A program made the position numbers and the translations under genes. Positions 1 to 64,000 of a stretch of DNA of 64,000 nucleotides are shown one piece after another. This stretch comes from Fimbriimonadaceae bacterium (GTDB taxonomy: Bacteria; Armatimonadota; Fimbriimonadia; Fimbriimonadales; Fimbriimonadaceae). The DNA is taken from NCBI GenBank assembly GCA_019454105.1, contig CP075364.1, positions 1,553,362 through 1,617,361 of the forward strand, written 5' to 3'. The notes under the pieces were generated by a model. It ran no database searches and had not been told where the DNA came from. It saw only the letters and a list, made by a program, of their open reading frames with translations. The stretch's first letter is position 1. Each line of letters opens with the position of its first letter.

Positions 1-1465
1 CGAGCGTCCATCCGCCAGCGAACGCGGAAAGCCGCCGAAGAACCGCCCTCTCGGGGTCGGTCAACAGCCCATAGCTCCAGTCGACCAACGCCTTGAGGGT
101 CTGCTGGCGCGGCATGGCCGTGCGCGACCCGCCTGTCAGGAGCCTGAACCGGTCGTTCAATCGGGACGAGATCTGGTCGATCGACATCGAGCGCACCCGG
201 GCGGCGGCCAGCTCGATGGCGAGGGGGATGCCGTCCAGTTGCCAACAGACGCTCGCCAGGGCCTTGCAGTCCTCGGGAGCGATCGTGAACGAAGGGACGG
301 TCAGGCGAGCGCGGTCGACGAAGAGCCGCACCGACTCGAACTCCTCGAGCTCACCGGGGGTGTAACGACGTTTCGGGTCCGGCAGCGAGAGGGACGGCAC
401 GCGGAAGGTGGCCTCGCCCGGGATGTTCAGCGGCTCCCGGCTCGTGGCCATGACCTTGACGTCCGGGCACGACCGCAAGAGAGCTTCGATCAGATGGGCG
501 CACCCAGCAAGAAGGTGCTCGCAGTTGTCGAGAACGAGAAGCTGGGTCTTCCGCCCAAGGCTCGCCACCAAAGCCTGGGTGATCGATTGGCCCGGCTCTT
601 CTCGGATCCCTTGGACGGCGGCGACCTCCGCTGGCACCAGGCCTGGATCGCTCACGGCGGCCAGATCCACGAACCAGACGCCGTCTTTGAACTGATCGGC
701 CTGTTCGGACGCAGCCTGCACCGCGAGCCGCGTCTTGCCGCTCCCTCCGCTGCCGGTCAAGGTCACGATCCGGTTGGCGACGAGCAGGCCCGAGACCCGC
801 TCAAGTTCCTTTCTTCGCCCGACGAACGTCGTCAGTTGGGCGGGAAGATTGTTACGGGCCGCCGCTCCTTCGATGGAGCGGAGCGGTGGGAACTCGTTCG
901 GCAGGCCGGGGCAGACGACTTGATAGACCCGCTCGGGGGAGGCCAGGTCCTTGAGCCGGACGACGCCGAGATCCTCGATGCGGAATCCGAGGTCGGTACC
1001 CTCGGTCAACGACGCGCGCACCGTTTCGGAGAGCACGGTCTGGCCGCCATGGGCCACGCCCAAGAGGCGCGCGACGCGGTTGAGGGTCGGGCCGAAGTAG
1101 TCTTGGTCGCGCTCGACGGCCGGGCCGGTGTGCACGGACATGCGGACTTTGATCGGGGTTTGAGCCGGCCACGGCTCTTGGTGGAGCGCGGTCTGGGCAG
1201 CGGCCGTGGCCCGGAGAGCTTCGATCCCGCTCGCAAAGGTCGCGCAGAAGGCGTCGCCGATCGTCTTGAAGACCTGGCCGGAGCAGGACTCGATGGCCTG
1301 GCGCATGATCTCGTCGTGCCGTGCCAGAGTGGTGCGCATGACCTCTGGGTAGGCTTCCCAAAGCCGGGTGCTGCCTTCGATGTCGGTGAAGAGGAAGGTG
1401 AAGACCCTGGGGGCCGCTCCGCCCGCTTCAGCTGGCGGGCCCGGTTCTGTCTGAGCCCCCGTCAC
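1..1465 (-). CDS. Class III adenylate/guanylate cyclase fused to NB-ARC-like ATPase (3' end outside window)
   Basis: I translated the minus strand from a GTG at 1465; an in-frame TGA lies just upstream, and the frame runs off the left edge after about 488 codons. Residues 20-190 form a class III nucleotide cyclase domain: FTDIEGST carries the first metal Asp (about D28), KTIGDAF the second (about D71), and the transition-state Asn/Arg lie in NRVARL. A P-loop ATPase follows near residue 235 with TLTGSGGSGKTRL and a Walker B-like LLVLDNCEHL, as in signal-transduction ATPases of the NB-ARC/AAA-16 type. Related proteins usually end in TPR repeats, which would lie outside the window. The catalytic residues look intact. 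It is probably a cytoplasmic regulator that makes a cyclic nucleotide; the signal it senses is unknown. Confidence 0.88.
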   Translation of the reverse strand, partial: MTGAQTEPGPPAEAGGAAPRVFTFLFTDIEGSTRLWEAYPEVMRTTLARHDEIMRQAIESCSGQVFKTIGDAFCATFASGIEALRATAAAQTALHQEPWPAQTPIKVRMSVHTGPAVERDQDYFGPTLNRVARLLGVAHGGQTVLSETVRASLTEGTDLGFRIEDLGVVRLKDLASPERVYQVVCPGLPNEFPPLRSIEGAAARNNLPAQLTTFVGRRKELERVSGLLVANRIVTLTGSGGSGKTRLAVQAASEQADQFKDGVWFVDLAAVSDPGLVPAEVAAVQGIREEPGQSITQALVASLGRKTQLLVLDNCEHLLAGCAHLIEALLRSCPDVKVMATSREPLNIPGEATFRVPSLSLPDPKRRYTPGELEEFESVRLFVDRARLTVPSFTIAPEDCKALASVCWQLDGIPLAIELAAARVRSMSIDQISSRLNDRFRLLTGGSRTAMPRQQTLKALVDWSYGLLTDPERAVLRRLSAFAGGWTL

Positions 1466-1504
1466 GCAGAAATCATACCGTCAGGGCCGCCTCGCAAAAG
1501 GGGT

Positions 1505-2149
1505 TCAGAGACCCTCTTTTTGAGTCGGAAACCGCGAATCCTCTAACGTCTTGCTGAAGTAGGCGTTGTCGCGCTGGCCCGCAGGGAGGACGACCCGGGT
1601 CGAGAATCGGCCCTGGTCGAGGTCGCAGTCCAAGAGGCGCCCGCCACGCTGCCAGTCGCCGTAGCCCGCCCAGCCGCTCACGCGGCCATAAATCAGGTGG
1701 ACACCCTGATGGTCGCCGAGGTAGTCGTTCACGTGGTCGTGTCCGCAGAGCACGGCCCGCACCCGGCCCGAGTCGCGGTAACGGCGGAACACCTCGCCGG
1801 TGTCCGTCTCATAGCAGACGTCCTCGCCCTTGCGCCCGACGGTGCCGCCTGCTTGACGCATGGTGTGGAAGTCGAGGTCCGGCTCGTGCTCCTCGATGAG
1901 GGCGCGGAGGGTGGCGGCAGTCCGCTTGTCCTTCTCGGCGTCGGCCTCGTTCGGGCGCCCGAAGTGGGTGTCGGTGACCTGCAGGATACGGAACCGGCCC
2001 CGGTTTGGGGAGACGATCTCGAAGCGGTCGTCGGCGGTGCGGACGGTCCGGGCCCGCTTGGCGGGGGCGGCCCCCCAGGCGGCCATGCCCGGCCAGACCA
2101 GCCCAGTTCCCAACACCGCCACGCCTTTCAGAAACTCGCGCCTCTGCAT
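1505..2149 (-). pseudogene. Tat-exported calcineurin-like metallophosphoesterase with the middle of its domain missing
   Basis: The 214-residue frame begins with a Tat-like leader (MQRREFLKGVAVLG) and a calcineurin-like start, RILQVTDTHFG, whose DTH is the first metal motif. It then jumps from EEHEPDLDFH straight to the domain's end, where AVLCGHDHVN holds the last metal motif. The GDxxD and GNHD/E motifs that normally lie between are absent. The family usually exceeds 300 residues, so roughly 100 or more residues appear to be lost in frame near 1880. Without those ligands a dinuclear metal site should not form, so I treat it as a decayed gene, although the frame is open and it could still be translated. 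It lies downstream of, and in the same orientation as, no obvious partner. Confidence 0.7.
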
Positions 2150-2249
2150 CTGACGCGAGGATACTGGGGCGGTGGTTAATGGCGGGTTAAGGCTCGACTC
2201 TCCAACGAGCCCCTCCCCCGTTCACCGGGAAGACGACAGAAGACGCAAA

Positions 2250-2290
2250 CCCCCTCCCCCGTTACGGGGGAGGGGGCAGGGGGTGGGGGC
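2250..2290 (+). repeat. Hairpin/G-quadruplex repeat, copy 1
   Basis: Core of about 40 bp. An 11-bp perfect stem (CCCCTCCCCCG, loop TTA, CGGGGGAGGGG) is followed by further G runs, so the plus strand reads G5-A-G5-CA-G5-T-G5, a classical G-quadruplex pattern. A degenerate half copy precedes it at about 2211-2232. Other copies are at 4229, 6662, 18205, 24906, 24996 and 49413. Confidence 0.9.
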
Positions 2291-2437
2291 GGGGTTCCGA
2301 GTTTCGGACGTGGGCCTAGGCCGGTGCCCAGACTGAAGTCCGGACGGACGGTGCATTCTCAGTGCCGCCGCCAGGGCATCAGGTCGCTGGATCGATGGAA
2401 CCCTGGGCCTGCCGCTTTTCCTCGAGAACAGTGGGCC

Positions 2438-3835
2438 TTAGTGACTCGTCTTGCCCGAGTTGGAGAGCGGCCAGGCGCGGAGCCCTACCTGGCGCTCCAC
2501 GGCCCCGATATCGACGATCGGAGCGACGCCGATCCCGGTGTCGGCAACTTCAGGGTCGTCGACAAATCGAGGGCTGCCGAAAAAGTCCGTCAGGATCCCG
2601 TTCGGCACGGCCGAGTTGTCGCCCGCGTCGATGACCGGTGAACCCGGCAGCGGGCGGAACTCGGCATCAAGCCTTGGATCGGAGGTGATGACGGTCGGGC
2701 CGGTGAAGTTCCCGCCGCCGGAACTGTTGAAGACGACCGAAGAGGTGATTGCGGCCACACCTGGCCCGAAGACCTCAACTGCGTAGCCCCATTTGTCGTT
2801 GAACGCGAAGACGCTGTTGACGACGGACGGCACGCGCCCGCGCTGGACAAAGAGGGCCCCGTTGTTGTTCGAGCGCACGGTCGAGTTGATGATGCGGGGC
2901 GAAGCGTCGTTCACGAGGATGCCGCCCAAACCGAGGTTGTGATCGACAATCGAGTTCACCAAGCGAACGGTTGACCCGCCTGCGAAGTAAAGCGCGGCCC
3001 CGAAGGCGGCCGCGTTCTCTCGGAAACGCGAGTTGATGATCTGCCCGGCAGTCGCGCTGGTGTAGATCGCGCCGCCAGCCAGCGAGCTGTAGATCCCGCT
3101 GAACTGGTTGCCTTCATAGCGACCGTTGCCCTCAGCGAGCATTCCCCTGATGTGGAGGGTGCCCCCATTGGACTGGACGACGCTGCCGAACTGGTTGCCG
3201 AAGTTGCCGGTCGCGTAGGCGCCGTCGATGACGAGGTTGCCGTAGCCGTTCACTGCTCCACCATAGGGAGCCTCGTTCCGCAAGAACTTCACGTCGATCA
3301 AAGTCGCGTTGCTAGCCTCATAGGCGAAGCCGCCGCCCAGGACGGCCCGATTGTCCTCAAAGCTCACTCGCGTGAAGGTCGGCGCACCGTGCTTCGCGTA
3401 GACGCCGCCACCCATGACCCCTTCGTTGTCGCGGAACACGACGTCGGTCACGGTGATGGAGCTTCCGTGGACCACCATGCCGCCCCCGGGCACCTGAGGA
3501 TGAGAGTTGCGATTGGCGATCCCTCCTTGGACGGTGAAACCGGAAAAGACGGTGGCAGCAGTCTCGCCTGTCTTCGCTTGCACGACAAAACCGAACTGGC
3601 CAGGGCTCTGGATGACGGTCTGTCCGGGCCCGGCCTCACTCTGGAGCCAAATGGCCTTGCCCTTGAAGTCGATGAACTCGGTGTAGGTACCGGGCGAGAC
3701 AAGCACGGTGTCGCCAGGTTGCGCGAGGTCGATGCCAGACTGGATGGTGGCAGCGTCTTGCGGGACGCGAATCGTGGCCGCTGCAGCAAAGCTGGCGACC
3801 AACGAGATGATTGCGGTCGGTATGGATCGGTTCAT
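2438..3835 (-). CDS. Secreted right-handed parallel beta-helix protein
   Basis: The start chosen is the ATG at 3835, with GGAG about nine bases upstream, because it gives a clean signal peptide (MNRSIPTAIISLVASFAAAA); the longer frame from 3877 adds an unlikely polar leader. The mature protein opens with the IRVPQDAATIQSGIDLAQPGD pattern, split here as IRVPQDAATIQ and SGIDLAQPGD, that begins many NosD/pectate-lyase-like beta-helices, then shows repeated Gly/Asn/Val coils (GGG-V-NG and N-S-V types). It ends in a short DIGAVE segment typical of choice-of-fold surface beta-helix proteins. No catalytic residues can be assigned. It is probably an exported surface or periplasmic protein of unknown ligand. 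Confidence 0.8.
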   Translation of the reverse strand: MNRSIPTAIISLVASFAAAATIRVPQDAATIQSGIDLAQPGDTVLVSPGTYTEFIDFKGKAIWLQSEAGPGQTVIQSPGQFGFVVQAKTGETAATVFSGFTVQGGIANRNSHPQVPGGGMVVHGSSITVTDVVFRDNEGVMGGGVYAKHGAPTFTRVSFEDNRAVLGGGFAYEASNATLIDVKFLRNEAPYGGAVNGYGNLVIDGAYATGNFGNQFGSVVQSNGGTLHIRGMLAEGNGRYEGNQFSGIYSSLAGGAIYTSATAGQIINSRFRENAAAFGAALYFAGGSTVRLVNSIVDHNLGLGGILVNDASPRIINSTVRSNNNGALFVQRGRVPSVVNSVFAFNDKWGYAVEVFGPGVAAITSSVVFNSSGGGNFTGPTVITSDPRLDAEFRPLPGSPVIDAGDNSAVPNGILTDFFGSPRFVDDPEVADTGIGVAPIVDIGAVERQVGLRAWPLSNSGKTSH

Positions 3836-4062
3836 AGGGATTGACTCCGTAGTGACATCACCGCCATGAGGCCACAATTCAAGTAACGCATGTTTAGCTA
3901 GTAATTTCTACGACCCTGCCCGAAAGCCTTAGGAAGCTTTCTCGACCCTCGGCCCGCACTCACCAAGCGTTGTCTCGAGCCCGCACTGTCCCGCTCCCCC
4001 TTCTCCGCCTTTGATCCGGGCGCGATGGCATGAAGCCGAGAGAAGAGCAAGACGGAGTGTTT

Positions 4063-4154
4063 GTGCTGCATACGTGCTGCATACGTGCTGTAAACGTGCT
4101 GCAAACGTGCGTTTGCAGCACAGATGAGGCACGGTTGAGGCACACATGAGACAC
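4063..4154 (+). repeat. 11-bp phased repeat tract with hairpin
   Basis: Four tandem 11-mers of the type GTGCTGCAAAC occupy 4063-4106 (variants ...GCATAC, ...GCATAC, ...GTAAAC, ...GCAAAC). After a GTGC loop, the inverted arm GTTTGCAGCAC lies at 4111-4121. Three further 11-mers of the type AGATGAGGCAC follow to 4154. A related tract with a longer hairpin lies at 6558-6627. Confidence 0.88.
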
Positions 4155-4228
4155 AGGGAAGCCGGGCCGAGGCCTCGGGTTCCGGTTCCCCCTTCCCGGT
4201 CACAGGGAAGACGGTCTGGAACGCAGAA

Positions 4229-4269
4229 CCCCCTCCCCCGTTACGGGGGAGGGGGCAGGGGGTGGGGGC
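4229..4269 (+). repeat. Hairpin/G-quadruplex repeat, copy 2
   Basis: Same core as the copy at 2250-2290, with the same 11-bp stem and four G5 runs. It is preceded by a shared leader of the type GGTCTGGAACGCAGAAC, which resembles the flank of the copy at 6662, so the repeat unit may extend upstream of the core. Confidence 0.9.
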
Positions 4270-4303
4270 AGGGTCAGGATCGTCATCACCGGCGCCATGG
4301 CGC

Positions 4304-4906
4304 CTAGCGATGAGGCAGGCGGACTGCTGGTGGTGACTCAGAAAAGAACTGTCCTTGCAGTCCGTCAAGAACGTAGTTACGTTCGCTCATCTTGACCAAG
4401 TCTTGTTGTCCGCTGGGACTGAATGTGTACAGCCTCAGGTTCACCGAATTAGGCGCTATTTTCTCGAAAGACCCATCAAGAATCAGTTGATTGTTCTCCC
4501 ATCGAGCGACGACAGAGTCGGAAACGACCTCACCCTGCATGTCCGCGATCCACGGTTCGGAAAGCCACTTTCGCTTGGCGGACTCAGCCTCGCAATTTAC
4601 AGCTAAGTAGAGCGTGACATCCTGGCCACTCGGTTTCAATTTCAATGGGCGGACCTTGATCAGCATGTGGGGCCGCGTTGCGATCCAGTCTCGCCGAAAC
4701 TCGACTCTTAGCACCAGCGGGTCTTCTCGGTCAACCCAGATCGCCTGCACTGGATCTGTTTGCGCGCTGACCATCCTGTTGTCTGCTGGCTCCTTGAACA
4801 AAGGGCGGTCTTGGGCTTCGAAGACTTTTCTGCTTGGAGAAGTCGACTCTTGGGTGACACTCAATATGGCACCGGCCGCAATGGCGAGCGCGAGGAAACG
4901 AATCAT
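4304..4906 (-). CDS. Secreted hypothetical protein, second gene of a two-gene operon
   Basis: The start chosen is the ATG at 4906, because it shares its A with the upstream TAA stop (TAATG), a coupling arrangement, and begins a signal peptide (MIRFLALAIAAGAILSV). The codon at 4918 would add only MAKI. About 200 residues, with no family that I recognise. The mature part alternates beta-strand-like stretches with charged loops (VLRVEFRRDW, VTLYLAVNCEAES, LILDGSFEKIA), which suggests an all-beta exported domain. Base composition is less GC-rich than most of the window, like its upstream partner. The partner secreted protein and the overlap suggest that the two act together, but no function can be assigned. 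Confidence 0.6.
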   Translation of the reverse strand: MIRFLALAIAAGAILSVTQESTSPSRKVFEAQDRPLFKEPADNRMVSAQTDPVQAIWVDREDPLVLRVEFRRDWIATRPHMLIKVRPLKLKPSGQDVTLYLAVNCEAESAKRKWLSEPWIADMQGEVVSDSVVARWENNQLILDGSFEKIAPNSVNLRLYTFSPSGQQDLVKMSERNYVLDGLQGQFFSESPPAVRLPHR

Positions 4907-6051
4907 TATCTTGGCCACCCTGAATGCCAGTCGAAATCGTCTGGGTCACCGGGCCCCCAAGTCCAACCCCAACTCGTATAGACTTTCAGTTTACCGGTAA
5001 CCTTGTCATAGATGAAGTGAACTTTCCGACCGTTAGCAGGTTCAACGCTGACGTGATGAATGTATCGACCATCGACCTCATTCTCGTAAGTTTGATTTTC
5101 ACCATTATCCCACACGCACATTCCGATCCAGTCGTCGATTTCTTCTGGATCGATTTCTCCGTTTCCATTATCATCGTGACCGATTACAATGACGAAGGAG
5201 TCCGACGCATCCATCCCTGCGCCGCCTCGGTTCCATCCCCAAAAATCGACTTTGGTGCCGCTCGGTGCCCCGCCTCCACTGACGTCGTCTGCCCCGACGT
5301 ACGACCAATCTGGCACACCGTCTCCAGAAATGTCGCCAGTGCCATGGCTTGACCCATTCGTCGGAGGGCACAGTGGAGACTGACCGTTGTAGGCGTTTGG
5401 GAAAAGATGTTGTGGCACTGGTATGTAAATATACTGGTCGTGTGGAAGAACCTGCCTCAGTCCGATGCCCGCTGAGGATTCAACAGCTAAGTACCGATTC
5501 CCTGACCCCGTTCCATCTCGGACTGTGGAGACTCGGATTCCAGGCACGCCACCTAACCCTCGCAAGTCCGCCACGTTCGGTGCGAAGTAGGATGAAGCTG
5601 AGTCAAAAGCCAGACCAAGAACCAGGTTAGGATTGACTGACGTTGTCAGCACATTACCGTTGATGGCAGGTGGCGACGTGGTCACGTACAAACCGGACGC
5701 CGGATCCATCAAGACTGAAGAGTACGCTTGAATCGGCGGATCAGCAAGAAGCTGGTTTTGTCCAAGGTTGATAATGAGCTTCCGGACAATCGCACCCTCA
5801 CTATCGCACAGAAGCACTTGAGTAAAGAAGTAGCCGGAAACAGAGGTGGGAATGATCGACTTGAAAGTTATTGTGAAGAGACCGTTCTCCAGGTCGACGT
5901 CACCCTCGTCGATGACTGCTCCCGTCGGCACAGGATAATAGATCGAACCTTGTGTGGCATGGACGGGCCCCCCGTCTTGTTGAGCAAGGACGATCTGAAA
6001 CGGAATGGCACAGACTGCTATTGCCATCAAGACGAAGAGTCCGCGTGGCAT
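4906..6051 (-). CDS. Secreted protein with an EF-hand/dockerin-like calcium loop
   Basis: The start chosen is the ATG at 6051, giving the signal peptide MPRGLFVLMAIAVCAIPFQ and cleavage near VLAQQ; the frame from 6192 adds 47 unlikely residues. The mature protein of about 360 residues is Gly/Asn/Pro-rich. Near the C-terminal third it has DDNGNGEIDPEEID, a good match to a calcium-binding EF loop (Asp/Asn/Asn/Glu at alternate positions, terminal Glu), and earlier GDISGDGVPDW, another Asp-rich loop. It ends with Trp-rich GWTWGPGDPDDFDW. It is coupled to the secreted gene downstream by TAATG. No enzyme motif is evident. It may be a calcium-stabilised surface or matrix protein. Confidence 0.65.
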   Translation of the reverse strand: MPRGLFVLMAIAVCAIPFQIVLAQQDGGPVHATQGSIYYPVPTGAVIDEGDVDLENGLFTITFKSIIPTSVSGYFFTQVLLCDSEGAIVRKLIINLGQNQLLADPPIQAYSSVLMDPASGLYVTTSPPAINGNVLTTSVNPNLVLGLAFDSASSYFAPNVADLRGLGGVPGIRVSTVRDGTGSGNRYLAVESSAGIGLRQVLPHDQYIYIPVPQHLFPNAYNGQSPLCPPTNGSSHGTGDISGDGVPDWSYVGADDVSGGGAPSGTKVDFWGWNRGGAGMDASDSFVIVIGHDDNGNGEIDPEEIDDWIGMCVWDNGENQTYENEVDGRYIHHVSVEPANGRKVHFIYDKVTGKLKVYTSWGWTWGPGDPDDFDWHSGWPR

Positions 6052-6557
6052 GATGATTAGGATACTCAGCCGAACCGTTAGTCGCAGGACTAGCGGTTCA
6101 GTTCGAAAAGAGCCATCATCGTCAAGTTTCTTCGCGGCATGGCCAGGGGCCAAGAACACTGAGTGGGGTTTGCCTTTCCCGCCCTCCGTCACCTTCTAAT
6201 GTCAACAGTGCCGAACAGTCTCTCCAATCGCTCCGAAGTTCGCATTGTGAGCGACGGTCACTATGAAGACGAGCACAAGATTGTCAAAGTGGCACCGAAG
6301 TAGCACCATGGCGATCAGGGCCGCCGGGGCCCCTTGCGTGGCGGGCTTCGGGGAAGACACACGCGCAGAAGCCGCAGCCGAAAGTCCGCGAATCCGCAGG
6401 CAATTGGAGGGTGGGCCGCTTCCCCCGTTGACCGGGGCGGCAAGAACCCGACTGACATGGTGCCAGGCGCAGGAGGGCCAATTGTCTAGATCTTTCACAA
6501 AACACCCTCATACCGAAGAAGAGCGTGTCATGCAAGCGCTTCGATCACCGGGGTTTT

Positions 6558-6627
6558 GTGCTTCATCTGTGCTGCAAACGTGGGTTTGCAGCACAGATGA
6601 AGCACAGACGAGGCACCAATGAAGCCC
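6558..6627 (+). repeat. Perfect 22-bp inverted repeat built of 11-bp modules
   Basis: The left arm is GTGCTTCATCT plus GTGCTGCAAAC (6558-6579), the loop is GTGG (6580-6583), and the right arm is GTTTGCAGCAC plus AGATGAAGCAC (6584-6605). All 22 pairs match. Two more AGACGAGGCAC-like 11-mers follow. It shares modules with the tract at 4063-4154 and, like it, lies 60-110 bases before a G-rich repeat. Confidence 0.92.
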
Positions 6628-6661
6628 AAGAACGATGGTCTGGAGCCCTAGGCGGCGCAAA

Positions 6662-6701
6662 CCCCTCCCCCGTTACGGGGGAGGGGGCAGGGGGTGGGGG
6701 C
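6662..6701 (+). repeat. Hairpin/G-quadruplex repeat, copy 3
   Basis: Same 11-bp stem and four G5 runs as the other copies. It ends only a few bases from the stop codon of the PEP-CTERM gene at 6706, so on that gene's strand the hairpin could also act as a transcript end. Confidence 0.9.
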
Positions 6702-6705
6702 GGAG

Positions 6706-7497
6706 TCAGGCTTTACGCGAGCGATTCCGGCGCCGGGCGAACCACGCCAAAGCTCCAAACCCGAGCAGGACCGAAGGCTCGGGCACCGGGTTGCCGAAGC
6801 TCGCGTCGTACCAGCCGCGGACTTTGGTGTCGCCGATCAGCGTCGCCTTTTGATTGTCAAGGTCGAGCGAGTACAGGTTGCCAAGGCCGTCCAGGCCATA
6901 AAACTTGCTCCCGTCGTACGCCATCCCCTCGATGTCGGCCTTCGTCCCCTGCAAGACGCCGAGCTCGGTCGCCCCGCCTGTGTAGCCGCTCTTGGTGACC
7001 ATCTGGGCTCCGGCCTGAGAGCCGAGCGTCCAAAAATCGTCTCCCGCCATCGCGAAAGCTTTGGGCCTGCCGACCGGTGGGCGGGTCGTCTTGATCGGTC
7101 CTCGGGCGAGCGAGGTGAACACGAAGCCAGCCTCGTCCTCATCGGTGGCCGCCAAGAGGCCCGCGCCTTCGTCAGGGTCTTTTCCAAAGTCCAGATCGTC
7201 CGTCCGGACGCTCGATAGCGTGTAAAGGACTCCGCTCAGGCGGCCCGTGACAAGATCTTCGACCCGGAGCAGCTCGCTCTTGGAGTTGGTGACGAAGACT
7301 GAACCCTGGTCGGAAGAGCTGTCGTCGGGCCAAATCGCTAGACCGAACACCTCCTCGTCGAGCGTCGCCATCTTCGTCGCGACAGCGGTGCCGACGTCGA
7401 TGCTGTAGAGCCCTTTGTCGGCGGCTACGGCGTACAGAGTCTGGGCTTGAGAGGCGGCGGCCATCCCGAGCGCGGTCGTCTTCAAGAATGTCCTCAT
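6706..7497 (-). CDS. PEP-CTERM exported protein (WD/YVTN-like propeller)
   Basis: The start chosen is the ATG at 7497 with a strong GGAGGGG site nine bases before it; the longer frame to 7602 enters the Rhs remnant. A short signal peptide (MRTFLKTTALGMAAASQAQ) precedes repeated blocks such as GLYSIDV, LAIWPDD, GMAYDGSKFYGLDGLGNLYSLD, which resemble beta-propeller blades. The C-terminus is a standard PEP-CTERM sorting signal: VPEP, a hydrophobic stretch and RRRNRSRK. Such proteins are exported and then processed by an exosortase, which was not seen in this window. An Rhs-derived segment begins about 45 bases upstream of the ATG, so this gene's original promoter may have been displaced. Confidence 0.8.
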   Translation of the reverse strand: MRTFLKTTALGMAAASQAQTLYAVAADKGLYSIDVGTAVATKMATLDEEVFGLAIWPDDSSSDQGSVFVTNSKSELLRVEDLVTGRLSGVLYTLSSVRTDDLDFGKDPDEGAGLLAATDEDEAGFVFTSLARGPIKTTRPPVGRPKAFAMAGDDFWTLGSQAGAQMVTKSGYTGGATELGVLQGTKADIEGMAYDGSKFYGLDGLGNLYSLDLDNQKATLIGDTKVRGWYDASFGNPVPEPSVLLGFGALAWFARRRNRSRKA

Positions 7498-7544
7498 CGT
7501 TTGAGTCCCCTCCGAGACTTCAGTTATACAGCAAAAAGCCGGGG

Positions 7545-7675
7545 CCGCCACCTGGGCCGACCCCCGCACCGGCAAGTCGCTGGACCGCAACCCGGCCCTC
7601 AACGCCTACCGCCCGGTCCACATCGGCGACGCCATGATCGGGCTCGAGGCCGGGGTCGTCAACGCGCTGTGGAAG
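7545..7675 (+). repeat. 131-bp direct repeat in Rhs remnant, left copy
   Basis: Nearly identical to 8082-8212, encoding ATWADPRTGKSLDRN onward to VVNALWK in the same frame. It differs by a few substitutions, such as GCCATG against GCCATC. Sequence diverges at both edges, as expected for a recombination product. Confidence 0.9.
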
Positions 7676-8081
7676 CGCTTCGGCCCGGGCCAGTTCCTCG
7701 TCTACCTCTACGACGGCGGCCTGCCCCTCGTCGAGCTGCGCGAGGACGGGTCCGTCGAGGGGACCTGCCTCTACGGCCCCTTCGGGCTGGTCTACCGCTA
7801 CACCGAGACGGGCCAGGGCTACTCGGCCTACGGCTTCGACCCGTTCGGCAACGCCGCGGTCATGCAGTACCAGACCCAGACGGTCATCCGCAACCGCGCG
7901 GTCTACGACTCCTTCGGGCGCCTGCTGGAGGACCGGCTCGCCTCGACGCCCAACGCGTGGGCCCCGCCCGTCGACGACGTCGGAACGATGTCGCAGTGGG
8001 GGGGCCTGGCCGACATCGAGTTCCGCAGGCAGCGCGACGGGGCCCTGCTCCGCGCCTTCGACGGCCTGGCCCAGACCGGCC

Positions 8082-8212
8082 CCGCCACCTGGGCCGACCC
8101 CCGCACCGGCAAGTCCCTCGACCGCAACCCGGCCCTCAACGCCTACCGCCCAGTCCACATCGGCGACGCCATCATCGGGCTCGAGGCCGGGGTCGTCAAC
8201 GCGCTGTGGAAG
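8082..8212 (+). repeat. 131-bp direct repeat in Rhs remnant, right copy
   Basis: Partner of 7545-7675, in the same orientation and frame, 537 bases apart. After this copy the frame continues into SVAAPIVDDGLKARG, the pre-toxin linker. Confidence 0.9.
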
Positions 8213-8491
8213 TCGGTGGCGGCGCCCATCGTGGACGACGGCCTAAAGGCGAGGGGGCTCACAAACCTCAACCCTGCCCAGCAGAAGGTCCGCGACCGGT
8301 TCCTCAACCCCTACCAGATCGACCAGTCGAACCCGATTCAGCGAGGTTTCGCAATCTCGGGCGAGGGAGTGGGAACGGCGATCGGCGCAGTGGGAGGGGC
8401 GCGGGGGGCCGGCGGGCTGAACGCGGGCCGGGCACCGTCGGCGAGCCGAGTCTTCCGGGCGCCCCAGAACTGGGGCAAGACAACCTCGTAG

Positions 8492-8734
8492 AATCCACGT
8501 TATGGCTATAGGGTACCGGACCGACTGATCCTGGACGTTGGCGGAAACGCCCGAGCGATAGGGGAACTCAAGCAGGTGCGCTACCAAACAGCGACTTCGC
8601 AGATCAGGGACTATGCGAGGTACGCGAAAGAGAAGAAGATTCCGTTCTACCTGTTCATCAACAAGTCGGCGAGGTTGAGCAAGCCGCTCCAGAGAATGGT
8701 CGAAGCCGATGAGGTCAGAATCATCGAGAGATGA
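8492..8734 (+). pseudogene. Severed Rhs toxin tip, PD-(D/E)XK nuclease-like (Tox-REase family)
   Basis: These 80 codons continue the Rhs frame directly after the amber codon and have no start codon of their own near the beginning. The product would contain YGYRVPDRLILDVGG and AIGELKQVRYQ. The D in LILD and the E-x-K in GELK fit a PD-(D/E)XK nuclease core, and the following TSQIRDYARYAKEKKIPFY resembles the helix and strand of Tox-REase tips of polymorphic toxins (family assignment by memory of the pattern). The TGA stop overlaps the next gene's ATG (ATGA), the normal toxin-immunity arrangement. It would be silent unless the TAG is read through or the ribosome restarts. Confidence 0.75.
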
Positions 8735-9441
8735 GTTCTAAGGAACCTGACACGAATGAACCCAGTGGGTTGGCTGAACAGAGTCTGGAGATTTCTCTTG
8801 CCTTTGAACGGGCCCTGTCCAGTAATCGCTCCGAGTCCATACACGAAGCACGCAAGGCTTTCGGGGACGAGGCGGTTGACAAGGCGATCTACGAGGAGTT
8901 GGCGCGCACGACCGACCCGGTGCAGGGGGAATATGATCTGCTCTCTCCCGTGGAAGAGCGACTTATATGGCTGGCAGGGAGCAAAGCGCCACTCCGGACT
9001 GACTTGCTCATCGAGGTCTTCGAGCGACCGACGTCCTCTGAGGGAGTCCAGTGGCGTGTGCTGAACCGCTTCCAGATGAGCAAGGCGCCCGGCGCTTGTG
9101 ACTGGTTGCTTGGGCTGGTCGAGGATGCCGGCTTGGACGAGTTCTTGCGCGTTCACGCCCTTGAGGCCGCCGCGGCCAGCGGTTGTCGCCCTGAGCGGCT
9201 GGCGGAACTCGCCTGGGGGTTCATGCCGGACTGGCCCCTCCACGTGGCCGACGTTCTGACCCTGGTCGGGGGCCCAGAGGATCTGCCGCGCCTCGAGGCC
9301 ACGGTCGCCGAGTACGTCGAGTCCAAGAAAGTCCGAGGAGAAGGGCGCCCTGCGTTCATGCGGACGCCGGGCAGGCTCCGCCGGAGGCTCGAGCGGGAGG
9401 CCGCCAAACGCGCCGGGAAGCCGGGCAAGCGAGGAGAGTGA
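8731..9441 (+). CDS. Probable immunity protein for the Rhs toxin tip
   Basis: The 236-residue product starts at the ATG that overlaps the toxin's stop (ATGA). It is cytoplasmic, acidic in its first half and appears largely helical, with alternating helices such as RVHALEAAAASG and PERLAELAWGF that resemble HEAT-type repeats, then a basic tail (RRRLEREAAKRAGKPGKRGE). I do not recognise a named family. Position, coupling and size fit the immunity partner of a polymorphic toxin; this is inference from context. The frame is intact although the toxin is broken, as is common for orphan immunity genes. Confidence 0.6.
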   Translation: MSSKEPDTNEPSGLAEQSLEISLAFERALSSNRSESIHEARKAFGDEAVDKAIYEELARTTDPVQGEYDLLSPVEERLIWLAGSKAPLRTDLLIEVFERPTSSEGVQWRVLNRFQMSKAPGACDWLLGLVEDAGLDEFLRVHALEAAAASGCRPERLAELAWGFMPDWPLHVADVLTLVGGPEDLPRLEATVAEYVESKKVRGEGRPAFMRTPGRLRRRLEREAAKRAGKPGKRGE

Positions 9442-9912
9442 GAAGGCTTCTCGCCTTCCTGGCCGCACTGATCCTCGCCCCGTGCGGAGGCGCTGACGGC
9501 CCGGGCAACGTGAGCGACCGCTCCGACCCGTTCGTCGGCGCGGTCGTGATGCAATGCCAGACGCAGACGGTGGTCCGTGACAGAGCGGTGCACGACTCGT
9601 TCGGCCGTCTGTCCGAGGACCGGCTGGCTCGAACTCACCCAGACTTATGCCGCCGACTGCTGGGAGGCGGCGGGGTTCGCGGAGCGGGCCCTGGAGCTGC
9701 TGCCCGAGGAGACGCCCGACGTTTGGGCCGTGCCCGCCCACCTGGAGACGGTTCGCCTCAGCGCGCTGGTGCGGCTCGGGGAGCGCGACGCGGCCGAGCG
9801 GTCTTTGCGGCGCCTCCAAGGCTGGATCGGCTCGACCGGGATCGTCACGGTCGAGACCCGCCAGGCCCTCGGCCGGTTCCGGAGCCGGTTCTTGGACGGC
9901 CATGGTTCCTGA
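9438..9912 (+). pseudogene. Chimeric pseudogene: lipoprotein leader, Rhs fragment, TPR-like tail
   Basis: It starts at a GTG overlapping the previous stop (GTGA). The first 25 residues look like a lipoprotein leader (RRLLAFLAALILAPCGG). They are followed by about 35 residues homologous to the Rhs remnant (VVMQCQTQTVVRDRAVHDSFG against AVMQYQTQTVIRNRAVYDSFG, compared in parts). From about 9626 the credible frame changes to another phase, giving WLELTQTYAADCWEAAGFAE and ERALELLPEE up to a TGA at 9912, which looks like TPR helices. So an Rhs scrap seems to have been inserted into, or recombined with, a lipoprotein/TPR gene. No product is expected to be functional. Confidence 0.65.
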
Positions 9913-10151
9913 CATGAGGTTGTACGACCCCTAGTTGGTTGAAAGCACCCTGGGTGCGGACTTCGAAGGCCCTATCCGTTCTTAGAAGCGAGGCCCCCAT
10001 CTCGCACCACGCCCTGGCCAGCCCCCGCGTCGGTACCATAGCCTTTGCCCCAAAGCTCACTCTCCGATGAAGCTCCGAGATGGTGGTTGATCCCGTTGGG
10101 CCGAAAGGCCTACCGCTTTTCCGAGGGGGGGGGCGCATAGTGAGGGTAACA

Positions 10152-11246
10152 ATGATGCGACACATGTTGCTTTTCGTCGCCCTGGTCGTCTCAGCATTCG
10201 CGACTGCTGCGATCTCGGCTTGGGTTCCGGCTCAGGGAGAGGGCGTCCCGCTCTACTTTTCCGGGACGAAGGCGATTGCCTCAGGCGGGACCGCTACGAA
10301 CGTAGGCATCTTGGTGTCGATGAGGCTCTATCTGAACGAACATCAGGTCGCATCCTGGGACTATGATGGCGGGCCTCATGTTGTGTTCCAAGGTGGCCTC
10401 CGTGTCATGTTCGACAGTAGCCACTTCCCCGACCAAAGTTGGGTCACTGTAAGAATGTGGGCTAAGAACAGCCTCAACGAGGTTGCCGAGGCCACTCGCC
10501 AGGTTCGAGTGAAGAACCAGTGCACGGGGATCAACCTGCCAGAGTTCTTGACGACCCCGGGGGGCAACGGGGCCTGGGAGCTTTCACAACAAATGGCAGG
10601 CTCCAATTACCATCAAGTCACGTTCATCAGCCCCGGATGGAACAGGGACACGTGCTGGGAGGCCATGCGGAATCCTTCCGTTTATTACATCGCCAGCCAC
10701 GGGTACGGAGAGTCCCATGAGACTTCGATAGAAGATCCTCAGAATCCCGGCAGTCCGGAGCTTGTCCTCTGGCAAGATTACGAATACTTTAGGTCGTGGC
10801 ACAACGACCCAGGGCTCCCGCCTTTCAACGTATGCGAGAACCCGCCGGTCACCTTCGCCTACATCGACGCATGTCATTGCGGGAGGTCCAACGCCTTCGG
10901 TTCGCTCCTCTACCCGTACTATGACGGATACGGCAACTTCGTGAAGGATCAGGCAGTGCTCACTTGGAACGGCAAGGGACTTGTGAAATCCACACAAAAT
11001 GGAGTTTACTGGTATTTTCATCGCTTGCTTGCCATGGACACAATCTTCTCCGCCAGGGACTACATGCTTGAATTCATGCCTGATAGCACCAAGAAGGTCT
11101 ACATGAAACTAGACCACTTCCCATGGCAAAGGCTTGTCAATGGCCGTGGAGATATGCCGATCTGGGGTGATCCTCATACTCGGATCAAGGGTGTCTATAC
11201 GGGAAACCCATTTCGCGCGCCAGCAGGGTGGTACCGACCACTTTAG
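10152..11246 (+). CDS. Secreted caspase/CHAT-like (clan CD) putative cysteine peptidase
   Basis: The start chosen is the ATG at 10152, after GAGGG and directly before the signal peptide MMRHMLLFVALVVSAFA. The 364-residue protein has two blocks that resemble the catalytic dyad of clan CD enzymes: a hydrophobic strand ending in SHG (VYYIASHGYGE, about residue 180) and one ending in DAC (VTFAYIDACHCGRS, about residue 240). An N-terminal beta-rich domain precedes them (about 25-140). The closest pattern is caspase, gingipain or CHAT folds; no specific family is claimed. A partner gene follows after 52 bases. The catalytic half recurs in broken form at 12462-12774, so the gene was duplicated together with its neighbour. 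Confidence 0.6.
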   Translation: MMRHMLLFVALVVSAFATAAISAWVPAQGEGVPLYFSGTKAIASGGTATNVGILVSMRLYLNEHQVASWDYDGGPHVVFQGGLRVMFDSSHFPDQSWVTVRMWAKNSLNEVAEATRQVRVKNQCTGINLPEFLTTPGGNGAWELSQQMAGSNYHQVTFISPGWNRDTCWEAMRNPSVYYIASHGYGESHETSIEDPQNPGSPELVLWQDYEYFRSWHNDPGLPPFNVCENPPVTFAYIDACHCGRSNAFGSLLYPYYDGYGNFVKDQAVLTWNGKGLVKSTQNGVYWYFHRLLAMDTIFSARDYMLEFMPDSTKKVYMKLDHFPWQRLVNGRGDMPIWGDPHTRIKGVYTGNPFRAPAGWYRPL

Positions 11247-11298
11247 CACTGCAACTTGTTTAGTTTGAATGAGCATCCGTGACTAGGAGCACTGAACG

Positions 11299-12447
11299 AT
11301 GAAACGCAACTATTCGATCGTCATAGCGAACACCATCTCTGCGTTCCTCCTGTCATCCTTGGCCCTTGGACAGCAAAACATGACTGAGAGTGAGGCTCGG
11401 CGAATTGCTTCAGGCTTCGTTCTTCACTTCGGGATCCAAAGCGAAGAAGCACAAATGAAAGCAAGTATTTTGGAAAGCTCGCCTCTCGATAGGCGCCTGT
11501 GGGTCGTGGAGGATCGTGATCAGCATTGGCGAATTGGCATCGACGATCGCACCCGACTGGTCAGGAGCTTTAGTGACTTGAAGGCTTCACATGATCTGCT
11601 TGAACGAGCACCTACCCTACGACAGAATCGTGTCATCAAGTCACCCGAACAGGCTTGGCAAACTGGCGAGAGTCTGTGGAAACACTGCCACCTTGACAAC
11701 CCGTCGTTCACGAGGGGCGAAGCCATCCTATCCGCCGACGAGCCCGGGGCGAACCAAGATCGTGCAAACCGAGCCGACGTGTACGCTCTGAGGTGGATTG
11801 AGACCGTGCCCGAGTGCGAGGGATGGGTGAACGAGCGTCATATGACGCTTGATGTCGTGACGGGCAAAGTGCTCCGATTGCGGGCTGAGCGGGACCTGCT
11901 GTACATGCCCCCGCGGCACCGATTGTCCAGAGAAGAGGCTCTACGATGTTTGAAGGCTGTATGGAACGATGAGAGCCGAAGGTTCCTCTCCCGTGGTGGA
12001 CGACGCGAACACGATCCTTTCGTATGGCCCGGGGACGAGTCCGTTCGACACGCCATGGTCTTAGGAGTCTCGGAATCTTCGCCGAGCCCAGACCACTCCG
12101 AAGCGACGCAGAGGCACGAACGGGGGGAGGTTCGCATGGCTTGGGGCTTCAATAACGGACAAGCTGCAATTTTGATAGACGCAGAGACTGGTGGGGTGTT
12201 AGCCGTATCCTTATCGAAGTCCGGGTACCCTGGTAAATCCAGTCAAGCTATCAGACAAGGCGAAGACGAAGCACCGATCGGATTAAACGTTCATCCCAAC
12301 GGATGGGCGGATATCGGTCGATCCGACACGGGACCAACTCATCCGATCTCTCCAGGGAATTCAAACTGGCCAATGGCAGGAGCCACGTTCGTCATCGCAA
12401 TTGGAGTTCTTGGCTACGTTCTTGTGGCTCGTGCGAGCAAGCACTAA
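11299..12447 (+). CDS. Exported, C-terminally membrane-anchored protein, PepSY-like (paralogue A)
   Basis: 382 residues. Signal peptide (MKRNYSIVIANTISAFLLSSLALG), then an Ala-rich helix TESEARRIASGFVLHFG reminiscent of PepSY/FTP propeptide domains. A conserved block follows (LSADEPGANQDRANRADVY, then ERHMTLDVVTGKVLRLR), later ILIDAETGGVLAV, and a final transmembrane helix preceded by NWPMAG and followed by ARASKH. The repeated D-x-x-T/E-T-G-x-V/L turn is a PepSY hallmark, although I cannot prove the assignment. It lies immediately after the caspase-like gene. Because PepSY-type domains often inhibit secreted proteases, it may control that peptidase (inference). A paralogue is at 12831. Confidence 0.6.
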   Translation: MKRNYSIVIANTISAFLLSSLALGQQNMTESEARRIASGFVLHFGIQSEEAQMKASILESSPLDRRLWVVEDRDQHWRIGIDDRTRLVRSFSDLKASHDLLERAPTLRQNRVIKSPEQAWQTGESLWKHCHLDNPSFTRGEAILSADEPGANQDRANRADVYALRWIETVPECEGWVNERHMTLDVVTGKVLRLRAERDLLYMPPRHRLSREEALRCLKAVWNDESRRFLSRGGRREHDPFVWPGDESVRHAMVLGVSESSPSPDHSEATQRHERGEVRMAWGFNNGQAAILIDAETGGVLAVSLSKSGYPGKSSQAIRQGEDEAPIGLNVHPNGWADIGRSDTGPTHPISPGNSNWPMAGATFVIAIGVLGYVLVARASKH

Positions 12448-12461
12448 TGGAGTGAGGTCGA

Positions 12462-12774
12462 TTGCATCCAGGCGCCTATTCGACATCGATCAAAGACTCG
12501 GAAAATCCAACAGAACCCGAGCGTATGTTGGCCTACCACTATGAACAGTCCAGATCTTGGCACAAAAACCCAGGGTTTCCTCCACTTAACGCATCCGAGA
12601 ATCCGCTTGTCACCTTCGCCTACATCGACGCATGTCATTGCGGGAGGTCCAACGCTTTCGGTTCGCTCCTCTACCCGTACTATGACGGATACGGCAGATT
12701 CGAGAAGGATCAAGGGAGTTTATACCGGATCGAACTTGCGCGCGGCAAGCGGATGGTTCAGACAATTATGGTGA
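12462..12774 (+). pseudogene. Truncated, frameshifted second copy of the caspase-like gene
   Basis: The 5' part matches residues after the SHG block of the gene at 10152: near-identical FAYIDACHCGRSNAFGS and LLYPYYDGYG, but lacking the N-terminal half and SHG. At GGATCA (12708-12713) it jumps to sequence matching the last residues of the intact gene in another phase (IKGVYTGSNLRAASGWFRQL, then W and TGA at 12774, against IKGVYTGNPFRAPAGWYRPL). The intact copy carries GGATCA at 10946 and 11182, 236 bases apart, so a deletion between these words explains both the loss and the frame change. The plus-strand frame from 12462 to 14024 is an artefact joining this remnant to the next gene. Confidence 0.82.
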
Positions 12775-12830
12775 TCCACACGAAGAGCGCGACTACCCCT
12801 TTGCACAGCACGGTAAGAGAAACAACGAAA

Positions 12831-14024
12831 ATGAAGAGTAGGATTAACAAAGTCGCCAAATTCGCAATGGCGGCTACAATCTTTGTCACGATCTGCTGTT
12901 CTGCGAGTGGACAGGGGCGACTGAGCCGGGAAGAACTTTTTCAAGAGGCTTCCTCATTTCTAACTCATTTTGGCAAGCGGTTCGAGGCAAGTCGGGTCGA
13001 TGTTAGGGAAATGCAGGGTTCAGTCGCCGGCTACTACCAGTGGTCTCTTGAAGAGAAAGGCACTCTTGAAGAGAAAGGCACCCTTGAGGAACCCGAAATT
13101 GGGTGGGGAGTTTCGATCGACAATTTTTCTCGAAAAGTTCGAACATACTCTGACTCTGGATTGCAGAACACAATGCTAAACCGATCCAGAACCGACCGCG
13201 AAAACCGCTTGGTGAAGAGCGTCGAAGAAGCCTGGCAGATCGGCGAGGATGTTTGGGCAAAGATTGGACGGACCGACTCAGAGTTTACGGAACGCACGTC
13301 CGACCTTTCCGCCGACGAACCCGGAGCCGACCAAGACCGTGCCAATCGAGCTGACATGTACCACTTAACGTGGGCCAAAACGGTTCCTGGTTACCCCGGG
13401 TGGGTCGATGAGCGCTCCATCACACTGGACGTCGTTACTGGGCGAGTCTTGATGTTAAGGGACGCACACGGAATGAAGTACAAGGCGCCATCACGCCAGC
13501 TATCAAAGAACGAGGCCCTGCAGTATTTGCGGTCGGCGATAGTCGAAGAGAGCCGCAAGTATCTCGCCCAAAATGGACCCCCAGATCGGAACCCGTTCCT
13601 TTGGCCTGGCGACGACCAGGTTCTGCAGTCGATGGAGCTGAGAATATGGTCGGGCCTCGCCGCGCCCGAGTGGCCCGAGGGTTGGAACCGCCTTCTCAGG
13701 CGAGAGGCGAGGTTAGCATGGGTCAGTGATGTCAAGGGAAAGAGTCAGGTCACGACTTACATCGACGCCGAAACTGGCGGCACCCTCTTCGTCGGGTGGG
13801 TGAAGGGCGGTTCGGCCCTTCCATCCCCCGGTCGGCCTTCACTGGTTGATGGGCAGACCGGGGCGCGCCTTGCAAACGCCCCGGCAGAGAGCCCTCGGCC
13901 GACTCGCCATCAGCTAGAGAAGGGATCCTCTCTCGTTCCGAACTGGCCACTGGCGGGAGGTGTCATCGCCGCGTCGCTCGCCGCGCTCGCTGGCGCCTTC
14001 TGGGCCGTCTCAAGGCGGTACTGA
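12831..14024 (+). CDS. Exported, C-terminally membrane-anchored protein, PepSY-like (paralogue B)
   Basis: The start chosen is the ATG at 12831, because it opens a signal peptide (MKSRINKVAKFAMAATIFV, cleavage near SASGQG) and aligns with the start of paralogue A; the frame upstream belongs to the pseudogene. Shared blocks with A: LSADEPGADQDRANRADMY, ERSITLDVVTGRVLMLR, NPFLWPGDDQV, IDAETGGTL, and NWPLAG before the terminal membrane helix and RRY. It carries a short in-frame tandem duplication (LEEKGT twice, 13047-13082) that A lacks. Overall identity looks moderate, so the duplication is old, whereas the neighbouring peptidase remnant is nearly identical locally. Function is probably as for A. 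Confidence 0.62.
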   Translation: MKSRINKVAKFAMAATIFVTICCSASGQGRLSREELFQEASSFLTHFGKRFEASRVDVREMQGSVAGYYQWSLEEKGTLEEKGTLEEPEIGWGVSIDNFSRKVRTYSDSGLQNTMLNRSRTDRENRLVKSVEEAWQIGEDVWAKIGRTDSEFTERTSDLSADEPGADQDRANRADMYHLTWAKTVPGYPGWVDERSITLDVVTGRVLMLRDAHGMKYKAPSRQLSKNEALQYLRSAIVEESRKYLAQNGPPDRNPFLWPGDDQVLQSMELRIWSGLAAPEWPEGWNRLLRREARLAWVSDVKGKSQVTTYIDAETGGTLFVGWVKGGSALPSPGRPSLVDGQTGARLANAPAESPRPTRHQLEKGSSLVPNWPLAGGVIAASLAALAGAFWAVSRRY

Positions 14025-14060
14025 GCCCTGTAGGCCCCGGACAGGGTTAAACTGGCCCGC

Positions 14061-17048
14061 ATGGCAAGCCTGCGCGGGCCCGTCGTCGTCGCCGTCGCCC
14101 TTTCCCTCTCGTGCCTGGCCCTCTCCCAAGACCCGTTCGCGGAAGCGGCCCAGGCCCTCAAGTGGCGCGAGGTCGGCCCGTGGAGAGGCGGGCGCTCGGT
14201 CGCGGTCTCCGGCGTGCCGGGGCGGCCCAAGGAGTTCTACATGGGCACGACAGGCGGCGGGCTCTGGAAGTCCACCGACGAAGGCCAGAACTGGGCCTGC
14301 GTCAGCGACGGCTTCTTCGAGTGGGGTTCGGTCGGGGCGATCGGGGTGAGCCCGAGCCAGCCCGACACGGTCTATGTCGGGATGGGCGAGTGCGACATCC
14401 GAGGCAACATCAGCCCCGGCGACGGGGTCTACAAGTCAACCGACGGAGGCAAGACTTGGGCCAACGTCGGCCTGCGCGAGACCAAGTTCATCGCCAAGGC
14501 GCGCGTCCACCCGACCGACCCCGACACGGTCTATGTCGCCGCCCTCGGCCCCGTCTTCGGCCCGAGCCGCCACAGGGGGGTCTATAAGACCACGGACGGG
14601 GGCCGCAACTGGAGCCAGATCCTCTTCGTCGACGACCGGAGCGGAGCGATCGACGTCGAGATCGACCCCCATGACCCCCAGGCCCTCTGGGCCGCGACCT
14701 GGACCGCCTGGCGAACCCCCTACACCCTCAACAGCGGCGGGCCAGGCAGCAAGCTTTGGAAGTCCAAGGATGGCGGAGCGACCTGGGAAGATCTGAGCCG
14801 CAACCCGGGCATGCCCGAAAGCCCTCTCGGCAAGATCGGCGTCGCCCCTTCCCCGGCCGACCCGAGCCGCGTCTACGCGATCGTCGAGGCGAAAGAGGGC
14901 GGCGTCTTCGTCAGCGACGACCGGGGAGCCACGTGGACGCGCACCAACGAAGACCGCAACTGGCGGCAACGGGCGTGGTACTACACCCACATCGTCGCCC
15001 ACCCGACGGAAAAGGACACGTGTTGGGTGCTCAACGTGATGGTCGGGAAGTCCACCAACGGGGGCAAGACCTTCACCCAGAGCGCGGCCCGGCACGTCGA
15101 CAACCACGACCTCTGGATCGACCCCGCCGACCCGAACCGGATGGTCATCGGCAACGACGGCGGGGCCTGCGTCAGCACTGATGGAGGCCGAACCTGGACC
15201 GAGCAGGACTTCCCTACCGCCCAGTTCTATCACGTCTCGGCCGACAACGCCTTCCCCTATCGGCTCCTTGGCGCCCAGCAGGACAACTCGACCGCCCGCG
15301 TCCCGAGCCGCACCCAGGGCCGAGGGATCGGCCCCAACGACTGGACGTCCACAGCAGGCGGCGAGAGCGGCCACGTCGTCGCCCACCCGCGCGACCCCGA
15401 CATCGTCGTGGGGGGAAGCTATGGTGGCTATCTGACCCTTCAGAACCACCGCACCGGCGAGAACCGCAACATCAGCGCCTGGCCCGACAACCCGATGGGA
15501 CACGGGGCGGCCGACCTTCGGCACCGGTTCCAGTGGACCTTCCCGATCCTCTTCTCGTCCCACCGGCCCTACACGCTCTATGTCGGCTCTCAGCACGTTC
15601 TGGCATCCGACGACCTCGGCGGGAGTTGGCGGGAAATCAGCCCCGACCTGACGAGGAACGACAAATCAAAAATGGGGCCAAGCGGCGGGCCGATCACCAA
15701 GGACAATACGAGCGTCGAGTACTACGGCACCGTCTTCGCCCTCGCCGAGTCGCCACGCAAGCGCGGACTCCTTTGGGCGGGATCGGACGACGGGCTCTTG
15801 CACGTCACCACCGACGGAGGGAAGCGTTGGTCGAACGTGACTCCGCCCCAGATGCCCGACTGGGGGCTCGTGAGCCTGATCGAGGCCTCGCCCCACGACC
15901 CGGACACGGCCTATGTCGCCGCCAACAACTACAAGAACGACGACCACACGCCCTTCCTCTTCGTCACCCGTGACCTCGGCAAGACGTGGAAGAGGATCGA
16001 CGGCGGGCTGCCTCGTGACAGCTTCACCCGGGCCGTGCGAGAGGATCCGACCGTCAAGGGCCTGCTCTATTGCGGCACCGAGACCGGCCTGTTCGTCAGC
16101 CCCGATGGCGGCGGGCAGTGGACGCGCGCCGATGGCGGGCTTCCCAAGACCCCAGTTCACAACTTGGTGGTCGCAGGGAGCGACCTCGCGGTCGCCACGC
16201 ATGGACGCTCGTTCTGGATCCTTGATGACTTGACGCCCCTTCGTGATCTGGCCCGCTCTCGCCAAACAGGCGTCTGGCTGAGCGTCAACCCGGTCTCATA
16301 CAGGGTGCGCTGGGGCTCGACCGGCGGCCTCACCGACGGCAAGAACCCTTCCAGTGGCGTGACCGTCACCTACCGGCTCACGGAGAAGGTCGAGAAGCTC
16401 ATTTTCGAGTTCGTCGGCCCGGACGGCACGGTTTGGCTCACTGACGAAGGACAGAAAAAGGAGCCGGGAGTGCACCGCTTCGCCAAGTGGCTAGCCGTTC
16501 CAGGCGCCCAGACTCCCCAAGGCTTCATCCTCTGGAACGGAGGAGGGCGCCCCATGACCCTCCCCCCCGGGGAGTACACGGTCAGGATGAGGGTCGGACA
16601 GCAGTCCCTCGAGGCCAAGACTCGATGGACGCGCGACCCGAGGAAGTCCGCGTCCGACCGCGACCTCAACGAGCAGTTCCAGTTCGCGCGCCAGGTCTCG
16701 TCTCTCTTTAACGAGGTCAACCAGTCCGTGCTCGCGATCCGCAAGGCCCGGGAAGCCCTCGCCAAAGCCCCCGAAAGCCGGCAAACCGAAGCCAAGCGGC
16801 TCGTAGCCGAGACAACGGCGATCGAGCAAGCGCTCTATCAGACCCAGAACCGCAGCGGCCAAGACCCGCTCAACTTCCCCATCCGGCTGAACGACAAGAT
16901 CGCCGGACTGCTCGGGGTCGTGCTGGGCGGCGACTCGCGGCCCACTCGCCAGAGCTACGCCGTGTTCGCCGAGTACGAGCGGGAGTACCGGGCCCTAGCC
17001 GCCAAGCTCAATCCGCTCTTGGAGGAGGCGGCCAAGCTGGCTCCTTGA
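14061..17048 (+). CDS. Secreted BNR/Asp-box (VPS10-like) beta-propeller protein
   Basis: 995 residues with signal peptide (MASLRGPVVVAVALSLSCLALS). It contains many Asp-box motifs S-x-D-x-G-x-T-W: KSTDEGQNW, KSTDGGKTW, KTTDGGRNW, KSKDGGATW, VSDDRGATW, VSTDGGRTW, VTTDGGKRW. These build one or two propellers of the sortilin/VPS10 or xyloglucanase type over residues 30-720. A C-terminal beta-sandwich with a helical tail rich in Glu/Lys/Ala follows. Proteins of this architecture are abundant in Armatimonadota, Acidobacteriota and Bacteroidota; many are annotated as glycosyl hydrolases without proof. No catalytic residue can be named. A second, leaderless relative is at 31780. It starts 36 bases after the previous gene. 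Confidence 0.82.
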   Translation: MASLRGPVVVAVALSLSCLALSQDPFAEAAQALKWREVGPWRGGRSVAVSGVPGRPKEFYMGTTGGGLWKSTDEGQNWACVSDGFFEWGSVGAIGVSPSQPDTVYVGMGECDIRGNISPGDGVYKSTDGGKTWANVGLRETKFIAKARVHPTDPDTVYVAALGPVFGPSRHRGVYKTTDGGRNWSQILFVDDRSGAIDVEIDPHDPQALWAATWTAWRTPYTLNSGGPGSKLWKSKDGGATWEDLSRNPGMPESPLGKIGVAPSPADPSRVYAIVEAKEGGVFVSDDRGATWTRTNEDRNWRQRAWYYTHIVAHPTEKDTCWVLNVMVGKSTNGGKTFTQSAARHVDNHDLWIDPADPNRMVIGNDGGACVSTDGGRTWTEQDFPTAQFYHVSADNAFPYRLLGAQQDNSTARVPSRTQGRGIGPNDWTSTAGGESGHVVAHPRDPDIVVGGSYGGYLTLQNHRTGENRNISAWPDNPMGHGAADLRHRFQWTFPILFSSHRPYTLYVGSQHVLASDDLGGSWREISPDLTRNDKSKMGPSGGPITKDNTSVEYYGTVFALAESPRKRGLLWAGSDDGLLHVTTDGGKRWSNVTPPQMPDWGLVSLIEASPHDPDTAYVAANNYKNDDHTPFLFVTRDLGKTWKRIDGGLPRDSFTRAVREDPTVKGLLYCGTETGLFVSPDGGGQWTRADGGLPKTPVHNLVVAGSDLAVATHGRSFWILDDLTPLRDLARSRQTGVWLSVNPVSYRVRWGSTGGLTDGKNPSSGVTVTYRLTEKVEKLIFEFVGPDGTVWLTDEGQKKEPGVHRFAKWLAVPGAQTPQGFILWNGGGRPMTLPPGEYTVRMRVGQQSLEAKTRWTRDPRKSASDRDLNEQFQFARQVSSLFNEVNQSVLAIRKAREALAKAPESRQTEAKRLVAETTAIEQALYQTQNRSGQDPLNFPIRLNDKIAGLLGVVLGGDSRPTRQSYAVFAEYEREYRALAAKLNPLLEEAAKLAP

Positions 17049-17054
17049 GCCCAT

Positions 17055-17089
17055 CGGGGGGCCCTTGGGCTCAGGCCAACGGCCCCCCG
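17055..17089 (+). terminator. Stem-loop after the BNR gene
   Basis: A 9-bp perfect stem (CGGGGGGCC and GGCCCCCCG) with a 17-base loop begins six bases after the stop at 17048. No T tract follows, so intrinsic termination is uncertain. Confidence 0.55.
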
Positions 17090-17133
17090 TCCGCGATCCT
17101 CGAATCAGCATAACGTACACTCATTAGTCAACA

Positions 17134-17898
17134 ATGCTCCAGATCCACGACCTCCACGCCCAAGTCGCCGACGACAGGCGCGAGATCCTCAAGGGCCTGT
17201 CGCTGACCGTCCAAGCTGGCGAAGTCCACGCCGTCATGGGGCCCAACGGCAGCGGCAAGTCGACCCTCGCCAACGTCGTCGCCGGACGCGAGACCTATGA
17301 GGTCACCCGAGGCGACATCCTGCTGGACGGCGAGAGTCTTCTGGAGTCGGAGCCGGACGAGCGCGCCCACCGCGGCGTCTTCATGGCCTTCCAGTATCCG
17401 GTGGAGATCCCCGGCGTCTCGAACACCTACTTCCTGCGGGCGGCCCTCAACGCCCGACTCAAGGCGGAAGGCAAGGAGGAGATGGACGCCATGAGCTTCC
17501 TCAAACACATCCGTGCTAAGGTCCAGTTGCTTGGCCTGAGCAACGACATGCTGAGCCGGTCGGTGAACGAGGGCTTCAGCGGCGGTGAGAAAAAGCGGAA
17601 CGAGATCTTCCAGATGGCGGTTCTGGAGCCGCGCCTGTGCGTGCTCGACGAGACCGACTCGGGGCTCGACATCGACGCCCTCCAGACGGTGGCGAACGGG
17701 GTCAACGCCCTCCGGTCTCCCGACCGCGCGTTCATCGTCGTCACCCACTACCAGAGGCTCCTTAACTTCATCGTGCCCGACTTCGTCCACGTCCTCATGG
17801 ACGGGCGCATCGTGAAGAGCGGCGGCAAGGAACTCGCCCTGGAGCTGGAAGACAAAGGCTACGGCTGGATCGAGGCCGAAGTCGGGGCCACGGCGTGA
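17134..17898 (+). CDS. sufC: Fe-S cluster assembly ATPase SufC
   Basis: 254 residues, the usual SufC length. Walker A is GPNGSGKSTLANVVAG (about residue 35), the Q-loop sits in FMAFQYPVEIPG, the ABC signature is FSGGEKKRNEIFQM, and Walker B is LCVLDETDSGLDIDAL, which has the SufC-type D-E-T-D-S-G-L-D string. It supplies ATPase activity for the cytosolic SufBCD scaffold. Its stop overlaps the GTG of sufD (GTGA), so the two are translationally coupled. sufB, which usually precedes sufC, is not here; a BNR gene and a stem-loop lie upstream instead. Confidence 0.95.
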   Translation: MLQIHDLHAQVADDRREILKGLSLTVQAGEVHAVMGPNGSGKSTLANVVAGRETYEVTRGDILLDGESLLESEPDERAHRGVFMAFQYPVEIPGVSNTYFLRAALNARLKAEGKEEMDAMSFLKHIRAKVQLLGLSNDMLSRSVNEGFSGGEKKRNEIFQMAVLEPRLCVLDETDSGLDIDALQTVANGVNALRSPDRAFIVVTHYQRLLNFIVPDFVHVLMDGRIVKSGGKELALELEDKGYGWIEAEVGATA

Positions 17899-19250
17899 GC
17901 ACGGCCGTCGAGCCCTCGATCAGCCTCCTCGGATTGGAAGCTTGGGCGGAGCGGCCCGCCGGGCCCGGCTGGCTCCGAGAGCTGAAGGCCCTGGCTTTGG
18001 AGTCCCACCGCGCCCTCGGAATCCCCACGACCAAGCACGAGGAGTGGAAGTACACGCCGCTCCGTGGTTTGACCGAGCGCCGCTGGACGCCCGGCGAGCC
18101 CGGACCCGCTGTCTTCCAACAGGAACTGCCCCGCCACGAGCCCAACTCGGTGCGGGTCGTGCTTGTCAACGGCCGGTTCGACCGCAACCTGTCAGAGTCC
18201 GGAACCCCCTCCCCCGTTACGGGGGAGGGGGCAGGGGGTGGGGGCCTCACGGCCAAGTCGCTTCGCGACGCCCTCACAGAAGACGAGGCCCTCGTCCGGC
18301 CTTGGCTCGGCCAAGTGCGGCCCCGCACCACTCAGGCCGTGGGCCGCGAGATCAAACCCGATTCCCACACCTTCGCCGAGCTCAACACCGTCGTCTTCGA
18401 GGACGGCCTGTTCTTGCGGCTTCAGGGCGAGATCGCCCCGCTGGTCGAGATCGTCCACGTCTCCACCGGTGAGGGCCAGGCTTTCGCCCCCCGCGTCCTA
18501 ATCCTTGCCGAAGAAGGCTCCCGCGCCAGGATCGTCGAGACCTATGTCTCCGATGGCACCGGCCCGACCTTCATCCTGCCCGTCACCGAGGTGATCGTCA
18601 AAGAAGGCGCCCACCTCGAGCACGTGCGCGTGCAAGACGAGTCCCCCGAGTCGTTCCACATCGCGAACTGGCAGACCCACCAGGCCCCGAGAAGCGAGTA
18701 TCACAGCTACAACGTCTGCTACGGGGCGGCGCTCGCGCGGGTCGACCAGGGCATCTGGCTCGACGGCGAGGACACTGTGACCCGGCTCGACGGCGTCGTC
18801 TGCGCCTCCGGCGACCAGCACATCGACAACCACACCCGGCTCGACCACGCCTTCCCCAACGGCAACAGCTTCGAGATCTACAAGCAAGTTGTCGACGACC
18901 GCGCCACCGTCGTCTTCAACGGCAAGATCTTCGTTCACCAAGACGCCCAGAAGACCGACGCCAAGCAGACCAACCAGGCCCTGCTCCTCAGCCCGACCGC
19001 GACGATCGACTCCAAGCCCCAATTGGAGATCTTCGCCGACGACGTCAAGTGCACCCACGGGGCCACTGTCGGGCAGCTTGAAGACCTCCCCCTCTTCTAC
19101 ATGCGCTCGCGCGGCGTGCCCAAGCAGCAGGCCGAGGCCGTGCTGGTCTACGCCTTTGCCGCCGAGGTGCTCGAGCTCATCACCCATGAGGGTGTGCGCC
19201 AATCCCTTGAGAAGAGGCTCTACGAGAAGCTCGGCGTCGATCTGACCTGA
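17895..19250 (+). CDS. sufD: Fe-S cluster assembly protein SufD with an in-frame repeat insertion
   Basis: 451 residues, starting at the GTG overlapping sufC. The C-terminal beta-helix is well conserved: QHIDNHTRLDHAFPNG, VFNGKIFVHQDAQKTDAKQ, KCTHGATVGQLE, FYMRSRGVPKQQAEAVL. The N-terminal region shows the usual KHEEWKYTPLRGL. Around residues 102-118 a copy of the dispersed hairpin/G-quadruplex repeat (18205-18245) is read as PSPVTGEGAGGGG, in the variable linker between the N-terminal helices and the beta-helix. The frame is kept, so the protein may still work with a flexible loop. No sufB or sufS/U is adjacent. Confidence 0.92.
   Translation: MSTAVEPSISLLGLEAWAERPAGPGWLRELKALALESHRALGIPTTKHEEWKYTPLRGLTERRWTPGEPGPAVFQQELPRHEPNSVRVVLVNGRFDRNLSESGTPSPVTGEGAGGGGLTAKSLRDALTEDEALVRPWLGQVRPRTTQAVGREIKPDSHTFAELNTVVFEDGLFLRLQGEIAPLVEIVHVSTGEGQAFAPRVLILAEEGSRARIVETYVSDGTGPTFILPVTEVIVKEGAHLEHVRVQDESPESFHIANWQTHQAPRSEYHSYNVCYGAALARVDQGIWLDGEDTVTRLDGVVCASGDQHIDNHTRLDHAFPNGNSFEIYKQVVDDRATVVFNGKIFVHQDAQKTDAKQTNQALLLSPTATIDSKPQLEIFADDVKCTHGATVGQLEDLPLFYMRSRGVPKQQAEAVLVYAFAAEVLELITHEGVRQSLEKRLYEKLGVDLT
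18205..18245 (+). repeat. Hairpin/G-quadruplex repeat, copy 4, inside sufD
   Basis: Identical in core to the intergenic copies at 2250, 4229 and 6662 (stem CCCCTCCCCCG / CGGGGGAGGGG and four G5 runs). It lies on the coding strand, so the sufD mRNA itself would carry the hairpin and the G-quadruplex pattern. Confidence 0.93.
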
Positions 19251-19253
19251 CGG

Positions 19254-20645
<1,392 letters not shown>

Positions 20646-20719
20646 CGGAGCGTGGATTGTACCGAGACCCGTGACCCGGCCCCCGAAACCCGATCCCCCT
20701 CCCCGCGGTAGAGTGGGTG

Positions 20720-21181
20720 ATGCGATCAATTTTGCTCCCCCTGGCCCTCGCCGGGGCGCTCCTCATGGGATGCGCCAAGCAGATCACCGAAAAGGACCTC
20801 CATGGCTCTTGGAGCGGCAAGATCACCCTGACAGAAGCCGACATCGAGGCCGTCAAGAAGCAGGGCATGACCCAACAACAGGTCGACCAGACCAAGTCGA
20901 TGGTCGACAACATGACCGTCAGCCTCAACCTCAAAGAGGACGGCAAGTTCGACATGACCATGGGCGCCCCCATGGAGGGCTCCTGGACCTTCGCCGACAT
21001 GAAGGTCAACCTCACGGTGGAGAAAGCCATGGGCATGAGCATCGAGGACATCAAGAAGATGGCACCGCCCGGCACTCCCGTGACCGACAAGATCTCAGTC
21101 ACCGTCGCCGCCGACGGCAAGACCATGACCGGCACCAACGGCCCCGGCCAGGGCACCGTCAGCTTCTCCAAGTCCAGCTGA
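20720..21181 (+). CDS. Small lipoprotein of unknown function
   Basis: The ATG at 20720 (a GTG three bases earlier is also in frame) opens a lipoprotein signal peptide, [18 protein letters not shown], with a lipobox at LMGC. The mature part of about 135 residues reads as a lipocalin/META-like beta domain: [49 protein letters not shown]. That is the pattern of small proteins that report on residual substrate terms, with no known catalysis. A HAD gene follows after 11 bases, probably co-transcribed. It shares a short divergent promoter region with asnS. Confidence 0.7.
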
Positions 21182-21192
21182 ACTTCCCCCAG

Positions 21193-21813
21193 ATGCCCCA
21201 GTCCACGGTCTGCTTCGACCTCGGCGGCGTGCTCGTGCGCATCTGCCACCGGTGGGAGCAGGCCGTCGCCGCCGCCGGGCTCGCCTCCGCCCGCACCGGG
21301 GCCCTCGCCGACTTCCAGCCCCTCCTGGCCTATCAGAACGGCGACCTCGCCCTCGGGCCCTATCTCGCCGAGCTCGCCCACTGGCTCGGCTTCCCAGACG
21401 CCGGCCACGCCCTCGCCGTCCACAACCACATCCTCATCGAGGAGTACCCCGGGGTCGCCGCCCTCGCCGCCGACCTCCGTTCAGCCGGATGGACCCTCGG
21501 TTGCCTCAGCAACACCAACGAGGCCCACTGGGACGAGATGCTCCGCTCCGGACGCTTCCCCACCGTCGCCGGGCTCCAGGTCAAGGTCGCCAGCCACGAA
21601 CTCGGCCTCTCCAAGCCCGACCCCGCCATCTACGCCGCCTTCCTCGCCGCCGCCCCCTGCCGCCGCGAGGACGTGGTCTACTTCGACGACCACCCCGAGA
21701 ACGTCGCCGCCGCCCGCGCCCTCGGCTGGCAGGCCCATCTCATCGACCCCGCCGCCGACCCCGCCGCCCAGATGCGGACGGCCCTCTCAGCCCCGCGGAC
21801 CGGCGCATCGTAG
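21193..21813 (+). CDS. HAD-superfamily hydrolase (YihX-like)
   Basis: The start chosen is the ATG at 21193, which opens MPQSTVCFDLGGVLV. That is HAD motif I of the subfamily where the second Asp of D-x-D is Gly (FDLGGVL), as in YihX-type sugar phosphatases. LGCLSNTNEAHW is motif II (Ser), KVASHELGLSKPDPAIY is motif III (Lys), and VVYFDDHPENVAAARALGW is motif IV (DD). 206 residues, a normal size. It should hydrolyse a small phosphate ester in the cytoplasm; the substrate is unknown. Its TAG stop overlaps the first G of the REP array that follows. Confidence 0.82.
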   Translation: MPQSTVCFDLGGVLVRICHRWEQAVAAAGLASARTGALADFQPLLAYQNGDLALGPYLAELAHWLGFPDAGHALAVHNHILIEEYPGVAALAADLRSAGWTLGCLSNTNEAHWDEMLRSGRFPTVAGLQVKVASHELGLSKPDPAIYAAFLAAAPCRREDVVYFDDHPENVAAARALGWQAHLIDPAADPAAQMRTALSAPRTGAS

Positions 21814-22126
21814 CCTCAGCCCTCCCAGGGTTGAGGCATATGACAAGCGCGGCCAATCCATGCCTCAGCCCTCCCAGGGTTGAGGCCCCACCACCTGGCC
21901 TCTCATGCCTCAGCCCTCCCAGGGTTGAGGCATATGACAAGCGCGGCCAACCCATGCCTCAGCCCTCCCAGGGTTGAGGCATATAACAAGCGCGGCCAAC
22001 CCATGCCTCAACCCTGCGAGGGTTGAGGCATATGACAAGCGCGGCCAACCCATGCCTCAGCCCTCCCAGGGTTGAGGCATATGACAAGCGCAGCCAACCA
22101 GGCCTCAACCCGGCGAGGGTTGAGGC
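21813..22126 (+). repeat. REP array upstream of RAYT: seven palindromic units
   Basis: Units of 25 bp of the type GCCTCAGCCCTCCCAGGGTTGAGGC (or CAACCCTGCGAGGGTTG) begin at 21813, 21862, 21907, 21956, 22005, 22054 and 22102. The ends GCCTCA/TGAGGC pair. The interunit DNA is itself repetitive, of two kinds (ATATGACAAGCGCGGCCAAC-like, 24 bp, and CCCACCACCTGGCCTCTCAT, 20 bp), giving 45- and 49-bp periods, as in BIMEs. Confidence 0.93.
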
Positions 22127-22156
22127 TCCTGCTCTCCGTGTTGTAACCTCCCCACC

Positions 22157-22717
22157 TTGAGGCAACGGCACTACCGGAACCACGGCCAGGCCGGACAGGC
22201 GGTGTTCGTCACGACGGCGTGCCTCGACTTCGTCCCCTTGTTCGCCAGCGACCGCCGACGCATCATGATGGCGCGTTGGCTGGTCGACGACCTTCGACGC
22301 TATGGCTCGCTGTTGCACGCGTTTGTCATCATGCCGGAGCACCTCCATTGGGTCTGCACTGTCCCCACGGACCGCGACGTGTCGTGGTTGGTGAACCGCA
22401 TCAAGGCTAACTCAGGCAAGGCCCTGAGCCGAGATTTGACCCCGAATGAGCTCGTGGCCCTGTCGCAACAGTTCGGCCTCAACCGGCGCACCGTTTGGCA
22501 GCGGAGCTTCCGGTCTCTTCCTCTGGACCGCGACCGGCTCGTGGCCCAGAAGTGCGAGTACATCCACCTCAACCCCGTTCGGAGACGGCTCTCTTCTTGC
22601 CCGTTCTCGTACTACGCCAGCAGTGCCCGGTTCCATGAGTTCGGGACTTGGGCCGACGACTTCGCCTTGCCGAGCGACGTCGGAGCGATCCTCGACTGTC
22701 GCTGGCCGTGGCCGTAG
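22157..22717 (+). CDS. REP-associated tyrosine transposase (RAYT, Y1_Tnp family)
   Basis: 186 residues from a TTG at 22157; the first residues, RQRHYRNHGQAGQAVFVTTACLDF in outline, match the family start. The HUH metal motif is PEHLHWV (about residue 58). The catalytic tyrosine is in EYIHLNPVRR (about residue 137), followed by the family's W/F-x-SY pattern (PFSYYASS). RAYTs nick and join single-stranded REP palindromes and are thought to spread them. The gene is flanked by seven REP units on each side (21813-22126 and 22724-23025), so this is a complete REPtron. The frame is intact. Confidence 0.92.
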   Translation: MRQRHYRNHGQAGQAVFVTTACLDFVPLFASDRRRIMMARWLVDDLRRYGSLLHAFVIMPEHLHWVCTVPTDRDVSWLVNRIKANSGKALSRDLTPNELVALSQQFGLNRRTVWQRSFRSLPLDRDRLVAQKCEYIHLNPVRRRLSSCPFSYYASSARFHEFGTWADDFALPSDVGAILDCRWPWP

Positions 22718-22723
22718 GGGAAT

Positions 22724-23025
22724 GCCTTGACCCTTGTCGGGTTGAGGCATTTGTGGGGCGACTGGCAAGAAGCCTCAACCCTGCGAGGGTTGAGGCATAT
22801 GACAAGCGCGGCCAACCCATGCCTCAGCCCTCCCAGGGTTGAGGCCCCACCACCTGGCCTCTCATGCCTCAGCCCTCCCAGGGTTGAGGCCCCACCACCT
22901 GGCCTCTCATGCCTCAGCCCTCCCAGGGTTGAGGCCCCACCACCTGGCCTCCCATGCCTCAGCCCTCCCAGGGTTGAGGCCCCACCACCTGGCCTCTCAT
23001 GCCTCAGCCCTCCCAGGCTTTAGGC
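22724..23025 (+). repeat. REP array downstream of RAYT: seven palindromic units
   Basis: Units begin at 22724, 22772, 22821, 22866, 22911, 22956 and 23001. The four central steps have a strict 45-bp period with the CCCACCACCTGGCCTCTCAT interunit. The first unit (GCCTTGACCCTTGTCGGG...) and the last (ending CTTTAGGC) are degenerate, as expected at array edges. Confidence 0.93.
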
Positions 23026-23028
23026 AAT

Positions 23029-23685
23029 TCACCCCACCCGCACCCGCCCCACCCGGACGAGGCCCGTCGTCTGCCCTGTCGCCACCTCCGCCAGCCGCAC
23101 CGAGCACTCGTACTCCCCGGGCCGGGCCGGCATCGTCACCGAGAGCCCCCCGGGCACAAAGGTGTGGACCCCCGCGATCCGGTCGTGCCCCGCCCGGGGC
23201 CGCTCCCCCACCGACCGCAACCGCTGCAACAGCAGCAGCGTCGCCACCCCCGGCGAGTTCGGCCGGTCGCTGGTGAACGCCACCCCCTGCCCCGCCGCCG
23301 CCGCCGTCACCGCCACGTGGTCGCCCAGGAAGAGCGACGCGGGCGGCGTGCTCGGCGGCCACTGCCCCGGGTGCAGCCGCATGTAGGTCAGGGCCAGCGC
23401 CAGGAACGCCGAGTTCGCGCGGCCCCGCCGCCGACCGCCCCGCGAGGCCTCCACGAAGTCGGCCCAGTCCCGCCAGGCCCGTTGCTCCTCAGGGCTCAGG
23501 TTCTTGTAGAGCGCCACCGCCGCCTGGAAGTTCGCCCTCTGCTCGCTCTGGGCGGGGGTGCGGGGGTCGTTCGCCCGCGGCGCCTCCCGCACGAACGTCC
23601 GCCCGTCCTCGGTCTGCCAATAGACCGCGTTCCCGACCTTGCCCCGCAACCCTCCCAGGCCCGGGGCCAACCTCACTTCGGCCAT
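23029..23685 (-). CDS. Uncharacterised protein, KVGN-type paralogue 1
   Basis: The start chosen is the ATG at 23685 (MAEVRLAPGLGGLRGKVGNAVY); upstream codons in the longer frame are low-complexity. 218 residues. The N-terminal segment has the pattern KVGNAVYWQTEDG, then NDPRTPAQSEQRANFQAA and AWRDWADF, a linker, and a C-terminal beta domain (VATLLLLQRLR, FVPGGLSVTMPARPGEYEC, ATGQTTGLVRV). The same layout and many residues recur in the gene at 25260. I do not know a named function; similar N-termini occur in uncharacterised proteins of several phyla. It ends four bases from the REP array. Confidence 0.65.
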   Translation of the reverse strand: MAEVRLAPGLGGLRGKVGNAVYWQTEDGRTFVREAPRANDPRTPAQSEQRANFQAAVALYKNLSPEEQRAWRDWADFVEASRGGRRRGRANSAFLALALTYMRLHPGQWPPSTPPASLFLGDHVAVTAAAAGQGVAFTSDRPNSPGVATLLLLQRLRSVGERPRAGHDRIAGVHTFVPGGLSVTMPARPGEYECSVRLAEVATGQTTGLVRVGRVRVG

Positions 23686-23953
23686 AACCTGATGGTCGGC
23701 TCCCCGCGCCCGGTCCCCTAGCCTCGACCGTCGCTGGTCGCCCGTTCGTCGTCCGTTCGTCGTCCGTCTGATGTCCAATCGACCGACCCCCGACCACCCC
23801 CCGACCTTGCCCGCCCAAAGCCTGCAACCCAGGGCCCCCAAGACCGCGACCAAACCCCGGAGCCCCGCGCTCCCAACCCCCTTGCCTTTGCCGCTTGGGT
23901 ACGCTCACGCCCGGGGGCACGGGGCGGAGACCCATCCCACCGCCCTTGCTCCA

Positions 23954-24766
23954 ATGAGGACAATGAGCGAACCCACAATCGACTCACTGCTGCTCGAACG
24001 GTATCAAAGGCTCGTTCAAGAGAAGCACCCGAATTGGATCCGCGTTTGGCCCGTGCTTTCTGGCTACGATTGTGTTACCTACTCGTTTGGTTCTTGGTGG
24101 ATCGTGTTCTTTACACACACCGGCAAGCCAACAATCACCTCGCTGTCGGTGGGAGGTTCGATTAGCCAGGATGCGATCGGGTTTTCCGACATCAACGCTT
24201 CCAACCTTCCGACGGTACGGAGCAACCTCGAAAGACACTTACGCGCCAAGCCCGAGGACGCTGTCGTGATCGTGCAAAATGACGGCAGTTTCCAGGAAGA
24301 GTTGAAAGCAATGCTTGCCAGGCACGAAAGGGCGATGGGGCTGGTTCCGATGAAGATCTTTCTCAGTCACAAAGGGGCGGACAAGCCCATGGTGCTAGAG
24401 TTCTATGAGACACTGAAGACGCTCGGATTCGACCCATGGCTCGACGAAAAGGCTATGCCTGCGGGCACGAACCTGCAACGCGGCATTTTCAAGGGATTCC
24501 AGCAATCTTGTGCAGCCATCTTCTTCATTACGAACAACTTTGAAGACAGTGGTTTCCTTGCCACAGAGGTCGACTATGCAGTCCAAGAGAAACTCGCCAA
24601 AGGAGACCGATTCGCCATCATCACGATAGTCATTGGTTCGGATGACAGCGTTCCTAACTTGCTCAAGCAGTACGTTTGGAAGAAGCCCGACAGTCAATTA
24701 GGGGCCCTGCGAGAGATCCTGCGGGCGCTGCCGGTCTCGCCTGGCCCAGTCCACTTGAAGCAGTAG
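23954..24766 (+). CDS. TIR-domain protein with an uncharacterised N-terminal domain
   Basis: The start is the ATG at 23954, or 23963, which has GAGG close in front; upstream residues are Pro-rich and unlikely. 270 residues. Positions 1-130 form an unrecognised domain (ERYQRLVQEKHPNWIRVWP, FGSWWIVFFTHTGKPTI). Positions 135-260 form a TIR_2-type domain: MKIFLSHKGADKPMVLEFYE, LGFDPWLDEKAMPAGTNL, CAAIFFITNNFEDSGFLATE, where the last Glu sits at the catalytic NADase position. The domain could cleave NAD in a defence or death pathway (family knowledge), but no sensor partner is next to it. Composition is distinctly less GC-rich than its neighbours, suggesting acquisition. Confidence 0.8.
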   Translation: MRTMSEPTIDSLLLERYQRLVQEKHPNWIRVWPVLSGYDCVTYSFGSWWIVFFTHTGKPTITSLSVGGSISQDAIGFSDINASNLPTVRSNLERHLRAKPEDAVVIVQNDGSFQEELKAMLARHERAMGLVPMKIFLSHKGADKPMVLEFYETLKTLGFDPWLDEKAMPAGTNLQRGIFKGFQQSCAAIFFITNNFEDSGFLATEVDYAVQEKLAKGDRFAIITIVIGSDDSVPNLLKQYVWKKPDSQLGALREILRALPVSPGPVHLKQ

Positions 24767-24905
24767 CGAGAAGCCGGGAAAGGGTCGCTCGCGATGCGGC
24801 CAAGTGCTGCCAAGGGCGAACTGCTGGAAGCTGTGAGCTCGGGGGGCCAGGGGGAGACGCGGGGTTCCCCGCGCCCGGGCCGGGCGAGGCTGGAGCCGCC
24901 CACAG

Positions 24906-24946
24906 GCCCCCACCCCCAACCCCCTCCCCTGTCACGGTGGAGGGGG
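24906..24946 (-). repeat. Hairpin/G-quadruplex repeat, copy 5 (reverse, divergent)
   Basis: Reverse orientation relative to the copies at 2250-18245. The stem is imperfect (CCCCTCCCCTGTCACGGTGG), and the downstream C runs keep the C5-type pattern, so the G-quadruplex would form on the minus strand. Confidence 0.8.
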
Positions 24947-24995
24947 CTCTTGACGCCTCGTCATTCGCAGGGACCAGGCGCGGGAACGCCCAAGG

Positions 24996-25036
24996 GCCCC
25001 CACCCCCAACCCCCTCCCCCGTCACGGTGGAGGGGG
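24996..25036 (-). repeat. Hairpin/G-quadruplex repeat, copy 6 (reverse, divergent)
   Basis: Second reverse copy, sharing the GTCACGGTGG loop variant with copy 5 at 24906, so these two probably arose by local duplication. Confidence 0.8.
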
Positions 25037-25259
25037 CTCTTGATGCCCCGGTTTCGGCCCCCTGGCCCCTGGCGCGAGCCCTGGAGGACTACCAGGTTTG
25101 CCGGCAGGAGTGGGGGCTGGCAGAAAGACTGTGGAACGACCCCTCTATGGGCATCGGCTCATGGCTGAGCGCAGGGCACGGGGGGCGGGAGACCGCGGAC
25201 CGGCCTGAGCGCAGGCGACAGTTCGTCAACCAGAACCGGGAACACGGAGGTGACCGGTC

Positions 25260-25937
25260 GTGATCGTCAAGATGGGCATGTATGTCCAGGCCTTCTCGGG
25301 CAAGGGCACCAACGTGGTCTTCAGCGACACCGAGTTCGGGACGGTGGGGCGCGAGTATGTGATCCCCGCGAACCCGAGCACGCCGCCGCAGGAGGCGTCG
25401 CGGTCTTACTTCAAGCGGGCGACCCAGGCCTTCGAGGTCTTGCCGAAGGCGAAGGTGGACGCTTGGAACGAGTACGCCTCGCAGTTCAAGACCCGGAACA
25501 AGCAGGGCAAGCTGCGCGAGAAGCGGGGGCTCAACGTCTTCACCGCCCTCGCGGCCAAGTTCTTGCAGGTGACCCCGGCGGGAACGATCCCGCAGGACCC
25601 GCCGACCTCGGACTTCACTGGGGACAACCCGGTGATCACGGTGACGGCGGGAACGGGCAAATTGACGTTCTCGAGCACTTTGCCCAATTCTAGCGGGGTG
25701 GTTACGGAGCTGCTGTTCCAGCGGCTGGTGAACGGCAACCGCAAGCCGGGCAAGGAGTACAAGACCGGGGCGTACTTCGCCTTCGCCCCGGGCTCGTTGA
25801 GCCGTGACGTGACGGTGCCGCCCGGGTTCTACGCGGCGGGCTACCGGTTCGTGCGGACGGCCACGGGCCAGCAGTCCAAGATCCGGACGCTGCCAGTGAC
25901 GCAGGTCAACCTGGCCGTCGCCAAGAAGGCGGCCTGA
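25260..25937 (+). CDS. Uncharacterised protein, KVGN-type paralogue 2
   Basis: GTG start at 25260 with a strong GGAGGTGA seven bases before it. 225 residues. It aligns along its length with the gene at 23029: GTNVVFSDTEFGTVGRE against GNAVYWQTEDGRTFVRE, then ANPSTPPQ against ANDPRTPAQ, AWNEYASQF against AWRDWADFV, SGVVTELLFQRL against SGVATLLLLQRL, and PG-LS, PG-Y and ATGQ near the end. The two paralogues face away from each other with the TIR gene between them. Function unknown; the two-domain layout (short helical segment plus beta domain) could suit a structural or binding role. Confidence 0.68.
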   Translation: MIVKMGMYVQAFSGKGTNVVFSDTEFGTVGREYVIPANPSTPPQEASRSYFKRATQAFEVLPKAKVDAWNEYASQFKTRNKQGKLREKRGLNVFTALAAKFLQVTPAGTIPQDPPTSDFTGDNPVITVTAGTGKLTFSSTLPNSSGVVTELLFQRLVNGNRKPGKEYKTGAYFAFAPGSLSRDVTVPPGFYAAGYRFVRTATGQQSKIRTLPVTQVNLAVAKKAA

Positions 25938-26010
25938 CCCAGGGGGGTGGGGCGGTCGAGGCCGCCCTCCCCTCTCCAACCCCGCCACCAGGCCCCGGTA
26001 AGATGCGGGC

Positions 26011-27141
26011 ATGGATCTGTCGCCCGCCAAGCTGGGACTGCTCGCCACCAAGTACGACGGCTATTTGGAAGGCAGCCTTGTCGACGAGTTCATCGCCGAC
26101 TTTGGCATCAACTTCGCCGCCGGGCACTGGTGCGCGGGCGAGTTCTTCGACCGCTTCGCCCCCGGGGGCTATAACTCCGACAACCCCGGCTTCGACCCCA
26201 GCGAGGAGGCGCAGGTGGCGCGGGTCGCCCAGGCCGGTATCAAGGGCATCGAGTGGCACGAAGTGGTGTTCCAGAACCCGGACGGCACCCGGAACCAGGC
26301 GAAGATCGACTCGGTGAGCGCGGCGATGAAGGAGCACGGCGTCCGCCCGACCAACATGAACTTCAACACCTGGAGCGCGCCCAAGTTCAAGTACGGCGGG
26401 TGCACCCACCCCGACCCGGCCCGGCGGAAGGAGGCACTGGACCAGATGCTGCTGGGGGTGGAGACCGCCCACGAGATCGGCTGCGCGAGCTGCAACATCT
26501 GGCCAGGCAGCGACGGCTGGGACTACCATTTCGAGGTGGACTACGGCCAGCGGCTGAGCTGGTTCATCGACGGCTGCACCGCCCTGGCCGACGCCTGCGA
26601 CCGGAAGGGGCTCAAGTTCGGCACCGAGCCCAAGCAATATGAGCCCCGGGAGATGAACATGATCACGAACACGGTGGCCAAGGCGGCCCTGGTCGCGATG
26701 GAAGTGAACAAGAACCTCGGCAAGACGGTGATGGGGGTCGTGATCGACTACGGCCACGAGCAGATGGTGGGCAACACCCCGGCCGACTCGCTCTATATGC
26801 TGAAGCGGTTCGGGGTGCCGATCGCCAACTTCCACGTGAACGGTGCAAAGTACAACGCCAACGACGAGGACCGGATCGCGGGGACGGACGACGTGTGGCG
26901 GTTCATCGAGTTCTGCTATGCGGCGGCGGACACGGGCTACAGCGGGTGGTTCGGGCTCGACCAGTTCACCTATCGCACGGAGCAGACCGTCTCGATGCGC
27001 CTCTCGATGGAGTTCTTCGCCAACAGCATGAAGAAAGCGCTGAAGATCTATGCGATGCGCGACCAGCTGGCGGCGGCCCAGGCGACGGGCGACGCGGTGC
27101 AGACCATCCAACTGGTGAAGAAGGTCGTCTACAACGGGTGA
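26011..27141 (+). CDS. Sugar isomerase/epimerase, xylose-isomerase-like TIM barrel
   Basis: 376 residues without leader. The pattern is of AP-endonuclease-2/xylose isomerase-like barrels, close to the rhamnose isomerase group: IKGIEWHEVVF, a metal Glu in FGTEPKQYEPR, Asp and His in VVIDYGHEQM, His in ANFHVNGAKYNANDEDR, and Asp in WFGLDQFTYR. These are plausible ligands for two divalent metals and substrate. It is the first gene of a tight run with gmhA, a GT9 transferase and a heptose kinase, each coupled by GTGA, so it may feed sugars to LPS synthesis. The exact substrate cannot be read from sequence. Confidence 0.8.
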   Translation: MDLSPAKLGLLATKYDGYLEGSLVDEFIADFGINFAAGHWCAGEFFDRFAPGGYNSDNPGFDPSEEAQVARVAQAGIKGIEWHEVVFQNPDGTRNQAKIDSVSAAMKEHGVRPTNMNFNTWSAPKFKYGGCTHPDPARRKEALDQMLLGVETAHEIGCASCNIWPGSDGWDYHFEVDYGQRLSWFIDGCTALADACDRKGLKFGTEPKQYEPREMNMITNTVAKAALVAMEVNKNLGKTVMGVVIDYGHEQMVGNTPADSLYMLKRFGVPIANFHVNGAKYNANDEDRIAGTDDVWRFIEFCYAAADTGYSGWFGLDQFTYRTEQTVSMRLSMEFFANSMKKALKIYAMRDQLAAAQATGDAVQTIQLVKKVVYNG

Positions 27142-27725
27142 CGGTGGGGGCCGAAGACACGATCCTGGCGTCTTGGACGGAAGCGCGGGGGCTCTTGGAC
27201 GAGTTCCTGGGGAACTCGCGTTCGGTGGAGGCGGTCGCGGGGCTGGCTCGGGCCCTCGCGGGGACGCTGGCCGCTGGGGGCAAGGCCCTGGCGGCGGGCA
27301 ACGGCGGGAGCCTGGCCGACGCGATGCACTTCGCCGAGGAGTGCACCGGACGGTTCCGGGCCGACCGGAGGCCGCTCGCCGTGCTGGCCTGCTCCGACCC
27401 GACCCACTTGACCTGCGCCGCCAACGACTTCGGCTTTGAAGAGGTCTTCGCCCGCTGGGTGACGGCCCTGGGCAGGCCGGGCGACCTCTTCCTGGCCCTC
27501 TCGACCTCGGGGGAGTCGGAGAACCTCGTCCGGGCGGCCCGGGCCGCCCGAGAGCAGGGGATGGTCGTGGCCGGGCTGCTCGGGCGCGGCGGCGGGCGGC
27601 TCGGCCCGCTGTGCGACCTGGTGGTCATGGCCCCGGGGGAGACCTCTGACCGGATCCAGGAGATCCATATGTTGGTGCTGCACTCGGTGGTCGAGGCTGC
27701 GGAGAAGGAGTTGGGGCTGGCGTGA
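27138..27725 (+). CDS. gmhA: Phosphoheptose isomerase (SIS domain)
   Basis: The start chosen is the GTG at 27138, overlapping the previous stop (GTGA); the longer frame upstream lies inside the isomerase gene. 195 residues, the family norm. Signature AAGNGGSLADAMHFAEECTGRF (in parts AAGNGGSLADAMHFAE and CTGRF), then SDPTHLTCAANDFGFEEVF and LALSTSGESENLVRAA, followed by the C-terminal Glu/His block RIQEIHMLVLHSVVE. It converts sedoheptulose 7-phosphate to D-glycero-D-manno-heptose 7-phosphate in the cytoplasm, the first step of ADP-heptose synthesis for LPS. A kinase for the next step lies two genes on. Confidence 0.9.
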   Translation: MTVGAEDTILASWTEARGLLDEFLGNSRSVEAVAGLARALAGTLAAGGKALAAGNGGSLADAMHFAEECTGRFRADRRPLAVLACSDPTHLTCAANDFGFEEVFARWVTALGRPGDLFLALSTSGESENLVRAARAAREQGMVVAGLLGRGGGRLGPLCDLVVMAPGETSDRIQEIHMLVLHSVVEAAEKELGLA

Positions 27726-28780
27726 GGATCCTGGTGTTCCAGCTCGGGGCTCTGGGTGACACGATCGTCTCGGTGCCGGGCTTCCGAGCTCTGCGGCGAC
27801 ACGCGGGGCCGGGCGGGTCGTTGCACGTGCTCCAGCAAAGGCTCCCTGGGCACCGCCCGCTGCCCAGCACCATGCTCGAACCGACCGGACTGATCCAAGG
27901 GGCCACGACCTATGAGCCGGTCACGCGGAAGACGCTGGTGGAGAACTTCCTGCTCATCCGCCGCACCTTGCGCGAGCACAAGATCGATGCGGTCGCCACG
28001 CTGCACGACATGACCCGAGGGCGCAAACAGGTCGATCGCGACCGGCTCGTCTTCCGCCTGGCCGGGGCCCGAAAGACGCTCGGGTTCTGCCACTTTGAGC
28101 AAAGCCCCATCGACCCGGTGGCCAAGACCTGCACCCATGAGGCCCTGCTCCGGCTCCGGCGGCTCGCGATGGACGGTGTCGAGACCCGCGAGGACGAGGA
28201 TCTTCAGGGCCCGCTCCTGGTGCCGACCGAGGCGGACACGGCCCTGGTGGACGGGTGGCTCGCGGCGCGACGCCGGCACCCGGGACGCCCGCTCTTTGGC
28301 GTCTGCCTGGGCACGGTCATGCCGAGCAAGGAGTGGCCGATCGACCGGTTTCACGAGATCGGGCGACGGGCACTGGCCGAAGGCGCGCACGAGATCGTCG
28401 TGATCGGTTCGGGGGCCGAAAGTGGGACGGCCGAAGAAGCTATCAGGGTCTGGGGCGACGGGCTGAACGCCTGCGGCGAGTTCACGGTGCTCCAGTCAGG
28501 AGCCTTGCTCCAGAGATGCTCGCTTTACTTGGGGCTTGACACCGGCACGACCCACCTGGCGGCGGCGGTCGGCACCCCCTTCGTCGCCCTTTATGCCGAC
28601 ATGACCTACCGGGGCCAATGGAACCCGATCGGGGCTGAAGGGGACATCTTCAGGGAGGCGGTGCCTTGTGGGGCTTGCCACCTCAAGGTGTGCGACGTGG
28701 AAGGCCACCCTTGCATGACCGGCATCCCGACCGACCGGGTCTGGGACGCGGTGCGAGCCCGCCTTGGGGGCGGGCGGTGA
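27722..28780 (+). CDS. Glycosyltransferase family 9 (heptosyltransferase-like)
   Basis: GTG start overlapping gmhA's stop (GTGA). 352 residues. The N-terminus ILVFQLGALGDTIVSVPGFRAL is the GT9 opening with the Gly-Asp near the acceptor site. The C-terminal domain has FGVCLGTVMPSKEWPIDRF, SLYLGLDTGTTHLAAAVGTP and FVALY, the donor-binding D-T/S-G-x-x-H-x-A-A motif. It probably transfers heptose, or a similar sugar, from a nucleotide donor to the LPS core at the inner membrane. Its position between gmhA and a heptose kinase supports heptose as the sugar. Confidence 0.87.
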   Translation: MRILVFQLGALGDTIVSVPGFRALRRHAGPGGSLHVLQQRLPGHRPLPSTMLEPTGLIQGATTYEPVTRKTLVENFLLIRRTLREHKIDAVATLHDMTRGRKQVDRDRLVFRLAGARKTLGFCHFEQSPIDPVAKTCTHEALLRLRRLAMDGVETREDEDLQGPLLVPTEADTALVDGWLAARRRHPGRPLFGVCLGTVMPSKEWPIDRFHEIGRRALAEGAHEIVVIGSGAESGTAEEAIRVWGDGLNACGEFTVLQSGALLQRCSLYLGLDTGTTHLAAAVGTPFVALYADMTYRGQWNPIGAEGDIFREAVPCGACHLKVCDVEGHPCMTGIPTDRVWDAVRARLGGGR

Positions 28781-29766
28781 CGCGCGAGTCGCTTCTTTGG
28801 GCGATCGACAAATTCGCCGAAGCTCGGGCGACGGTGGTGGGGGACCTCATGCTGGACCGCTACATGTGGGGCCGCGCGACCCGGATCTCTCCCGAGTCGC
28901 CGGTCATGGTCGTGGAGGTCGACCGCGAGACGGCGGTCCCTGGCGGAGCGGCCAACGTTGCCGCGAACCTTCTGGCCCTTGGGCTGGGTGTCTCTTTGGT
29001 CGGGGTGCGGGGCGACGACGAGGCGGGAGCAGCCCTCATGGACGGATTGCGGGCCGCTCACCTGGAAGCGGACGGCGTCATCGTCGATCCGGACAGACCG
29101 ACCACGGTCAAAACCCGCGTTGTGGCCCAGAGCCAGCAAGTGGTGCGGTTCGACCGTGAGGTCCGCGAGCCGATCGGGGCCTCGGTCGCTGAGCGGATCG
29201 GCGAGTCTTTGGTGGAGCGGAGCGGGCGATCCTCGGCCGTGTTGGTCTCGGACTATGCCAAGGGCGCCCTGACACCAGACGTGGTCGGTCGGGCCATCGC
29301 TTTGGCGGGCCAGCTCGGTATTCCGAGTTTGGTCAATGCCAAGCCGGCAAGCCTGGGCTGGATCCGAGGGGCGACGGTGGCGACCGTCAACCAGTCCGAA
29401 GCCCATGCTTTCTCTGGAGACCCGGGCTTTCTTGCCGAGGAACAGATCCGAGAGGCTGGCGACACGCTCCGTGAGGCCGTCGGGGTGCGCACGCTCGTCG
29501 TGACACGAGGGCCGGAAGGCATGATGGTCTGGAGCGAGGGGGTTGAACCGCTCCAAGTCGAAGCCCACAAGGTGCCGGTCTATGACGTGGCCGGGGCAGG
29601 CGACACGGTCGTGAGCGTCCTGACCGCGGCCTTCGCGACCGGCAGCGACAACGAGACCGCGACATGGCTTGCCGCAGCAGCCGCAGCCGTGGTCGTCGGC
29701 AAGCTTGGGGTGGCCACTTGTTCGGCGGAAGAGCTGCGCCAGTCGGTCGAGACGTGGTTCGCCTAG
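28777..29766 (+). CDS. hldE: D-glycero-beta-D-manno-heptose 7-phosphate kinase (HldE/RfaE domain I)
   Basis: The start chosen is the GTG at 28777, overlapping the upstream stop. 329 residues of the PfkB/ribokinase fold: VVGDLMLDRYMWG, RISPESPVMVVEV, VPGGAANVAANLLALG, VSDYAKGAL, and the ATP-binding/catalytic YDVAGAGDTVVSVLTAA with the Asp base. Enteric HldE is a fusion with a cytidylyltransferase; here only the kinase half exists, so the nucleotidyltransferase must be elsewhere. It phosphorylates heptose 7-phosphate at C1. It ends in a TAG shared with the convergent gene through CTAG. Confidence 0.9.
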   Translation: MTRESLLWAIDKFAEARATVVGDLMLDRYMWGRATRISPESPVMVVEVDRETAVPGGAANVAANLLALGLGVSLVGVRGDDEAGAALMDGLRAAHLEADGVIVDPDRPTTVKTRVVAQSQQVVRFDREVREPIGASVAERIGESLVERSGRSSAVLVSDYAKGALTPDVVGRAIALAGQLGIPSLVNAKPASLGWIRGATVATVNQSEAHAFSGDPGFLAEEQIREAGDTLREAVGVRTLVVTRGPEGMMVWSEGVEPLQVEAHKVPVYDVAGAGDTVVSVLTAAFATGSDNETATWLAAAAAAVVVGKLGVATCSAEELRQSVETWFA

Positions 29767-30455
29767 ACTTTGGGCCGGGCCATGACCACCACCAACAGGC
29801 TCCAGCAGGCTTCGACCAAGGCAGCCAAGGGAAACTGGAGGCTAAGCGGTAAGGCGTATACCGCGAAGAGCACCGGCGTCCACACGACCCAGTTCATGAC
29901 TTGGATCGAGAGCACTCGTTCTCGGTACACCCGAAAACTGAAGAACGACGGCACTGTGCGAAGCGAGAAGCCCGACTCGCGCCACAAGAAGAGCCCGACG
30001 GTCACGGGCACGAACACCAAGGGGGCCGCGACCAGCATGTCGACCGACACCTTGAGCACCACGGTCGGGACATCGACCCGGTCGCCGAACCACTGCGACT
30101 GCAAGAAGTAGAAAGCGTCGACCAAGAGGCCGATGACGCCATAGACAAACCCGACGAACGCCGTCTCCCCGAGGTTGGGGCGTCTCCTCTCTCGGGTGAC
30201 CAGCCGGGCGATTTCGGGGACGACCCCGCCCGCGATGAATCCGGCGACGAATGCTCCGAGCGGCCCCGCCGTCGTCTTGGTGGCCCCGATCCAATCGGCG
30301 AAGCCGCGAGTCGAGGGCACCAGCCAATAGCTCACGGCGAGCGACACCGCCAAGAACTGGATGAACAGGATGGATCGAAGATTGGACTTGGCCGCCGCCG
30401 CTCCTGCCCTCAGGGCCTCGCCCAGGGCCTGCGACACAGGGCTCTTCCGATCCAC
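29763..30455 (-). CDS. Mpv17/PMP22-like integral membrane protein
   Basis: The start chosen is the GTG at 30455; residues upstream in the longer frame are Arg-rich and translate the other strand's region. About 230 residues with four or five membrane helices (SILFIQFLAVSLAVSYWLVP, GPLGAFVAGFIAGGVVP, FVGFVYGVIGLLVDAFYFL, LVAAPLVFVPVTVGLFL). Several positions fit the Mpv17/PMP22 family of eukaryotic organelle membrane proteins, which has some bacterial members: VVLKVSVDMLVAAPL for the K-x-x-x-D-Q-x-x-x-x-P motif, and VMNWVVWTPVLFAVYALP for N-W-x-V-W-P. Role unknown, perhaps a channel. The family call is by eye. Confidence 0.6.
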   Translation of the reverse strand: MDRKSPVSQALGEALRAGAAAAKSNLRSILFIQFLAVSLAVSYWLVPSTRGFADWIGATKTTAGPLGAFVAGFIAGGVVPEIARLVTRERRRPNLGETAFVGFVYGVIGLLVDAFYFLQSQWFGDRVDVPTVVLKVSVDMLVAAPLVFVPVTVGLFLWRESGFSLRTVPSFFSFRVYRERVLSIQVMNWVVWTPVLFAVYALPLSLQFPLAALVEACWSLLVVVMARPKV

Positions 30456-30517
30456 TGGCCCATTCTGGCGCCGGTGACAGCCCCGGCCCCGCCGAGGTAC
30501 AACCGCCGCACTGACCC

Positions 30518-31783
30518 ATGTTGACTCGACGAGACTTTCTGGCCGGCACCGCAGCCGCCGCTGGCACCGCCCTCTTGACCCAAGGAGCCGTCGCCCTGAC
30601 CCAAGACTCGCCAAGCTTGAAAGTGGGTTTGATCGGATCAGGCGGACGCGGGACGGGCGCCGTGCGCGACTGCGTAGAAGCGGCCCCGGGCGTCGTCCTC
30701 TGGGCCATGGGCGACGTCCTCCTTGACCACCTCATGAACGCCAAGAATTCGCTTCGCGAGGGTCTGAAAGGGGCCTATCAGGTCTCCGAGGACCGCCTCT
30801 TCCAAGGCTTTGACGCCTACAGAGGGGTCATCGACAGCGGCGTTGACATGGTGATCCTCACGACGCCGCCGGGATTCCGGCCCGCCCACCTGGCCTATGC
30901 GGTCGAGAAGGGAAAGCACGTCTTCATGGAAAAGCCGGTCGCCGTGGACGGCCCTGGTGTCCGGTCAGTATTGGCCTCACACGATGTCGCCGAACAGAAA
31001 GGTCTCTGCGTGGTGGCGGGCACCCAGCGACGGCACGACGTGGCCTACCAAGAGTGCGTCCAGCGGATTCAGAGCGGCGCACTAGGCGACATTGTCGCGA
31101 TGTACGCTTACTGGAACCAGGGCGGCCTCTGGATGCACCCTCGGGCCGACAAGTGGAGCGACATGGAGTGGCAGCTCCGCAACTGGCTCTACTTCGCCTG
31201 GCTCAGTGGCGACCATATCTGTGAGCAGCACATCCACAACCTCGACGTCTGCAATTGGGCCTTTGGCGGCCATCCAGTCAAGGCCGTCTCGCTCGCCGGG
31301 CGTCAGGTTCGAACCGACCCGGCTTTCGGCCACGTCTTCGACCACTTCGCCACGGAGTACGAGTATGCGAACGGGGTGAAGATGATCAGTATGTGCCGCC
31401 AGATCGACGGCACGGCTTCACGTGTCGCCGAGTGGATCGTCGGCACCAAGGGCACGTCGAACGCCCAGACCTCGATCAAGGGCGAGCAGCCGTGGCGCTT
31501 TGACGGCGAGCGGCCCAACCCGTATGTCGAAGAGCACCGGGCCCTCATCAAGGCGATCCGGACAGGTAATCGCGTCAACGAGACGAAGCAGGTGGCGGAG
31601 AGCACCCTCACCGCAGTCATGGGGAGGATGGCGGGCTATACGGGTCAGGAGGTGACCTGGGAACAAGTCCTCCAGCAAGACGTCGACATGACCCCACCCA
31701 ACCTGGCTTTCGGCCCCTTGCCCACCCCGAAGGTACCGGTGCCGGGAGCGGCGGCCAGGTCGGGCCCGTACTGGGGATCTTAA
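30518..31783 (+). CDS. Tat-exported Gfo/Idh/MocA family oxidoreductase
   Basis: 421 residues with a Tat leader (MLTRRDFLAGTAAAAGTALL). The NAD-binding Rossmann start is KVGLIGSGGRGTGAV, then VILTTPPGFRP and the family's GKHVFMEKPVAVDGPGV, with the E-K-P lysine. The C-terminal substrate domain includes DHICEQHIHNLDVCNWAFGG, where the D and two H residues are at usual catalytic positions. It is probably an exported NAD(P)-dependent sugar dehydrogenase or isomerase that carries its cofactor through Tat, a large paralogue group in Planctomycetes and Armatimonadota. Its stop overlaps that of the convergent BNR gene (TTAA). Confidence 0.87.
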   Translation: MLTRRDFLAGTAAAAGTALLTQGAVALTQDSPSLKVGLIGSGGRGTGAVRDCVEAAPGVVLWAMGDVLLDHLMNAKNSLREGLKGAYQVSEDRLFQGFDAYRGVIDSGVDMVILTTPPGFRPAHLAYAVEKGKHVFMEKPVAVDGPGVRSVLASHDVAEQKGLCVVAGTQRRHDVAYQECVQRIQSGALGDIVAMYAYWNQGGLWMHPRADKWSDMEWQLRNWLYFAWLSGDHICEQHIHNLDVCNWAFGGHPVKAVSLAGRQVRTDPAFGHVFDHFATEYEYANGVKMISMCRQIDGTASRVAEWIVGTKGTSNAQTSIKGEQPWRFDGERPNPYVEEHRALIKAIRTGNRVNETKQVAESTLTAVMGRMAGYTGQEVTWEQVLQQDVDMTPPNLAFGPLPTPKVPVPGAAARSGPYWGS

Positions 31784-34425
31784 GCCCGAGGCAAGACCTC
31801 AAACGTCGCTTGGGCTTCAAGCTCGCCCATCTTGAGGACGACCTTGTACTCGCCAGGACGGACGTGGAACGGGATCCAGGGGTCTTCGGCCTCGTCGGCC
31901 AGCTTGAGCCACTCCTCCGGCTCAAGGTTCCATGTGATCCTGTTGTAGCCAGGGGCGTTCGTGCCCACGAGCTTCTTGACGACCACGCCTTTGGAGTTCT
32001 CTATTCTGCCCTCGACCGGGTCGCCCGTGTACTCGCTGACCCAGTAATCGATCCGGACACCAGCCGGAGCATTTGGAGCGCGAAAGACTTTGTGCGTCCA
32101 AAGTCCGGGATAGTCGATCTTCCATTGCGGTCTGGCGGGCCGGACCGAGAAGAGGTGAAGCGGCGAGGTCAAAACGCTCGGTGCCAGCTCCGAGAGCCAA
32201 TGGGCGTCGTCCAGGACCCATAGGGACCGCCCGTGGGTTCCGAGGACGATGTCGGTCTCCCGGGGGTGCTGCTGGATGTCATAAATGGGCACGGGCGGCA
32301 AAGCCTTGCCGTGGAACCGGATCCAGTTCGCCCCCCGGTCGACAGACAGCCAGAGGGCCTGTTCCGTCCCGCAATAAAGGATGTCCGGGTTGTTCAGGTC
32401 GTCCCTCACGACGTGCACGGTCCGGCCAATCGGCAGATTGCCCGTGATGTCGCTCCAGGTCTCGCCAAAGTTCTCGGTGACGAGCACGCAAGGACGCATG
32501 TCGTCTTGGCGGTGGCCGTCGATCGAGGCGTAGCACCGGCCCTCAGCGTGAGGACTGGCGTGAAGCCGGCTCACATAGCGGCCCTCGACCAGAGGCGGCG
32601 TCACGTTCTCCCACGTCATGCCGCCGTCCTTGGTCCGGTGGATCAGTCCGTCGTCCGAACCGGCCCAGAGGATCCCAGCCCGGACAGGCGACTCGCTCAG
32701 ACTTACCACCGTGCAATGGGTCTCGGCGTTGCTCCCGACCGTCTCCATCTTCTCCGGGTCGCGGGTGGTGAGGTCGGGGCTGATCCTCTCCCATTTGTCT
32801 CCTCTTTCAGTCAGCCTAAAGACGAAGTTGCCGGCGTGATAGAGGATGGTCGGGTCGTGGGGACTGACCAAGAAGGGGCTGTTCCAATTGTATCTGTGCC
32901 TGGGCTCTCCTTCCCTGGCTTCGGGGCTGACATACCTTTTCTCTCCCGTCCTCAAGTTGAGCCGGGTGATATGGCCGCCTTGCCACTCCGCATAGACAGT
33001 TTCCTCATCCGTCGGGTCGAAGGCGGCGTGGAACCCATCGCCCCAAAACACGTCAAGCCAGTCGGCGTTGGTGATCCCTGTCGCTGGTATCCCAGCACTG
33101 TCCATCTTCTCGCTTTCCTTGTTCGTGGAGCTTGGGCCAAGCCAAGTGCCGTTGTCTTGAAGTCCGCCGATCACCCGGTAGGGGTCAGAGCCGTCCAAGG
33201 CGATGTTGTAGAACTGGCCAGTCGCCATCGTGTTCAGGAAGTCCCAAGTCTTGCCTCGGTCAAAAGACTGGTACACACCCCCGTCCGTTCCGACCACCAA
33301 ATGGTCAGAATCGTTGGGATCAATAAGAATGGCGTGGTGATCGGCGTGAAGGATCGTGCCTCCCCCCTCGTAGAACGTCTGTCCTCCGTCGTCGCTATAC
33401 TCAATCGTCCATCCCAGCATGTAGACCCGCTGGTCGTCTTTGGGATCGAATTTGATCTTGCTGAAGTAGAAGGCCCGTGGCGAGCGGACTGACAACCTGC
33501 GCCAAGTGTCTCCACCATCATCTGAACGGAACACGCCGCCGCCTCGCATCCGGTCGTCTCGAATGGAGTTCGCACCGTCCTGTGTGCTTTCGATGACCGC
33601 TATGAGCTTCTTCGTGTCTTTGGCAAAGACGTCCAACCCGAATCGCCCGGTGGATCCTGGCAACCCTTTGGTCAGTTTCTTCCACGTCTTTCCACCGTCC
33701 TTTGATCGGTAGAGTCCCCCGTTCTCGCCTCCGGACTTGAAGCTCCAAGGCGATCGTCGTCGATAGTACATCGCGGCGAAGACCGTGTCTGGCTCGTTCG
33801 GGTCGACAAGCACGTCACAGCAACCGGTGTCGGCGTCGCCAGCCAAAACGAGGGACCAGGATTGACCTCCGTCTGATGTCTTGTACAGTCCCCGTTCCTG
33901 ATTTGGCCCCCACAGATGGCCCAGCGCGGCAGCGTAGCAGACGTCAGGGTCGCGGGGGTCGGTCGCCAGCCTGGGAACGTCGTGCGTCTCGGCAAGCCCA
34001 CAGTGCGTCCAAGTCTTGCCACCATCGTCGGAGCGGTACACGCCGTGCCCCCAGCTGCTGGAGTTGCGACCGTTGCCCTCCCCGGTGCCGACCCAGATCC
34101 GATGGGCAGGCTCCTCGCCTTTCTTCTTGGGGATCGGCACCACAGTGACACTTCCAAGACACGAGGTGTCGGTCACCTTGTCGAAAATCGGCTCGAACGT
34201 GGTGCCACGGTTCGTCGTCCGCCACAGACCGCCGGTCGCATAGGCGACATAGAAGGTCTTCGGATCACCAGGCTTGAAGCAGAGGTCAGAAACCCTTCCA
34301 CCCATCGCGGCGGGCCCAATCGATCGCCAAGGCAGCCTTTTGAGGTCGCTTTCGGTAAGACTTCGAGACGAGGGGGCGACCCGTTTGGGCGTCGGTGTCG
34401 GTTTCTGCGCTGGCTTCCGGGCCAT
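31780..34425 (-). CDS. BNR/Asp-box beta-propeller protein without visible signal peptide
   Basis: 881 residues. Asp-boxes: RTTNRGTTF, RSDDGGKTW, KTSDGGQSW, RSKDGGKTW, RSDDGGDTW, YSDDGGQTF, RTKDGGMTW. The overall order of blocks follows the secreted protein at 14061: GGRVSDL, GTGEGNGRNSS, GVYRSDDGGKTW, YHAGNF, VLGTHGRSLWVLDD, and a C-terminal domain with VDYWVSEYTGDP-like strands. It lacks a clear signal peptide: the N-terminus is Lys/Pro/Thr-rich (MARKPAQKPTPTPKR), so the start may be misjudged or the protein may be cytoplasmic. No catalytic site is named for this group. Confidence 0.78.
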   Translation of the reverse strand: MARKPAQKPTPTPKRVAPSSRSLTESDLKRLPWRSIGPAAMGGRVSDLCFKPGDPKTFYVAYATGGLWRTTNRGTTFEPIFDKVTDTSCLGSVTVVPIPKKKGEEPAHRIWVGTGEGNGRNSSSWGHGVYRSDDGGKTWTHCGLAETHDVPRLATDPRDPDVCYAAALGHLWGPNQERGLYKTSDGGQSWSLVLAGDADTGCCDVLVDPNEPDTVFAAMYYRRRSPWSFKSGGENGGLYRSKDGGKTWKKLTKGLPGSTGRFGLDVFAKDTKKLIAVIESTQDGANSIRDDRMRGGGVFRSDDGGDTWRRLSVRSPRAFYFSKIKFDPKDDQRVYMLGWTIEYSDDGGQTFYEGGGTILHADHHAILIDPNDSDHLVVGTDGGVYQSFDRGKTWDFLNTMATGQFYNIALDGSDPYRVIGGLQDNGTWLGPSSTNKESEKMDSAGIPATGITNADWLDVFWGDGFHAAFDPTDEETVYAEWQGGHITRLNLRTGEKRYVSPEAREGEPRHRYNWNSPFLVSPHDPTILYHAGNFVFRLTERGDKWERISPDLTTRDPEKMETVGSNAETHCTVVSLSESPVRAGILWAGSDDGLIHRTKDGGMTWENVTPPLVEGRYVSRLHASPHAEGRCYASIDGHRQDDMRPCVLVTENFGETWSDITGNLPIGRTVHVVRDDLNNPDILYCGTEQALWLSVDRGANWIRFHGKALPPVPIYDIQQHPRETDIVLGTHGRSLWVLDDAHWLSELAPSVLTSPLHLFSVRPARPQWKIDYPGLWTHKVFRAPNAPAGVRIDYWVSEYTGDPVEGRIENSKGVVVKKLVGTNAPGYNRITWNLEPEEWLKLADEAEDPWIPFHVRPGEYKVVLKMGELEAQATFEVLPRA

Positions 34426-34434
34426 GGATCGAAG

Positions 34435-37035
34435 TTACCCGTTGTCTGGGCGCCCGACGGGAGACATGTCGAGCCAGTTCGAGCCCCGCTTGAAGTCGAC
34501 CTCGACCGGAACGCTTAGCGGCAAGGCGTTCTCCATGGCTCTTCGGACAGGTAGGAGGTCTTCTTCGTTGACCGTCGATTCGAAGACGAGCTCGTCGTGC
34601 ACTTGGAGAAGAAGTCGTTGCGACCGACCGTCGATCAGGCCCCTCACCTGGATCATCGCGAGTTTGATCATGTCAGCTGCCGTGCCTTGTATCGGGGCGT
34701 TCATGGCCTGCCGCTCGGCATATTGCCTCACGCCTCGATTCGCGGCGTGAATATCTGGGAAGTGACGGCGACGGCCGCACATGGTGGTCGTGAAGCCTTT
34801 GGCCCTCGCCTCTTCCACCATGCCGTTGGTGAAGGACTTGACGCTTGGGAACCGCTCGTTGTACTGCGAAATGAGTTCGGCGGCTTCCTTTCTGCCGAAG
34901 CCGGGTCCCAACTGGTTGGCAAGGCCGAAGTCCGTCACGCCGTAAAGGACGGCGTAATTTAAGAGCTTGGCCAGCCGTCTCTGTTCTTTGGTCACCTGAC
35001 CTTCTGCCACTTTGAACATCAGGGCAGCTGTGACGGTGTGGACATCGACCTTTTCCTGGAAGGCTCGGACCAAGTTGGGATCCTGACTCACGTGGGCCAG
35101 GACGCGCAGTTCGATTTGACTGTAGTCGAAAGAGTCGAGCTGGAACCCTGGATCTGCCACAAAGGCTCGTCGGATCTGACGCCCGAGTTCGGTGCGGACG
35201 GGAATGTTCTGCAAGTTCGGATCATTGCTGCTGAGCCTCCCTGTGGCTGCCACCGTTTGGTTGAATGTGGTGTGAACCCGGCCGTCCTTGGCGATGAGCT
35301 TGGGCAAGGCATCGGCGTAAGTGCTCTTGAGTTTAGTCAACTCGCGGTAGTTGAGGATGCCATGGGCGACGGGGTGCTCCATTTCGCTCAAAATCTCCAC
35401 GCCGGTCGCCCATCCCGTCTTCGTCTTCTTGCCTCCGGGTAATCCGAGCTTCTCGAAAAGCACCTCTCCGATCTGTTTCGGCGAACCAATGTTGAACTCC
35501 GTGCCTGCCGCCGACCAGACCTCGACCCTGGCCTGCTCGATGGACACTTCCAGACTCTTCGACAGATCGATCAGAATCTGTGGATCGACCCGGATCCCCG
35601 TGCGCTCCATCTCGGCGAGGATGGGGATCAGCGGCCCTTCGATCGACTCGTAAACGTCGGTCTGGCCCTCCGCCTCGAGCCGGCCCCGCATCACACCTTC
35701 GAGTTCAAGAAGGGCCACGGCCTGCAACTGAGGCGTCCGGGCTGTTGACTCTAGGTACCCTTGGGCCAAGTCGTCAAGGTCGTAAGTCGAGCGGGATGAT
35801 TGCAGGACATACCCCGCCACCATCGAATCGAACCTTGGAGGAGTCAGAAGGCGTTCCACCTGATGATAAAGAGGTTTCGTGTCGTGTCCCACTGCGTTTT
35901 CGGCAAAGGCAGAGAACAACGTCAGGGCCGACGGCATCGGCACACGGCGAACTTCCCTGCCAACCGCCAGGTATGCCTCGCTGGCCTGGTTCGGCTCGAA
36001 CATCGAAGGTTGAGTTCCCTGCGCCACCGGCACAATCGACCAGGGCCGGCGCCCGATCCACTCACGAAGAGCCGGAGGGCTCCCCAGTGGAGCCAGCTCT
36101 TCAAACACAAGCGACTCTGAGCCCACCGTGACAACAGCGGCGGCAGCGCCCTCCGTCATATAAGGCGCGAGCTCCCTTTCGAGCCGCTTTGCTTGTGACT
36201 TGAACTCCAGGCTCAACAACATCTCCACCGCACGGTGGAGATGCTCTGTATCGATCCGGTAAGGCCTGAAATCGTATTCCAGAGGGCAGTGGCGGTCGAT
36301 CGTCGCCAACCGTTTGGACAATTCTAGTTTGTCCAGGGCGGGCTCGATCTTCTTGCGGTATTTTTCCTCGACCTCTGACAGTCGTTCGATCAAAGTTTCG
36401 ACGTCACCATATCGTTGAACCAAGAGCGTCGCTGTCTTTTCTCCGACGCCGGGAACGCCAGGAATGTTGTCGCTCGGGTCTCCGGCCAAAGCCTTGTAGT
36501 CCACCATCTGGATGGGTTCGAACCCGAATCTTTCCCGCACCGCTTCCGGGTCGTAGACTTTTGCGTCCGCGCCCCGAATCCCCGGCATCATCACCGAGAC
36601 GTGTTCGTCCACCAATTGAAGCGAATCCTTGTCTCCCGAAACGATCGTCGTCTTGTAGCCTTGCTCCTCTGCCAACCGGCTGACCGTACCGATCACGTCG
36701 TCGGCCTCGTAGCCTACAAGTTCCAGAACAGGGATGTTCAGAGCCGAGATCAGGTCTCGACTTATGTCCAGCTGACTCTCAAGCTCGGCGGGTGTCTCGC
36801 GTCGGGTTCCCTTGTACTCGGCAAAATCGACGTGCCGGAACGTCTTGCCAGGGGCGTCAAGGGCGACTGCCATCGCGTCGGGCTTGATCTGAGATAGCAG
36901 GGCGAGAAGCGTGTTCGTGAATCCGAAGAGCGCGTTCGTCGGCCTCCCGTCACTGGTGCTCAAGAACCGCGTCCCGTAGAACGCCCGGAACAAGAGCGAG
37001 TAGCCGTCAAGGAGTACGAGGCGCTTGTCGGGCAT
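34435..37035 (-). CDS. polA: DNA polymerase I
   Basis: The start chosen is the ATG at 37035 (MPDKRLVLLDGYSLLFRAF); another at 37053 adds six residues, and neither has a strong ribosome site. About 866 residues. The 5' nuclease domain is intact: GYEADDVIGT, VSGDKDSLQLV, LAGDPSDNIPGVPG. The middle domain lacks the D-x-E of a proofreading exonuclease (SIVPVAQG in its place), as in Taq. The polymerase domain has motif A DYSQIELRVLAH, motif B RRLAKLLNYAVLYGVTDFG and motif C LLLQVHDELVFE. In motif B the position of E. coli Phe762 is Tyr. It works in replication and repair. Confidence 0.95.
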   Translation of the reverse strand: MPDKRLVLLDGYSLLFRAFYGTRFLSTSDGRPTNALFGFTNTLLALLSQIKPDAMAVALDAPGKTFRHVDFAEYKGTRRETPAELESQLDISRDLISALNIPVLELVGYEADDVIGTVSRLAEEQGYKTTIVSGDKDSLQLVDEHVSVMMPGIRGADAKVYDPEAVRERFGFEPIQMVDYKALAGDPSDNIPGVPGVGEKTATLLVQRYGDVETLIERLSEVEEKYRKKIEPALDKLELSKRLATIDRHCPLEYDFRPYRIDTEHLHRAVEMLLSLEFKSQAKRLERELAPYMTEGAAAAVVTVGSESLVFEELAPLGSPPALREWIGRRPWSIVPVAQGTQPSMFEPNQASEAYLAVGREVRRVPMPSALTLFSAFAENAVGHDTKPLYHQVERLLTPPRFDSMVAGYVLQSSRSTYDLDDLAQGYLESTARTPQLQAVALLELEGVMRGRLEAEGQTDVYESIEGPLIPILAEMERTGIRVDPQILIDLSKSLEVSIEQARVEVWSAAGTEFNIGSPKQIGEVLFEKLGLPGGKKTKTGWATGVEILSEMEHPVAHGILNYRELTKLKSTYADALPKLIAKDGRVHTTFNQTVAATGRLSSNDPNLQNIPVRTELGRQIRRAFVADPGFQLDSFDYSQIELRVLAHVSQDPNLVRAFQEKVDVHTVTAALMFKVAEGQVTKEQRRLAKLLNYAVLYGVTDFGLANQLGPGFGRKEAAELISQYNERFPSVKSFTNGMVEEARAKGFTTTMCGRRRHFPDIHAANRGVRQYAERQAMNAPIQGTAADMIKLAMIQVRGLIDGRSQRLLLQVHDELVFESTVNEEDLLPVRRAMENALPLSVPVEVDFKRGSNWLDMSPVGRPDNG

Positions 37036-37233
37036 CAGGTTCACGATACCCATTGAAGTCTGTGCCCGGCGTCGCGCGCTGACTCCACCATAATAGGCGG
37101 TCGTGCGCCGACCGAAACGTCCCTTTCCATGGTTGCCTCTGGCCCTGCTCCTTTTGAGCATCGGGGTCTTTTGGGGAATCCCTGCTATGACGGGCGAAAA
37201 GCCCGTCCAAGTGACTTTCGAGGAGGCGCACCG

Positions 37234-38289
37234 ATGAAGGTCTCGGTCATCGGGTTCCCCCAGTCAGGAAAGTCCACGTTGTACCGGGCCGCCGCCAGAG
37301 GCACGGCCAAAGGCAGTGTCGCGGCCGTGCCGGTGCCCGATGAGAGGTTCGACGCCATTGTCGCCCAGGTAAAGCCGAAAAAGGTGACTCCCGCCACCGT
37401 TGTTCTCGACGACGACATGGAGCCGATCCAGACTTCGGGGCGCCTCTTCACACCCAGGTTCCTGGAAGACGCTCGCAAAGCCGATCTCTTCCTCCATGTG
37501 GTGCGCGCGTTCGACAACCCCGCCGCTCCGTTCCACCAAGAAGTCGACCCACTGCGAGACCTTGAGACCGTCGAGGTCGAAATGGTGCTCGCCGACCTTC
37601 AACTCGTCGAGAACCGGATCGAGCGGCTGCAGAAGTCGATGAACGTCAAGACTCCGGGCCATCCCGACAACGTCGAAAAGCGGCTGTTCGACCGGATCAA
37701 GCCCGCCCTCGAGGACGGGACGCCCCTCCGTGACGTCGAGCTCGAAGAGGAAGACCTCAAAATCGTCCGTAACTATCAACTCTTGAGCGCCAAGCAGACC
37801 GTGATCGTTTTCAATGTCGACGAGGACGCCGCAAGCGATCCAGGGCACCTCCTCCAGCAGAAGATCCAAGAGCTCGCCGCCAAGGGAACCCAGGCCTTTG
37901 CAGCCTGTGCCACGATCGATGAAGAGATCGCCCAGCTCGACGCCTCTGACCAACCCGAGTTCCTCGCCTCCCTGGGTCTGGCCGAACCCGCCTCAAACCG
38001 CCTCGTGCGGGCTGTCTACGACGCTCTCGGCCTCATCACCTTTTTCACCGCCGGCGAGAACGAGACTCGGGCGTGGGCCCTGAAGCGTGGGTCGAACGCG
38101 CTCAAGGCGGCAGCCACGATCCACAACGATATCGCCAAAGGGTTCATCCGTGCCGAGGTCGTGAGCTTCGCCGACTATAGAGCCCTTGGTTCCTTGGACG
38201 CGGCTTACAAGGCCAACAAGATGCGCCTCGAAGGCAAGGAGTATGTCGTCCAAGACGGCGACCTCTTGCACATCCGCAACAAGAGCTGA
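37234..38289 (+). CDS. ychF: YchF/OLA1-family P-loop ATPase/GTPase
   Basis: ATG at 37234 with a strong AGGAGG eight bases before it. 351 residues. G1 is VIGFPQSGKSTL. The base-specificity motif is FNVDED, the N-x-x-E type that gives YchF/OLA1 preference for ATP. The helical coiled-coil insertion is present (LVENRIERLQKSMNVK). The C-terminal TGS-like (DUF933) domain has LGLITFFTAGENETRAWALKRG in parts, then FIRAEVVSFADY and YVVQDGDLLHIR. It binds ribosomes and acts in stress and translation control. It is slightly divergent from bacterial YchF in G1 (FPQSGKS rather than LPNVGKS). Confidence 0.88.
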   Translation: MKVSVIGFPQSGKSTLYRAAARGTAKGSVAAVPVPDERFDAIVAQVKPKKVTPATVVLDDDMEPIQTSGRLFTPRFLEDARKADLFLHVVRAFDNPAAPFHQEVDPLRDLETVEVEMVLADLQLVENRIERLQKSMNVKTPGHPDNVEKRLFDRIKPALEDGTPLRDVELEEEDLKIVRNYQLLSAKQTVIVFNVDEDAASDPGHLLQQKIQELAAKGTQAFAACATIDEEIAQLDASDQPEFLASLGLAEPASNRLVRAVYDALGLITFFTAGENETRAWALKRGSNALKAAATIHNDIAKGFIRAEVVSFADYRALGSLDAAYKANKMRLEGKEYVVQDGDLLHIRNKS

Positions 38290-38315
38290 TCTGGCCTGGG
38301 CTAGACTCGTAGCTC

Positions 38316-39893
38316 TTGGGGCAGGCTGAATCAAGGCCGGACGTCGCGCGGGCTGGTTGGATCATGATGGCCAGCCTTTTGGCGAGCCGCTTGCTCGGGC
38401 TCGTGCGGGACGCGGTCATCGCCGGGATGTTCGGCCAAAGCGCCGAGCGGGACGCCTATGTGCTCTCGTTCCAGATCCCGGACCTGATCTTCTTCCTCGT
38501 CGCAGGGGGCGCCCTGAGCTCGGCCTTCATCCCCGTCTTCAGCGAGTACCTGCACACCGGCCGCGAGGACGACGCATGGAAGGTCTTCAGCGTCGTCGTC
38601 TCTGTGATGTCCGTGATCCTGGTCGTGGTCATCGCTGCGGCCTGGGTCGCGGCGCCATGGCTGGCGGGCGTGGTCGCGCCGGGCAGGCCCGAACTCCACC
38701 CGATGATCGCCCAACTGAGCCGGGTCGTGCTTCCCGCCCAGTTCGCGTTCTTCATCGGCGGGATCCTCTTCGGGACGCTCTATGCCCGGCAAGTCTTCGC
38801 CGTCCCCGGGCTCGGGCCGAACGTCTACAACCTCGGGATCATCACGGGTGGGCTCGTGCTTTCGCACTTTCTCTCGCCGGGGGTTTTGGGACTCTCCTGG
38901 GGGGCCCTTCTCGGGGCCGTGGTCGGCAACCTCGTCATCCCGTTGCTCGTCATGCGCAAGCTGGGGATGGTCTTCAACTTCTCGTTCGACCTCAAGCATC
39001 CTGGCGTACAAAAGGTCTTTCGTCTCATGGCCCCGGTCGTGCTCGGCCTTTCCCTGCCCGGTGTGTTCGGCCTGATCCTTAACTTCTTCGGAAGTTTCTA
39101 CGGGACGGGAGTCGTCAGCGCGCTCGACAACTCAAACCGCATCGTCCAAGCCCCGCTCGCCATCTTTGGCCAATCGCTCGCGATCGCCGCGTTCCCCGCG
39201 CTGTCGCAATTCTTCGCCCAAGGGCGGATGGACGCTTACCGCGATCAAGTCGCCTCCACCCTCCGCACTGTGTTCTTCCTGGCCGTTCCCGCCTCGGCGA
39301 TCTTGATCGCGATGCCGACTTCGGTGGTGCGCTTGCTCCTGGAGCACGGGGCGTTCGGGCCGGTGGAGACGGCGAGAACCATTGAGACCTTGCGGCCTTT
39401 TGCCTTTGGAGTGGCTGCCTGGTGCGCCCAGCCGCTCCTCATGAGGGCATTCTTCTCGATCCAAAAGACCGTCACCCCGATCATCCTGGGTTCGGTCGCG
39501 ACTGCGGTCTTCGTTGGGCTGGCCGCCCTTGCCACTTCGTCGAAGTGGCCCCCCGCCGCCCTGACCACGGCCGGAACTGCGGCAGCGACCGTGCTCGTGG
39601 TCATGATGCTCGTCGCGATCAACAGAACCGTCGATCAGATCGACTTCTCCGGAATCCTGCGGACATTGGGGCTTGCCGGTGTTTGCGTCGTTCCTTCCGC
39701 CGGGCTGTGGTGGGCCCTCGACCGCTTTGTGGTGCAGCCGAACCCAGGCAAAGCTCCGGCTGCTCTCGCCCTCCTCATCGGAGGTCTTGCCGGCGTTTGG
39801 GTCTATTACTGGCTGGCCAAGCGGGCGGGAATGCGTGAGGCCGCCTACTTGGAGCGCGCGACGGCGCGCCTCCAACACCCAGGCCAAAGTTAA
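38316..39893 (+). CDS. murJ: Lipid II flippase MurJ
   Basis: 525 residues from a TTG at 38316, chosen because the first membrane helix (ARAGWIMMASLLASRLLGLVRD) needs the residues before the ATG at 38364. About 14 membrane helices. MurJ/MviN signatures: RLLGLVRDAVIAGMFG, FLVAGGALSSAFIPVFSEY, and the proline and Arg positions of helix 1. It flips undecaprenyl-linked peptidoglycan precursor across the inner membrane. It follows ychF after 26 bases. Confidence 0.9.
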   Translation: MGQAESRPDVARAGWIMMASLLASRLLGLVRDAVIAGMFGQSAERDAYVLSFQIPDLIFFLVAGGALSSAFIPVFSEYLHTGREDDAWKVFSVVVSVMSVILVVVIAAAWVAAPWLAGVVAPGRPELHPMIAQLSRVVLPAQFAFFIGGILFGTLYARQVFAVPGLGPNVYNLGIITGGLVLSHFLSPGVLGLSWGALLGAVVGNLVIPLLVMRKLGMVFNFSFDLKHPGVQKVFRLMAPVVLGLSLPGVFGLILNFFGSFYGTGVVSALDNSNRIVQAPLAIFGQSLAIAAFPALSQFFAQGRMDAYRDQVASTLRTVFFLAVPASAILIAMPTSVVRLLLEHGAFGPVETARTIETLRPFAFGVAAWCAQPLLMRAFFSIQKTVTPIILGSVATAVFVGLAALATSSKWPPAALTTAGTAAATVLVVMMLVAINRTVDQIDFSGILRTLGLAGVCVVPSAGLWWALDRFVVQPNPGKAPAALALLIGGLAGVWVYYWLAKRAGMREAAYLERATARLQHPGQS

Positions 39894-39954
39894 CCCGGTG
39901 GCGGTCGTCTTGTACCCGGGCCCATGACCTTGCCGAGGGGGCATACTGAACGGC

Positions 39955-41049
39955 ATGACTTGGGAAAAGACACTCCACGAACTCCGCACCGAACTCGAAA
40001 CTCATCAGGGATATCCTTGCATCACCCTCACGATGCCGACGGGCCGGTCCATGCCGGCCAACGCTGAGGATCCGATCCGTCTCAAGAATCTCCTCACCGA
40101 AGCGAGCAACCGGCTTAAGGAAGAACTGGGCAAGCGTCCAGCCCAGGCCGCCCTGGCCAACCTTCAAAAGGCCGCCGACTCAGTGGACCACGACAAGAAC
40201 ATGGACGGCCTCGCGATCTTCGCCAACGAGACGGTCGAGATTGTCCTCAAGACCCGCTTCCCGCTTCAAGAAAAACTGACCCTTGACGACAGGTTCTCCT
40301 TGCGGCCCATCATGCGCGCCGAACGGCGAGCCGAGCCTTATTCCGTGCTCGTCCTCGCCCTCCAGGACGCCAAGCTGTACGAAGGCTGCCGAGAAGACCT
40401 ATACGAAGTCCGCGGACACGGGTTCCCGGCCGAGAACAAAGGCGCGGGTGGGGCCAGCAAGGTGCCAGGAGGCCCCGGCGTCAACCGCACCGCGGCCGTC
40501 GATGAATCGCGAGCCAAGTTCGTGCGCGAGTGCCTCGACAAGGTCGCCGCTATCCCTGGACAGCCCGCCCAGATCATCGTCACCGGAACCGAGGAGATCC
40601 TCTCCGCCATGGCCGAGCAGATCCCATCGACGCTCGACCTCATGGCGACTTTGGCGGGCAACTACACCCTCGAAAACCCGGCTGCCTTGGGCAAGAAGGC
40701 TTTCGAAGCCCTGCGGAGCGCTCGGCGCGTTCACGCCCAAGAACTCCTCGACCGGCTCGACAAGGCACGGTCGGCCCAAAGGTGGGAGAGCGGAGTCCAA
40801 GCCATCGCGCCGCTCGCTCTCGATGGCCGGGTCGAGCTCCTCGTGTGCGGTTTCGACCACGAGGCGCCGGGCAGGTTCGACGAGGCGAGCCGATCCATGG
40901 TGCTGATCGACAAGCCGCAGGACTGGAAGGACAGCGACGACGCCGTCGAGTGGATTGTCCAGAGAGTGCTCCAAAGCGGGGGCCTTGTGCGGTTTGTCGA
41001 GGACGACCTGCTCGGCGACAATCCGATCCAGGCCGTCCTCAGGTACTGA
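39955..41049 (+). CDS. BaeRF-type (archaeo-eukaryotic release-factor-like) protein
   Basis: 364 residues, cytoplasmic. Strand/helix layout fits bacterial eRF1-like (baeRF) proteins: an N-terminal helical part (LHELRTELETHQGYPCITL), the middle VLVLALQDAKLYEGCREDLYEV typical of the central domain, AQIIVTGTEEILSAMAEQIP, and the C-terminal domain VELLVCGFDHEAPG and GGLVRFVEDDLLGDNPIQAVLRY, the last split as GGLVRFVEDD and NPIQAVLRY. The GGQ of true release factors is not evident. Members are thought to act on stalled ribosomes or stress; this one's role is unproved. It stands alone, 61 bases after murJ. Confidence 0.72.
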   Translation: MTWEKTLHELRTELETHQGYPCITLTMPTGRSMPANAEDPIRLKNLLTEASNRLKEELGKRPAQAALANLQKAADSVDHDKNMDGLAIFANETVEIVLKTRFPLQEKLTLDDRFSLRPIMRAERRAEPYSVLVLALQDAKLYEGCREDLYEVRGHGFPAENKGAGGASKVPGGPGVNRTAAVDESRAKFVRECLDKVAAIPGQPAQIIVTGTEEILSAMAEQIPSTLDLMATLAGNYTLENPAALGKKAFEALRSARRVHAQELLDRLDKARSAQRWESGVQAIAPLALDGRVELLVCGFDHEAPGRFDEASRSMVLIDKPQDWKDSDDAVEWIVQRVLQSGGLVRFVEDDLLGDNPIQAVLRY

Positions 41050-41334
41050 ACGCCGAGCGACCGGGTACTCGGACTTATCAAGATCCGGCCCTGACGTCCG
41101 TGCGAGCTTCTCACGTGCCTCAGGCCGCCCCAGCGCGGCCCGAGGCTCTTGGCGCCTCCAGGCACGCGCAGTCCAGCCCAGAACTGCTCAATGCCCAAAC
41201 ACAACTACCAGCTCCGCTGAACCTTAAAGCTGGCTTAACGGAAGTGGCGCAGCGTGAATCCGTTCCGATGTGAGGTGTCTCGTGCAGGGGCTTTGACCTG
41301 CCCGAAACACCTCCACTTTGGAGAGGACTCACCC

Positions 41335-42345
41335 ATGCGATCGATCATTACCCTGGCCCTCGCGGCCGTCACCGTGTCTGGCTTCGCCCAGTACAACTCC
41401 GGCAACCTCGCCGTCTCCATCGTTGGAGACGGCGGCACGACCAATGGCAACATGGCCGTCTCTATCCGGCAGTACACGACCGCCGGCGCCCAAGTGGGCA
41501 GCGACCTCAGCCTGGTCGGACTCGCGGGCGGCAGGAACATCACCACCACCTACGGTGAGACCAGCGAAGCCAACCTGAGCCTCTCGGGCGACGGCCGCTA
41601 CTTCATGATCGCTGGGTACGACCTTGGAGTGCGCGACGCGAGCTTCAGCACCATTAGTTCGAACCGGGCTGTCGCCCGGATCGACTTGGCCGGCAACATC
41701 GATGTCGGCGACGACTTCAAGCCCGCGAACGGCGACGGCATCCGCAACGTCTGGTCCAATGACGGAAGCGACTACCTGATCACGGGCGGCGACATGGGCC
41801 TGCTTCGGGGGAACTTCCCGAGCGACCCGACCCAGGTCGTCCCGGCCGAGATCAGCACCCGCACCGTGAAGGGTTACAAGAACGGCTTCATCTTCAATGG
41901 CTCCAACGCCTTTCAGGGCGGCAACGGGTTCTCTTTCTTCGACGGAACGAACGTGACCGAGCTCTTCGCCACTCCCGGCGGGGCCAGCGCCCGCGACTTT
42001 GTCGTCGTCGATCCCAACACCCTCTATCTCGCCACGAGCACGGCCGGCGTCGGTCTTGTCAAGATGGTCTTCGACGGCACGAACTGGGTCGAGGCTTACC
42101 GCCTCACCGGCACCGGCATCTCCGGCGTCGCTTATGACGGAACAAGCGTCTATGCCACCAACTCCAACGGCATCACCCTCCTGTCGACCATCGACACCGG
42201 TTCCGGATTCGGAGCCTGGAACACCCTTGCTACCGCCGCGACCAACACCCGCTTCCGGGGCGTCGAAGTCGTCCCCGAGCCTGGAACCATGATCGCCCTC
42301 GGCGCGGGCCTCGCCGCCCTCGTCGCCCGCCGCCGACGAAAGTAA
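41335..42345 (+). CDS. PEP-CTERM exported protein
   Basis: The ATG at 41335 opens a signal peptide (MRSIITLALAAVTVSGFAQ); residues before it in the longer frame are not plausible. 336 residues with repeated strands (NMAVSIRQYTT, GDGRYFMIAGYDLGV, NAFQGGNGFSFFDG, GISGVAYDGTSVYATNSNG), likely a beta-propeller. It ends with VPEP, a hydrophobic segment and RRRRK, the sorting signal for an exosortase. It is isolated, with a stem-loop 21 bases after its stop. Confidence 0.85.
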   Translation: MRSIITLALAAVTVSGFAQYNSGNLAVSIVGDGGTTNGNMAVSIRQYTTAGAQVGSDLSLVGLAGGRNITTTYGETSEANLSLSGDGRYFMIAGYDLGVRDASFSTISSNRAVARIDLAGNIDVGDDFKPANGDGIRNVWSNDGSDYLITGGDMGLLRGNFPSDPTQVVPAEISTRTVKGYKNGFIFNGSNAFQGGNGFSFFDGTNVTELFATPGGASARDFVVVDPNTLYLATSTAGVGLVKMVFDGTNWVEAYRLTGTGISGVAYDGTSVYATNSNGITLLSTIDTGSGFGAWNTLATAATNTRFRGVEVVPEPGTMIALGAGLAALVARRRRK

Positions 42346-42365
42346 GGCGGCATCCCAAGCGCCCT

Positions 42366-42393
42366 GGAGCGGCGTGTTCCCTCTCGCCGCTCC
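42366..42393 (+). terminator. Stem-loop after a PEP-CTERM gene
   Basis: A 9-bp stem, GGAGCGGCG and CGCCGCTCC, with a 10-base loop, between the PEP-CTERM gene and the thiolase gene. No T tract. Confidence 0.5.
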
Positions 42394-42449
42394 GACCCCC
42401 CTCGGCGCTCCCTAGCTCGGAAGTCATGGGCCGGTAAACTCCGACCACC

Positions 42450-43628
42450 ATGCCAGACGTCGTCGTCCTCTCCGGAGTCCGAACCCCCATCGCCGCCTTC
42501 CAGGGCGCGTTCGCCAGCCTCACCTCCCCCCAGCTCGGCTCCATCGCGATCAAGGCCGCGCTCGAAAAGGCCGGAGTCAAGCCGGAACAGGTCGAAGAGG
42601 TGCTCATGGGATGTGTGCTCCAAGGCGGTATCGGCCAAGCACCCGCCAGACAGGCGGCCCGGGGCGCAGGCATCCCCGACAGCGTCCCTTGCACCACCGT
42701 CAACAAGGTCTGCGGCAGCGGAATGAAGACGGTCATGATGGCGGCCCAAGCCATCAAGGCGGGCGACGCTCAGGTCGTGGTCGCGGGCGGCATGGAGTCG
42801 ATGACCAACGCCCCTTATGCCCTGCCGACCGGGCGTGCCGGGTTCCGGATGGGCCACGCCCAAGCCCTTGACCTCATGATCCACGACGGCCTCTGGGATC
42901 CCTACGACAACGTCCACATGGGCAACTGCGGCGACCTTTGCGCCGCCGAAGAGAAGTTCAGCCGCGAGGAGGTCGACGCCTATGCCGCCGAGAGCTATCG
43001 CCGTGCCCTCCACGCCCAAGCCGAGTGCTGGCTGAGCGCCGAGATCACACCCGTTTCGGTGCCGCAGCGAAAGGGCGACCCTCTCGTGGTCAACGAAGAC
43101 GAGGAGCCGAAGCGCGGCAACCCGGTCAAGCTCCCCGAGCTTCGCCCCGCCTTCGGCAAAGAAGGCGTGACCACGGCCGGCAACGCGAGCTCCATCAACG
43201 ACGGGGCCGCCGCCCTTGTGGTCGCCTCCGCCGAATGGGCAGCTTCCCAAGGTCTCACCCCGATCGGCCGGATCAAGAGCTACGCCCAGCACGCCCAGGA
43301 GCCCAAGTGGTTCACCACCGCCCCCGCCTTCGCGATCCAAAAACTCCTGGAGAAGGAGGGGCTCTCGGTCGGGGATATCGACCTCTTCGAGGTGAACGAG
43401 GCCTTTTCGGTCGTGCCGATGGTCGCGATGCGCAAGCTCGGCATCCCCCACGAGAAGATGAACGTCAATGGCGGGGCGGTCTCGCTTGGCCACCCCATCG
43501 GCATGACCGGAGCGAGGCTCGTGCTGACCGCCCTCCACGAACTCCGCCGTCGCGGGGCCAAGACGGCCATCGCGACTCCCTGCATCGGTGGCGGCGAGGC
43601 GACCGTGGTTCTGATCGAGCGCGTCTGA
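42450..43628 (+). CDS. Acetyl-CoA acetyltransferase (thiolase)
   Basis: 392 residues. The nucleophile Cys is in TTVNKVCGSGMKTVMM (about residue 89). The catalytic His is in GGAVSLGHPIGMTGARL, and the second Cys in CIGGGEATVVLIER. The VLSGVRTPIAAFQGAFASL start is that of AtoB/PhbA-type enzymes. It condenses two acetyl-CoA to acetoacetyl-CoA or does the reverse. No fatty-acid or PHB genes are adjacent, so the direction cannot be told. A 109-bp tandem repeat begins 33 bases after its stop. Confidence 0.93.
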   Translation: MPDVVVLSGVRTPIAAFQGAFASLTSPQLGSIAIKAALEKAGVKPEQVEEVLMGCVLQGGIGQAPARQAARGAGIPDSVPCTTVNKVCGSGMKTVMMAAQAIKAGDAQVVVAGGMESMTNAPYALPTGRAGFRMGHAQALDLMIHDGLWDPYDNVHMGNCGDLCAAEEKFSREEVDAYAAESYRRALHAQAECWLSAEITPVSVPQRKGDPLVVNEDEEPKRGNPVKLPELRPAFGKEGVTTAGNASSINDGAAALVVASAEWAASQGLTPIGRIKSYAQHAQEPKWFTTAPAFAIQKLLEKEGLSVGDIDLFEVNEAFSVVPMVAMRKLGIPHEKMNVNGGAVSLGHPIGMTGARLVLTALHELRRRGAKTAIATPCIGGGEATVVLIERV

Positions 43629-43926
43629 CCACGTCTGGACCGCGCGGGCTTGCCCTCAGGAGGAGTGCGAGGGCTTGCCCTCGCTGTGGAGTGGGCGGCT
43701 TGCCGCCCCTACCCACCCTTAATGGAGCGCGAAGGCTGCCAAGGGGGCGGAGTGCATAGGCCACTTAGGCGGAGTGCGAGGGCTTGCCCTCGCTGTGGAG
43801 TGGGCGGCTTGCCGCCCCTACCCACCCTTAATGGAGCGCGAAGGCTGCCAAGGGGGCGGAGTGCATAAGCCACTTAGGCGGAGTGCGAGGGCTTGCCCTC
43901 GCTGTGGAGTGGGCGGCTTGCCGCCC
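43629..43926 (+). repeat. 109-bp tandem repeat with REP palindromes (second REPtron, 3' side)
   Basis: Units of 109 bp start at 43662 and 43771; a third, partial unit runs from 43880 to the RAYT stop. Each contains two palindromes: GCGAGGGCTTGCCCTCGC (for example 43667-43684) and GGGCGGCTTGCCGCCC. The two full units differ at only a few bases (for example GCATAGG against GCATAAG), so the amplification is recent. Confidence 0.92.
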
Positions 43927-44490
43927 CTAACGGCTCGGCATCACCGGGTCGTACTCGTCTGCCACTTGCACATCTTGGACGCTGAACGCCCGGGTCGTCT
44001 TGACAAAAGGCCGATCGTCACAATGGCTGTCGAACTCCAAGGCCGAGCACCATCGATAGTCGTGTGACCGCTTGACAAGTCCGTGACGCACCGGGTTCTC
44101 GTGCACATAGTTGAGGCGGCTGTAGAATGCGCGAGAATCATCAAGGTATGTGTCCCAATACTGGTGCCATACCTTGCGGCCCTCTTGCCCTGTTGCAGCG
44201 TTGATCAACCGTGATGTTTCACTGTGGAGGTGGCGGATCAAAGCGTTCAGATTCTGCGGGCTCTCGCTTGTCGCGACAAAGTGATAGTGGTTCGAGAAAG
44301 CAGCATAGCCAAACAAGTCCCACTCGTACCGGCGGGTAAGCACCTTCAAGCTCCCTACAAACATGTCGAGAGCTTCTTCGGTACGGAAGACATGCTCTTT
44401 TCGGTAAGTGCCAGCCGTCACCATGTATGCACCAGGCTCCACCGTCAAATGAGCCGGCGCGTGAGGATGTAGTCTGACCCCTCTGGCCAT
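43927..44490 (-). CDS. Second REP-associated tyrosine transposase (Y1_Tnp family)
   Basis: The start chosen is the ATG at 44490 (MARGVRLHPHAPAHLTVEPG); the longer frame to 44613 translates REP DNA. 187 residues. The HUH motif is FSNHYHFVA (about residue 74) and the catalytic Tyr is in LNYVHENPVRHGLV (about residue 138), followed by DYRWCSA, the family's W-S-S-like block. The N-terminus YMVTAGTYRKEHVF matches the T-x-x-T-Y-x-x-x-x-F pattern. It belongs to a subgroup clearly different from the RAYT at 22157, and its REP sequence (GCGAGGGCTTGCCCTCGC) also differs. The stop codon abuts the repeats, and more REPs lie upstream at 44519-44604. Confidence 0.9.
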   Translation of the reverse strand: MARGVRLHPHAPAHLTVEPGAYMVTAGTYRKEHVFRTEEALDMFVGSLKVLTRRYEWDLFGYAAFSNHYHFVATSESPQNLNALIRHLHSETSRLINAATGQEGRKVWHQYWDTYLDDSRAFYSRLNYVHENPVRHGLVKRSHDYRWCSALEFDSHCDDRPFVKTTRAFSVQDVQVADEYDPVMPSR

Positions 44491-44518
44491 CTCAGCCACA
44501 CTGGGACAGTACCATGTC

Positions 44519-44604
44519 GGCGGGCAAGCCCGCCAATCCACAGCGAGGGCAAGCCCTCGCACTCCGCGCCTCAGGAATGCAAGCCCTCGCCCTCTGTTCC
44601 AAAG
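44519..44604 (+). repeat. REP palindromes upstream of the second RAYT
   Basis: Contains CGGGCAAGCCCG, GCGAGGGCAAGCCCTCGC and a degenerate GCAAGCCCTCGCCC, the inverse-loop form (CAAG) of the palindromes downstream of the gene, so the two sides face each other. Confidence 0.85.
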
Positions 44605-44686
44605 CCTGAGCAAGCCTACATGCCCTAATCGGATCTTGTGACGGCCAACAACGAGGTGGGAACAGCGAGAGATCAGCCGTGTTACC

Positions 44687-44741
44687 GACTGTTCACCGAC
44701 TGTTCACCGACTGTTCACCGACTGTTCACCGACTGTTCACC
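44687..44741 (+). repeat. Five perfect tandem 11-mers
   Basis: GACTGTTCACC repeated five times without a mismatch, preceded by a related TGTTACC. It lies in the 375-base gap between the RAYT and a PEP-CTERM gene, which otherwise holds REP palindromes and a terminator. The 11-bp period is close to one helical turn. Confidence 0.93.
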
Positions 44742-44812
44742 GTGTGTGACGACAGACGGTGACACGACGAAGACTAGGCGGTATACCGGCGCAAACCTGG
44801 TCAACGACAAGG

Positions 44813-44840
44813 CCAGGGGCCCGGCGAGCCGGGCCCCTGG
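44813..44840 (-). terminator. Strong stem-loop after a PEP-CTERM gene
   Basis: A perfect 12-bp stem (CCAGGGGCCCGG and CCGGGCCCCTGG) with a CGAG loop, 25 bases beyond the stop of the minus-strand gene at 44866. Likely transcript end or stability element. Confidence 0.7.
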
Positions 44841-44865
44841 CAAGAGGACTGAGGCCAGAAGTCGA

Positions 44866-45630
44866 CTAGGCGGCGTTCCTCCGCCGGCGGGCCAAAGCGG
44901 CGATCCCAAGCCCCAAGGCCATCATCAAGCCCGGCTCGGGCACCGAGTTCACCCCATAGGCGGCGTTCTCGCGCAGTTGGAACAAGGGCCCCATGCCGAA
45001 GCCGTTGCCTGGGTTCACGGCCCAAGAGTCGAACGCAGTGCCCGCCCCAAGCACGTTGGGAAGGCTGAGCAACATGTTGTGCTGCAGGATGAACGTTTGT
45101 CCGTTAACCTGGAAGTCGTGCTCGGGGGCCATTCCGATCCAGAACTGACCAACTCCTGTGTTAAAGTTGACTCCCATCTCGGCCGAATAAGCCTGTGAAG
45201 TGGCGCCAGTGCCGAACTGCTGGGCATAAGTCACTTGGCTGTTGGGCACGAAGGTGGTAGCGACAGCGAACTGATCGAGGTTGGCCGAGGAATTGCCAGC
45301 GTCTGTTGGCGACCTCCAAACGCTTACCCGCCAACCGCGGATGTTTGTTGTCTTGAAGTTGGGGCTCGTGGCCTCGAACATGACACCAACGTCAGTGACG
45401 ACCCCGTTCGAAACAAAGTCGTCGACGACAGTGCTGTTGAACTGACTAAACCCTGGAATGATCTGCATGGACCCAAAGGTCGACATACTGGAAAGGTTTT
45501 GTGACAACCATGTGTTGCCAACCGAATGGCCGTGATCCATGGAGTTGTACCCAGGGACGCGCTGCCATTGAGCAAAGGAAGTGGCGCAAACCGCGCCGAG
45601 AGCGACGATCGTGAGGATAGAGTTTTTCAT
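44866..45630 (-). CDS. PEP-CTERM exported protein
   Basis: 254 residues. Signal peptide MKNSILTIVALGAVCATSFAQ, split at ATSFAQ. The mature part has beta-rich sequence (VTDVGVMFEATSPNF, IRGWRVSVWRSPTD, FWIGMAPEHDFQV) resembling lectin-like or jelly-roll domains of PEP-CTERM proteins. It ends with VPEP, GLMMALGLGIAALA and RRRR. A terminator hairpin follows. The 284 bases upstream, to 45915, hold no other feature that I can identify and should contain divergent promoters. Confidence 0.85.
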   Translation of the reverse strand: MKNSILTIVALGAVCATSFAQWQRVPGYNSMDHGHSVGNTWLSQNLSSMSTFGSMQIIPGFSQFNSTVVDDFVSNGVVTDVGVMFEATSPNFKTTNIRGWRVSVWRSPTDAGNSSANLDQFAVATTFVPNSQVTYAQQFGTGATSQAYSAEMGVNFNTGVGQFWIGMAPEHDFQVNGQTFILQHNMLLSLPNVLGAGTAFDSWAVNPGNGFGMGPLFQLRENAAYGVNSVPEPGLMMALGLGIAALARRRRNAA

Positions 45631-45914
45631 GTCTTGTTCCTGTTCGGCTCCAGGCTTTCATCGGGAGCCAATGGATCGACTGTACAAACTAGCCCGTAAC
45701 GAAACCGCATCACCTTTCGTGTCAAAGCGTGACGACACCGTGACCGAACACTCTTCCGGGCCCCGGTTTCAAGTCAAAATGGGCTGTAAAGACGCCCTGG
45801 TCAAGTCGACCCTGACCCTGGCGTTGGCCCCAGACAACGGGCCCTTGGGCGCGACCCGACCCAAAGGAGGCCCAAGATGCGAACGTCCGGTCCCCCCCGT
45901 TCGTACCGCCTTTG

Positions 45915-47267
45915 ATGATTCGTCCACTCAGCGCGATCGCCCTCCTCGTTGCTTGTTTGTTCGCCTACGGTCAGTCGCCCGAGCGCGGTGAGCCGTTGCC
46001 CCGGCGAGGGGCCTTGGGACTCCAGATAGTCGCCATGAGCGCGGAAGAGGCCAAGGAAGCGGGCCTGTCGGCTGGAGTCAAGGCGGGAACTGTCTCGCCG
46101 GGCCTGACATCCGAGTCATTGGGCGTCCAACAGGGCGACTTGCTACTCAGTCTCAATGGCGCCCCCCTCGCCACTGCGGCGACTGTCACGGCGGCTGTGC
46201 GCTCCATGTCCGGCGGCGACAAGGTGACGCTCGAAGTCCTTCGGGAAGGGAAGAAGCTCTCGCTCACCGGAACCCTTGCCCCCCGGCCCCGACAGCAGCC
46301 AGACGGTTTCCAGGTGCACTACGACCAGGTGGTCTCAAAGGGCAAGCGGATCCGAATCATCGCCACCACTCCTGAAGGCGACGGCCGCTTTCCGACTGTC
46401 TTCTTGATCGGCGGGATCGGTGGCTATTCGGTGGACGGCGAGTTCGCCTCCATCGCTTATGGCAAGGTGCTTGGGCCGATCGCGCGGGCCGGGTACGCGA
46501 CCGTGCGCATCGACAAGCCAGGGCAAGGCGACAGCGAGGGTCCGGCCTACTCCGACCTCCTCTTCGACGACGAGCTCGACGCCTATCTACAGGCCTTGCG
46601 GCTGGCCAAGACGCTGCCGTATGTCGACAAGGAACGGATCGCGATCTTTGGCCACAGCATGGGCGGGGTCTTCGGCCCCTTGGTGGCGAGCCAAGAGAAG
46701 GTTGCCGGGGTGGCCGTGAACGGGACGCTGGCCAAGACATGGGCCGAGTACTGGCTGGAGAACTCTCGCCGCCAGTCGTTGCTCGCGGGCCAGGCGCCCG
46801 GAGAGGTCAACGCTCAAATGCAAGAGCTCGCCAAGCTGACGGCCGCCCTCTTCATCGAGATGACGCCGTTGACCAAGGTCCTTGAGACAAGGCCCGACCT
46901 GGCCGAAATCGCCAAGGCCACTTCGCCCGACGGAAAGACGATGTCCGGCGTGAACGTCGCCTTCTTCCAGCAACTTGCCCAGAGGAACCTCGTCGAGGCC
47001 TGGGAGAAGACCGACGCCCAAGTCCTGGCGCTCTGGGGAGAGAACGACTTCATCAGCACGCAGTGGGACCACGAGCACATCGCCTTTACCGTCAACCGCC
47101 TGCGCCCTGGCACCGCCGAGTACAAGTCCCTGCCGAACAGTGACCATGGGTTCTCGCGTACCGAGTCTTTCCAAGACAGCATGGCCAAATGGGGCCGGCC
47201 CGGAGCCGAGCACAACCCGAACATCGAGGAGACCTTGATCGACTGGCTCAGGAAAACGCTCAAGTAA
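45915..47267 (+). CDS. Secreted alpha/beta hydrolase with an N-terminal PDZ domain
   Basis: The ATG at 45915 (a TTG three bases earlier is in frame) opens a signal peptide (MIRPLSAIALLVACLFAYG). About 450 residues. Positions 25-115 form a PDZ domain (RRGALGLQIVAMSAEEAKE, LGVQQGDLLLSLNGAPL). Then an alpha/beta hydrolase fold with the oxyanion/lid region VFLIGGIGGYSVDG, nucleophile elbow IFGHSMGG (Ser), an Asp in LALWGENDFIS and a His in LPNSDHGFSRT. It is probably an exported or periplasmic esterase or peptidase. The unusual point is the PDZ in front, which could recruit it to a C-terminal peptide. Confidence 0.82.
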   Translation: MIRPLSAIALLVACLFAYGQSPERGEPLPRRGALGLQIVAMSAEEAKEAGLSAGVKAGTVSPGLTSESLGVQQGDLLLSLNGAPLATAATVTAAVRSMSGGDKVTLEVLREGKKLSLTGTLAPRPRQQPDGFQVHYDQVVSKGKRIRIIATTPEGDGRFPTVFLIGGIGGYSVDGEFASIAYGKVLGPIARAGYATVRIDKPGQGDSEGPAYSDLLFDDELDAYLQALRLAKTLPYVDKERIAIFGHSMGGVFGPLVASQEKVAGVAVNGTLAKTWAEYWLENSRRQSLLAGQAPGEVNAQMQELAKLTAALFIEMTPLTKVLETRPDLAEIAKATSPDGKTMSGVNVAFFQQLAQRNLVEAWEKTDAQVLALWGENDFISTQWDHEHIAFTVNRLRPGTAEYKSLPNSDHGFSRTESFQDSMAKWGRPGAEHNPNIEETLIDWLRKTLK

Positions 47268-47380
47268 CGTCTCAACAAACCCAGGGCCTGGGCTCTGTGA
47301 CCAATGTCATTGGCCCAGACCCTCGGGGCGCCCTATCGTTTGGTCACCTCCCGAATTCAAAGGGAGCGAGGAGACAGACG

Positions 47381-48403
47381 ATGCAAAGAAAACTGGTTCG
47401 GATCGCCGCCCTGGCCGCTTTGGCCACATTGCCCCTCTTCGCCCTGGCTGACGAAAAGCCTATCGGCAAGCAAGTCAAGGGAAAGGAATCTGTGACGATC
47501 CCTAAGAGACAAGGCCCGAAGAAGCGGGTCGCCGTCGCCCCGATGGACATCGCCAGACGCGACAACTCGGGCTTCCAGGAGTTGATCGCCGTCCTGAAGT
47601 CGACCAACAACATCAACACTCTTAGCGACGTCGGGCTCAAAATGACGTCGATGCTGACCACGGCCTTGAATGAGTCCGGCCACTTCGTCGTCCTCGAAAG
47701 GCAGGACTTCGGCGACATCAAAGGCGAGATGGAACTCACCGCCGAATACGGGAACCTACAGACGCAAGTCAAGAAGGGCAACGTGCTCGGGGCGCAGATG
47801 ATCATCCGGGCCGAGGTCACCGAGTTCACCGACAACAAGAACCGCAAGGGAGGCGGCCTGAGCCTGGGCCCGATCCAGATCGGAGGGGCCAAGAAGGTCG
47901 CGGCCGTGACCATCGACCTCAAGTTCGTCGACCCGAACACGTCGCAAGTGCTTCACACGGCCAAAGCGGAAGGCACCTCGGAGTCGAGCGCTGCCGCCGT
48001 CGCCCTCAACATTGGGAGCCTGGGCTTGGCCGGGGGAGAATCGAAGGAGCAGCCGATCGAGAAGGCGACGCGGGACGCCCTGGGCAAGGCCGTCCTCGTT
48101 GTGATCGACCGGATGCAGTCTGTGCCTTGGGAGGCGCGCGTGGCCAAGGTGGAGGCCGACGGCACCCTTCTGCTCAACCGGGGGGCCAATGACGGGGTCG
48201 CGATCGGCGAGTCGTTCGCCGTGTTCGCTCCGGGGGAGTCGGTCATCGACCCCGAGACGGGCGAGTCATTGGGCCGTGGCGAGGACACTTGGATCGGTGA
48301 CTGCACCGTCACCTGGGTCAGCGACCGGATCGCCAAGGCCCGGCTCTCAGGGGCCGCTTCCCAGCCCGTCGCCACGAACTTCGTCGTCAAGACGCGGCGA
48401 TGA
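47381..48403 (+). CDS. CsgG-like curli-assembly family exported protein
   Basis: The ATG at 47381 has GAGGAG eight bases upstream. 340 residues. Signal peptide MQRKLVRIAALAALATLPLF, cleaved near ALADEK. The body follows CsgG: VAVAPMDIARRDNSG, MTSMLTTALNESGHFVVLER, LGAQMIIRAEVTEF, AAVTIDLKFVDPNTSQVL, ALGKAVLVVIDRM. There is no lipobox Cys, unlike E. coli CsgG. The C-terminal 90 residues form an extra beta domain (VEADGTLLLNRGANDGVAIG) of the type that binds or senses in FlgT/CsgG relatives. It is probably an outer-membrane secretion or assembly protein. No curli genes are adjacent. Confidence 0.75.
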   Translation: MQRKLVRIAALAALATLPLFALADEKPIGKQVKGKESVTIPKRQGPKKRVAVAPMDIARRDNSGFQELIAVLKSTNNINTLSDVGLKMTSMLTTALNESGHFVVLERQDFGDIKGEMELTAEYGNLQTQVKKGNVLGAQMIIRAEVTEFTDNKNRKGGGLSLGPIQIGGAKKVAAVTIDLKFVDPNTSQVLHTAKAEGTSESSAAAVALNIGSLGLAGGESKEQPIEKATRDALGKAVLVVIDRMQSVPWEARVAKVEADGTLLLNRGANDGVAIGESFAVFAPGESVIDPETGESLGRGEDTWIGDCTVTWVSDRIAKARLSGAASQPVATNFVVKTRR

Positions 48404-48407
48404 CCTT

Positions 48408-48429
48408 GGGGCCGGACGAATCCGGCCCC
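48408..48429 (+). terminator. Stem-loop after the CsgG-like gene
   Basis: A perfect 9-bp stem, GGGGCCGGA and TCCGGCCCC, with a CGAA loop, four bases after the stop at 48403 and directly before the riboswitch promoter region. Confidence 0.7.
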
Positions 48430-48433
48430 GGGG

Positions 48434-48439
48434 TACAAT
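48434..48439 (+). promoter_or_regulatory. Possible -10 element for the riboswitch transcript
   Basis: TACAAT lies between the terminator-like hairpin and the riboswitch and would start transcription a few bases before it. No good -35 sits at 16-18 bases; TTGGGG at 48406 is 22 bases off. Confidence 0.35.
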
Positions 48440-48454
48440 GCAAAGGACAAGAGT

Positions 48455-48560
48455 GTTCGCCCGCAGGGGGAGCCGCAAGGCTGAGAGTTTCCTGACCCCA
48501 GGAATGACCCCTAGAACCTGATCCGGTTAGCACCGGCGGAGGGAATGCGGAGCGCGGAAC
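48455..48560 (+). promoter_or_regulatory. TPP (thiamine pyrophosphate) riboswitch, THI element
   Basis: Conserved core in order: GCAGGGGGAGCC (48463 on), the invariant GGCTGAGAG, a P3-type arm CCTGACCCCAGG, then ACCCCTAGAACCTGATCCGG, TTAGCACCGGCGGAGGGAA. The P1 stem is closed by GTTC/GAAC and CCGCA/TGCGG (48455-48465 with 48546-48560). All strongly conserved THI positions that I can recall (CTGAGA, ACC, GAACCTGAT, the GG pair after it, and GAGGGAA) are present. The next gene, 48 bases on, is a pseudopilin, not a thiamine gene. A small hairpin, GCCGC-TGTCA-GCGGC (48575-48589), lies before its start and could be the expression platform. Confidence 0.93.
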
Positions 48561-48607
48561 GAGACTTCCGGGCTGCCGCTGTCAGCGGCGGCTCTTGGCC
48601 CAAAGCC

Positions 48608-49399
48608 ATGAAAAACCGGAACCAAGCCTTCACCCTGATCGAACTGCTCGTCGTGATCGCGATCATCGCCATCCTCGCCGCGATCCTCTTCCCCGTCTTC
48701 GCCCAGGCCAAGGAGTCGGCCAAGCTGACCGCCGACCTGAGCAACTCCCGCCAGATCGGACTCTCCGTCAAGCTCTACCTCGGGGACTCGGACGACACCA
48801 TGCCGATCTTCTACGCTTATAACACCAAGACTCCCGACGGCCGCGACGCCTGGCACGGCCTTCCCGAGCACAAAGGCATCGAGGTCCAGCTCGCGCCCTA
48901 TCTCAAGAGCCGCGACGCCTTCCGCTCGCCGTTCGACAACGGCGGGCCCTTCCAAGAAGCCGAGAAACCCGGCTCGACCACCTACTGGGACACCTATGGC
49001 TCGAGCTACCGATTCATGGCGTGCCTCTACACGGTCGTGCCGGGGGAGAGCAGCCAGAACAACGTCCTCTTTGGCCCTGAGGACGCCCGCACCGTGACCG
49101 AGAGCCAGATCGAGTACCCCAGCGAGACCCGTGTCGTGCGGCTCGAGGTGTTCCCCTTCTTCGGTCGGGACGTGACCAAGGACGCCTGCGACCGGTATGG
49201 ATGGGACTGCGACCCGCCCTATGACTACTACCGGAAGTGGGGCAACCGGGGCGGGGGCGTCGTCCATGCCGACGGCAGCGCCCGGGTCGTGACCTCTGCC
49301 GCAGCCTTCGACCAAGGCCGGGTCAACCCCAAAGGCGACCGCTCTGGCGACGCGAACCCCGACTCCTGGAGCGGGACTTGGTACGGAGTCTGCGACTAG
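48608..49399 (+). CDS. Type IV pseudopilin-like exported protein with H-X9-DG end
   Basis: The start chosen is the ATG at 48608 (MKNRNQAFTLIELLVVIAII), because this is the class N-terminus; another ATG at 48545 lies inside the riboswitch P1 stem and would add 21 odd residues. 263 residues. The prepilin peptidase site is QAFTLIEL, cleaved before F with Glu at +5. A helix LAAILFPVFAQAKESAK follows, then a globular domain, and GGGVVHADGSARVV at the end, the H-x-x-DG motif of Planctomycete/Armatimonadota pseudopilins (DUF1559-like). These proteins are numerous, and their substrates or assemblies are unknown. The riboswitch suggests thiamine-dependent control (inference). Confidence 0.85.
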   Translation: MKNRNQAFTLIELLVVIAIIAILAAILFPVFAQAKESAKLTADLSNSRQIGLSVKLYLGDSDDTMPIFYAYNTKTPDGRDAWHGLPEHKGIEVQLAPYLKSRDAFRSPFDNGGPFQEAEKPGSTTYWDTYGSSYRFMACLYTVVPGESSQNNVLFGPEDARTVTESQIEYPSETRVVRLEVFPFFGRDVTKDACDRYGWDCDPPYDYYRKWGNRGGGVVHADGSARVVTSAAAFDQGRVNPKGDRSGDANPDSWSGTWYGVCD

Positions 49400-49714
49400 T
49401 CCGCTCGCAGATCCCCCACCCCTGGCCCCTCCCCCGTGAACAGGGGGAGGGGGAGCACCGGGTCTGCCCGGGTTGCCAGTTTCTGACCCCAGTTTGTCAC
49501 CGGTCAAAAACAATGACAAGCTGATGTTGCACCGAGGCTAGCCATCTGGAACGGCAGGGAGGTCCAGGCTTCAAACAGGCCCCGAAGCCCACTGGCCAAA
49601 GGCCGAAAAAGGCAGCGCCTGCCACCGAAATCGCCATGATCGAAGCGCCCAAGGCTCTCGTCCAGGACGGAGTGGGCCGGGCCAGTTTCATCGCCGGACG
49701 GGTACAAGCCCCTC
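49400..49714. other. Intergenic stretch with a divergent G-rich repeat
   Basis: A reverse-oriented hairpin repeat lies at 49413-49453. The remaining 260 bases show no credible gene or RNA; a plus-strand frame from 49636 is a shadow of the mltG start. Confidence 0.6.
49413..49453 (-). repeat. Hairpin/G-quadruplex repeat, copy 7 (reverse, divergent)
   Basis: C-rich stem CCCCTCCCCC, GTGAACA loop variant, then GGGGGAGGGGG, preceded by CCCCCACCCC. It is the most divergent copy but keeps the stem and the G runs on the minus strand. Confidence 0.75.
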
Positions 49715-50719
49715 ATGGCGCGACGGCGGGCAAAGAAGGGCTGGCTCTGGGCCGTGGTTCTGGCCGCACCGGCCGCTCTCGGGCTCTACGCGGCCTCCGC
49801 CCTCCGACCCGCCAAGCCGGGCCCGGCCAAGACCTTCCGCATTGAGAAGAACCTCGGCCTCTCCCAAGCTTTAGGGCTTCCGGAGGTCGCGCCCGCAGTC
49901 CGCGACCGCTCGGTCTGGGCCGCCTATGCCAACCTGAAAGGGCAACCCCCGACCGTCTCCGAAGGCACCTATCGCGTCCGGCCCGGCATGACCCCGGACG
50001 AGCTCTTCCGGGCCCTCCGCAGTCCGATCCGGCAGATGGTGCGCCTGCCCGAAGGCTGGTGGATCGCCCGCACCGCCAGAAGGCTCGAGGAGCAGGGCGT
50101 TTGCCGCGCCGAAGATTATGTCAAGGCCGCAGCTCAACCCGAGAGGTTCCGAGTCACGGCCGGTTTTCCCTTGCCGAACGGCTCGCTCGAAGGCTATCTT
50201 TTCCCCGACACGTACGACCTTCCGCCTCTCCTGGGTGCCGAGGCCGTCGTCCGTCGGCAGCTGGAAGCCTTTGCCAAGCGGGCCGCGTCCCTGGAGTCCG
50301 ACCCGGAGAGACTGCACCGGGCCGTCATCGTCGCCTCGCTGGTGGAGCTGGAGGCGGGCGTGGACGAAGAGCGGGCCAAGATCGCCGGGGTCATCGAAAA
50401 CCGCCTGGCCCGCAGGATGCGGCTCGAGATTGACGCCACCGTGCTTTACGCGATGCAGGAGTGGAAGCAGCTCGGACCTGGAGTGGTGCGCACTGTCAAG
50501 AGCCCCTTCAACACCTATCTCAACTTTGGGCTTCCGCCGGGGCCGATCGGCTCGCCTGGCCTGAAAAGCCTGGAGGCCGCCCTCAAGCCTGACCAACATG
50601 GGTACCTTTTCTATGTGGCGCGGCCAGACCGGACCCACTACTTCGCCCGGACCTATGAGGAGCACCGGGCCAACATCCGGCGGGCCAGGCTCGAACGGCA
50701 AGCCCAGGGGAGCCCGTGA
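49715..50719 (+). CDS. mltG: Endolytic murein transglycosylase MltG
   Basis: 334 residues with one N-terminal membrane helix (WLWAVVLAAPAALGLYAAS). YceG/MltG signatures: a LysM-like segment (VSEGTYRVRPGMTPDELF), LEGYLFPDTYDLP, catalytic Glu in VIVASLVELEAGVDEE, VIENRLARRMRLEIDATVLYA in parts, SPFNTYLNFGLPPGPIGSPG and HYFARTYEEH. It cuts nascent glycan strands at the inner membrane. Its stop overlaps the GTG of the next gene (GTGA). Confidence 0.94.
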   Translation: MARRRAKKGWLWAVVLAAPAALGLYAASALRPAKPGPAKTFRIEKNLGLSQALGLPEVAPAVRDRSVWAAYANLKGQPPTVSEGTYRVRPGMTPDELFRALRSPIRQMVRLPEGWWIARTARRLEEQGVCRAEDYVKAAAQPERFRVTAGFPLPNGSLEGYLFPDTYDLPPLLGAEAVVRRQLEAFAKRAASLESDPERLHRAVIVASLVELEAGVDEERAKIAGVIENRLARRMRLEIDATVLYAMQEWKQLGPGVVRTVKSPFNTYLNFGLPPGPIGSPGLKSLEAALKPDQHGYLFYVARPDRTHYFARTYEEHRANIRRARLERQAQGSP

Positions 50720-51810
50720 GGCACGTCAAACCGGGCACCTATGCCCGCCACACCATGCCCGGCGCGCTCCGGCGGTTCAGCCCGTCCGAGTCGCTCGCGC
50801 GGCTCGAGGACGTCGACCTGGAAGGCCTGCGCGCCTCGGGAAAGCGGCTGATCCTACTCGACGTGGACAACACGCTCATCCCCTGGCGAACCGAAGAAGT
50901 CCCCGATGCCACCCACCGATGGATCGAGCAGGCCCACGCCCTGGGTTTTGAGCTTTGCGCGGTCAGCAACACCAGCAAGCCAGAGCGGCTCGCGCGGCTT
51001 TGCGAGTCGATGAGGATCGGATTCGTCCGGGACAAGAACAAGCCCAGCCGCCGTATGTTCCTGCTCGCGATGGAGCGGCACCGGGCCACGCCAGAGGAGA
51101 CCGTCATGATCGGCGACCAGCTCTTGACCGACGTGCTCGGGGCCAACCGCTCTAGGATCGACGCGATCTGGGTGCGCCCAATGGCCAAGCAAGAGTTCCT
51201 TGGAACAAGGATCATCAGCAGGCCGATCGAACGGGTCATGGCCCGGTTGCTGCACCGCTACTTCCAGGCTGCACCGACCGACGGACCCGATCCCATGAGC
51301 CCTGGGCTCTATTCGCGAGAGACTCTGGCCCAATTTGGCAAGTTCGCGGTCGTCGGCGTCGGCAGCACGCTCATCGACGCCGGGCTCATGTTCCTGCTGA
51401 TGTTCTTTGTCCCTTGGGACGGGCGGCCGCTGGGACAGGCGCTCGGCGAGTGGGCCTTGGCGGCGTATCCCGATCTCTTCCGGTTCGCGGCGGCCCGGCC
51501 CAGCGACGCGGCCGTCCCCATCCTGAAGATCCCGGCGACTGCGGCCGCGATCCTCAACGGCTTCTATTGGAACCGGCGGTGGACGTTCGAGGCGCGCGAT
51601 CACGCCTTGCGCGCCCGCCAGTTCCGGCGCTACTTCGTCGTGGCGGTCGCGGCCATGGTCGTGAACGCGGCGGTCACCACGGTCTTCAACAACATCGTGC
51701 CGGGACACCCGAAGCAAAGCCTGCTCGTCGCCCTTGTTATCTCCACGGTCGTGGCCGGGGTCTTCAACTTCTATTTTCAACGTAAATGGACGTTCGCTCC
51801 GCCCGAGTGA
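50716..51810 (+). CDS. YqeG-type HAD phosphatase fused to a GtrA membrane domain
   Basis: 364 residues from the GTG overlapping mltG. Positions 1-185 form a YqeG/HAD-IIIA phosphatase: LILLDVDNTLIPW with both catalytic Asp, LCAVSNTSKPERL, VRDKNKPSRRMF and VMIGDQLLTDVLGANR. Positions 195-364 form a GtrA/DPMS-type domain with four membrane helices: QFGKFAVVGVGSTLIDAGLM, ILNGFYWNRRWTFE, NFYFQRKWTFAP. GtrA proteins move lipid-linked sugars; YqeG homologues dephosphorylate phosphatidylglycerol phosphate or act near aroE. The fusion suggests a phosphatase working on a membrane-bound phosphate ester. It is followed by aroE, as yqeG often is in Firmicutes. Confidence 0.85.
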   Translation: MRHVKPGTYARHTMPGALRRFSPSESLARLEDVDLEGLRASGKRLILLDVDNTLIPWRTEEVPDATHRWIEQAHALGFELCAVSNTSKPERLARLCESMRIGFVRDKNKPSRRMFLLAMERHRATPEETVMIGDQLLTDVLGANRSRIDAIWVRPMAKQEFLGTRIISRPIERVMARLLHRYFQAAPTDGPDPMSPGLYSRETLAQFGKFAVVGVGSTLIDAGLMFLLMFFVPWDGRPLGQALGEWALAAYPDLFRFAAARPSDAAVPILKIPATAAAILNGFYWNRRWTFEARDHALRARQFRRYFVVAVAAMVVNAAVTTVFNNIVPGHPKQSLLVALVISTVVAGVFNFYFQRKWTFAPPE

Positions 51811-51832
51811 TCGGGGCCTGCCAAACTCGGTC

Positions 51833-52618
51833 ATGAGCTTCTTCGAGTGGCGCGAGGCCCCGCCCGGGGACTTCGCCGTGGTCGGGGATCCAGTCGCTCA
51901 TTCTCTGTCCCCCCGGATGCACCAGGCCGCCTACGCCTCGATGGGCCTCGACCTGACGTACCGGGCTGTCCGAGTTCCGCGGGGGGATCTCGCAGCGGCC
52001 TTGCAGCGGCTGGCCGGGACGGGCTACCGGGGGGTGAACGTCACCGTGCCCCTGAAAGAGGAGGCCTTCGCGCTGACCCGAGGCGGCGACCCCCGGCTCG
52101 GGGCGGTCAACACGGTCGCGCTGCCGGGGCTGGAGGCGACGAACACCGACGCGCCTGGATTCCTCGTCACTCTCGACGTCGAGCCTGGCCCTGCCCTGGT
52201 GCTCGGGGCGGGCGGCTCAGCGCGGGCCTTGGCCGTCGCCCTGCACGACCGCGGCTTCCAAGTCAGGCTGTTCAACCGCTCCGCCGACCGGGCCCGGGCC
52301 TTGACTGACCGATCGGGTGTGCCGATCCTGGTGATGCCCGAACCCGACCCGTCCGATTGCTCGTTGATCCTGAACGCGACGTCGGCCGGCCTCCAGGGCC
52401 AAGCCCCGAAAGTGATCTGGGAGAGGGCGGTGCCAGGAGCGCTCGCCTACGACCTGCTTTATGGCCCTGGGTCTCGCCCCTTCCTTAAGGAGGCGGCGCA
52501 GCGCGGGCTTCGAACCCAGGACGGGCTCGGCCTGCTGGTGGAGCAAGGAGCCTTGGCATTCGAATGGTGGCTCCAGGCCCAGGCCCCTCGGGGGGCTATG
52601 ATGGAGGCCGTCCAGTGA
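51833..52618 (+). CDS. aroE: Shikimate dehydrogenase
   Basis: The start chosen is the ATG at 51833 (MSFFEWREAPPGDFAVVGDP). 261 residues. The shikimate-binding S-L-S is in GDPVAHSLSPRMHQAAY, the catalytic Lys in GVNVTVPLKEEAF, the NADP glycine loop is GAGGSARALA, then LILNATSAG and the closing DGLGLLVEQGALAFEWW. It reduces 3-dehydroshikimate in aromatic amino acid synthesis. The stop overlaps the GTG of tsaC. Confidence 0.93.
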   Translation: MSFFEWREAPPGDFAVVGDPVAHSLSPRMHQAAYASMGLDLTYRAVRVPRGDLAAALQRLAGTGYRGVNVTVPLKEEAFALTRGGDPRLGAVNTVALPGLEATNTDAPGFLVTLDVEPGPALVLGAGGSARALAVALHDRGFQVRLFNRSADRARALTDRSGVPILVMPEPDPSDCSLILNATSAGLQGQAPKVIWERAVPGALAYDLLYGPGSRPFLKEAAQRGLRTQDGLGLLVEQGALAFEWWLQAQAPRGAMMEAVQ

Positions 52619-53541
52619 GCATCCACATCCCGTCGAGCGAGAGCATCGCCGAGGCCGCCCGGGTCATCCGGGAGGGCGGGGTCGTGGTCATGCCGACCGA
52701 GACGGTGTACGGCCTGGCCTGCGACGCCTTGAACGATCGGGCGGTGGCGAGGGTGTTCGAGCTTAAGGGCCGACCGAACGAGAACCCTTTGATCGTCCAC
52801 ATCGCGGGACTGGACGACCTGCCGAAAGTGGCCGAATCGTGGCCGCCGATCGTCGAGAAGCTCGCCGAACGGTTCTGGCCCGGCCCCCTCACCATGGTGT
52901 TGCCCAAGCTGCCGTCTGTCCCGTTTCAGACGACGGGCGGCCTTGACACTGTCGCGGTGCGAGTGCCCGACCACGATGTGGCACTCGTCCTGATAGAGGA
53001 ATCTGAGCGGCCGCTCGCCGCCCCGAGCGCCAACCCCTTTGGCCGCCTGTCGCCGACCAGGGCCGAAGACGTCGATCCAGAGCTGGCCGCCCAGGTGCCA
53101 ATGGTGCTGGACGGGGGCCCTTGTCGGATCGGCCTTGAGAGCACGGTGCTTGACCTCACCTCAGACGAGCCCCGCGTCCTGAGACCCGGCAGTGTCAGTC
53201 GGGCGGACATCCAGGCAGTGCTGGGGAGACCATTGGGATCGGCTCCGCCACCGGCGGCCCGCAAATCGCCAGGCCTCTACCAGCGGCATTACGCGCCGCG
53301 GGCCGCGGTCGTGCTGGCCGAGGCCCTCACCTCCGGGCAGGCGGGGCTGACTTTTGGCGAGCCGTGCGGGCCGAACCAAGTGCGGATGCCGCTCGATCCA
53401 AGGGCTTATGCGGCCCAGCTTTACAACGCTCTTCAGCGGCTCGACGCGATGGGCGTGGACGAGATCCGAGTCGTCCTTCCTCCGCGTGGAGAGGCCTGGG
53501 AAGCCGTGCACGACCGGCTCAAGAAGGCCAGCGCTAGTTAG
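52615..53541 (+). CDS. tsaC: Threonylcarbamoyl-AMP synthase (Sua5 type)
   Basis: The start chosen is the GTG overlapping aroE (GTGA); the longer frame is read inside aroE. 308 residues. YrdC fold with GGVVVMPTETVYGLACDA, FELKGRPNENPLIVHI, PLAAPSANPFGRLSPT and IGLESTVLDLTSDEP. After it comes the Sua5 linker SPGLYQRHYAPRA and a small C-terminal domain, so it is the longer Sua5 variant. It makes threonylcarbamoyl-AMP for t6A37 of tRNAs in the cytoplasm. It converges with purM, with only three bases between them. Confidence 0.92.
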   Translation: MSIHIPSSESIAEAARVIREGGVVVMPTETVYGLACDALNDRAVARVFELKGRPNENPLIVHIAGLDDLPKVAESWPPIVEKLAERFWPGPLTMVLPKLPSVPFQTTGGLDTVAVRVPDHDVALVLIEESERPLAAPSANPFGRLSPTRAEDVDPELAAQVPMVLDGGPCRIGLESTVLDLTSDEPRVLRPGSVSRADIQAVLGRPLGSAPPPAARKSPGLYQRHYAPRAAVVLAEALTSGQAGLTFGEPCGPNQVRMPLDPRAYAAQLYNALQRLDAMGVDEIRVVLPPRGEAWEAVHDRLKKASAS

Positions 53542-53544
53542 GGC

Positions 53545-54585
53545 CTAGACGATCATCACGTCGCAGGAGCCCGTTCTCAACTCGCCGATCTCGGCCGCGG
53601 CTTCGCCCATGGCGTTCAGGCGCTCGACGACCTGCCTGGCCTGATCTTGGTCGACGACGGCGATCATCCCGATGCCCATGTTGAAGGTGCGGAACATCTC
53701 GTCGTCCGAGACGGAGCCGGCCTGTTGGATGAGCCGGAAGATGGGGGGCACCTCCCACGTGCTGCGGTGCACTTCGGCCTGGAGGCCAGAGGGAAGCACG
53801 CGGGGCAGATTCCCTGGGATGCCGCCGCCCGTCACGTGGGCGAGGGCAAAGATTCCGGGAAACTCGTCAAGAAGGGCGCCTAGGCTGTGAAGATAGCTTT
53901 TGTGGGGCCGGAGCAGGGCCTCACCCAGGGAGACGTCCTCGCCGGGCAGACTGTCCCGGACTGAGAGAGTTCCGACGTCGAAGAGGGCTTTGCGGGCCAG
54001 CGAGAACCCGTTGGTGTGGAGGCCGGAAGAGGCCAGTCCGATGAGTTTGTCCCCGGCCCTGGCCTTGGGACGCGGCAATTTGCGGTCAAGGTCGACGATC
54101 CCCACAAGGCACCCGACCAGGTCGACTTCCCCGTCCAGGTAGACGCCGGGCATTTCGGCCGTCTCCCCCCCGATGAGGGCGCACCCGGCCAGGGCGCAGG
54201 CCGCGGCGACTCCGCCGACCACGCGCTCGAAGACCTCTGGCGAGAGGGCCGAGCACCCGAAATAGTCGAGGAAGAAGAGAGGGCGGGCGCCTTGGCAGAG
54301 GACGTCGTTGACGCAATGGTTGACGATGTCGTGACCGATCCCGGTCCAGTCACCGACCATCGAGGCCACCTTGGTCTTGGTCCCGACGCCGTCGATGCTG
54401 GAGACCAGGACTGGATTGGCCAAATCGGGAAAGGACGCCGAGAACATGCCGCCGAACCCGCCGATCCCGCCGAGGACGCGGGGCCCGTGGGTCGCCTCAA
54501 CGGCCGACGCCACCGTCCTCAAGGCCCGGTCAGCCACTTCGATGTCGACTCCGGCGTTCGCGTAGGTGAGCCTTTCCTCAGCCAT
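53545..54585 (-). CDS. purM: Phosphoribosylformylglycinamidine cyclo-ligase
   Basis: The start chosen is the ATG at 54585 (MAEERLTYANAGVDIEVAD). 346 residues, the family length. The AIR synthetase fold shows SSIDGVGTKTKVASMV, HCVNDVLCQGARPLFFLDYF, IGGETAEMPGVYLDG, LASSGLHTNGFSLARKAL and LAHVTGGGIPGNLPRVLP. It makes AIR in purine synthesis, ATP-dependent, cytoplasmic. It stands alone on the minus strand. Confidence 0.95.
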   Translation of the reverse strand: MAEERLTYANAGVDIEVADRALRTVASAVEATHGPRVLGGIGGFGGMFSASFPDLANPVLVSSIDGVGTKTKVASMVGDWTGIGHDIVNHCVNDVLCQGARPLFFLDYFGCSALSPEVFERVVGGVAAACALAGCALIGGETAEMPGVYLDGEVDLVGCLVGIVDLDRKLPRPKARAGDKLIGLASSGLHTNGFSLARKALFDVGTLSVRDSLPGEDVSLGEALLRPHKSYLHSLGALLDEFPGIFALAHVTGGGIPGNLPRVLPSGLQAEVHRSTWEVPPIFRLIQQAGSVSDDEMFRTFNMGIGMIAVVDQDQARQVVERLNAMGEAAAEIGELRTGSCDVMIV

Positions 54586-54758
54586 GGGCCAAGACTTTAC
54601 CAGGCTCTCTGCGCGCCCCCGTAACTTCGCCAGGAATCGACGAAAATGTCTGTCGGAGGCCCGGCGGAGCCCCCATCGAGCCAAAGGTTTGGGCTATCAT
54701 GTTTCGGAGTGTCGTGCACTGGTGCGGCCTCAAATGCTGTCCTCTAGGGAAGGTTCTT

Positions 54759-55382
54759 ATGATCCTCAGTGCCAAGCGGCTCATGGCCGTAGCTTTCGCC
54801 ATTACGGCGGTGTCTGTCCAAGCCCAGGTCAACTTGGGTATCGGGGAGACCGTCGCCGTTCCGACCGTAGACGTCCCGACCCTCACGATCGTTGACGTCA
54901 TGACCAGTCCGTTCCTCTCGTCTGCCAGCGAGTTCAAGGGAACCCTCACTTCGATCGTCGCCCGCCTCGGAGATTCGAACGGCGACCTCATCTTCGCGTA
55001 TGTCATCTCCAATCGGAACGACAGCGATTCGAACGTGATCGACTTCTCAATCCTCGGGTGGACCGGCTTCTCGAGCATCGTTGCCCAGCACGACGCCACG
55101 TCGCTTACCGGGAACTTCGGGCAATCGGCTCTGACAGCCTCCCGAACGGCGAGCGCTCTGACGTTCACGTTCTCGGACGTACCTGGCCAAGCCCTGGCTC
55201 CTGGCACCAACTCGACCGTCTTCTGGGCGCTGTCCGATGCTTCGGAATACACGAAGGACGCCACCTGGGCCATCAATGGGTTTGTGGCCACGGCTCCGGC
55301 GTTCGCACCGGTTCCCGAGCCTGCATCCTTGGCTATGCTCGGTCTAGGGCTCGCCGCCTTAGCCCGTCGCAGACGGAACTGA
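54759..55382 (+). CDS. PEP-CTERM exported protein
   Basis: The ATG at 54759 is preceded by AGGGAAGG. 207 residues. Signal peptide (MILSAKRLMAVAFAITAVSVQAQ, cleaved after QAQ). The mature domain is beta-rich and Ser/Thr-rich (TLTSIVARLGDSNGDLIFAY, IDFSILGWTGFSSI, ALTFTFSDVPGQALAPG), like other jelly-roll PEP-CTERM proteins. It ends VPEPASLAMLGLGLAALA followed by RRRRN. A weak stem-loop (GGGGCC/GGCCCC, 55396-55417) follows before pyrR. Confidence 0.83.
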   Translation: MILSAKRLMAVAFAITAVSVQAQVNLGIGETVAVPTVDVPTLTIVDVMTSPFLSSASEFKGTLTSIVARLGDSNGDLIFAYVISNRNDSDSNVIDFSILGWTGFSSIVAQHDATSLTGNFGQSALTASRTASALTFTFSDVPGQALAPGTNSTVFWALSDASEYTKDATWAINGFVATAPAFAPVPEPASLAMLGLGLAALARRRRN

Positions 55383-55395
55383 CAACTGCTTGTCG

Positions 55396-55417
55396 GGGGC
55401 CGGGTCGTCCTGGCCCC
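55396..55417 (+). terminator. Weak stem-loop between PEP-CTERM gene and pyrR
   Basis: GGGGCC and GGCCCC with a 10-base loop, 21 bases before pyrR. It could end the PEP-CTERM transcript or attenuate the pyr operon; I saw no clear PyrR-binding-loop consensus. Confidence 0.4.
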
Positions 55418-55437
55418 TCGGCGGGCATAATGGGCCG

Positions 55438-55980
55438 ATGAGCACGGTCGTCATGGGCGCGGTAGATCTGCGCCGGACCCTCGGAAGGATGGCCCATGAG
55501 ATCCTCGAAGCCACGGGCGGCAGCGAGAACGTCGCTGTCGTCGGGATCCTTGGCGGGGGTTACCCTGTCGCCAAGCGGCTCGCGTTCCTCATGACCCAGA
55601 TCGAAGGGGCGACCGTTCCCTGCGGCAGCTTGGACGTCTCTAGCGCTCGCGACGACCGAAGGGTGCCTGGTTCCGACTCAAGCGAGATCCCCTTCCAGGT
55701 GGAAGGACGCACGGTCGTGCTCGTCGACGAGGTGATCTTCACTGGCCGCACGGTGAGGGCCGCCATGGACTCCTTGTTCAAATTCGGGCGGCCCCGCAGC
55801 GTCAAACTTGCTGTGCTCATCGACCGCGGTCACCGGGAGCTTCCCATCCAGCCCGACTTCGTCGGTAAGCTGATCGAAACGACGCGCACCGACCATGTCG
55901 CGGTGGTCCTCCCCGAAGACGGGGGCGAGGACTCAGTCACCTTGAGCCAAGCTGAAATGGCTGAGGCGCGGCGACCATGA
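55438..55980 (+). CDS. pyrR: Bifunctional pyr regulator / uracil phosphoribosyltransferase PyrR
   Basis: The start chosen is the ATG at 55438 (MSTVVMGAVDLRRTLGRMA). 180 residues. The PRPP-binding motif is VVLVDEVIFTGRTVRAAMD, preceded by VGILGGGYPVAKRLA and LDVSSARDD. It is the first gene of a pyrR-pyrB-pyrC run with ATGA overlaps. In Gram-positives PyrR binds pyr mRNA; whether it does so here is unknown because no attenuator was recognised in the short leader. Confidence 0.92.
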   Translation: MSTVVMGAVDLRRTLGRMAHEILEATGGSENVAVVGILGGGYPVAKRLAFLMTQIEGATVPCGSLDVSSARDDRRVPGSDSSEIPFQVEGRTVVLVDEVIFTGRTVRAAMDSLFKFGRPRSVKLAVLIDRGHRELPIQPDFVGKLIETTRTDHVAVVLPEDGGEDSVTLSQAEMAEARRP

Positions 55981-56918
55981 GGTCGCTCATCGCCATCCGC
56001 CATCTGGAGCGGGAAGATATCTCTGGCATCCTGGAGCAGGCGAAGCAAATGAAGGCGGCGATTCTCGCCGGAAAGCCGGTCGACTCAGGGCCACCCCGAA
56101 CGATCGGCCTCCTGTTCTTCGAGAACAGCACCCGCACCCGGGTCTCTTTCGAGCAAGCCGCGAGCTATCTGGGCTTTCGCACCGTGAACTTCTCGGGCTC
56201 GGGAAGCTCCATGCGCAAAGGCGAGACCCTGAAGGACACGATCCTGACCTTGAAGCACGAGAGGCTTGAAGGCGTCGTCATGAGGCACTGGTGCTCGGGC
56301 TCGGCCAGCCTCGCCGCCCGGCACTTCGAAGGGCCTGTGGTGAACGCGGGAGACGGTCAGCACGAGCACCCGACCCAGGCCCTTGGAGACGCCCTCACCA
56401 TCCTTGAGCGCAAGGAAACCATCGACGGGCTTCGGGTCGCCATCGTCGGCGACGTCGCTCACTCCCGGGTCGCACGGAGCAACGCGTGGCTCCTTCACCG
56501 CATGGGGGCCGAAGTGAGATTTGTCGGCCCGCGCTCCTTGATCCCGGGTCACACCGCCAAGTTGCCCGGAGAGACGTACTATGACCTCAGAAATGGCATC
56601 AGCGACGCCGACGTCGTCATGTGCCTCCGGCTCCAACGCGAGCGGATGGAGTCTGGTCACTCCGTCTCGGCCGGCGAATACCGCCGACTCTATCAAGTCA
56701 ACCGTTCGACCCTGCGAGCTGCCGCGCCTGACGTCATGGTGATGCACCCCGGACCAATCAACCGAGGCATCGAGCTGGACGACTTGACGGCCGACGGCCA
56801 CGCCAGCGCCATATCGGACCAGGTCACGAACGGCATCTTTGTCCGGATGGCGGCGCTCAGATGGGTCTTCTCGGAACCAAGGTCGGCTCCAGCAAAGAAG
56901 AAGGAGGCCAACGTATGA
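55977..56918 (+). CDS. pyrB: Aspartate carbamoyltransferase catalytic subunit
   Basis: The ATG overlaps pyrR's stop (ATGA). 313 residues. The carbamoyl phosphate site is LFFENSTRTRVSFEQAA, then GSSMRKGETLKDT, the HPTQALGD loop, GDVAHSRVARSNAWLL, RLQRERM and HPGPINRGIEL. It makes carbamoylaspartate, the committed step of pyrimidine synthesis. No pyrI is present, so it is likely of the unregulated or dihydroorotase-complexed kind. Confidence 0.96.
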   Translation: MRSLIAIRHLEREDISGILEQAKQMKAAILAGKPVDSGPPRTIGLLFFENSTRTRVSFEQAASYLGFRTVNFSGSGSSMRKGETLKDTILTLKHERLEGVVMRHWCSGSASLAARHFEGPVVNAGDGQHEHPTQALGDALTILERKETIDGLRVAIVGDVAHSRVARSNAWLLHRMGAEVRFVGPRSLIPGHTAKLPGETYYDLRNGISDADVVMCLRLQRERMESGHSVSAGEYRRLYQVNRSTLRAAAPDVMVMHPGPINRGIELDDLTADGHASAISDQVTNGIFVRMAALRWVFSEPRSAPAKKKEANV

Positions 56919-58240
56919 AGACCCTGCTCAAGAACGGTCGTCTTCTCGACCCCTCGCAAGATCTTGACACGATCGGATCTCTCCTGATCGAGGACGCCCA
57001 GATCACGCAAGTCGGGCCAGAAGTCGAACTTGACGACGCCACGGAAGTCTACGACTGTGAGGGGCTCTGGATCGTGCCGGGCCTCGTCGATCTCCATACT
57101 CACCTCCGAGAGCCCGGCGAAGAGCACCGAGAGACGATCAAGACCGGAACCATGGCTGCTGCCGCTGGTGGTTTCACCAACATTTGTTGTATGCCCAACA
57201 CGACCCCGCCCCTGGACAACCCGGCGCTGGTCGATTTCATCATGGACAAGGCCTCTGCCCCGGACGCGGGCGGCGCTTTTGTGGCACCGGTCGGAGCTCT
57301 GACACTCGGTCAAAAGGGCGAGACGGTCTGCGACCTCGCCGCCCTCAAGAAGGCCGGGGTCGTGGCCGCCAGCGACGAAGGGGGGCCGATCCAGGACTCA
57401 GCCGTGATGCTCCGTGCCATGGAGTACTGCCTCCAGATCGACCTGCCGATCCTCGCCCACTGCGACGACCTTTCCTTGAGCCGGGCCGGCGCCATGAACG
57501 AGGGGGCCACCAGCGCGATGCTCGGCCTCCCGGGCATGCCTCGGAGCGCCGAAGAGATCATGGTGATGCGCAACTGCCTTCTCTCGCTTCATACCGGGTG
57601 CCGGATCCACATCCTGCGCGTCAGCACCTGGGGAGCGGTGGAGATGGTGCGCCAAGCGAAGTATCTCGGAGCCCCGGTCACTTGCGAGATCTGCCCACAC
57701 CACCTTTGTCTCACCGATGAGGCGGTCGGCGAGTTCAACGTCAACTTTAAGACGACGCCTCCTCTTCGCACCCAGGTCGATATCGACATCCTCCTGCAGG
57801 CGCTCGGCGACGGAACCATCGATTGCATCGCCAGCGACCACTCCCCCTATGCGCCGTACGAGGTCGACGTCCCCTTCGAGGAGGCCCCCTTCGGTATGTC
57901 GTCGCTTGAATCGACTCTCGGTGCGGTGCTCACCCACGTCACGCACAAAGGCGTCCTTTCCCCACTGGAGACGGTGCGCAAGCTCAGCACTGGCCCAGCC
58001 CAGATTCTTGGTCTCGAAGCCGGAACCCTCCAACCCGGGGGCACGCCCGTCGCCCAGGTCACGGTGATCGATCCCAGTCTCCAGTGGACTTATGACGTCA
58101 ACAGGACTTTCTCCAAGGGCAAGAACTCGGCTTTCCATGGAGCGTCTTTCCAAGGAAAGGCCGTCGCGACGTTCTGTGGCACCGAGATCTACCGTGATCC
58201 GCTCTTCGATGAGACCCGCTATCAGTCTGTGTTGCCTTAG
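56915..58240 (+). CDS. pyrC: Dihydroorotase
   Basis: The start chosen is the ATG at 56915, overlapping pyrB's stop. 441 residues. Metal site LVDLHTHLREPG, then GGFTNICCMPNTTPPLDNP, His in LPILAHCDDLSLS, ICPHHLCLTDE, and the catalytic Asp in CIASDHSPYAPYE. This is a class I dihydroorotase, the kind that often pairs with PyrB as a complex. It cyclises carbamoylaspartate to dihydroorotate. Confidence 0.95.
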   Translation: MKTLLKNGRLLDPSQDLDTIGSLLIEDAQITQVGPEVELDDATEVYDCEGLWIVPGLVDLHTHLREPGEEHRETIKTGTMAAAAGGFTNICCMPNTTPPLDNPALVDFIMDKASAPDAGGAFVAPVGALTLGQKGETVCDLAALKKAGVVAASDEGGPIQDSAVMLRAMEYCLQIDLPILAHCDDLSLSRAGAMNEGATSAMLGLPGMPRSAEEIMVMRNCLLSLHTGCRIHILRVSTWGAVEMVRQAKYLGAPVTCEICPHHLCLTDEAVGEFNVNFKTTPPLRTQVDIDILLQALGDGTIDCIASDHSPYAPYEVDVPFEEAPFGMSSLESTLGAVLTHVTHKGVLSPLETVRKLSTGPAQILGLEAGTLQPGGTPVAQVTVIDPSLQWTYDVNRTFSKGKNSAFHGASFQGKAVATFCGTEIYRDPLFDETRYQSVLP

Positions 58241-58973
58241 CCTCAGCTTGCTCATGGCGGGTTGTCAGTCGGTCGTCTTGCCGGATCCAAACACTCCTGT
58301 CGCCAATTCGGCCCTTGAGGGCGAGATTTTGCTCCGGAACATCCAGGACGCCGCCAGCATCCTGGACAACCGAGTCACGAACGGCGAACTGACCCAAGAG
58401 CAAAGAGACGTCCTGCTGCGGAAACAAATCGACAAGTATCTCGCCGACGTCCAATGGAGCGAGGTGCCCGACCACGACGCCTGGCGACTGGGGGACGCTT
58501 TGAGGATCAGCGGCGACTGGAGCCGCGCGCTCCAAATGTACGAGCGCGCTGTCGCAGTCGCCAAGTCTAACGACCGATTTGTGAACGACAGCCTCCGGCT
58601 CGCCAGGGCCCAAGCCAAACTCGGGCGGGCCATGGATGCGATCGAGACGGCGAGGACGACCTTCCGAGTCCCGCCACAGGACAAAGCCCCGATCCTTATG
58701 GCCGTCGTCTATGAGATCGCCCCTCTCGCCCGAGGTCTTGGTCACGACTCAGACCTCGCCAAGCTGGTCGAGGAGGCGGTTCCCCAGCACATGCAGACCT
58801 TGGTCGATCCGAACACCAAACCGGGCGAGGACTTTCTGAGAGCAAGACCGACCCACGTCCGCCAAGCCTGGATCTTGGCCGCTCAGCTATACGGACAAGC
58901 CGGACTGACCGACCAGGCACGACGATGCATCGAGAAGGCCGAGTCCCTTGGCCAGACCTTTGGGTCGCTCTAG
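58209..58973 (+). CDS. TPR-type lipoprotein overlapping pyrC
   Basis: The start chosen is the ATG at 58209, which gives a lipoprotein signal (MRPAISLCCLSLSLLMAGC, lipobox MAGC); it overlaps the end of pyrC by 32 bases in another frame. 254 residues. After the Cys an Asn/Pro-rich linker leads to helices that read as TPRs: AWRLGDALRISGDWSRALQMY, LARAQAKLGRAMDAIETAR, QAWILAAQLYGQAGLTDQARR. It is probably a membrane-tethered protein-binding scaffold of unknown function. The overlap suggests co-transcription with the pyr genes, although no metabolic link is obvious. Confidence 0.72.
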   Translation: MRPAISLCCLSLSLLMAGCQSVVLPDPNTPVANSALEGEILLRNIQDAASILDNRVTNGELTQEQRDVLLRKQIDKYLADVQWSEVPDHDAWRLGDALRISGDWSRALQMYERAVAVAKSNDRFVNDSLRLARAQAKLGRAMDAIETARTTFRVPPQDKAPILMAVVYEIAPLARGLGHDSDLAKLVEEAVPQHMQTLVDPNTKPGEDFLRARPTHVRQAWILAAQLYGQAGLTDQARRCIEKAESLGQTFGSL

Positions 58974-59010
58974 ACCCCTCAGAGACCCAGCCCCTGGTAC
59001 CTTCAGGGCC

Positions 59011-60417
59011 ATGAGCCTGCCAGTGGAAGACCTGACCCCCTCCCAGATCGTGCAGATCTTAGACCAGCACATTGTCGGCCAAGAAGCGGCCAAGAGGGCG
59101 GTGGCCGTGGCCCTGAGGAACCGCTATCGACGACAACGGGTCGAGCCCGCCAGTCAGAACGACATCGTGCCCAAGAACATCATCATGATGGGCCCGACCG
59201 GGGTCGGCAAGACGGAGATCGCCCGGAGACTGGCCCAACTGGCCAGGGCCCCGTTCGTGAAGGTCGAGGCCACCAAGTTCACCGAGGTCGGCTATGTCGG
59301 CCGGGACGTGGACAGCATCATCCGCGAGTTGGTCGCCAACGCCGTCCGCCTTGTTGAGGCAGAACGCGCCGACGAGGTGAAGGACGAGGCGCAGCGGGCG
59401 GCGCTGGAACGTCTTGCCGACCTCCTCGACGACTCGTCGCCCCCCGTTCCCTTCGGAGTCCTGGGGGCGATCGCTGCGGTGACGCCCCAGGACGATCCGC
59501 TCGGGCACGAGATTGTCGAAGAGTCCGAAACCAGCGAGCAAAGGGCAGCTCGACGAGAGGCCCTGATCGGTGAGATCGAGGCCGGAATCCACGACGACCG
59601 GGTGGTCGAGATCGAGTTCGAGGAGGCGAACAGCCCGTTCGTCCAGGTTTTCACTCCCCAGGGTATGGAAGAGATGGGGATCGACATGCTCGGCGGCATG
59701 GGAGGCGGCTCCAGGCGATCATGGCGCAAGACAAAAGTGCGCGACGCCCGCGCGGCCCTGGTCGAAATCGAGGTGAAGAAACTGATCGATGAGGCCAGCA
59801 TCCGTCGGGAGGCCGTGCATCGGGCCGAGCAAACCGGCATCGTTTTCATTGACGAGATCGACAAGATCGCGGTGAAAGGCGGAGGATCTGGCCCCGAAGT
59901 GAGCCGCGAGGGTGTGCAGCGCGACCTTCTGCCGATCATCGAAGGCTCGACCGTGCCGACCAAATTCGGGCCGGTACGGACCGACCATATCCTCTTTATC
60001 GCTGCTGGGGCGTTCCACATGAGCAAGCCGAGCGACTTGATCCCCGAACTGCAAGGGCGCCTCCCGATCCGTGTCCATCTCGACCCGCTCTCTCAGACCG
60101 ACTTCAGGCGCATCCTCAAGGAGCCGAAGAACGCCTTGACCCGCCAATACCGACTCCTGCTTGCTGTCGATGGGGTGCAGCTGGACTTCACAGACGACGC
60201 TTTGGACGAGATCGCCCTCGTGGCCGCCGCCATCAATGAAAAGACCTTCGACATTGGGGCCAGACGGCTCCACACCGTCCTTGAGCGTCTTTTGGAAGAA
60301 GAGCTTTTCAACGCTCCTGAGCTCAGCAGCACGAAGGTGACTGTTGACCAAGAGTTCGTCCGCCAGAGAATAGGCGACTTGCGCGACGATCCGGGAAAGA
60401 GCAACTTCTTCGTCTAA
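59011..60417 (+). CDS. hslU: HslU, ATPase subunit of the HslUV protease
   Basis: The start chosen is the ATG at 59011 (MSLPVEDLTPSQIVQIL). 468 residues. AAA+ with P-loop MGPTGVGKTEIARRLA, the pore GYVGRD loop (EVGYVGRDVDSI), an intermediate I-domain (about residues 110-245), Walker B VFIDEIDKIAVKG, SRxGVQRDLLPIIEGS and the sensor/arginine region. The C-terminus GKSNFFV replaces the usual hydrophobic tail that docks in HslV. hslV, normally just upstream, is not here; a TPR lipoprotein precedes instead. It unfolds substrates for HslV. Confidence 0.94.
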   Translation: MSLPVEDLTPSQIVQILDQHIVGQEAAKRAVAVALRNRYRRQRVEPASQNDIVPKNIIMMGPTGVGKTEIARRLAQLARAPFVKVEATKFTEVGYVGRDVDSIIRELVANAVRLVEAERADEVKDEAQRAALERLADLLDDSSPPVPFGVLGAIAAVTPQDDPLGHEIVEESETSEQRAARREALIGEIEAGIHDDRVVEIEFEEANSPFVQVFTPQGMEEMGIDMLGGMGGGSRRSWRKTKVRDARAALVEIEVKKLIDEASIRREAVHRAEQTGIVFIDEIDKIAVKGGGSGPEVSREGVQRDLLPIIEGSTVPTKFGPVRTDHILFIAAGAFHMSKPSDLIPELQGRLPIRVHLDPLSQTDFRRILKEPKNALTRQYRLLLAVDGVQLDFTDDALDEIALVAAAINEKTFDIGARRLHTVLERLLEEELFNAPELSSTKVTVDQEFVRQRIGDLRDDPGKSNFFV

Positions 60418-60420
60418 GGC

Positions 60421-61797
60421 TCAGTCCAAGAGATCGACGGGCTTGCCTGACTTCCACGCTCCGCGGGTGAAGTCAGGAACGTCCACGCTCTTTCCTCGGT
60501 TCGAGACCGACTCTTCGCTCAGCGGGCCGATGACGGACCACGTCGCCGCGTCATATACATCCTGATCGAGCGGAAGTCCGCCTCGGAGGCAATAGACGAT
60601 ACGCCACAGCATGACAAAGTCCATGCCTCCATGGCCGCCCTGGTTGGCGGGGTCCGAGGCCACCTTCGTCCAAACAGGGTGGTCGAACTTGTCGAAGAAC
60701 TCTTTGAGCTTCGAACCTTGGACCCAAGACTCGGTGTTCTCGGTCAAGCCTTCGACGACTGTCCTCGCCGGGAAGCCTCCCCAGACGCCCTTGGTCCCTT
60801 GAACAAGGTTGTGTCGAGTGTACGGCCTGGGCAATTGCTCGTCCCACTGGATCATAAGCGTCTTGCCCAAGACCGTCTTGGCGATCGTCGTGTTGATATC
60901 GCCGCACACGAACCGGCCTGTGCGCCACTTGTGCCCTTCGGGAAAGTGTTCAGCGGCAAAGATCTCCCTGGCCCTTGACGGTGAGCTCACGGAGCTCAGA
61001 AAGTCCAGTCGGTCGCCTCGATTGATGCCCATGTAATGGGCGACCGGGCCCAATCCGTGGGTCGGGTAAAGGTTCCCGTTTCGCTTCATGTACTCCAGCG
61101 TCCGCCAACTGCCAGTGCCTCGCTCCACTTCGTTCATTTGCCACCGAAGGTCATGGATATAGGCTGCTTCCCCGTGGAGCAACTCGCCGAAGACGCCCTG
61201 GCGGCACATGTTGAGGACCATGAGCTCCTCGCGGCCGTAGTTGACGTTCTCCATCATCATGCAGTGGAGCCTCGTCGATTCGCAGGCCTCGACCAGTTGC
61301 CAGCAACCGTCGACCGTCGTGGCTGCAGGAACCTCGATGAAGGCGTGCTTGCCCGCCCTCATCGCCCCGACCGCCATGGGCACGTGGTCTTCCCAAGGCG
61401 TCGAGATCAGGACAATGTCCACGTCGTCCCGCTGCACCAGGTCTTTCCACTTCTCCGGGCCCCCGGAATAAACGGCAGGCTTAGGCCGTCCTTTGTCGGT
61501 ACAAATCTTCGCGCTCCGCTCCGCCCAATCCTCATAGAGGTCACAGATCGCAGTCACCTCGACACCGTCAAGTTGGAGCATTTGGGAGACATGCCCAGAG
61601 CCTCGGGCGCCGACTCCAATGAAACCGACTCGGACCCGCTCCATTGGCTTCGTCGTCAAGCCCATGGCGGTCGGGTTCTCTTGGGGAGGGGGAGAGGAGC
61701 CCGCCACTCCCGCGGGCAAACCGACACCGAGAGCACTGATCCCGGCCACGCCGGCCATCTGGAGGAACTCGCGCCTCATCATGATCAAACGGAGCAT
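60421..61797 (-). CDS. GH109-like Gfo/Idh/MocA glycosidase, exported
   Basis: The start chosen is the ATG at 61797 with GGAGGG four bases before it; MMRREFLQM follows. The leader is Tat-like though the twin Arg is R-R-E-F. 458 residues. Rossmann start RVGFIGVGARGSGHV, NAD region ICDLYEDWAERSA, then VPMAVGAMRAGKHAFIEVPA. The later block with HGEAAYIHDLRWQMNE, TGSWRTLEYMKRNGNLYPTH and GLGPVAHYMGINRGDRLD is the typical sequence of GH109 alpha-N-acetylgalactosaminidases. These use NAD to cleave alpha-GalNAc. Activity cannot be proved from sequence. Confidence 0.85.
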   Translation of the reverse strand: MLRLIMMRREFLQMAGVAGISALGVGLPAGVAGSSPPPQENPTAMGLTTKPMERVRVGFIGVGARGSGHVSQMLQLDGVEVTAICDLYEDWAERSAKICTDKGRPKPAVYSGGPEKWKDLVQRDDVDIVLISTPWEDHVPMAVGAMRAGKHAFIEVPAATTVDGCWQLVEACESTRLHCMMMENVNYGREELMVLNMCRQGVFGELLHGEAAYIHDLRWQMNEVERGTGSWRTLEYMKRNGNLYPTHGLGPVAHYMGINRGDRLDFLSSVSSPSRAREIFAAEHFPEGHKWRTGRFVCGDINTTIAKTVLGKTLMIQWDEQLPRPYTRHNLVQGTKGVWGGFPARTVVEGLTENTESWVQGSKLKEFFDKFDHPVWTKVASDPANQGGHGGMDFVMLWRIVYCLRGGLPLDQDVYDAATWSVIGPLSEESVSNRGKSVDVPDFTRGAWKSGKPVDLLD

Positions 61798-61847
61798 AGA
61801 CCCTCCGCCACTTGGCTCGCCAGAGGCTGTCACAATCTGCGTCCAGC

Positions 61848-62831
61848 ATGAGTTCGAGCCTTGAGACGGTTTGGTCGGGCCGAGGCGTCGAGGCGTGGCT
61901 CTTCAGTCCCCTCGGCGCCCTCTACGCTTGTGGATGGTGGGCATACGAAGCGGTCTACACTTTTGGGCTCAGGCGCGCTGCGTCGCCGGGATTGCCGACC
62001 ATCACCATCGGCAACCTTATCGCCGGTGGCGCCGGCAAGACCCCGATCGCCTTGTCCGTCTGTCAGGCGCTCGCCAATCGCGGGCACCAAGTTGTCTTGA
62101 GCATGAACGGGTACGGATCTCCCCGGTACCGCCACCCGGCTGTCGCTCCTGCAGGGCCGCTGGATCCAGAACAGTGGGGTGACGAACCCGCTATGGCCCG
62201 CGCCCATGTGCCATCGTTGCCGATCGTCGTCGGCAAGGACCGGATCCAGGCGGCACGGCTCGCGGCCGAGGCCCACCCCCAAGCTGTTCTTGTACTCGAC
62301 GACGGCTTCCAACACCTCCGGCTCCGGCAAGACTGCGCGGTGGTGATCGATCCACCGCTCAGCAATACGTTCTGCCTGCCGGCAGGGCCGTATCGCGAGC
62401 CACGGTCGACCGGACGGCGAAGAGCCGCGATGACGCTCCCGAACGAGCGGTTTCGCATCGTCCGCTCTCCAACGGAACTCGTCCAAGTCCATGGCCCGGC
62501 GACCCCACAGCCCCAAGTGGTCGACTTGCTCGTTGGAATCGCAAGACCTTACAGGGTCGTCGCCGGTCTCGAAGAAGAGGGCTTCAAGCTTCGGGAGGTG
62601 CGGATGCTCCCCGACCATGCCGACCTGAAGAGGGGTACCCTTCCAGGTGACGCGACGGCACCACTCGTCGTTACCGCCAAAGACTGGGTCAAGGTTCAGC
62701 GCCGTGGCGATTTGGGCGACCGTCCGATCTTCGTCGCCGACTACCGAGCTTGGATCGAACCCGCAGACACCTTCGCCGCATGGCTAGAGAGCCGCATTGA
62801 CTCGCAACGTTCAGAAACGGCTGGTCGGTAG
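61848..62831 (+). CDS. lpxK: Tetraacyldisaccharide 4'-kinase LpxK
   Basis: The start chosen is the ATG at 61848 (MSSSLETVWSGRGVEAWLF). 327 residues. The membrane-proximal helix LGALYACGWWAYEAVY comes first. P-loop ITIGNLIAGGAGKTPIALS, then LSMNGYGS where most LpxK have SRGYG, WGDEPAMARAHVP, DRIQAA, and the DDGFQHLRL motif with the catalytic Asp. It phosphorylates lipid A precursor at the inner membrane. It overlaps the acyltransferase gene by 35 bases. Confidence 0.9.
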   Translation: MSSSLETVWSGRGVEAWLFSPLGALYACGWWAYEAVYTFGLRRAASPGLPTITIGNLIAGGAGKTPIALSVCQALANRGHQVVLSMNGYGSPRYRHPAVAPAGPLDPEQWGDEPAMARAHVPSLPIVVGKDRIQAARLAAEAHPQAVLVLDDGFQHLRLRQDCAVVIDPPLSNTFCLPAGPYREPRSTGRRRAAMTLPNERFRIVRSPTELVQVHGPATPQPQVVDLLVGIARPYRVVAGLEEEGFKLREVRMLPDHADLKRGTLPGDATAPLVVTAKDWVKVQRRGDLGDRPIFVADYRAWIEPADTFAAWLESRIDSQRSETAGR

Positions 62832-63696
62832 GGCCGGGGAAGCCGCGCTCCGGTCCCTTCAGTCGTGGCTCGCCGGAAAGACCCCCGAGCAGGCCGAAAG
62901 GATCGGGGAAAGGCTCGGGACGCTCTTCGGCAAACTGGCGAAGAGGCGTTTTGCTCGGGCGGTCGACAACCTCGCGATGGTCTTCCCGAATCTGACTCCC
63001 GAAGCTCGTGTCGAACTGGCCAAGGAAGTGTTCCGGCACTTCGGCCGGGCGACAACGGACTTCCTCGCGGGCAAGGGTCGGACGCTCCAACAACTCGAAC
63101 AGAGCACGACAGTCCATGGGAGGCACCATCTGGAAGAGGCGTTGGCCCGCGGCCAAGGAGTCCTGCTCGTGACCGGCCATTTGGGCAACTGGGAGCGGGC
63201 CTCAGCCTGGGTCGCTCTCGCCGGGTACCCGATCAGTGTCGTGACGCGCGACGCAGACGACGAAGGAGTCAACCGGTTCGTCAATGACATCCGGCGAAGT
63301 TCGGGGGTCAATATCATCCCTCGCGGGGCCGCCACACGACGAATCATCGAAAGGCTCCGCAGGGGCGAATCGATCGGCATCCTTCCCGATCAAAACGCTG
63401 GTGACGCTTTCTTGCCTTTCTTTGGAAAGCCAGCGGGAACCAATCTGGGGGTCGGTGTGATCCAGGAGAGGACTGGCGCGCCGATCGTCCCCACTTGGTG
63501 CTACCGTTCGGGCCCGTGCCACTATCGGCTCGAGTTCGAGCCCGCCCTGGACGTCCCGCCGCCGACCGACAGGAAAGGAGAAGCGGCCATGCTCCAAATC
63601 CACGCTGCGCTCGAACGGGCGATCTCCGCCCATCCCGAACAGTGGCTTTGGTTCCATGACCGCTGGCGGTACGCGCGCTACGAGGGGCTCGTATGA
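62797..63696 (+). CDS. Lipid A biosynthesis acyltransferase (LpxL/HtrB family)
   Basis: TTG start at 62797, inside lpxK, since no later start gives the usual N-terminus. 299 residues. Catalytic H-x4-D/E in VTGHLGNWERASAW. Other family blocks are RRFARAVDNLAMVFP, ESIGILPDQNAGDAFLPFFG, TNLGVGVIQERTGAPIVPTW, and the end EQWLWFHDRWRYARYEG. It adds a secondary acyl chain to lipid A. It follows lpxK, as it often does in compact LPS clusters, and overlaps the next gene (ATGA). Confidence 0.9.
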   Translation: MTRNVQKRLVGRAGEAALRSLQSWLAGKTPEQAERIGERLGTLFGKLAKRRFARAVDNLAMVFPNLTPEARVELAKEVFRHFGRATTDFLAGKGRTLQQLEQSTTVHGRHHLEEALARGQGVLLVTGHLGNWERASAWVALAGYPISVVTRDADDEGVNRFVNDIRRSSGVNIIPRGAATRRIIERLRRGESIGILPDQNAGDAFLPFFGKPAGTNLGVGVIQERTGAPIVPTWCYRSGPCHYRLEFEPALDVPPPTDRKGEAAMLQIHAALERAISAHPEQWLWFHDRWRYARYEGLV

Positions 63697-64000
63697 GGAT
63701 TTTGGCGGTCCGGTTCTCTGCCATCGGAGACTGCGTGATGACGGCTTGGGCTGTCACCGGGATCCGCGAGGCCCTTCCGCACGCCGAGATCGTTTGGGCG
63801 GTGCAGGACACTTGCCGACCCGTCCTTGACGAAGAGCGGCTGGTCACCTCGGTCGTCGAAATCCCGCGCAAACGGTGGAAGGCGGGGCGGTGGAGACCGG
63901 AAGTCTGGCACGAGCAACTGCGGCTGTACCTGGGAATCAGGAAGAACCGTTTCGACGTCGGGTTCGACTTCCAAGGTCATTCCAAGACCTCTTTGATGCT
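63693..64000 (+). CDS. Glycosyltransferase family 9 (heptosyltransferase-like), 3' end outside window
   Basis: ATG overlapping the acyltransferase stop (ATGA). 102 codons are visible. ILAVRFSAIGDCVMTAWAVTGIREALPHA is the GT9 opening (split here as ILAVRFSAIGDCVMTAW and AVTGIREALPHA), and DVGFDFQGHSKTSLM fits the next conserved block of heptosyltransferases. Donor-site motifs lie past the edge. With lpxK and the acyltransferase it forms a second LPS cluster, separate from the heptose operon at 26-29.8 kb. Confidence 0.85.
   Translation, partial: MRILAVRFSAIGDCVMTAWAVTGIREALPHAEIVWAVQDTCRPVLDEERLVTSVVEIPRKRWKAGRWRPEVWHEQLRLYLGIRKNRFDVGFDFQGHSKTSLM

Follow-up and report, generated by a model that had tools for sequence, protein, structure and literature searches.

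A predicted exported peptidase of the caspase/gingipain/CHAT type and a PepSY-type neighbour form a conserved two-gene module in the Armatimonadota

In the genome of a Fimbriimonadaceae bacterium (Armatimonadota; GenBank assembly GCA_019454105.1), a gene for a putative cysteine peptidase with a signal peptide (here gene A) is followed directly by a gene for a predicted exported protein with PepSY-like turns (gene B), raising the question of whether the two belong together and, if so, whether B could regulate A. The window analysed here comprises 64,000 nucleotides of contig CP075364.1 (positions 1,553,362 to 1,617,361, forward strand), and feature coordinates refer to this window unless otherwise indicated.

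Gene A (10152..11246, + strand; 364 aa) starts at the ATG at 10152, 7-8 nt downstream of a GAGG ribosome site. Its product comprises a signal peptide, an Ig-like region (residues ~35-128) with the motifs P-x-Y-F-S-G-T ... F-D-S-S-H-F ... V-K-N, and a clan-CD region (residues ~130-364), with no propeptide region of its own. The initial annotation ascribed to this gene a signal peptide and the His-Gly and Asp/Ala-Cys blocks of clan CD peptidases, and both blocks were located: VYYIASHG contains the predicted catalytic His183 (codon 10698..10700, + strand) and FAYIDAC the predicted catalytic Cys241 (codon 10872..10874, + strand). Homologues lacking either residue, which would weigh against a peptidase, were not encountered, as both were invariant in a first set of 27 homologues (27/27; 19-44% identity) and in a second, more distant set of 14 (14/14), giving 41/41 sequences of mostly 20-45% identity. 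Only six columns are invariant in the 27-sequence alignment, where the pair is numbered His193 and Cys251: a W, the H of the HG block, the C of the DxC or xAC block, a G, a D and a Y. The Cys block reads xAC or DxC in most homologues, and HG is likewise present in most, with the G replaced in a few members (HS or HA).

The AlphaFold2 model of A has a mean pLDDT of 57.5, with residues ~90-215 near 75-87. As a plain Foldseek search with this model returned no significant match, the case for the fold rests on structural realignment and sequence profiles. Among the matches listed, structural alignment placed the model closest to SAVED-CHAT (Z 11.3, 167 residues, rmsd 3.4) and DdvA (Z 11.1), followed by gingipain RgpB (Z 9.9, 168 residues, rmsd 3.5) and caspases (Z 9.4 to 8.0), so that a caspase-like fold is predicted. 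Similarly, HHalign aligned the catalytic half of A with CHAT at 91% (E 1e-6), with the HG and Cys blocks in register, and with C25 at 72% (E 3e-5), with HG and GDPxxR in register, compared with 88% for CHAT against C25 and 0.2% for A against B, the negative control. The match to CHAT suggests distant kinship, and since both of A's alignments are about as strong as that between CHAT and C25, A appears to be about as far from each family as they are from one another. The curated Pfam threshold for Peptidase_C25 (PF01364) was reached neither by A, nor by its 26 relatives, nor by any protein of its own genome, and that for CHAT (PF12770) was not reached either, with 1/27 members at E 0.1; neither Pfam nor NCBIfam holds a family covering A. 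As it falls below both thresholds, A is filed in neither family. Clan CD is recognised by a His-Cys pair: a hydrophobic strand precedes the HG block that holds the His, and a second one precedes the Cys, often in Ala-Cys (PMC12445089). A has this pair in 41/41 sequences together with a caspase-like alpha/beta fold in a predicted model of moderate confidence, and on its modelled fold and catalytic residues it is placed in MEROPS clan CD.

Gene B (11299..12447, + strand; 382 aa) begins with an ATG 52 bp 3' of A, preceded by an AGGAG ribosome site. Its product combines a signal peptide, three PepSY units (residues ~25-93, 105-202 and 207-306) with DVVTG and DAETG turns, and a hydrophobic C-terminal helix (residues 358-381; 12370..12441, + strand), predicted to span the membrane and followed by a basic tail, RASKH, where one would be expected on the cytoplasmic side. 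Three helix-plus-sheet units and the terminal helix are visible in the model (mean pLDDT 69), whose closest structural match is the C-terminal domain of YpeB (Z 14.2, rmsd 8.8 over 202 residues), followed by 4pw1, 5coz and YycH. Pfam PepSY (PF03413) matches 14/34 B homologues (best 2.3e-6) and DUF4901, the YcdB/YcdC repeat, matches 5/34; B of the window has no Pfam match itself and aligns with the PepSY-matching homologues, and NCBIfam has no name for either A or B. In a profile search of PDB sequences, B matched the M4 propeptide 9vy3 (3.4e-5) and the thermolysin entry 5a3y at residues 63-220 (1.4e-4). The earlier description of an exported, PepSY-like protein with a C-terminal anchor directly after A is thus borne out, and by its predicted fold B is grouped with the PepSY/YpeB-like proteins. 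The anchor is confined to part of the family, being present in 18/44 and 7/19 B homologues.

A second copy of the pair had been proposed at 12462-14024, with its peptidase half decayed. The second copy exists and the decay is evident, but the open reading frame 12462-14024 is not one gene, because gene B' (12831..14024, + strand; 397 aa) starts independently, with an ATG at 12831 and a signal peptide, and the preceding TTG-initiated stretch is the remnant of a second peptidase gene, A' (about 12474..12771, + strand), joined to B' by chance of frame. B' is intact, with a C-terminal anchor and 39% identity to B. The A' remnant is frame-broken and retains the Cys block, whereas its His block and N-terminal half are gone; one frame corresponds to residues 188-270 of A (69% identity) and a different one to residues 343-364, and its DNA is 88% identical to that of A over 161 bp around the Cys block. 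B' also contains a short in-frame tandem repeat, LEEKGT (13047-13090), that is not present in B. Among other features around the locus, short RHS/YD-repeat-like stretches, VYDSFGRLLEDRLA and VHDSFGRLSEDRLA, occur at two places between 7634 and 9600 and look like scattered remnants, and a PEP-CTERM protein with a DUF4394 match is encoded at 6706-7602 (- strand); the organism probably has an exosortase system. Just outside the window, ~13 kb from A-B, lies a conventional CHAT-domain protein in a 1054 aa frame (genome positions 1548947-1550029, - strand).

Beyond the window, A recurs intact at two further places in the genome (2.74 Mb, one contig; 46% and 40% identity). The genome as a whole also has two fragments of A and a total of six B copies. 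Each complete A is immediately followed by a B, while three B copies have an A that is lost or broken. The two further intact pairs, the A fragments and the extra B copies indicate that the pairing is more than chance. Across 291 Armatimonadota genomes, the A profile matched 41 (29 genera) and the B profile 71 (50 genera), with B lying just downstream of A on the same strand for 56 of the 69 A matches, and for 21/27 in genomes left out of profile building; the intervening gaps are mostly <350 bp or the genes overlap. One prospect raised at the outset, that homologues of A might never occur beside B, therefore did not materialise, and A-B is a real, conserved two-gene module. A collection-wide scan for A with a narrower sequence set found it in the Armatimonadota only, and a plasmid search gave no credible match. 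The genome represented by L076-L077 likewise belongs to the Fimbriimonadaceae, the same family as that of the window.

Most A matches without a counted B have a diverged PepSY-like neighbour. On inspection, eight of these 13 have a B-profile match in an adjoining open reading frame, two of them weak (E 0.0015 and 0.004) and two with B upstream of A as the C-terminus of a large exported protein; in a further four the downstream frame has a similar terminal turn, as judged by eye, but does not match significantly, and the last is at the end of a contig. The upstream arrangement occurs in two distant genomes (L081:4638-7832 and L079:4605-7499), where the exported protein is 965-1065 aa long and, in L081, carries fn3 and CBM96 domains. 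A frame holding the C-terminal half of A and the B array without a stop (L147:1-1362, genome G058) could be a natural fusion or reflect a lost stop, and was left out of the evidence given an internal Met with a signal-like stretch and a start at the contig end.

The dependence between A and B is one-sided, since several B matches have no recognisable A nearby, and together with the larger number of genomes with B (71 versus 41) this indicates that B also leads an existence independent of A. That orphan B genes might accompany other families of protease was rejected, as the neighbours inspected were mixed and included a sulfatase, housekeeping genes and, one gene further away, an RseP-like metalloprotease recognised by eye. 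One orphan B of the window's own genome (L049:3805-5172; genome position ~2068987) comes immediately after a gene for an HNH-type endonuclease, which by eye looks like part of a restriction-modification locus. An all-against-all comparison of neighbouring open reading frames brought up no third family recurring with A-B, only common genes such as those for prepilin-type proteins and ABC ATPases, and promoter and terminator scans were at background. Tandem arrays of diverged A-B pairs were found at L051, L052, L055 and L066. Paralogous pairs tend to diverge together within a genome, with the observed correlation reached by 53/2000 within-genome shuffles, which fits, albeit weakly, a physical partnership; the B paralogues are usually less similar to each other than the matching A proteins.

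Known systems offer partial parallels. Like gingipains (Peptidase_C25), A is predicted to be exported and to have the His-Cys fold, with the HG block and a near-C-terminal GDPxxR motif aligning between them. Unlike gingipains, it has an N-terminal Ig-like domain and no propeptide in cis, the PepSY partner being a separate gene. Gingipains are under propeptide control, their propeptides inhibiting their own enzymes with, for RgpB, a Ki of 12 nM (PMC3677877). CHAT proteases, including SAVED-CHAT, provide the best fold match and the best profile match, but the CHAT proteins compared are mostly in long frames, whereas A is predicted to be exported, has the Ig-like domain and falls below the Pfam CHAT threshold. 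The PepSY fold of B and its profile matches to solved M4 propeptides recall the thermolysin-type proteases, though M4 propeptides act in cis on a zinc protease, while B is a free protein encoded beside a cysteine-peptidase gene. The arrangement of the pair is reminiscent of SleB-YpeB of Bacillus spores, where a conserved operon encodes an exported enzyme together with a multi-PepSY partner that is anchored, and where YpeB is thought to hold SleB inactive (PMC13393411). However, SleB is a lytic transglycosylase and A a clan-CD-like protein, and YpeB is anchored near its N-terminus, with the signal sequence before the C-terminal PepSY domains (PMC13393411), in contrast to the C-terminal anchor of B. 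A-B may be counted among the exported enzymes that have a propeptide-like partner dedicated to them. The suggestion that no system of this form had been described agrees with a literature search, outside of which many subscription papers lay, that found no published description of a clan-CD or CHAT-domain peptidase paired with a free PepSY protein.

The simplest reading is that B acts in trans as a propeptide, as A has none of its own and B, with a propeptide fold and an anchor, lies behind it in an apparent operon. A would be an exported His-Cys endopeptidase of caspase/gingipain/CHAT fold, co-encoded with B as its cognate partner. Held in the membrane by its C-terminal helix in the window's branch, B would bind A in the periplasm or at the cell surface, aid its folding and keep it silent and tethered, and A would be released once B is removed or cleaved. 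Overall, we judge the chances to be slightly in favour of B being such a detached propeptide, whether inhibitor, foldase or tether, acting on the predicted exported peptidase, and B probably controls when A cuts. Several observations pull the other way: B is commoner than A, three B copies in the window's own genome have an A that is lost or broken, the anchor occurs in part of the B family, the A model has low mean confidence, and plain Foldseek found no significant match. The notion of a secreted peptidase with its own anchored regulator thus holds in outline for the window's branch but not for the whole family, given the anchor counts above and the frequency of B without A, and regulation of A by B is the inferred part of it.

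In M4 proteases, propeptides of the PepSY type are credited with both folding and inhibition, and B might accordingly be mainly a foldase, secretion chaperone or tether, with inhibition secondary or absent, such that A without B would be misfolded rather than unleashed. This is unlikely, though it would accord with A rarely lacking a PepSY-like neighbour and with B surviving the loss of A; the present data do not separate folding from inhibition, and the orphan B proteins have no known client. A rather improbable alternative is that the pair forms a signalling or processing module in which A cleaves B as its substrate or sensor and so passes a signal across the envelope. CHAT-type proteases cut specific partners, the best fold matches of A include the anti-sigma factor DdvA, and in one genome a PepSY protein is in frame with an ECF-type sigma factor. 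YpeB, moreover, undergoes proteolysis in the course of germination, and its partner may thereby be released (PMC13393411). The sigma link is nevertheless a single locus, and a third gene family recurring beside A-B is lacking. That locus (L095:3028-4554, genome G115) is one open frame encoding an ECF-type sigma factor (Sigma70 r2 and r4), a hydrophobic helix and a PepSY array, and is possibly a sigma/PepSY envelope sensor.

It is improbable that the cell secretes A as a protease for nutrition or competition, with B providing immunity to the producer and the tandem, fast-diverging copies reflecting an arms race. The arrays of diverged pairs, the usually lower similarity among B paralogues and the persistence of B after loss of A at several loci, as for orphan immunity genes, are in keeping with such a role, but fast divergence of B may reflect weak constraint only, and no dedicated delivery signal was found beyond the signal peptide. 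A catalytically dead, adhesin-like A that keeps only the fold could draw on the HS and HA variants of the HG block, yet is very improbable given that neither the His nor the Cys varies across 41 diverged sequences.

PepSY domains are widespread and, to our knowledge, most free-standing ones have no known client. The conserved adjacency described here connects a large number of them with a single enzyme family, making the role of PepSY as a protease regulator in trans directly testable outside the M4 proteases. In addition, the caspase/gingipain/CHAT superfamily gains with A an unannotated, predicted exported family, from a phylum that has received little study and in which some genomes encode several diverged A-B pairs. 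These may, as a tentative and somewhat less than even prospect, amount to a secreted proteolytic system that spans the phylum in multiple copies, with a new clan-CD family governed in trans by a free, sometimes anchored PepSY array and with pairs duplicating and diverging together, equipping a cell with several private peptidase/regulator pairs of different specificities.

Follow-up and report, generated by a model that had tools for sequence, protein, structure and literature searches.

A TPP riboswitch-linked pseudopilin of Armatimonadota, a probable component of thiamine salvage that may capture thiamine for an importer

Known parts of vitamin uptake systems include TonB receptors, ABC binding proteins, and ECF components. 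Several thiamine salvage genes are controlled by TPP, such as those for ThiV, ThiXYZ, and the outer-membrane receptor Omr. ThiV has been described as a homologue of the PanF symporter under THI-element control (PMC2211319), and in another study as a sodium:solute symporter with a TPP riboswitch upstream, the likely HMP transporter of Pelagibacter (PMC11452348). The operon of Armatimonadota described below likewise contains TPP-controlled salvage genes, and its third gene also encodes an SSS-family symporter, in this respect like ThiV (PMC11452348, PMC2211319). Unlike the loci of ThiV, ThiXYZ, and Omr, the first and most constant gene here encodes a prepilin-type protein. We know of no transporter of which a prepilin-type protein forms a part.

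Among pilins, a precedent is ComZ of Thermus thermophilus, whose large additional domain binds DNA, the substrate that is imported (PMC6561018). The substrate considered for the pilin of the window (the whole stretch of 64,000 nucleotides analysed) is a different one, and the comparison with ComZ concerns the proposed role, not sequence or fold. PulG/COG2165-type (PF07963) pseudopilins of Armatimonadota share a prepilin leader, a predicted N-terminal helix, and an ADGH-type motif near the C-terminus; the TPP-linked ortholog group is distinguished from the others by its score against our profile A1, its own C-terminus, and its riboswitch. Armatimonadota carry dozens of pseudopilin-like genes per genome, to our knowledge without assigned individual functions, and one of them is now tied to a defined nutrient by regulation, operon, and pathway gaps. 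Searching mostly open-access literature turned up no account of a pilin gene behind a TPP riboswitch, nor any publication on a riboswitch together with Armatimonad or Fimbriimonas. The kind of riboswitch is already known (RF00059) and its aptamer is the same here, while the constant target differs; what is new is a pilin as target, together with a salvage operon headed by it, and this gives a classic riboswitch a new target class. We consider it probable that the gene encodes a TPP-repressed pseudopilin of thiamine salvage in Armatimonadota, one that would capture thiamine for an importer.

The original prediction, made from the letters of the window, was that a TPP riboswitch stands before a pilin-like gene. 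The covariance search bore this out with a full-length match above the cut-off, which was the single RNA-family match in the whole window (cmscan, Rfam 15) and the one RF00059 match in the window genome (2,741,041 bases, single contig). The two parts of P1 pair as had been proposed, and the gene order is also as described, with a pseudopilin followed by mltG and a YqeG-GtrA fusion and no thiamine gene adjoining (Table 1). The in-frame ATG at 48545-48547, suggested as a start that ligand binding might hide, is indeed part of the 3' strand of P1, but the idea of a hidden start did not hold up: a start there is unlikely, since it would add 21 residues before the conserved short prepilin leader, and the orthologs begin at or near the position of 48608. 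Immediately 5' of the riboswitch is a gene for a CsgG-family protein (47189-48403; PF03783, 120.6 bits). No promoter came out of a sigma-70 scan, and a TACAAT at 48434-48439 was given no weight.

Table 1. Features of the riboswitch-pilin locus (positions in the window).
Feature	Position	Strand	Details
TPP riboswitch aptamer (THI element)	48456-48562	+	RF00059 67.2 bits (gathering 54.3), full model 1-105
Aptamer P1, outer	48455-48458 / 48557-48560		GTTC pairs with GAAC; begins at 48455
Aptamer P1, inner	48461-48465 / 48546-48550		CCGCA pairs with TGCGG
Leader hairpin	48570-48594	+	11 pairs, GGGCTGCCGCT-GTC-AGCGGCGGCTC; 25 nt; -19.2 kcal/mol; 13 nt 5' of ATG
Pseudopilin, 263 aa	48608-49399	+	PF07963 37.3 bits (cut-off 21.2); TIGR02532 30.9 bits (cut-off 16.3)
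mltG	from 49715		downstream of pilin
YqeG-type HAD phosphatase fused to GtrA-type membrane domain	50716-51810		after mltG

RF00059 was searched in the window genome and 60 relatives (61 genomes of the order), which yielded 55 TPP places (54 above the cut-off) in 52 genomes. The first gene 3' of the aptamer encodes the pilin at 42 of these places: family f1, to which the window belongs, contributes 34 of its 37, family f5 all seven, and f3 its only one. Sister family f2 lacks the pilin and has thiC after the aptamer at all nine of its places (eight by motif, and G049 by thiC profile). A profile (A1) was built from 40 pilins, namely that of the window and 39 from other TPP-linked loci that are 44-79% identical to it. 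It recovered 43 ortholog copies in 42 of the 61 genomes, each scoring at least 291.9 bits, versus at most 145.8 bits for the next best pilins among the matches listed for the 61 genomes. For 42 of the 43 copies, a same-strand riboswitch lies no more than 600 nt upstream, at 46-293 nt from the profile start (median 68), and the exception is the second member of a tandem pair in G038. What follows the pilin varies among the genomes of the order (by eye), which leaves the pilin as the constant target in this group.

The four TPP places of the order that are left comprise one second copy each in G006, G015, and G024, plus the sole site of G039 (f4). In G024, the second element (L054, G024:C29:51556-51665; 53.6 bits, slightly below the cut-off) stands before a pilin apparently without its N-terminus, about 3.6 kb upstream of an intact TPP-pilin pair, and is perhaps a decaying duplicate. 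The second elements of G006 (L053, C18) and G015 (L050, C9), both of f1, precede frames of 231 and 580 aa, respectively. Neither a pilin nor an obvious thi gene comes after the G039 riboswitch (L279, C33; 72.8 bits); the next gene, at 159 nt, encodes a 227-aa membrane protein, and the genome has TPK and no ThiC match. The pilin-less TPP site of G039, whose genome keeps TPK, and the second TPP copies without an intact pilin in G006, G015, and G024 are points against a role of the pilin in salvage.

The hairpin between the aptamer and the start codon of the window gene is presumed to be the expression platform. Its region scored z -2.4 against mononucleotide shuffles, and z was below -2 in 35 of 41 homologous leaders (aptamer to start; 41 of the 42 leaders were used, and G019, with a 274-nt spacer, was left out). 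In six of the 41, a run of at least four T lies at or near the end of the hairpin, as in a terminator. The free fold of 48450-48640 did not surpass that of shuffled sequences (z -0.96). Pairing of P1 with the left arm of the hairpin gave a weak signal over all 41 leaders (111 of 5000 permutations were as good), somewhat better in f5 (33/5000) and absent in f1 (1356/5000). This weak switch test, together with TPP binding that is predicted for the aptamer from its sequence, leaves slight room for a decayed or re-purposed switch, whose aptamer would no longer bind TPP or which would turn the pilin on instead of off. We regard such a switch as highly improbable, as full-length RF00059 matches above the cut-off recur at dozens of loci and all nine TPP elements of the sister family precede thiC.

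The pilin-bearing genomes have gaps in the thiamine pathway. No ThiC was found among the order's 42 pilin genomes; of the 61 overall, 10 have it, i.e., nine of the 14 f2 genomes and G012. This bears on an arrangement considered in the original prediction, in which thiC would normally follow the riboswitch and the pilin would have been inserted here alone: with 34 of 37 TPP sites of f1 leading to the pilin and thiC in none of the pilin genomes, it fails in the window's family, and the loci of the relatives rule out an insertion between riboswitch and thiC in the window genome alone. Full-length ThiG is also missing from all 42 pilin genomes and occurs in 14 of the 61 (13 of f2 and G012, at least 360 bits; other matches at most 31.6 bits). 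ThiE above the cut-off has the same distribution, with none in the 42 pilin genomes and the same 14 genomes overall, and G022, a pilin genome, has a match of 21.7 bits. TPK, whose substrate is free thiamine, is kept in 40 of the 42 pilin genomes, and the two without it are drafts of 73-74% completeness. With ThiC, ThiG, and ThiE absent and TPK nearly always present, the pilin-bearing relatives are very probably unable to synthesize thiamine and dependent on its uptake. For Fimbriimonas ginsengisoli, thiamine synthesis was described as 'completely absent' with TPK alone left in its genome report (PMC4072686).

Over the phylum, thiC above the cut-off is present in 109 of 291 genomes and in five of the 136 with the pilin (Fisher P 6e-33, with genomes that are related and not independent). 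Besides these, G093, also with the pilin, carries a fragmented thiC whose pieces score under the cut-off, and G133 has a thiC fragment of 61 positions. The five genomes with pilin and full thiC (G061, G081, G082, G092, and G105), as well as G093, possess two TPP riboswitches each, indicating that the pilin is not merely a remnant of thiC loss.

The arrangement is conserved over a phylum. The ortholog was detected at E <= 1e-50 in 136 of the 291 Armatimonadota genomes, in 12 families. Outside the order, 54 loci were fetched, which hold 56 ortholog copies from 51 genomes, and RF00059 scored above the cut-off at 52 of them. Another locus (L214, identical to L248, in G115) scored 52.6 bits, just under the cut-off, and the last (L226) has lost its upstream side at a contig end. 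Each of the 52 riboswitches precedes the pilin on the same strand, with 33-251 nt to the profile start except in two cases (753 and 1535 nt), which were measured to the farther copies of tandem pairs. In G127, the riboswitch (58.3 bits) is directly before the ortholog. Against A1, complete ortholog copies reached at least 244.6 bits, versus at most 139.5 for the remaining complete pilins of the fetched loci. A tree built from 93 orthologs required 13 label changes for 12 groups (minimum possible 11) and so largely tracks the families, as expected of mostly vertical descent.

A pattern combining the aptamer core and the prepilin motif was also scanned over 84,980 species genomes and returned 48 stretches; the exact pattern misses some spacings, and the scan does not show absence elsewhere. 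A prepilin frame was at the expected place in 46 of the 48, of which seven are cut by the stretch end and the other 39 were used in building A1. These 46 stretches are labelled Armatimonadetes, Fimbriimonas, Fimbriimonad-, or Chthonomonas in 42 cases, 'bacterium' in three, and 'Methanoregulaceae archaeon' in one. RF00059 matched nine of the 11 stretches on which it was tested. The other two of the 48 stretches, pattern matches outside Armatimonadota (L093 and L102), had no RF00059 match and were set aside as chance.

In other Armatimonadota, the pilin heads an operon with TPK and a symporter. Outside the order, TPK (TIGR01378) is directly behind the pilin on the same strand, with a gap of 17-219 nt, in at least 29 of 56 copies (at least 29 of 51 genomes), and the other 27 places are without an adjoining TPK among the TPK matches listed. 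An SSF sodium:solute symporter gene is present behind TPK in at least nine of the 20 regions fetched outside the order, where some contigs end early. Two copies of the symporter, both from inside the order, match PF00474 (36.0 and 45.2 bits, cut-off 22.8), and the best NCBIfam equivalog of four copies was PanF for two operon copies and PutP for two from inside the order, none of them at the cut-off. From its place in the operon, the symporter may transport thiamine or HMP.

Inside the order, TPK adjoins the pilin at none of the 43 copies. The symporter profile matched 30 of the 61 genomes, none of them in f2, and 27 of the 30 copies are directly after TPK. In the window's order, the salvage operon is thus split, with the riboswitch at the pilin. 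The TPK of the window genome (G000:C1:2662431-2663003; TIGR01378 77.0 bits, cut-off 76.4) is away from the pilin, as in the rest of its lineage, which explains why no thiamine gene is nearby. The profile search of the 61 genomes found no copy of the TPK-linked symporter in the window genome, and the order's 42 pilin genomes include 14 without one. The link of the riboswitch to thiamine metabolism genes (TPK, thiC) is thus seen in homologous operons and absent in the window. Two readings offered in the original prediction can now be revised. The first was that a riboswitch had been recruited to an exported pilin-like protein; the TPP-pilin pairing is real, but the pilin is no stray recruit cut off from thiamine metabolism. 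The second was that a thi gene had been lost or replaced between switch and pilin, and TPK is indeed absent locally, but its place in the operon is behind the pilin and it lies elsewhere in this lineage.

The gene order also bears on whether the pilin is merely a hitch-hiker between the switch and its real targets, TPK and the symporter, without any role in thiamine metabolism. Pilin-like frames are abundant (9-154 first-look candidates per genome) and a chance placement is conceivable, yet the riboswitch stays with 42 of the 43 copies in the order where TPK never adjoins the pilin, the ortholog has been kept over 12 families, and a second pilin subfamily occurs at the same place. We therefore give this reading very little weight.

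This second subfamily came from 19 other TPP loci read outside the order (the sites of G067, G216, G238, G239, and G248 are among those left out). In five of them (G214, G215, G249, G257, and G258), none of whose genomes has thiC or the ortholog, a pilin directly follows the TPP element. These pilins are 50-66% identical to one another, and their A1 scores of 120-140 bits are in the range of other pilins. In G257 and G258, TPK and a symporter come after the pilin. No pilin was seen, by reading, behind the switch in the other 14 loci, several of which lead to apparent Thi4-type or ThiG-type thiazole genes (by eye).

The pilin family leaves another use to be weighed. The TPP-controlled pilin could build an appendage with which a B1-starved cell attaches to surfaces or to B1-producing neighbours, with no binding of the vitamin. 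The window protein is of a prepilin-type family, and the pili of Fimbriimonas ginsengisoli, which has 79 reported pseudopilin genes, were proposed in its genome report to serve attachment (PMC4072686). We find such a foraging or adhesion role unlikely, as the tight operon with TPK and the symporter suggests a molecular salvage step, and one dedicated ortholog is used among many pilins.

The protein itself carries the N-terminal cleavage/methylation motif (PF07963, TIGR02532) and ends in GTWYGVCD, as do most orthologs. Its match to the GspG/PulG major pseudopilin model TIGR01710 (24.7 bits) is below the cut-off of 88.85. The AF2 model (pLDDT 93, pTM 0.86) has a helix at residues 10-60. With the whole model, VIA-align against the PDB listed pilins only (best PilA4, Z 5.3), and hmmsearch of the PDB sequences matched N-terminal parts of pilins and nothing else. 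Foldseek against the PDB gave no match at E <= 0.001 for the whole model or the globular domain alone (best E 0.1), and VIA-align of the domain alone gave nothing at Z >= 2, which is not proof of a new fold. The fold therefore gives no hint to thiamine binding.

Among the residues kept in 95-100% of 92 orthologs are H88, Y98, F105, D110, Y126, R178, E180, W211, and D222, with H88, D110, R178, and D222 at 100% (rounded) and E180 at 95%. This aromatic and charged set would suit a small cationic ligand, a suggestion and not evidence. The conserved polar residues H88, D110, R178, E180, and D222 could also belong to a processing enzyme, whose exported domain would act on phosphorylated or damaged thiamine outside the cytoplasm before uptake, e.g., as a TPP/TMP phosphatase, and the downstream TPK does require free thiamine. 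No enzyme family or fold was matched, and we think an enzymatic role quite improbable.

Our preferred reading is salvage by capture, in which ligand binding, the sign of control, and the action of the pilin are what we infer. At low TPP, the leader would stay open and the pilin would be made. Once its prepilin leader is cleaved, the pilin would be anchored in the inner membrane or form part of a pseudopilus, and its globular domain would lie in the periplasm or outside. This domain would capture thiamine or a thiamine vitamer and pass it on to the inner-membrane importer, the ThiV-like symporter where present. TPK would then make TPP, which would close the switch, probably via the hairpin between the aptamer and the start codon. 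The most specific form of this reading, that thiamine is caught outside the inner membrane by a dedicated TPP-repressed pseudopilin acting as a vitamin receptor that feeds the symporter, is put forward tentatively, as somewhat less than an even chance. If true, it would be an acquisition route unlike TonB receptors, ABC binding proteins, and ECF components, and two pilin subfamilies would have been recruited as vitamin receptors. Binding of thiamine by the pilin domain is a testable claim. The distribution of the locus suggests that a pilin is used for vitamin B1 acquisition across much of the phylum, and predicts a route of vitamin B1 supply for many mostly uncultured Armatimonadota.

Elsewhere in the window, a G+C-rich unit of 109 nt occurs in three tandem copies (100, 97, and 63%) at 43655-43981. 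They adjoin a small IS200/Y1-type transposase gene (43930-44613; PF01797, 25.3 bits), and an inverted copy of a part of the unit is found at 44523-44567, early in the called transposase frame. We take this combination of repeats and Y1-type transposase to resemble a REP-associated transposase with its repeats. Finally, PEP-CTERM sorting motifs (PF07589) are present in three proteins within about 14 kb (41254-42345, 44866-45630, and 54699-55382).
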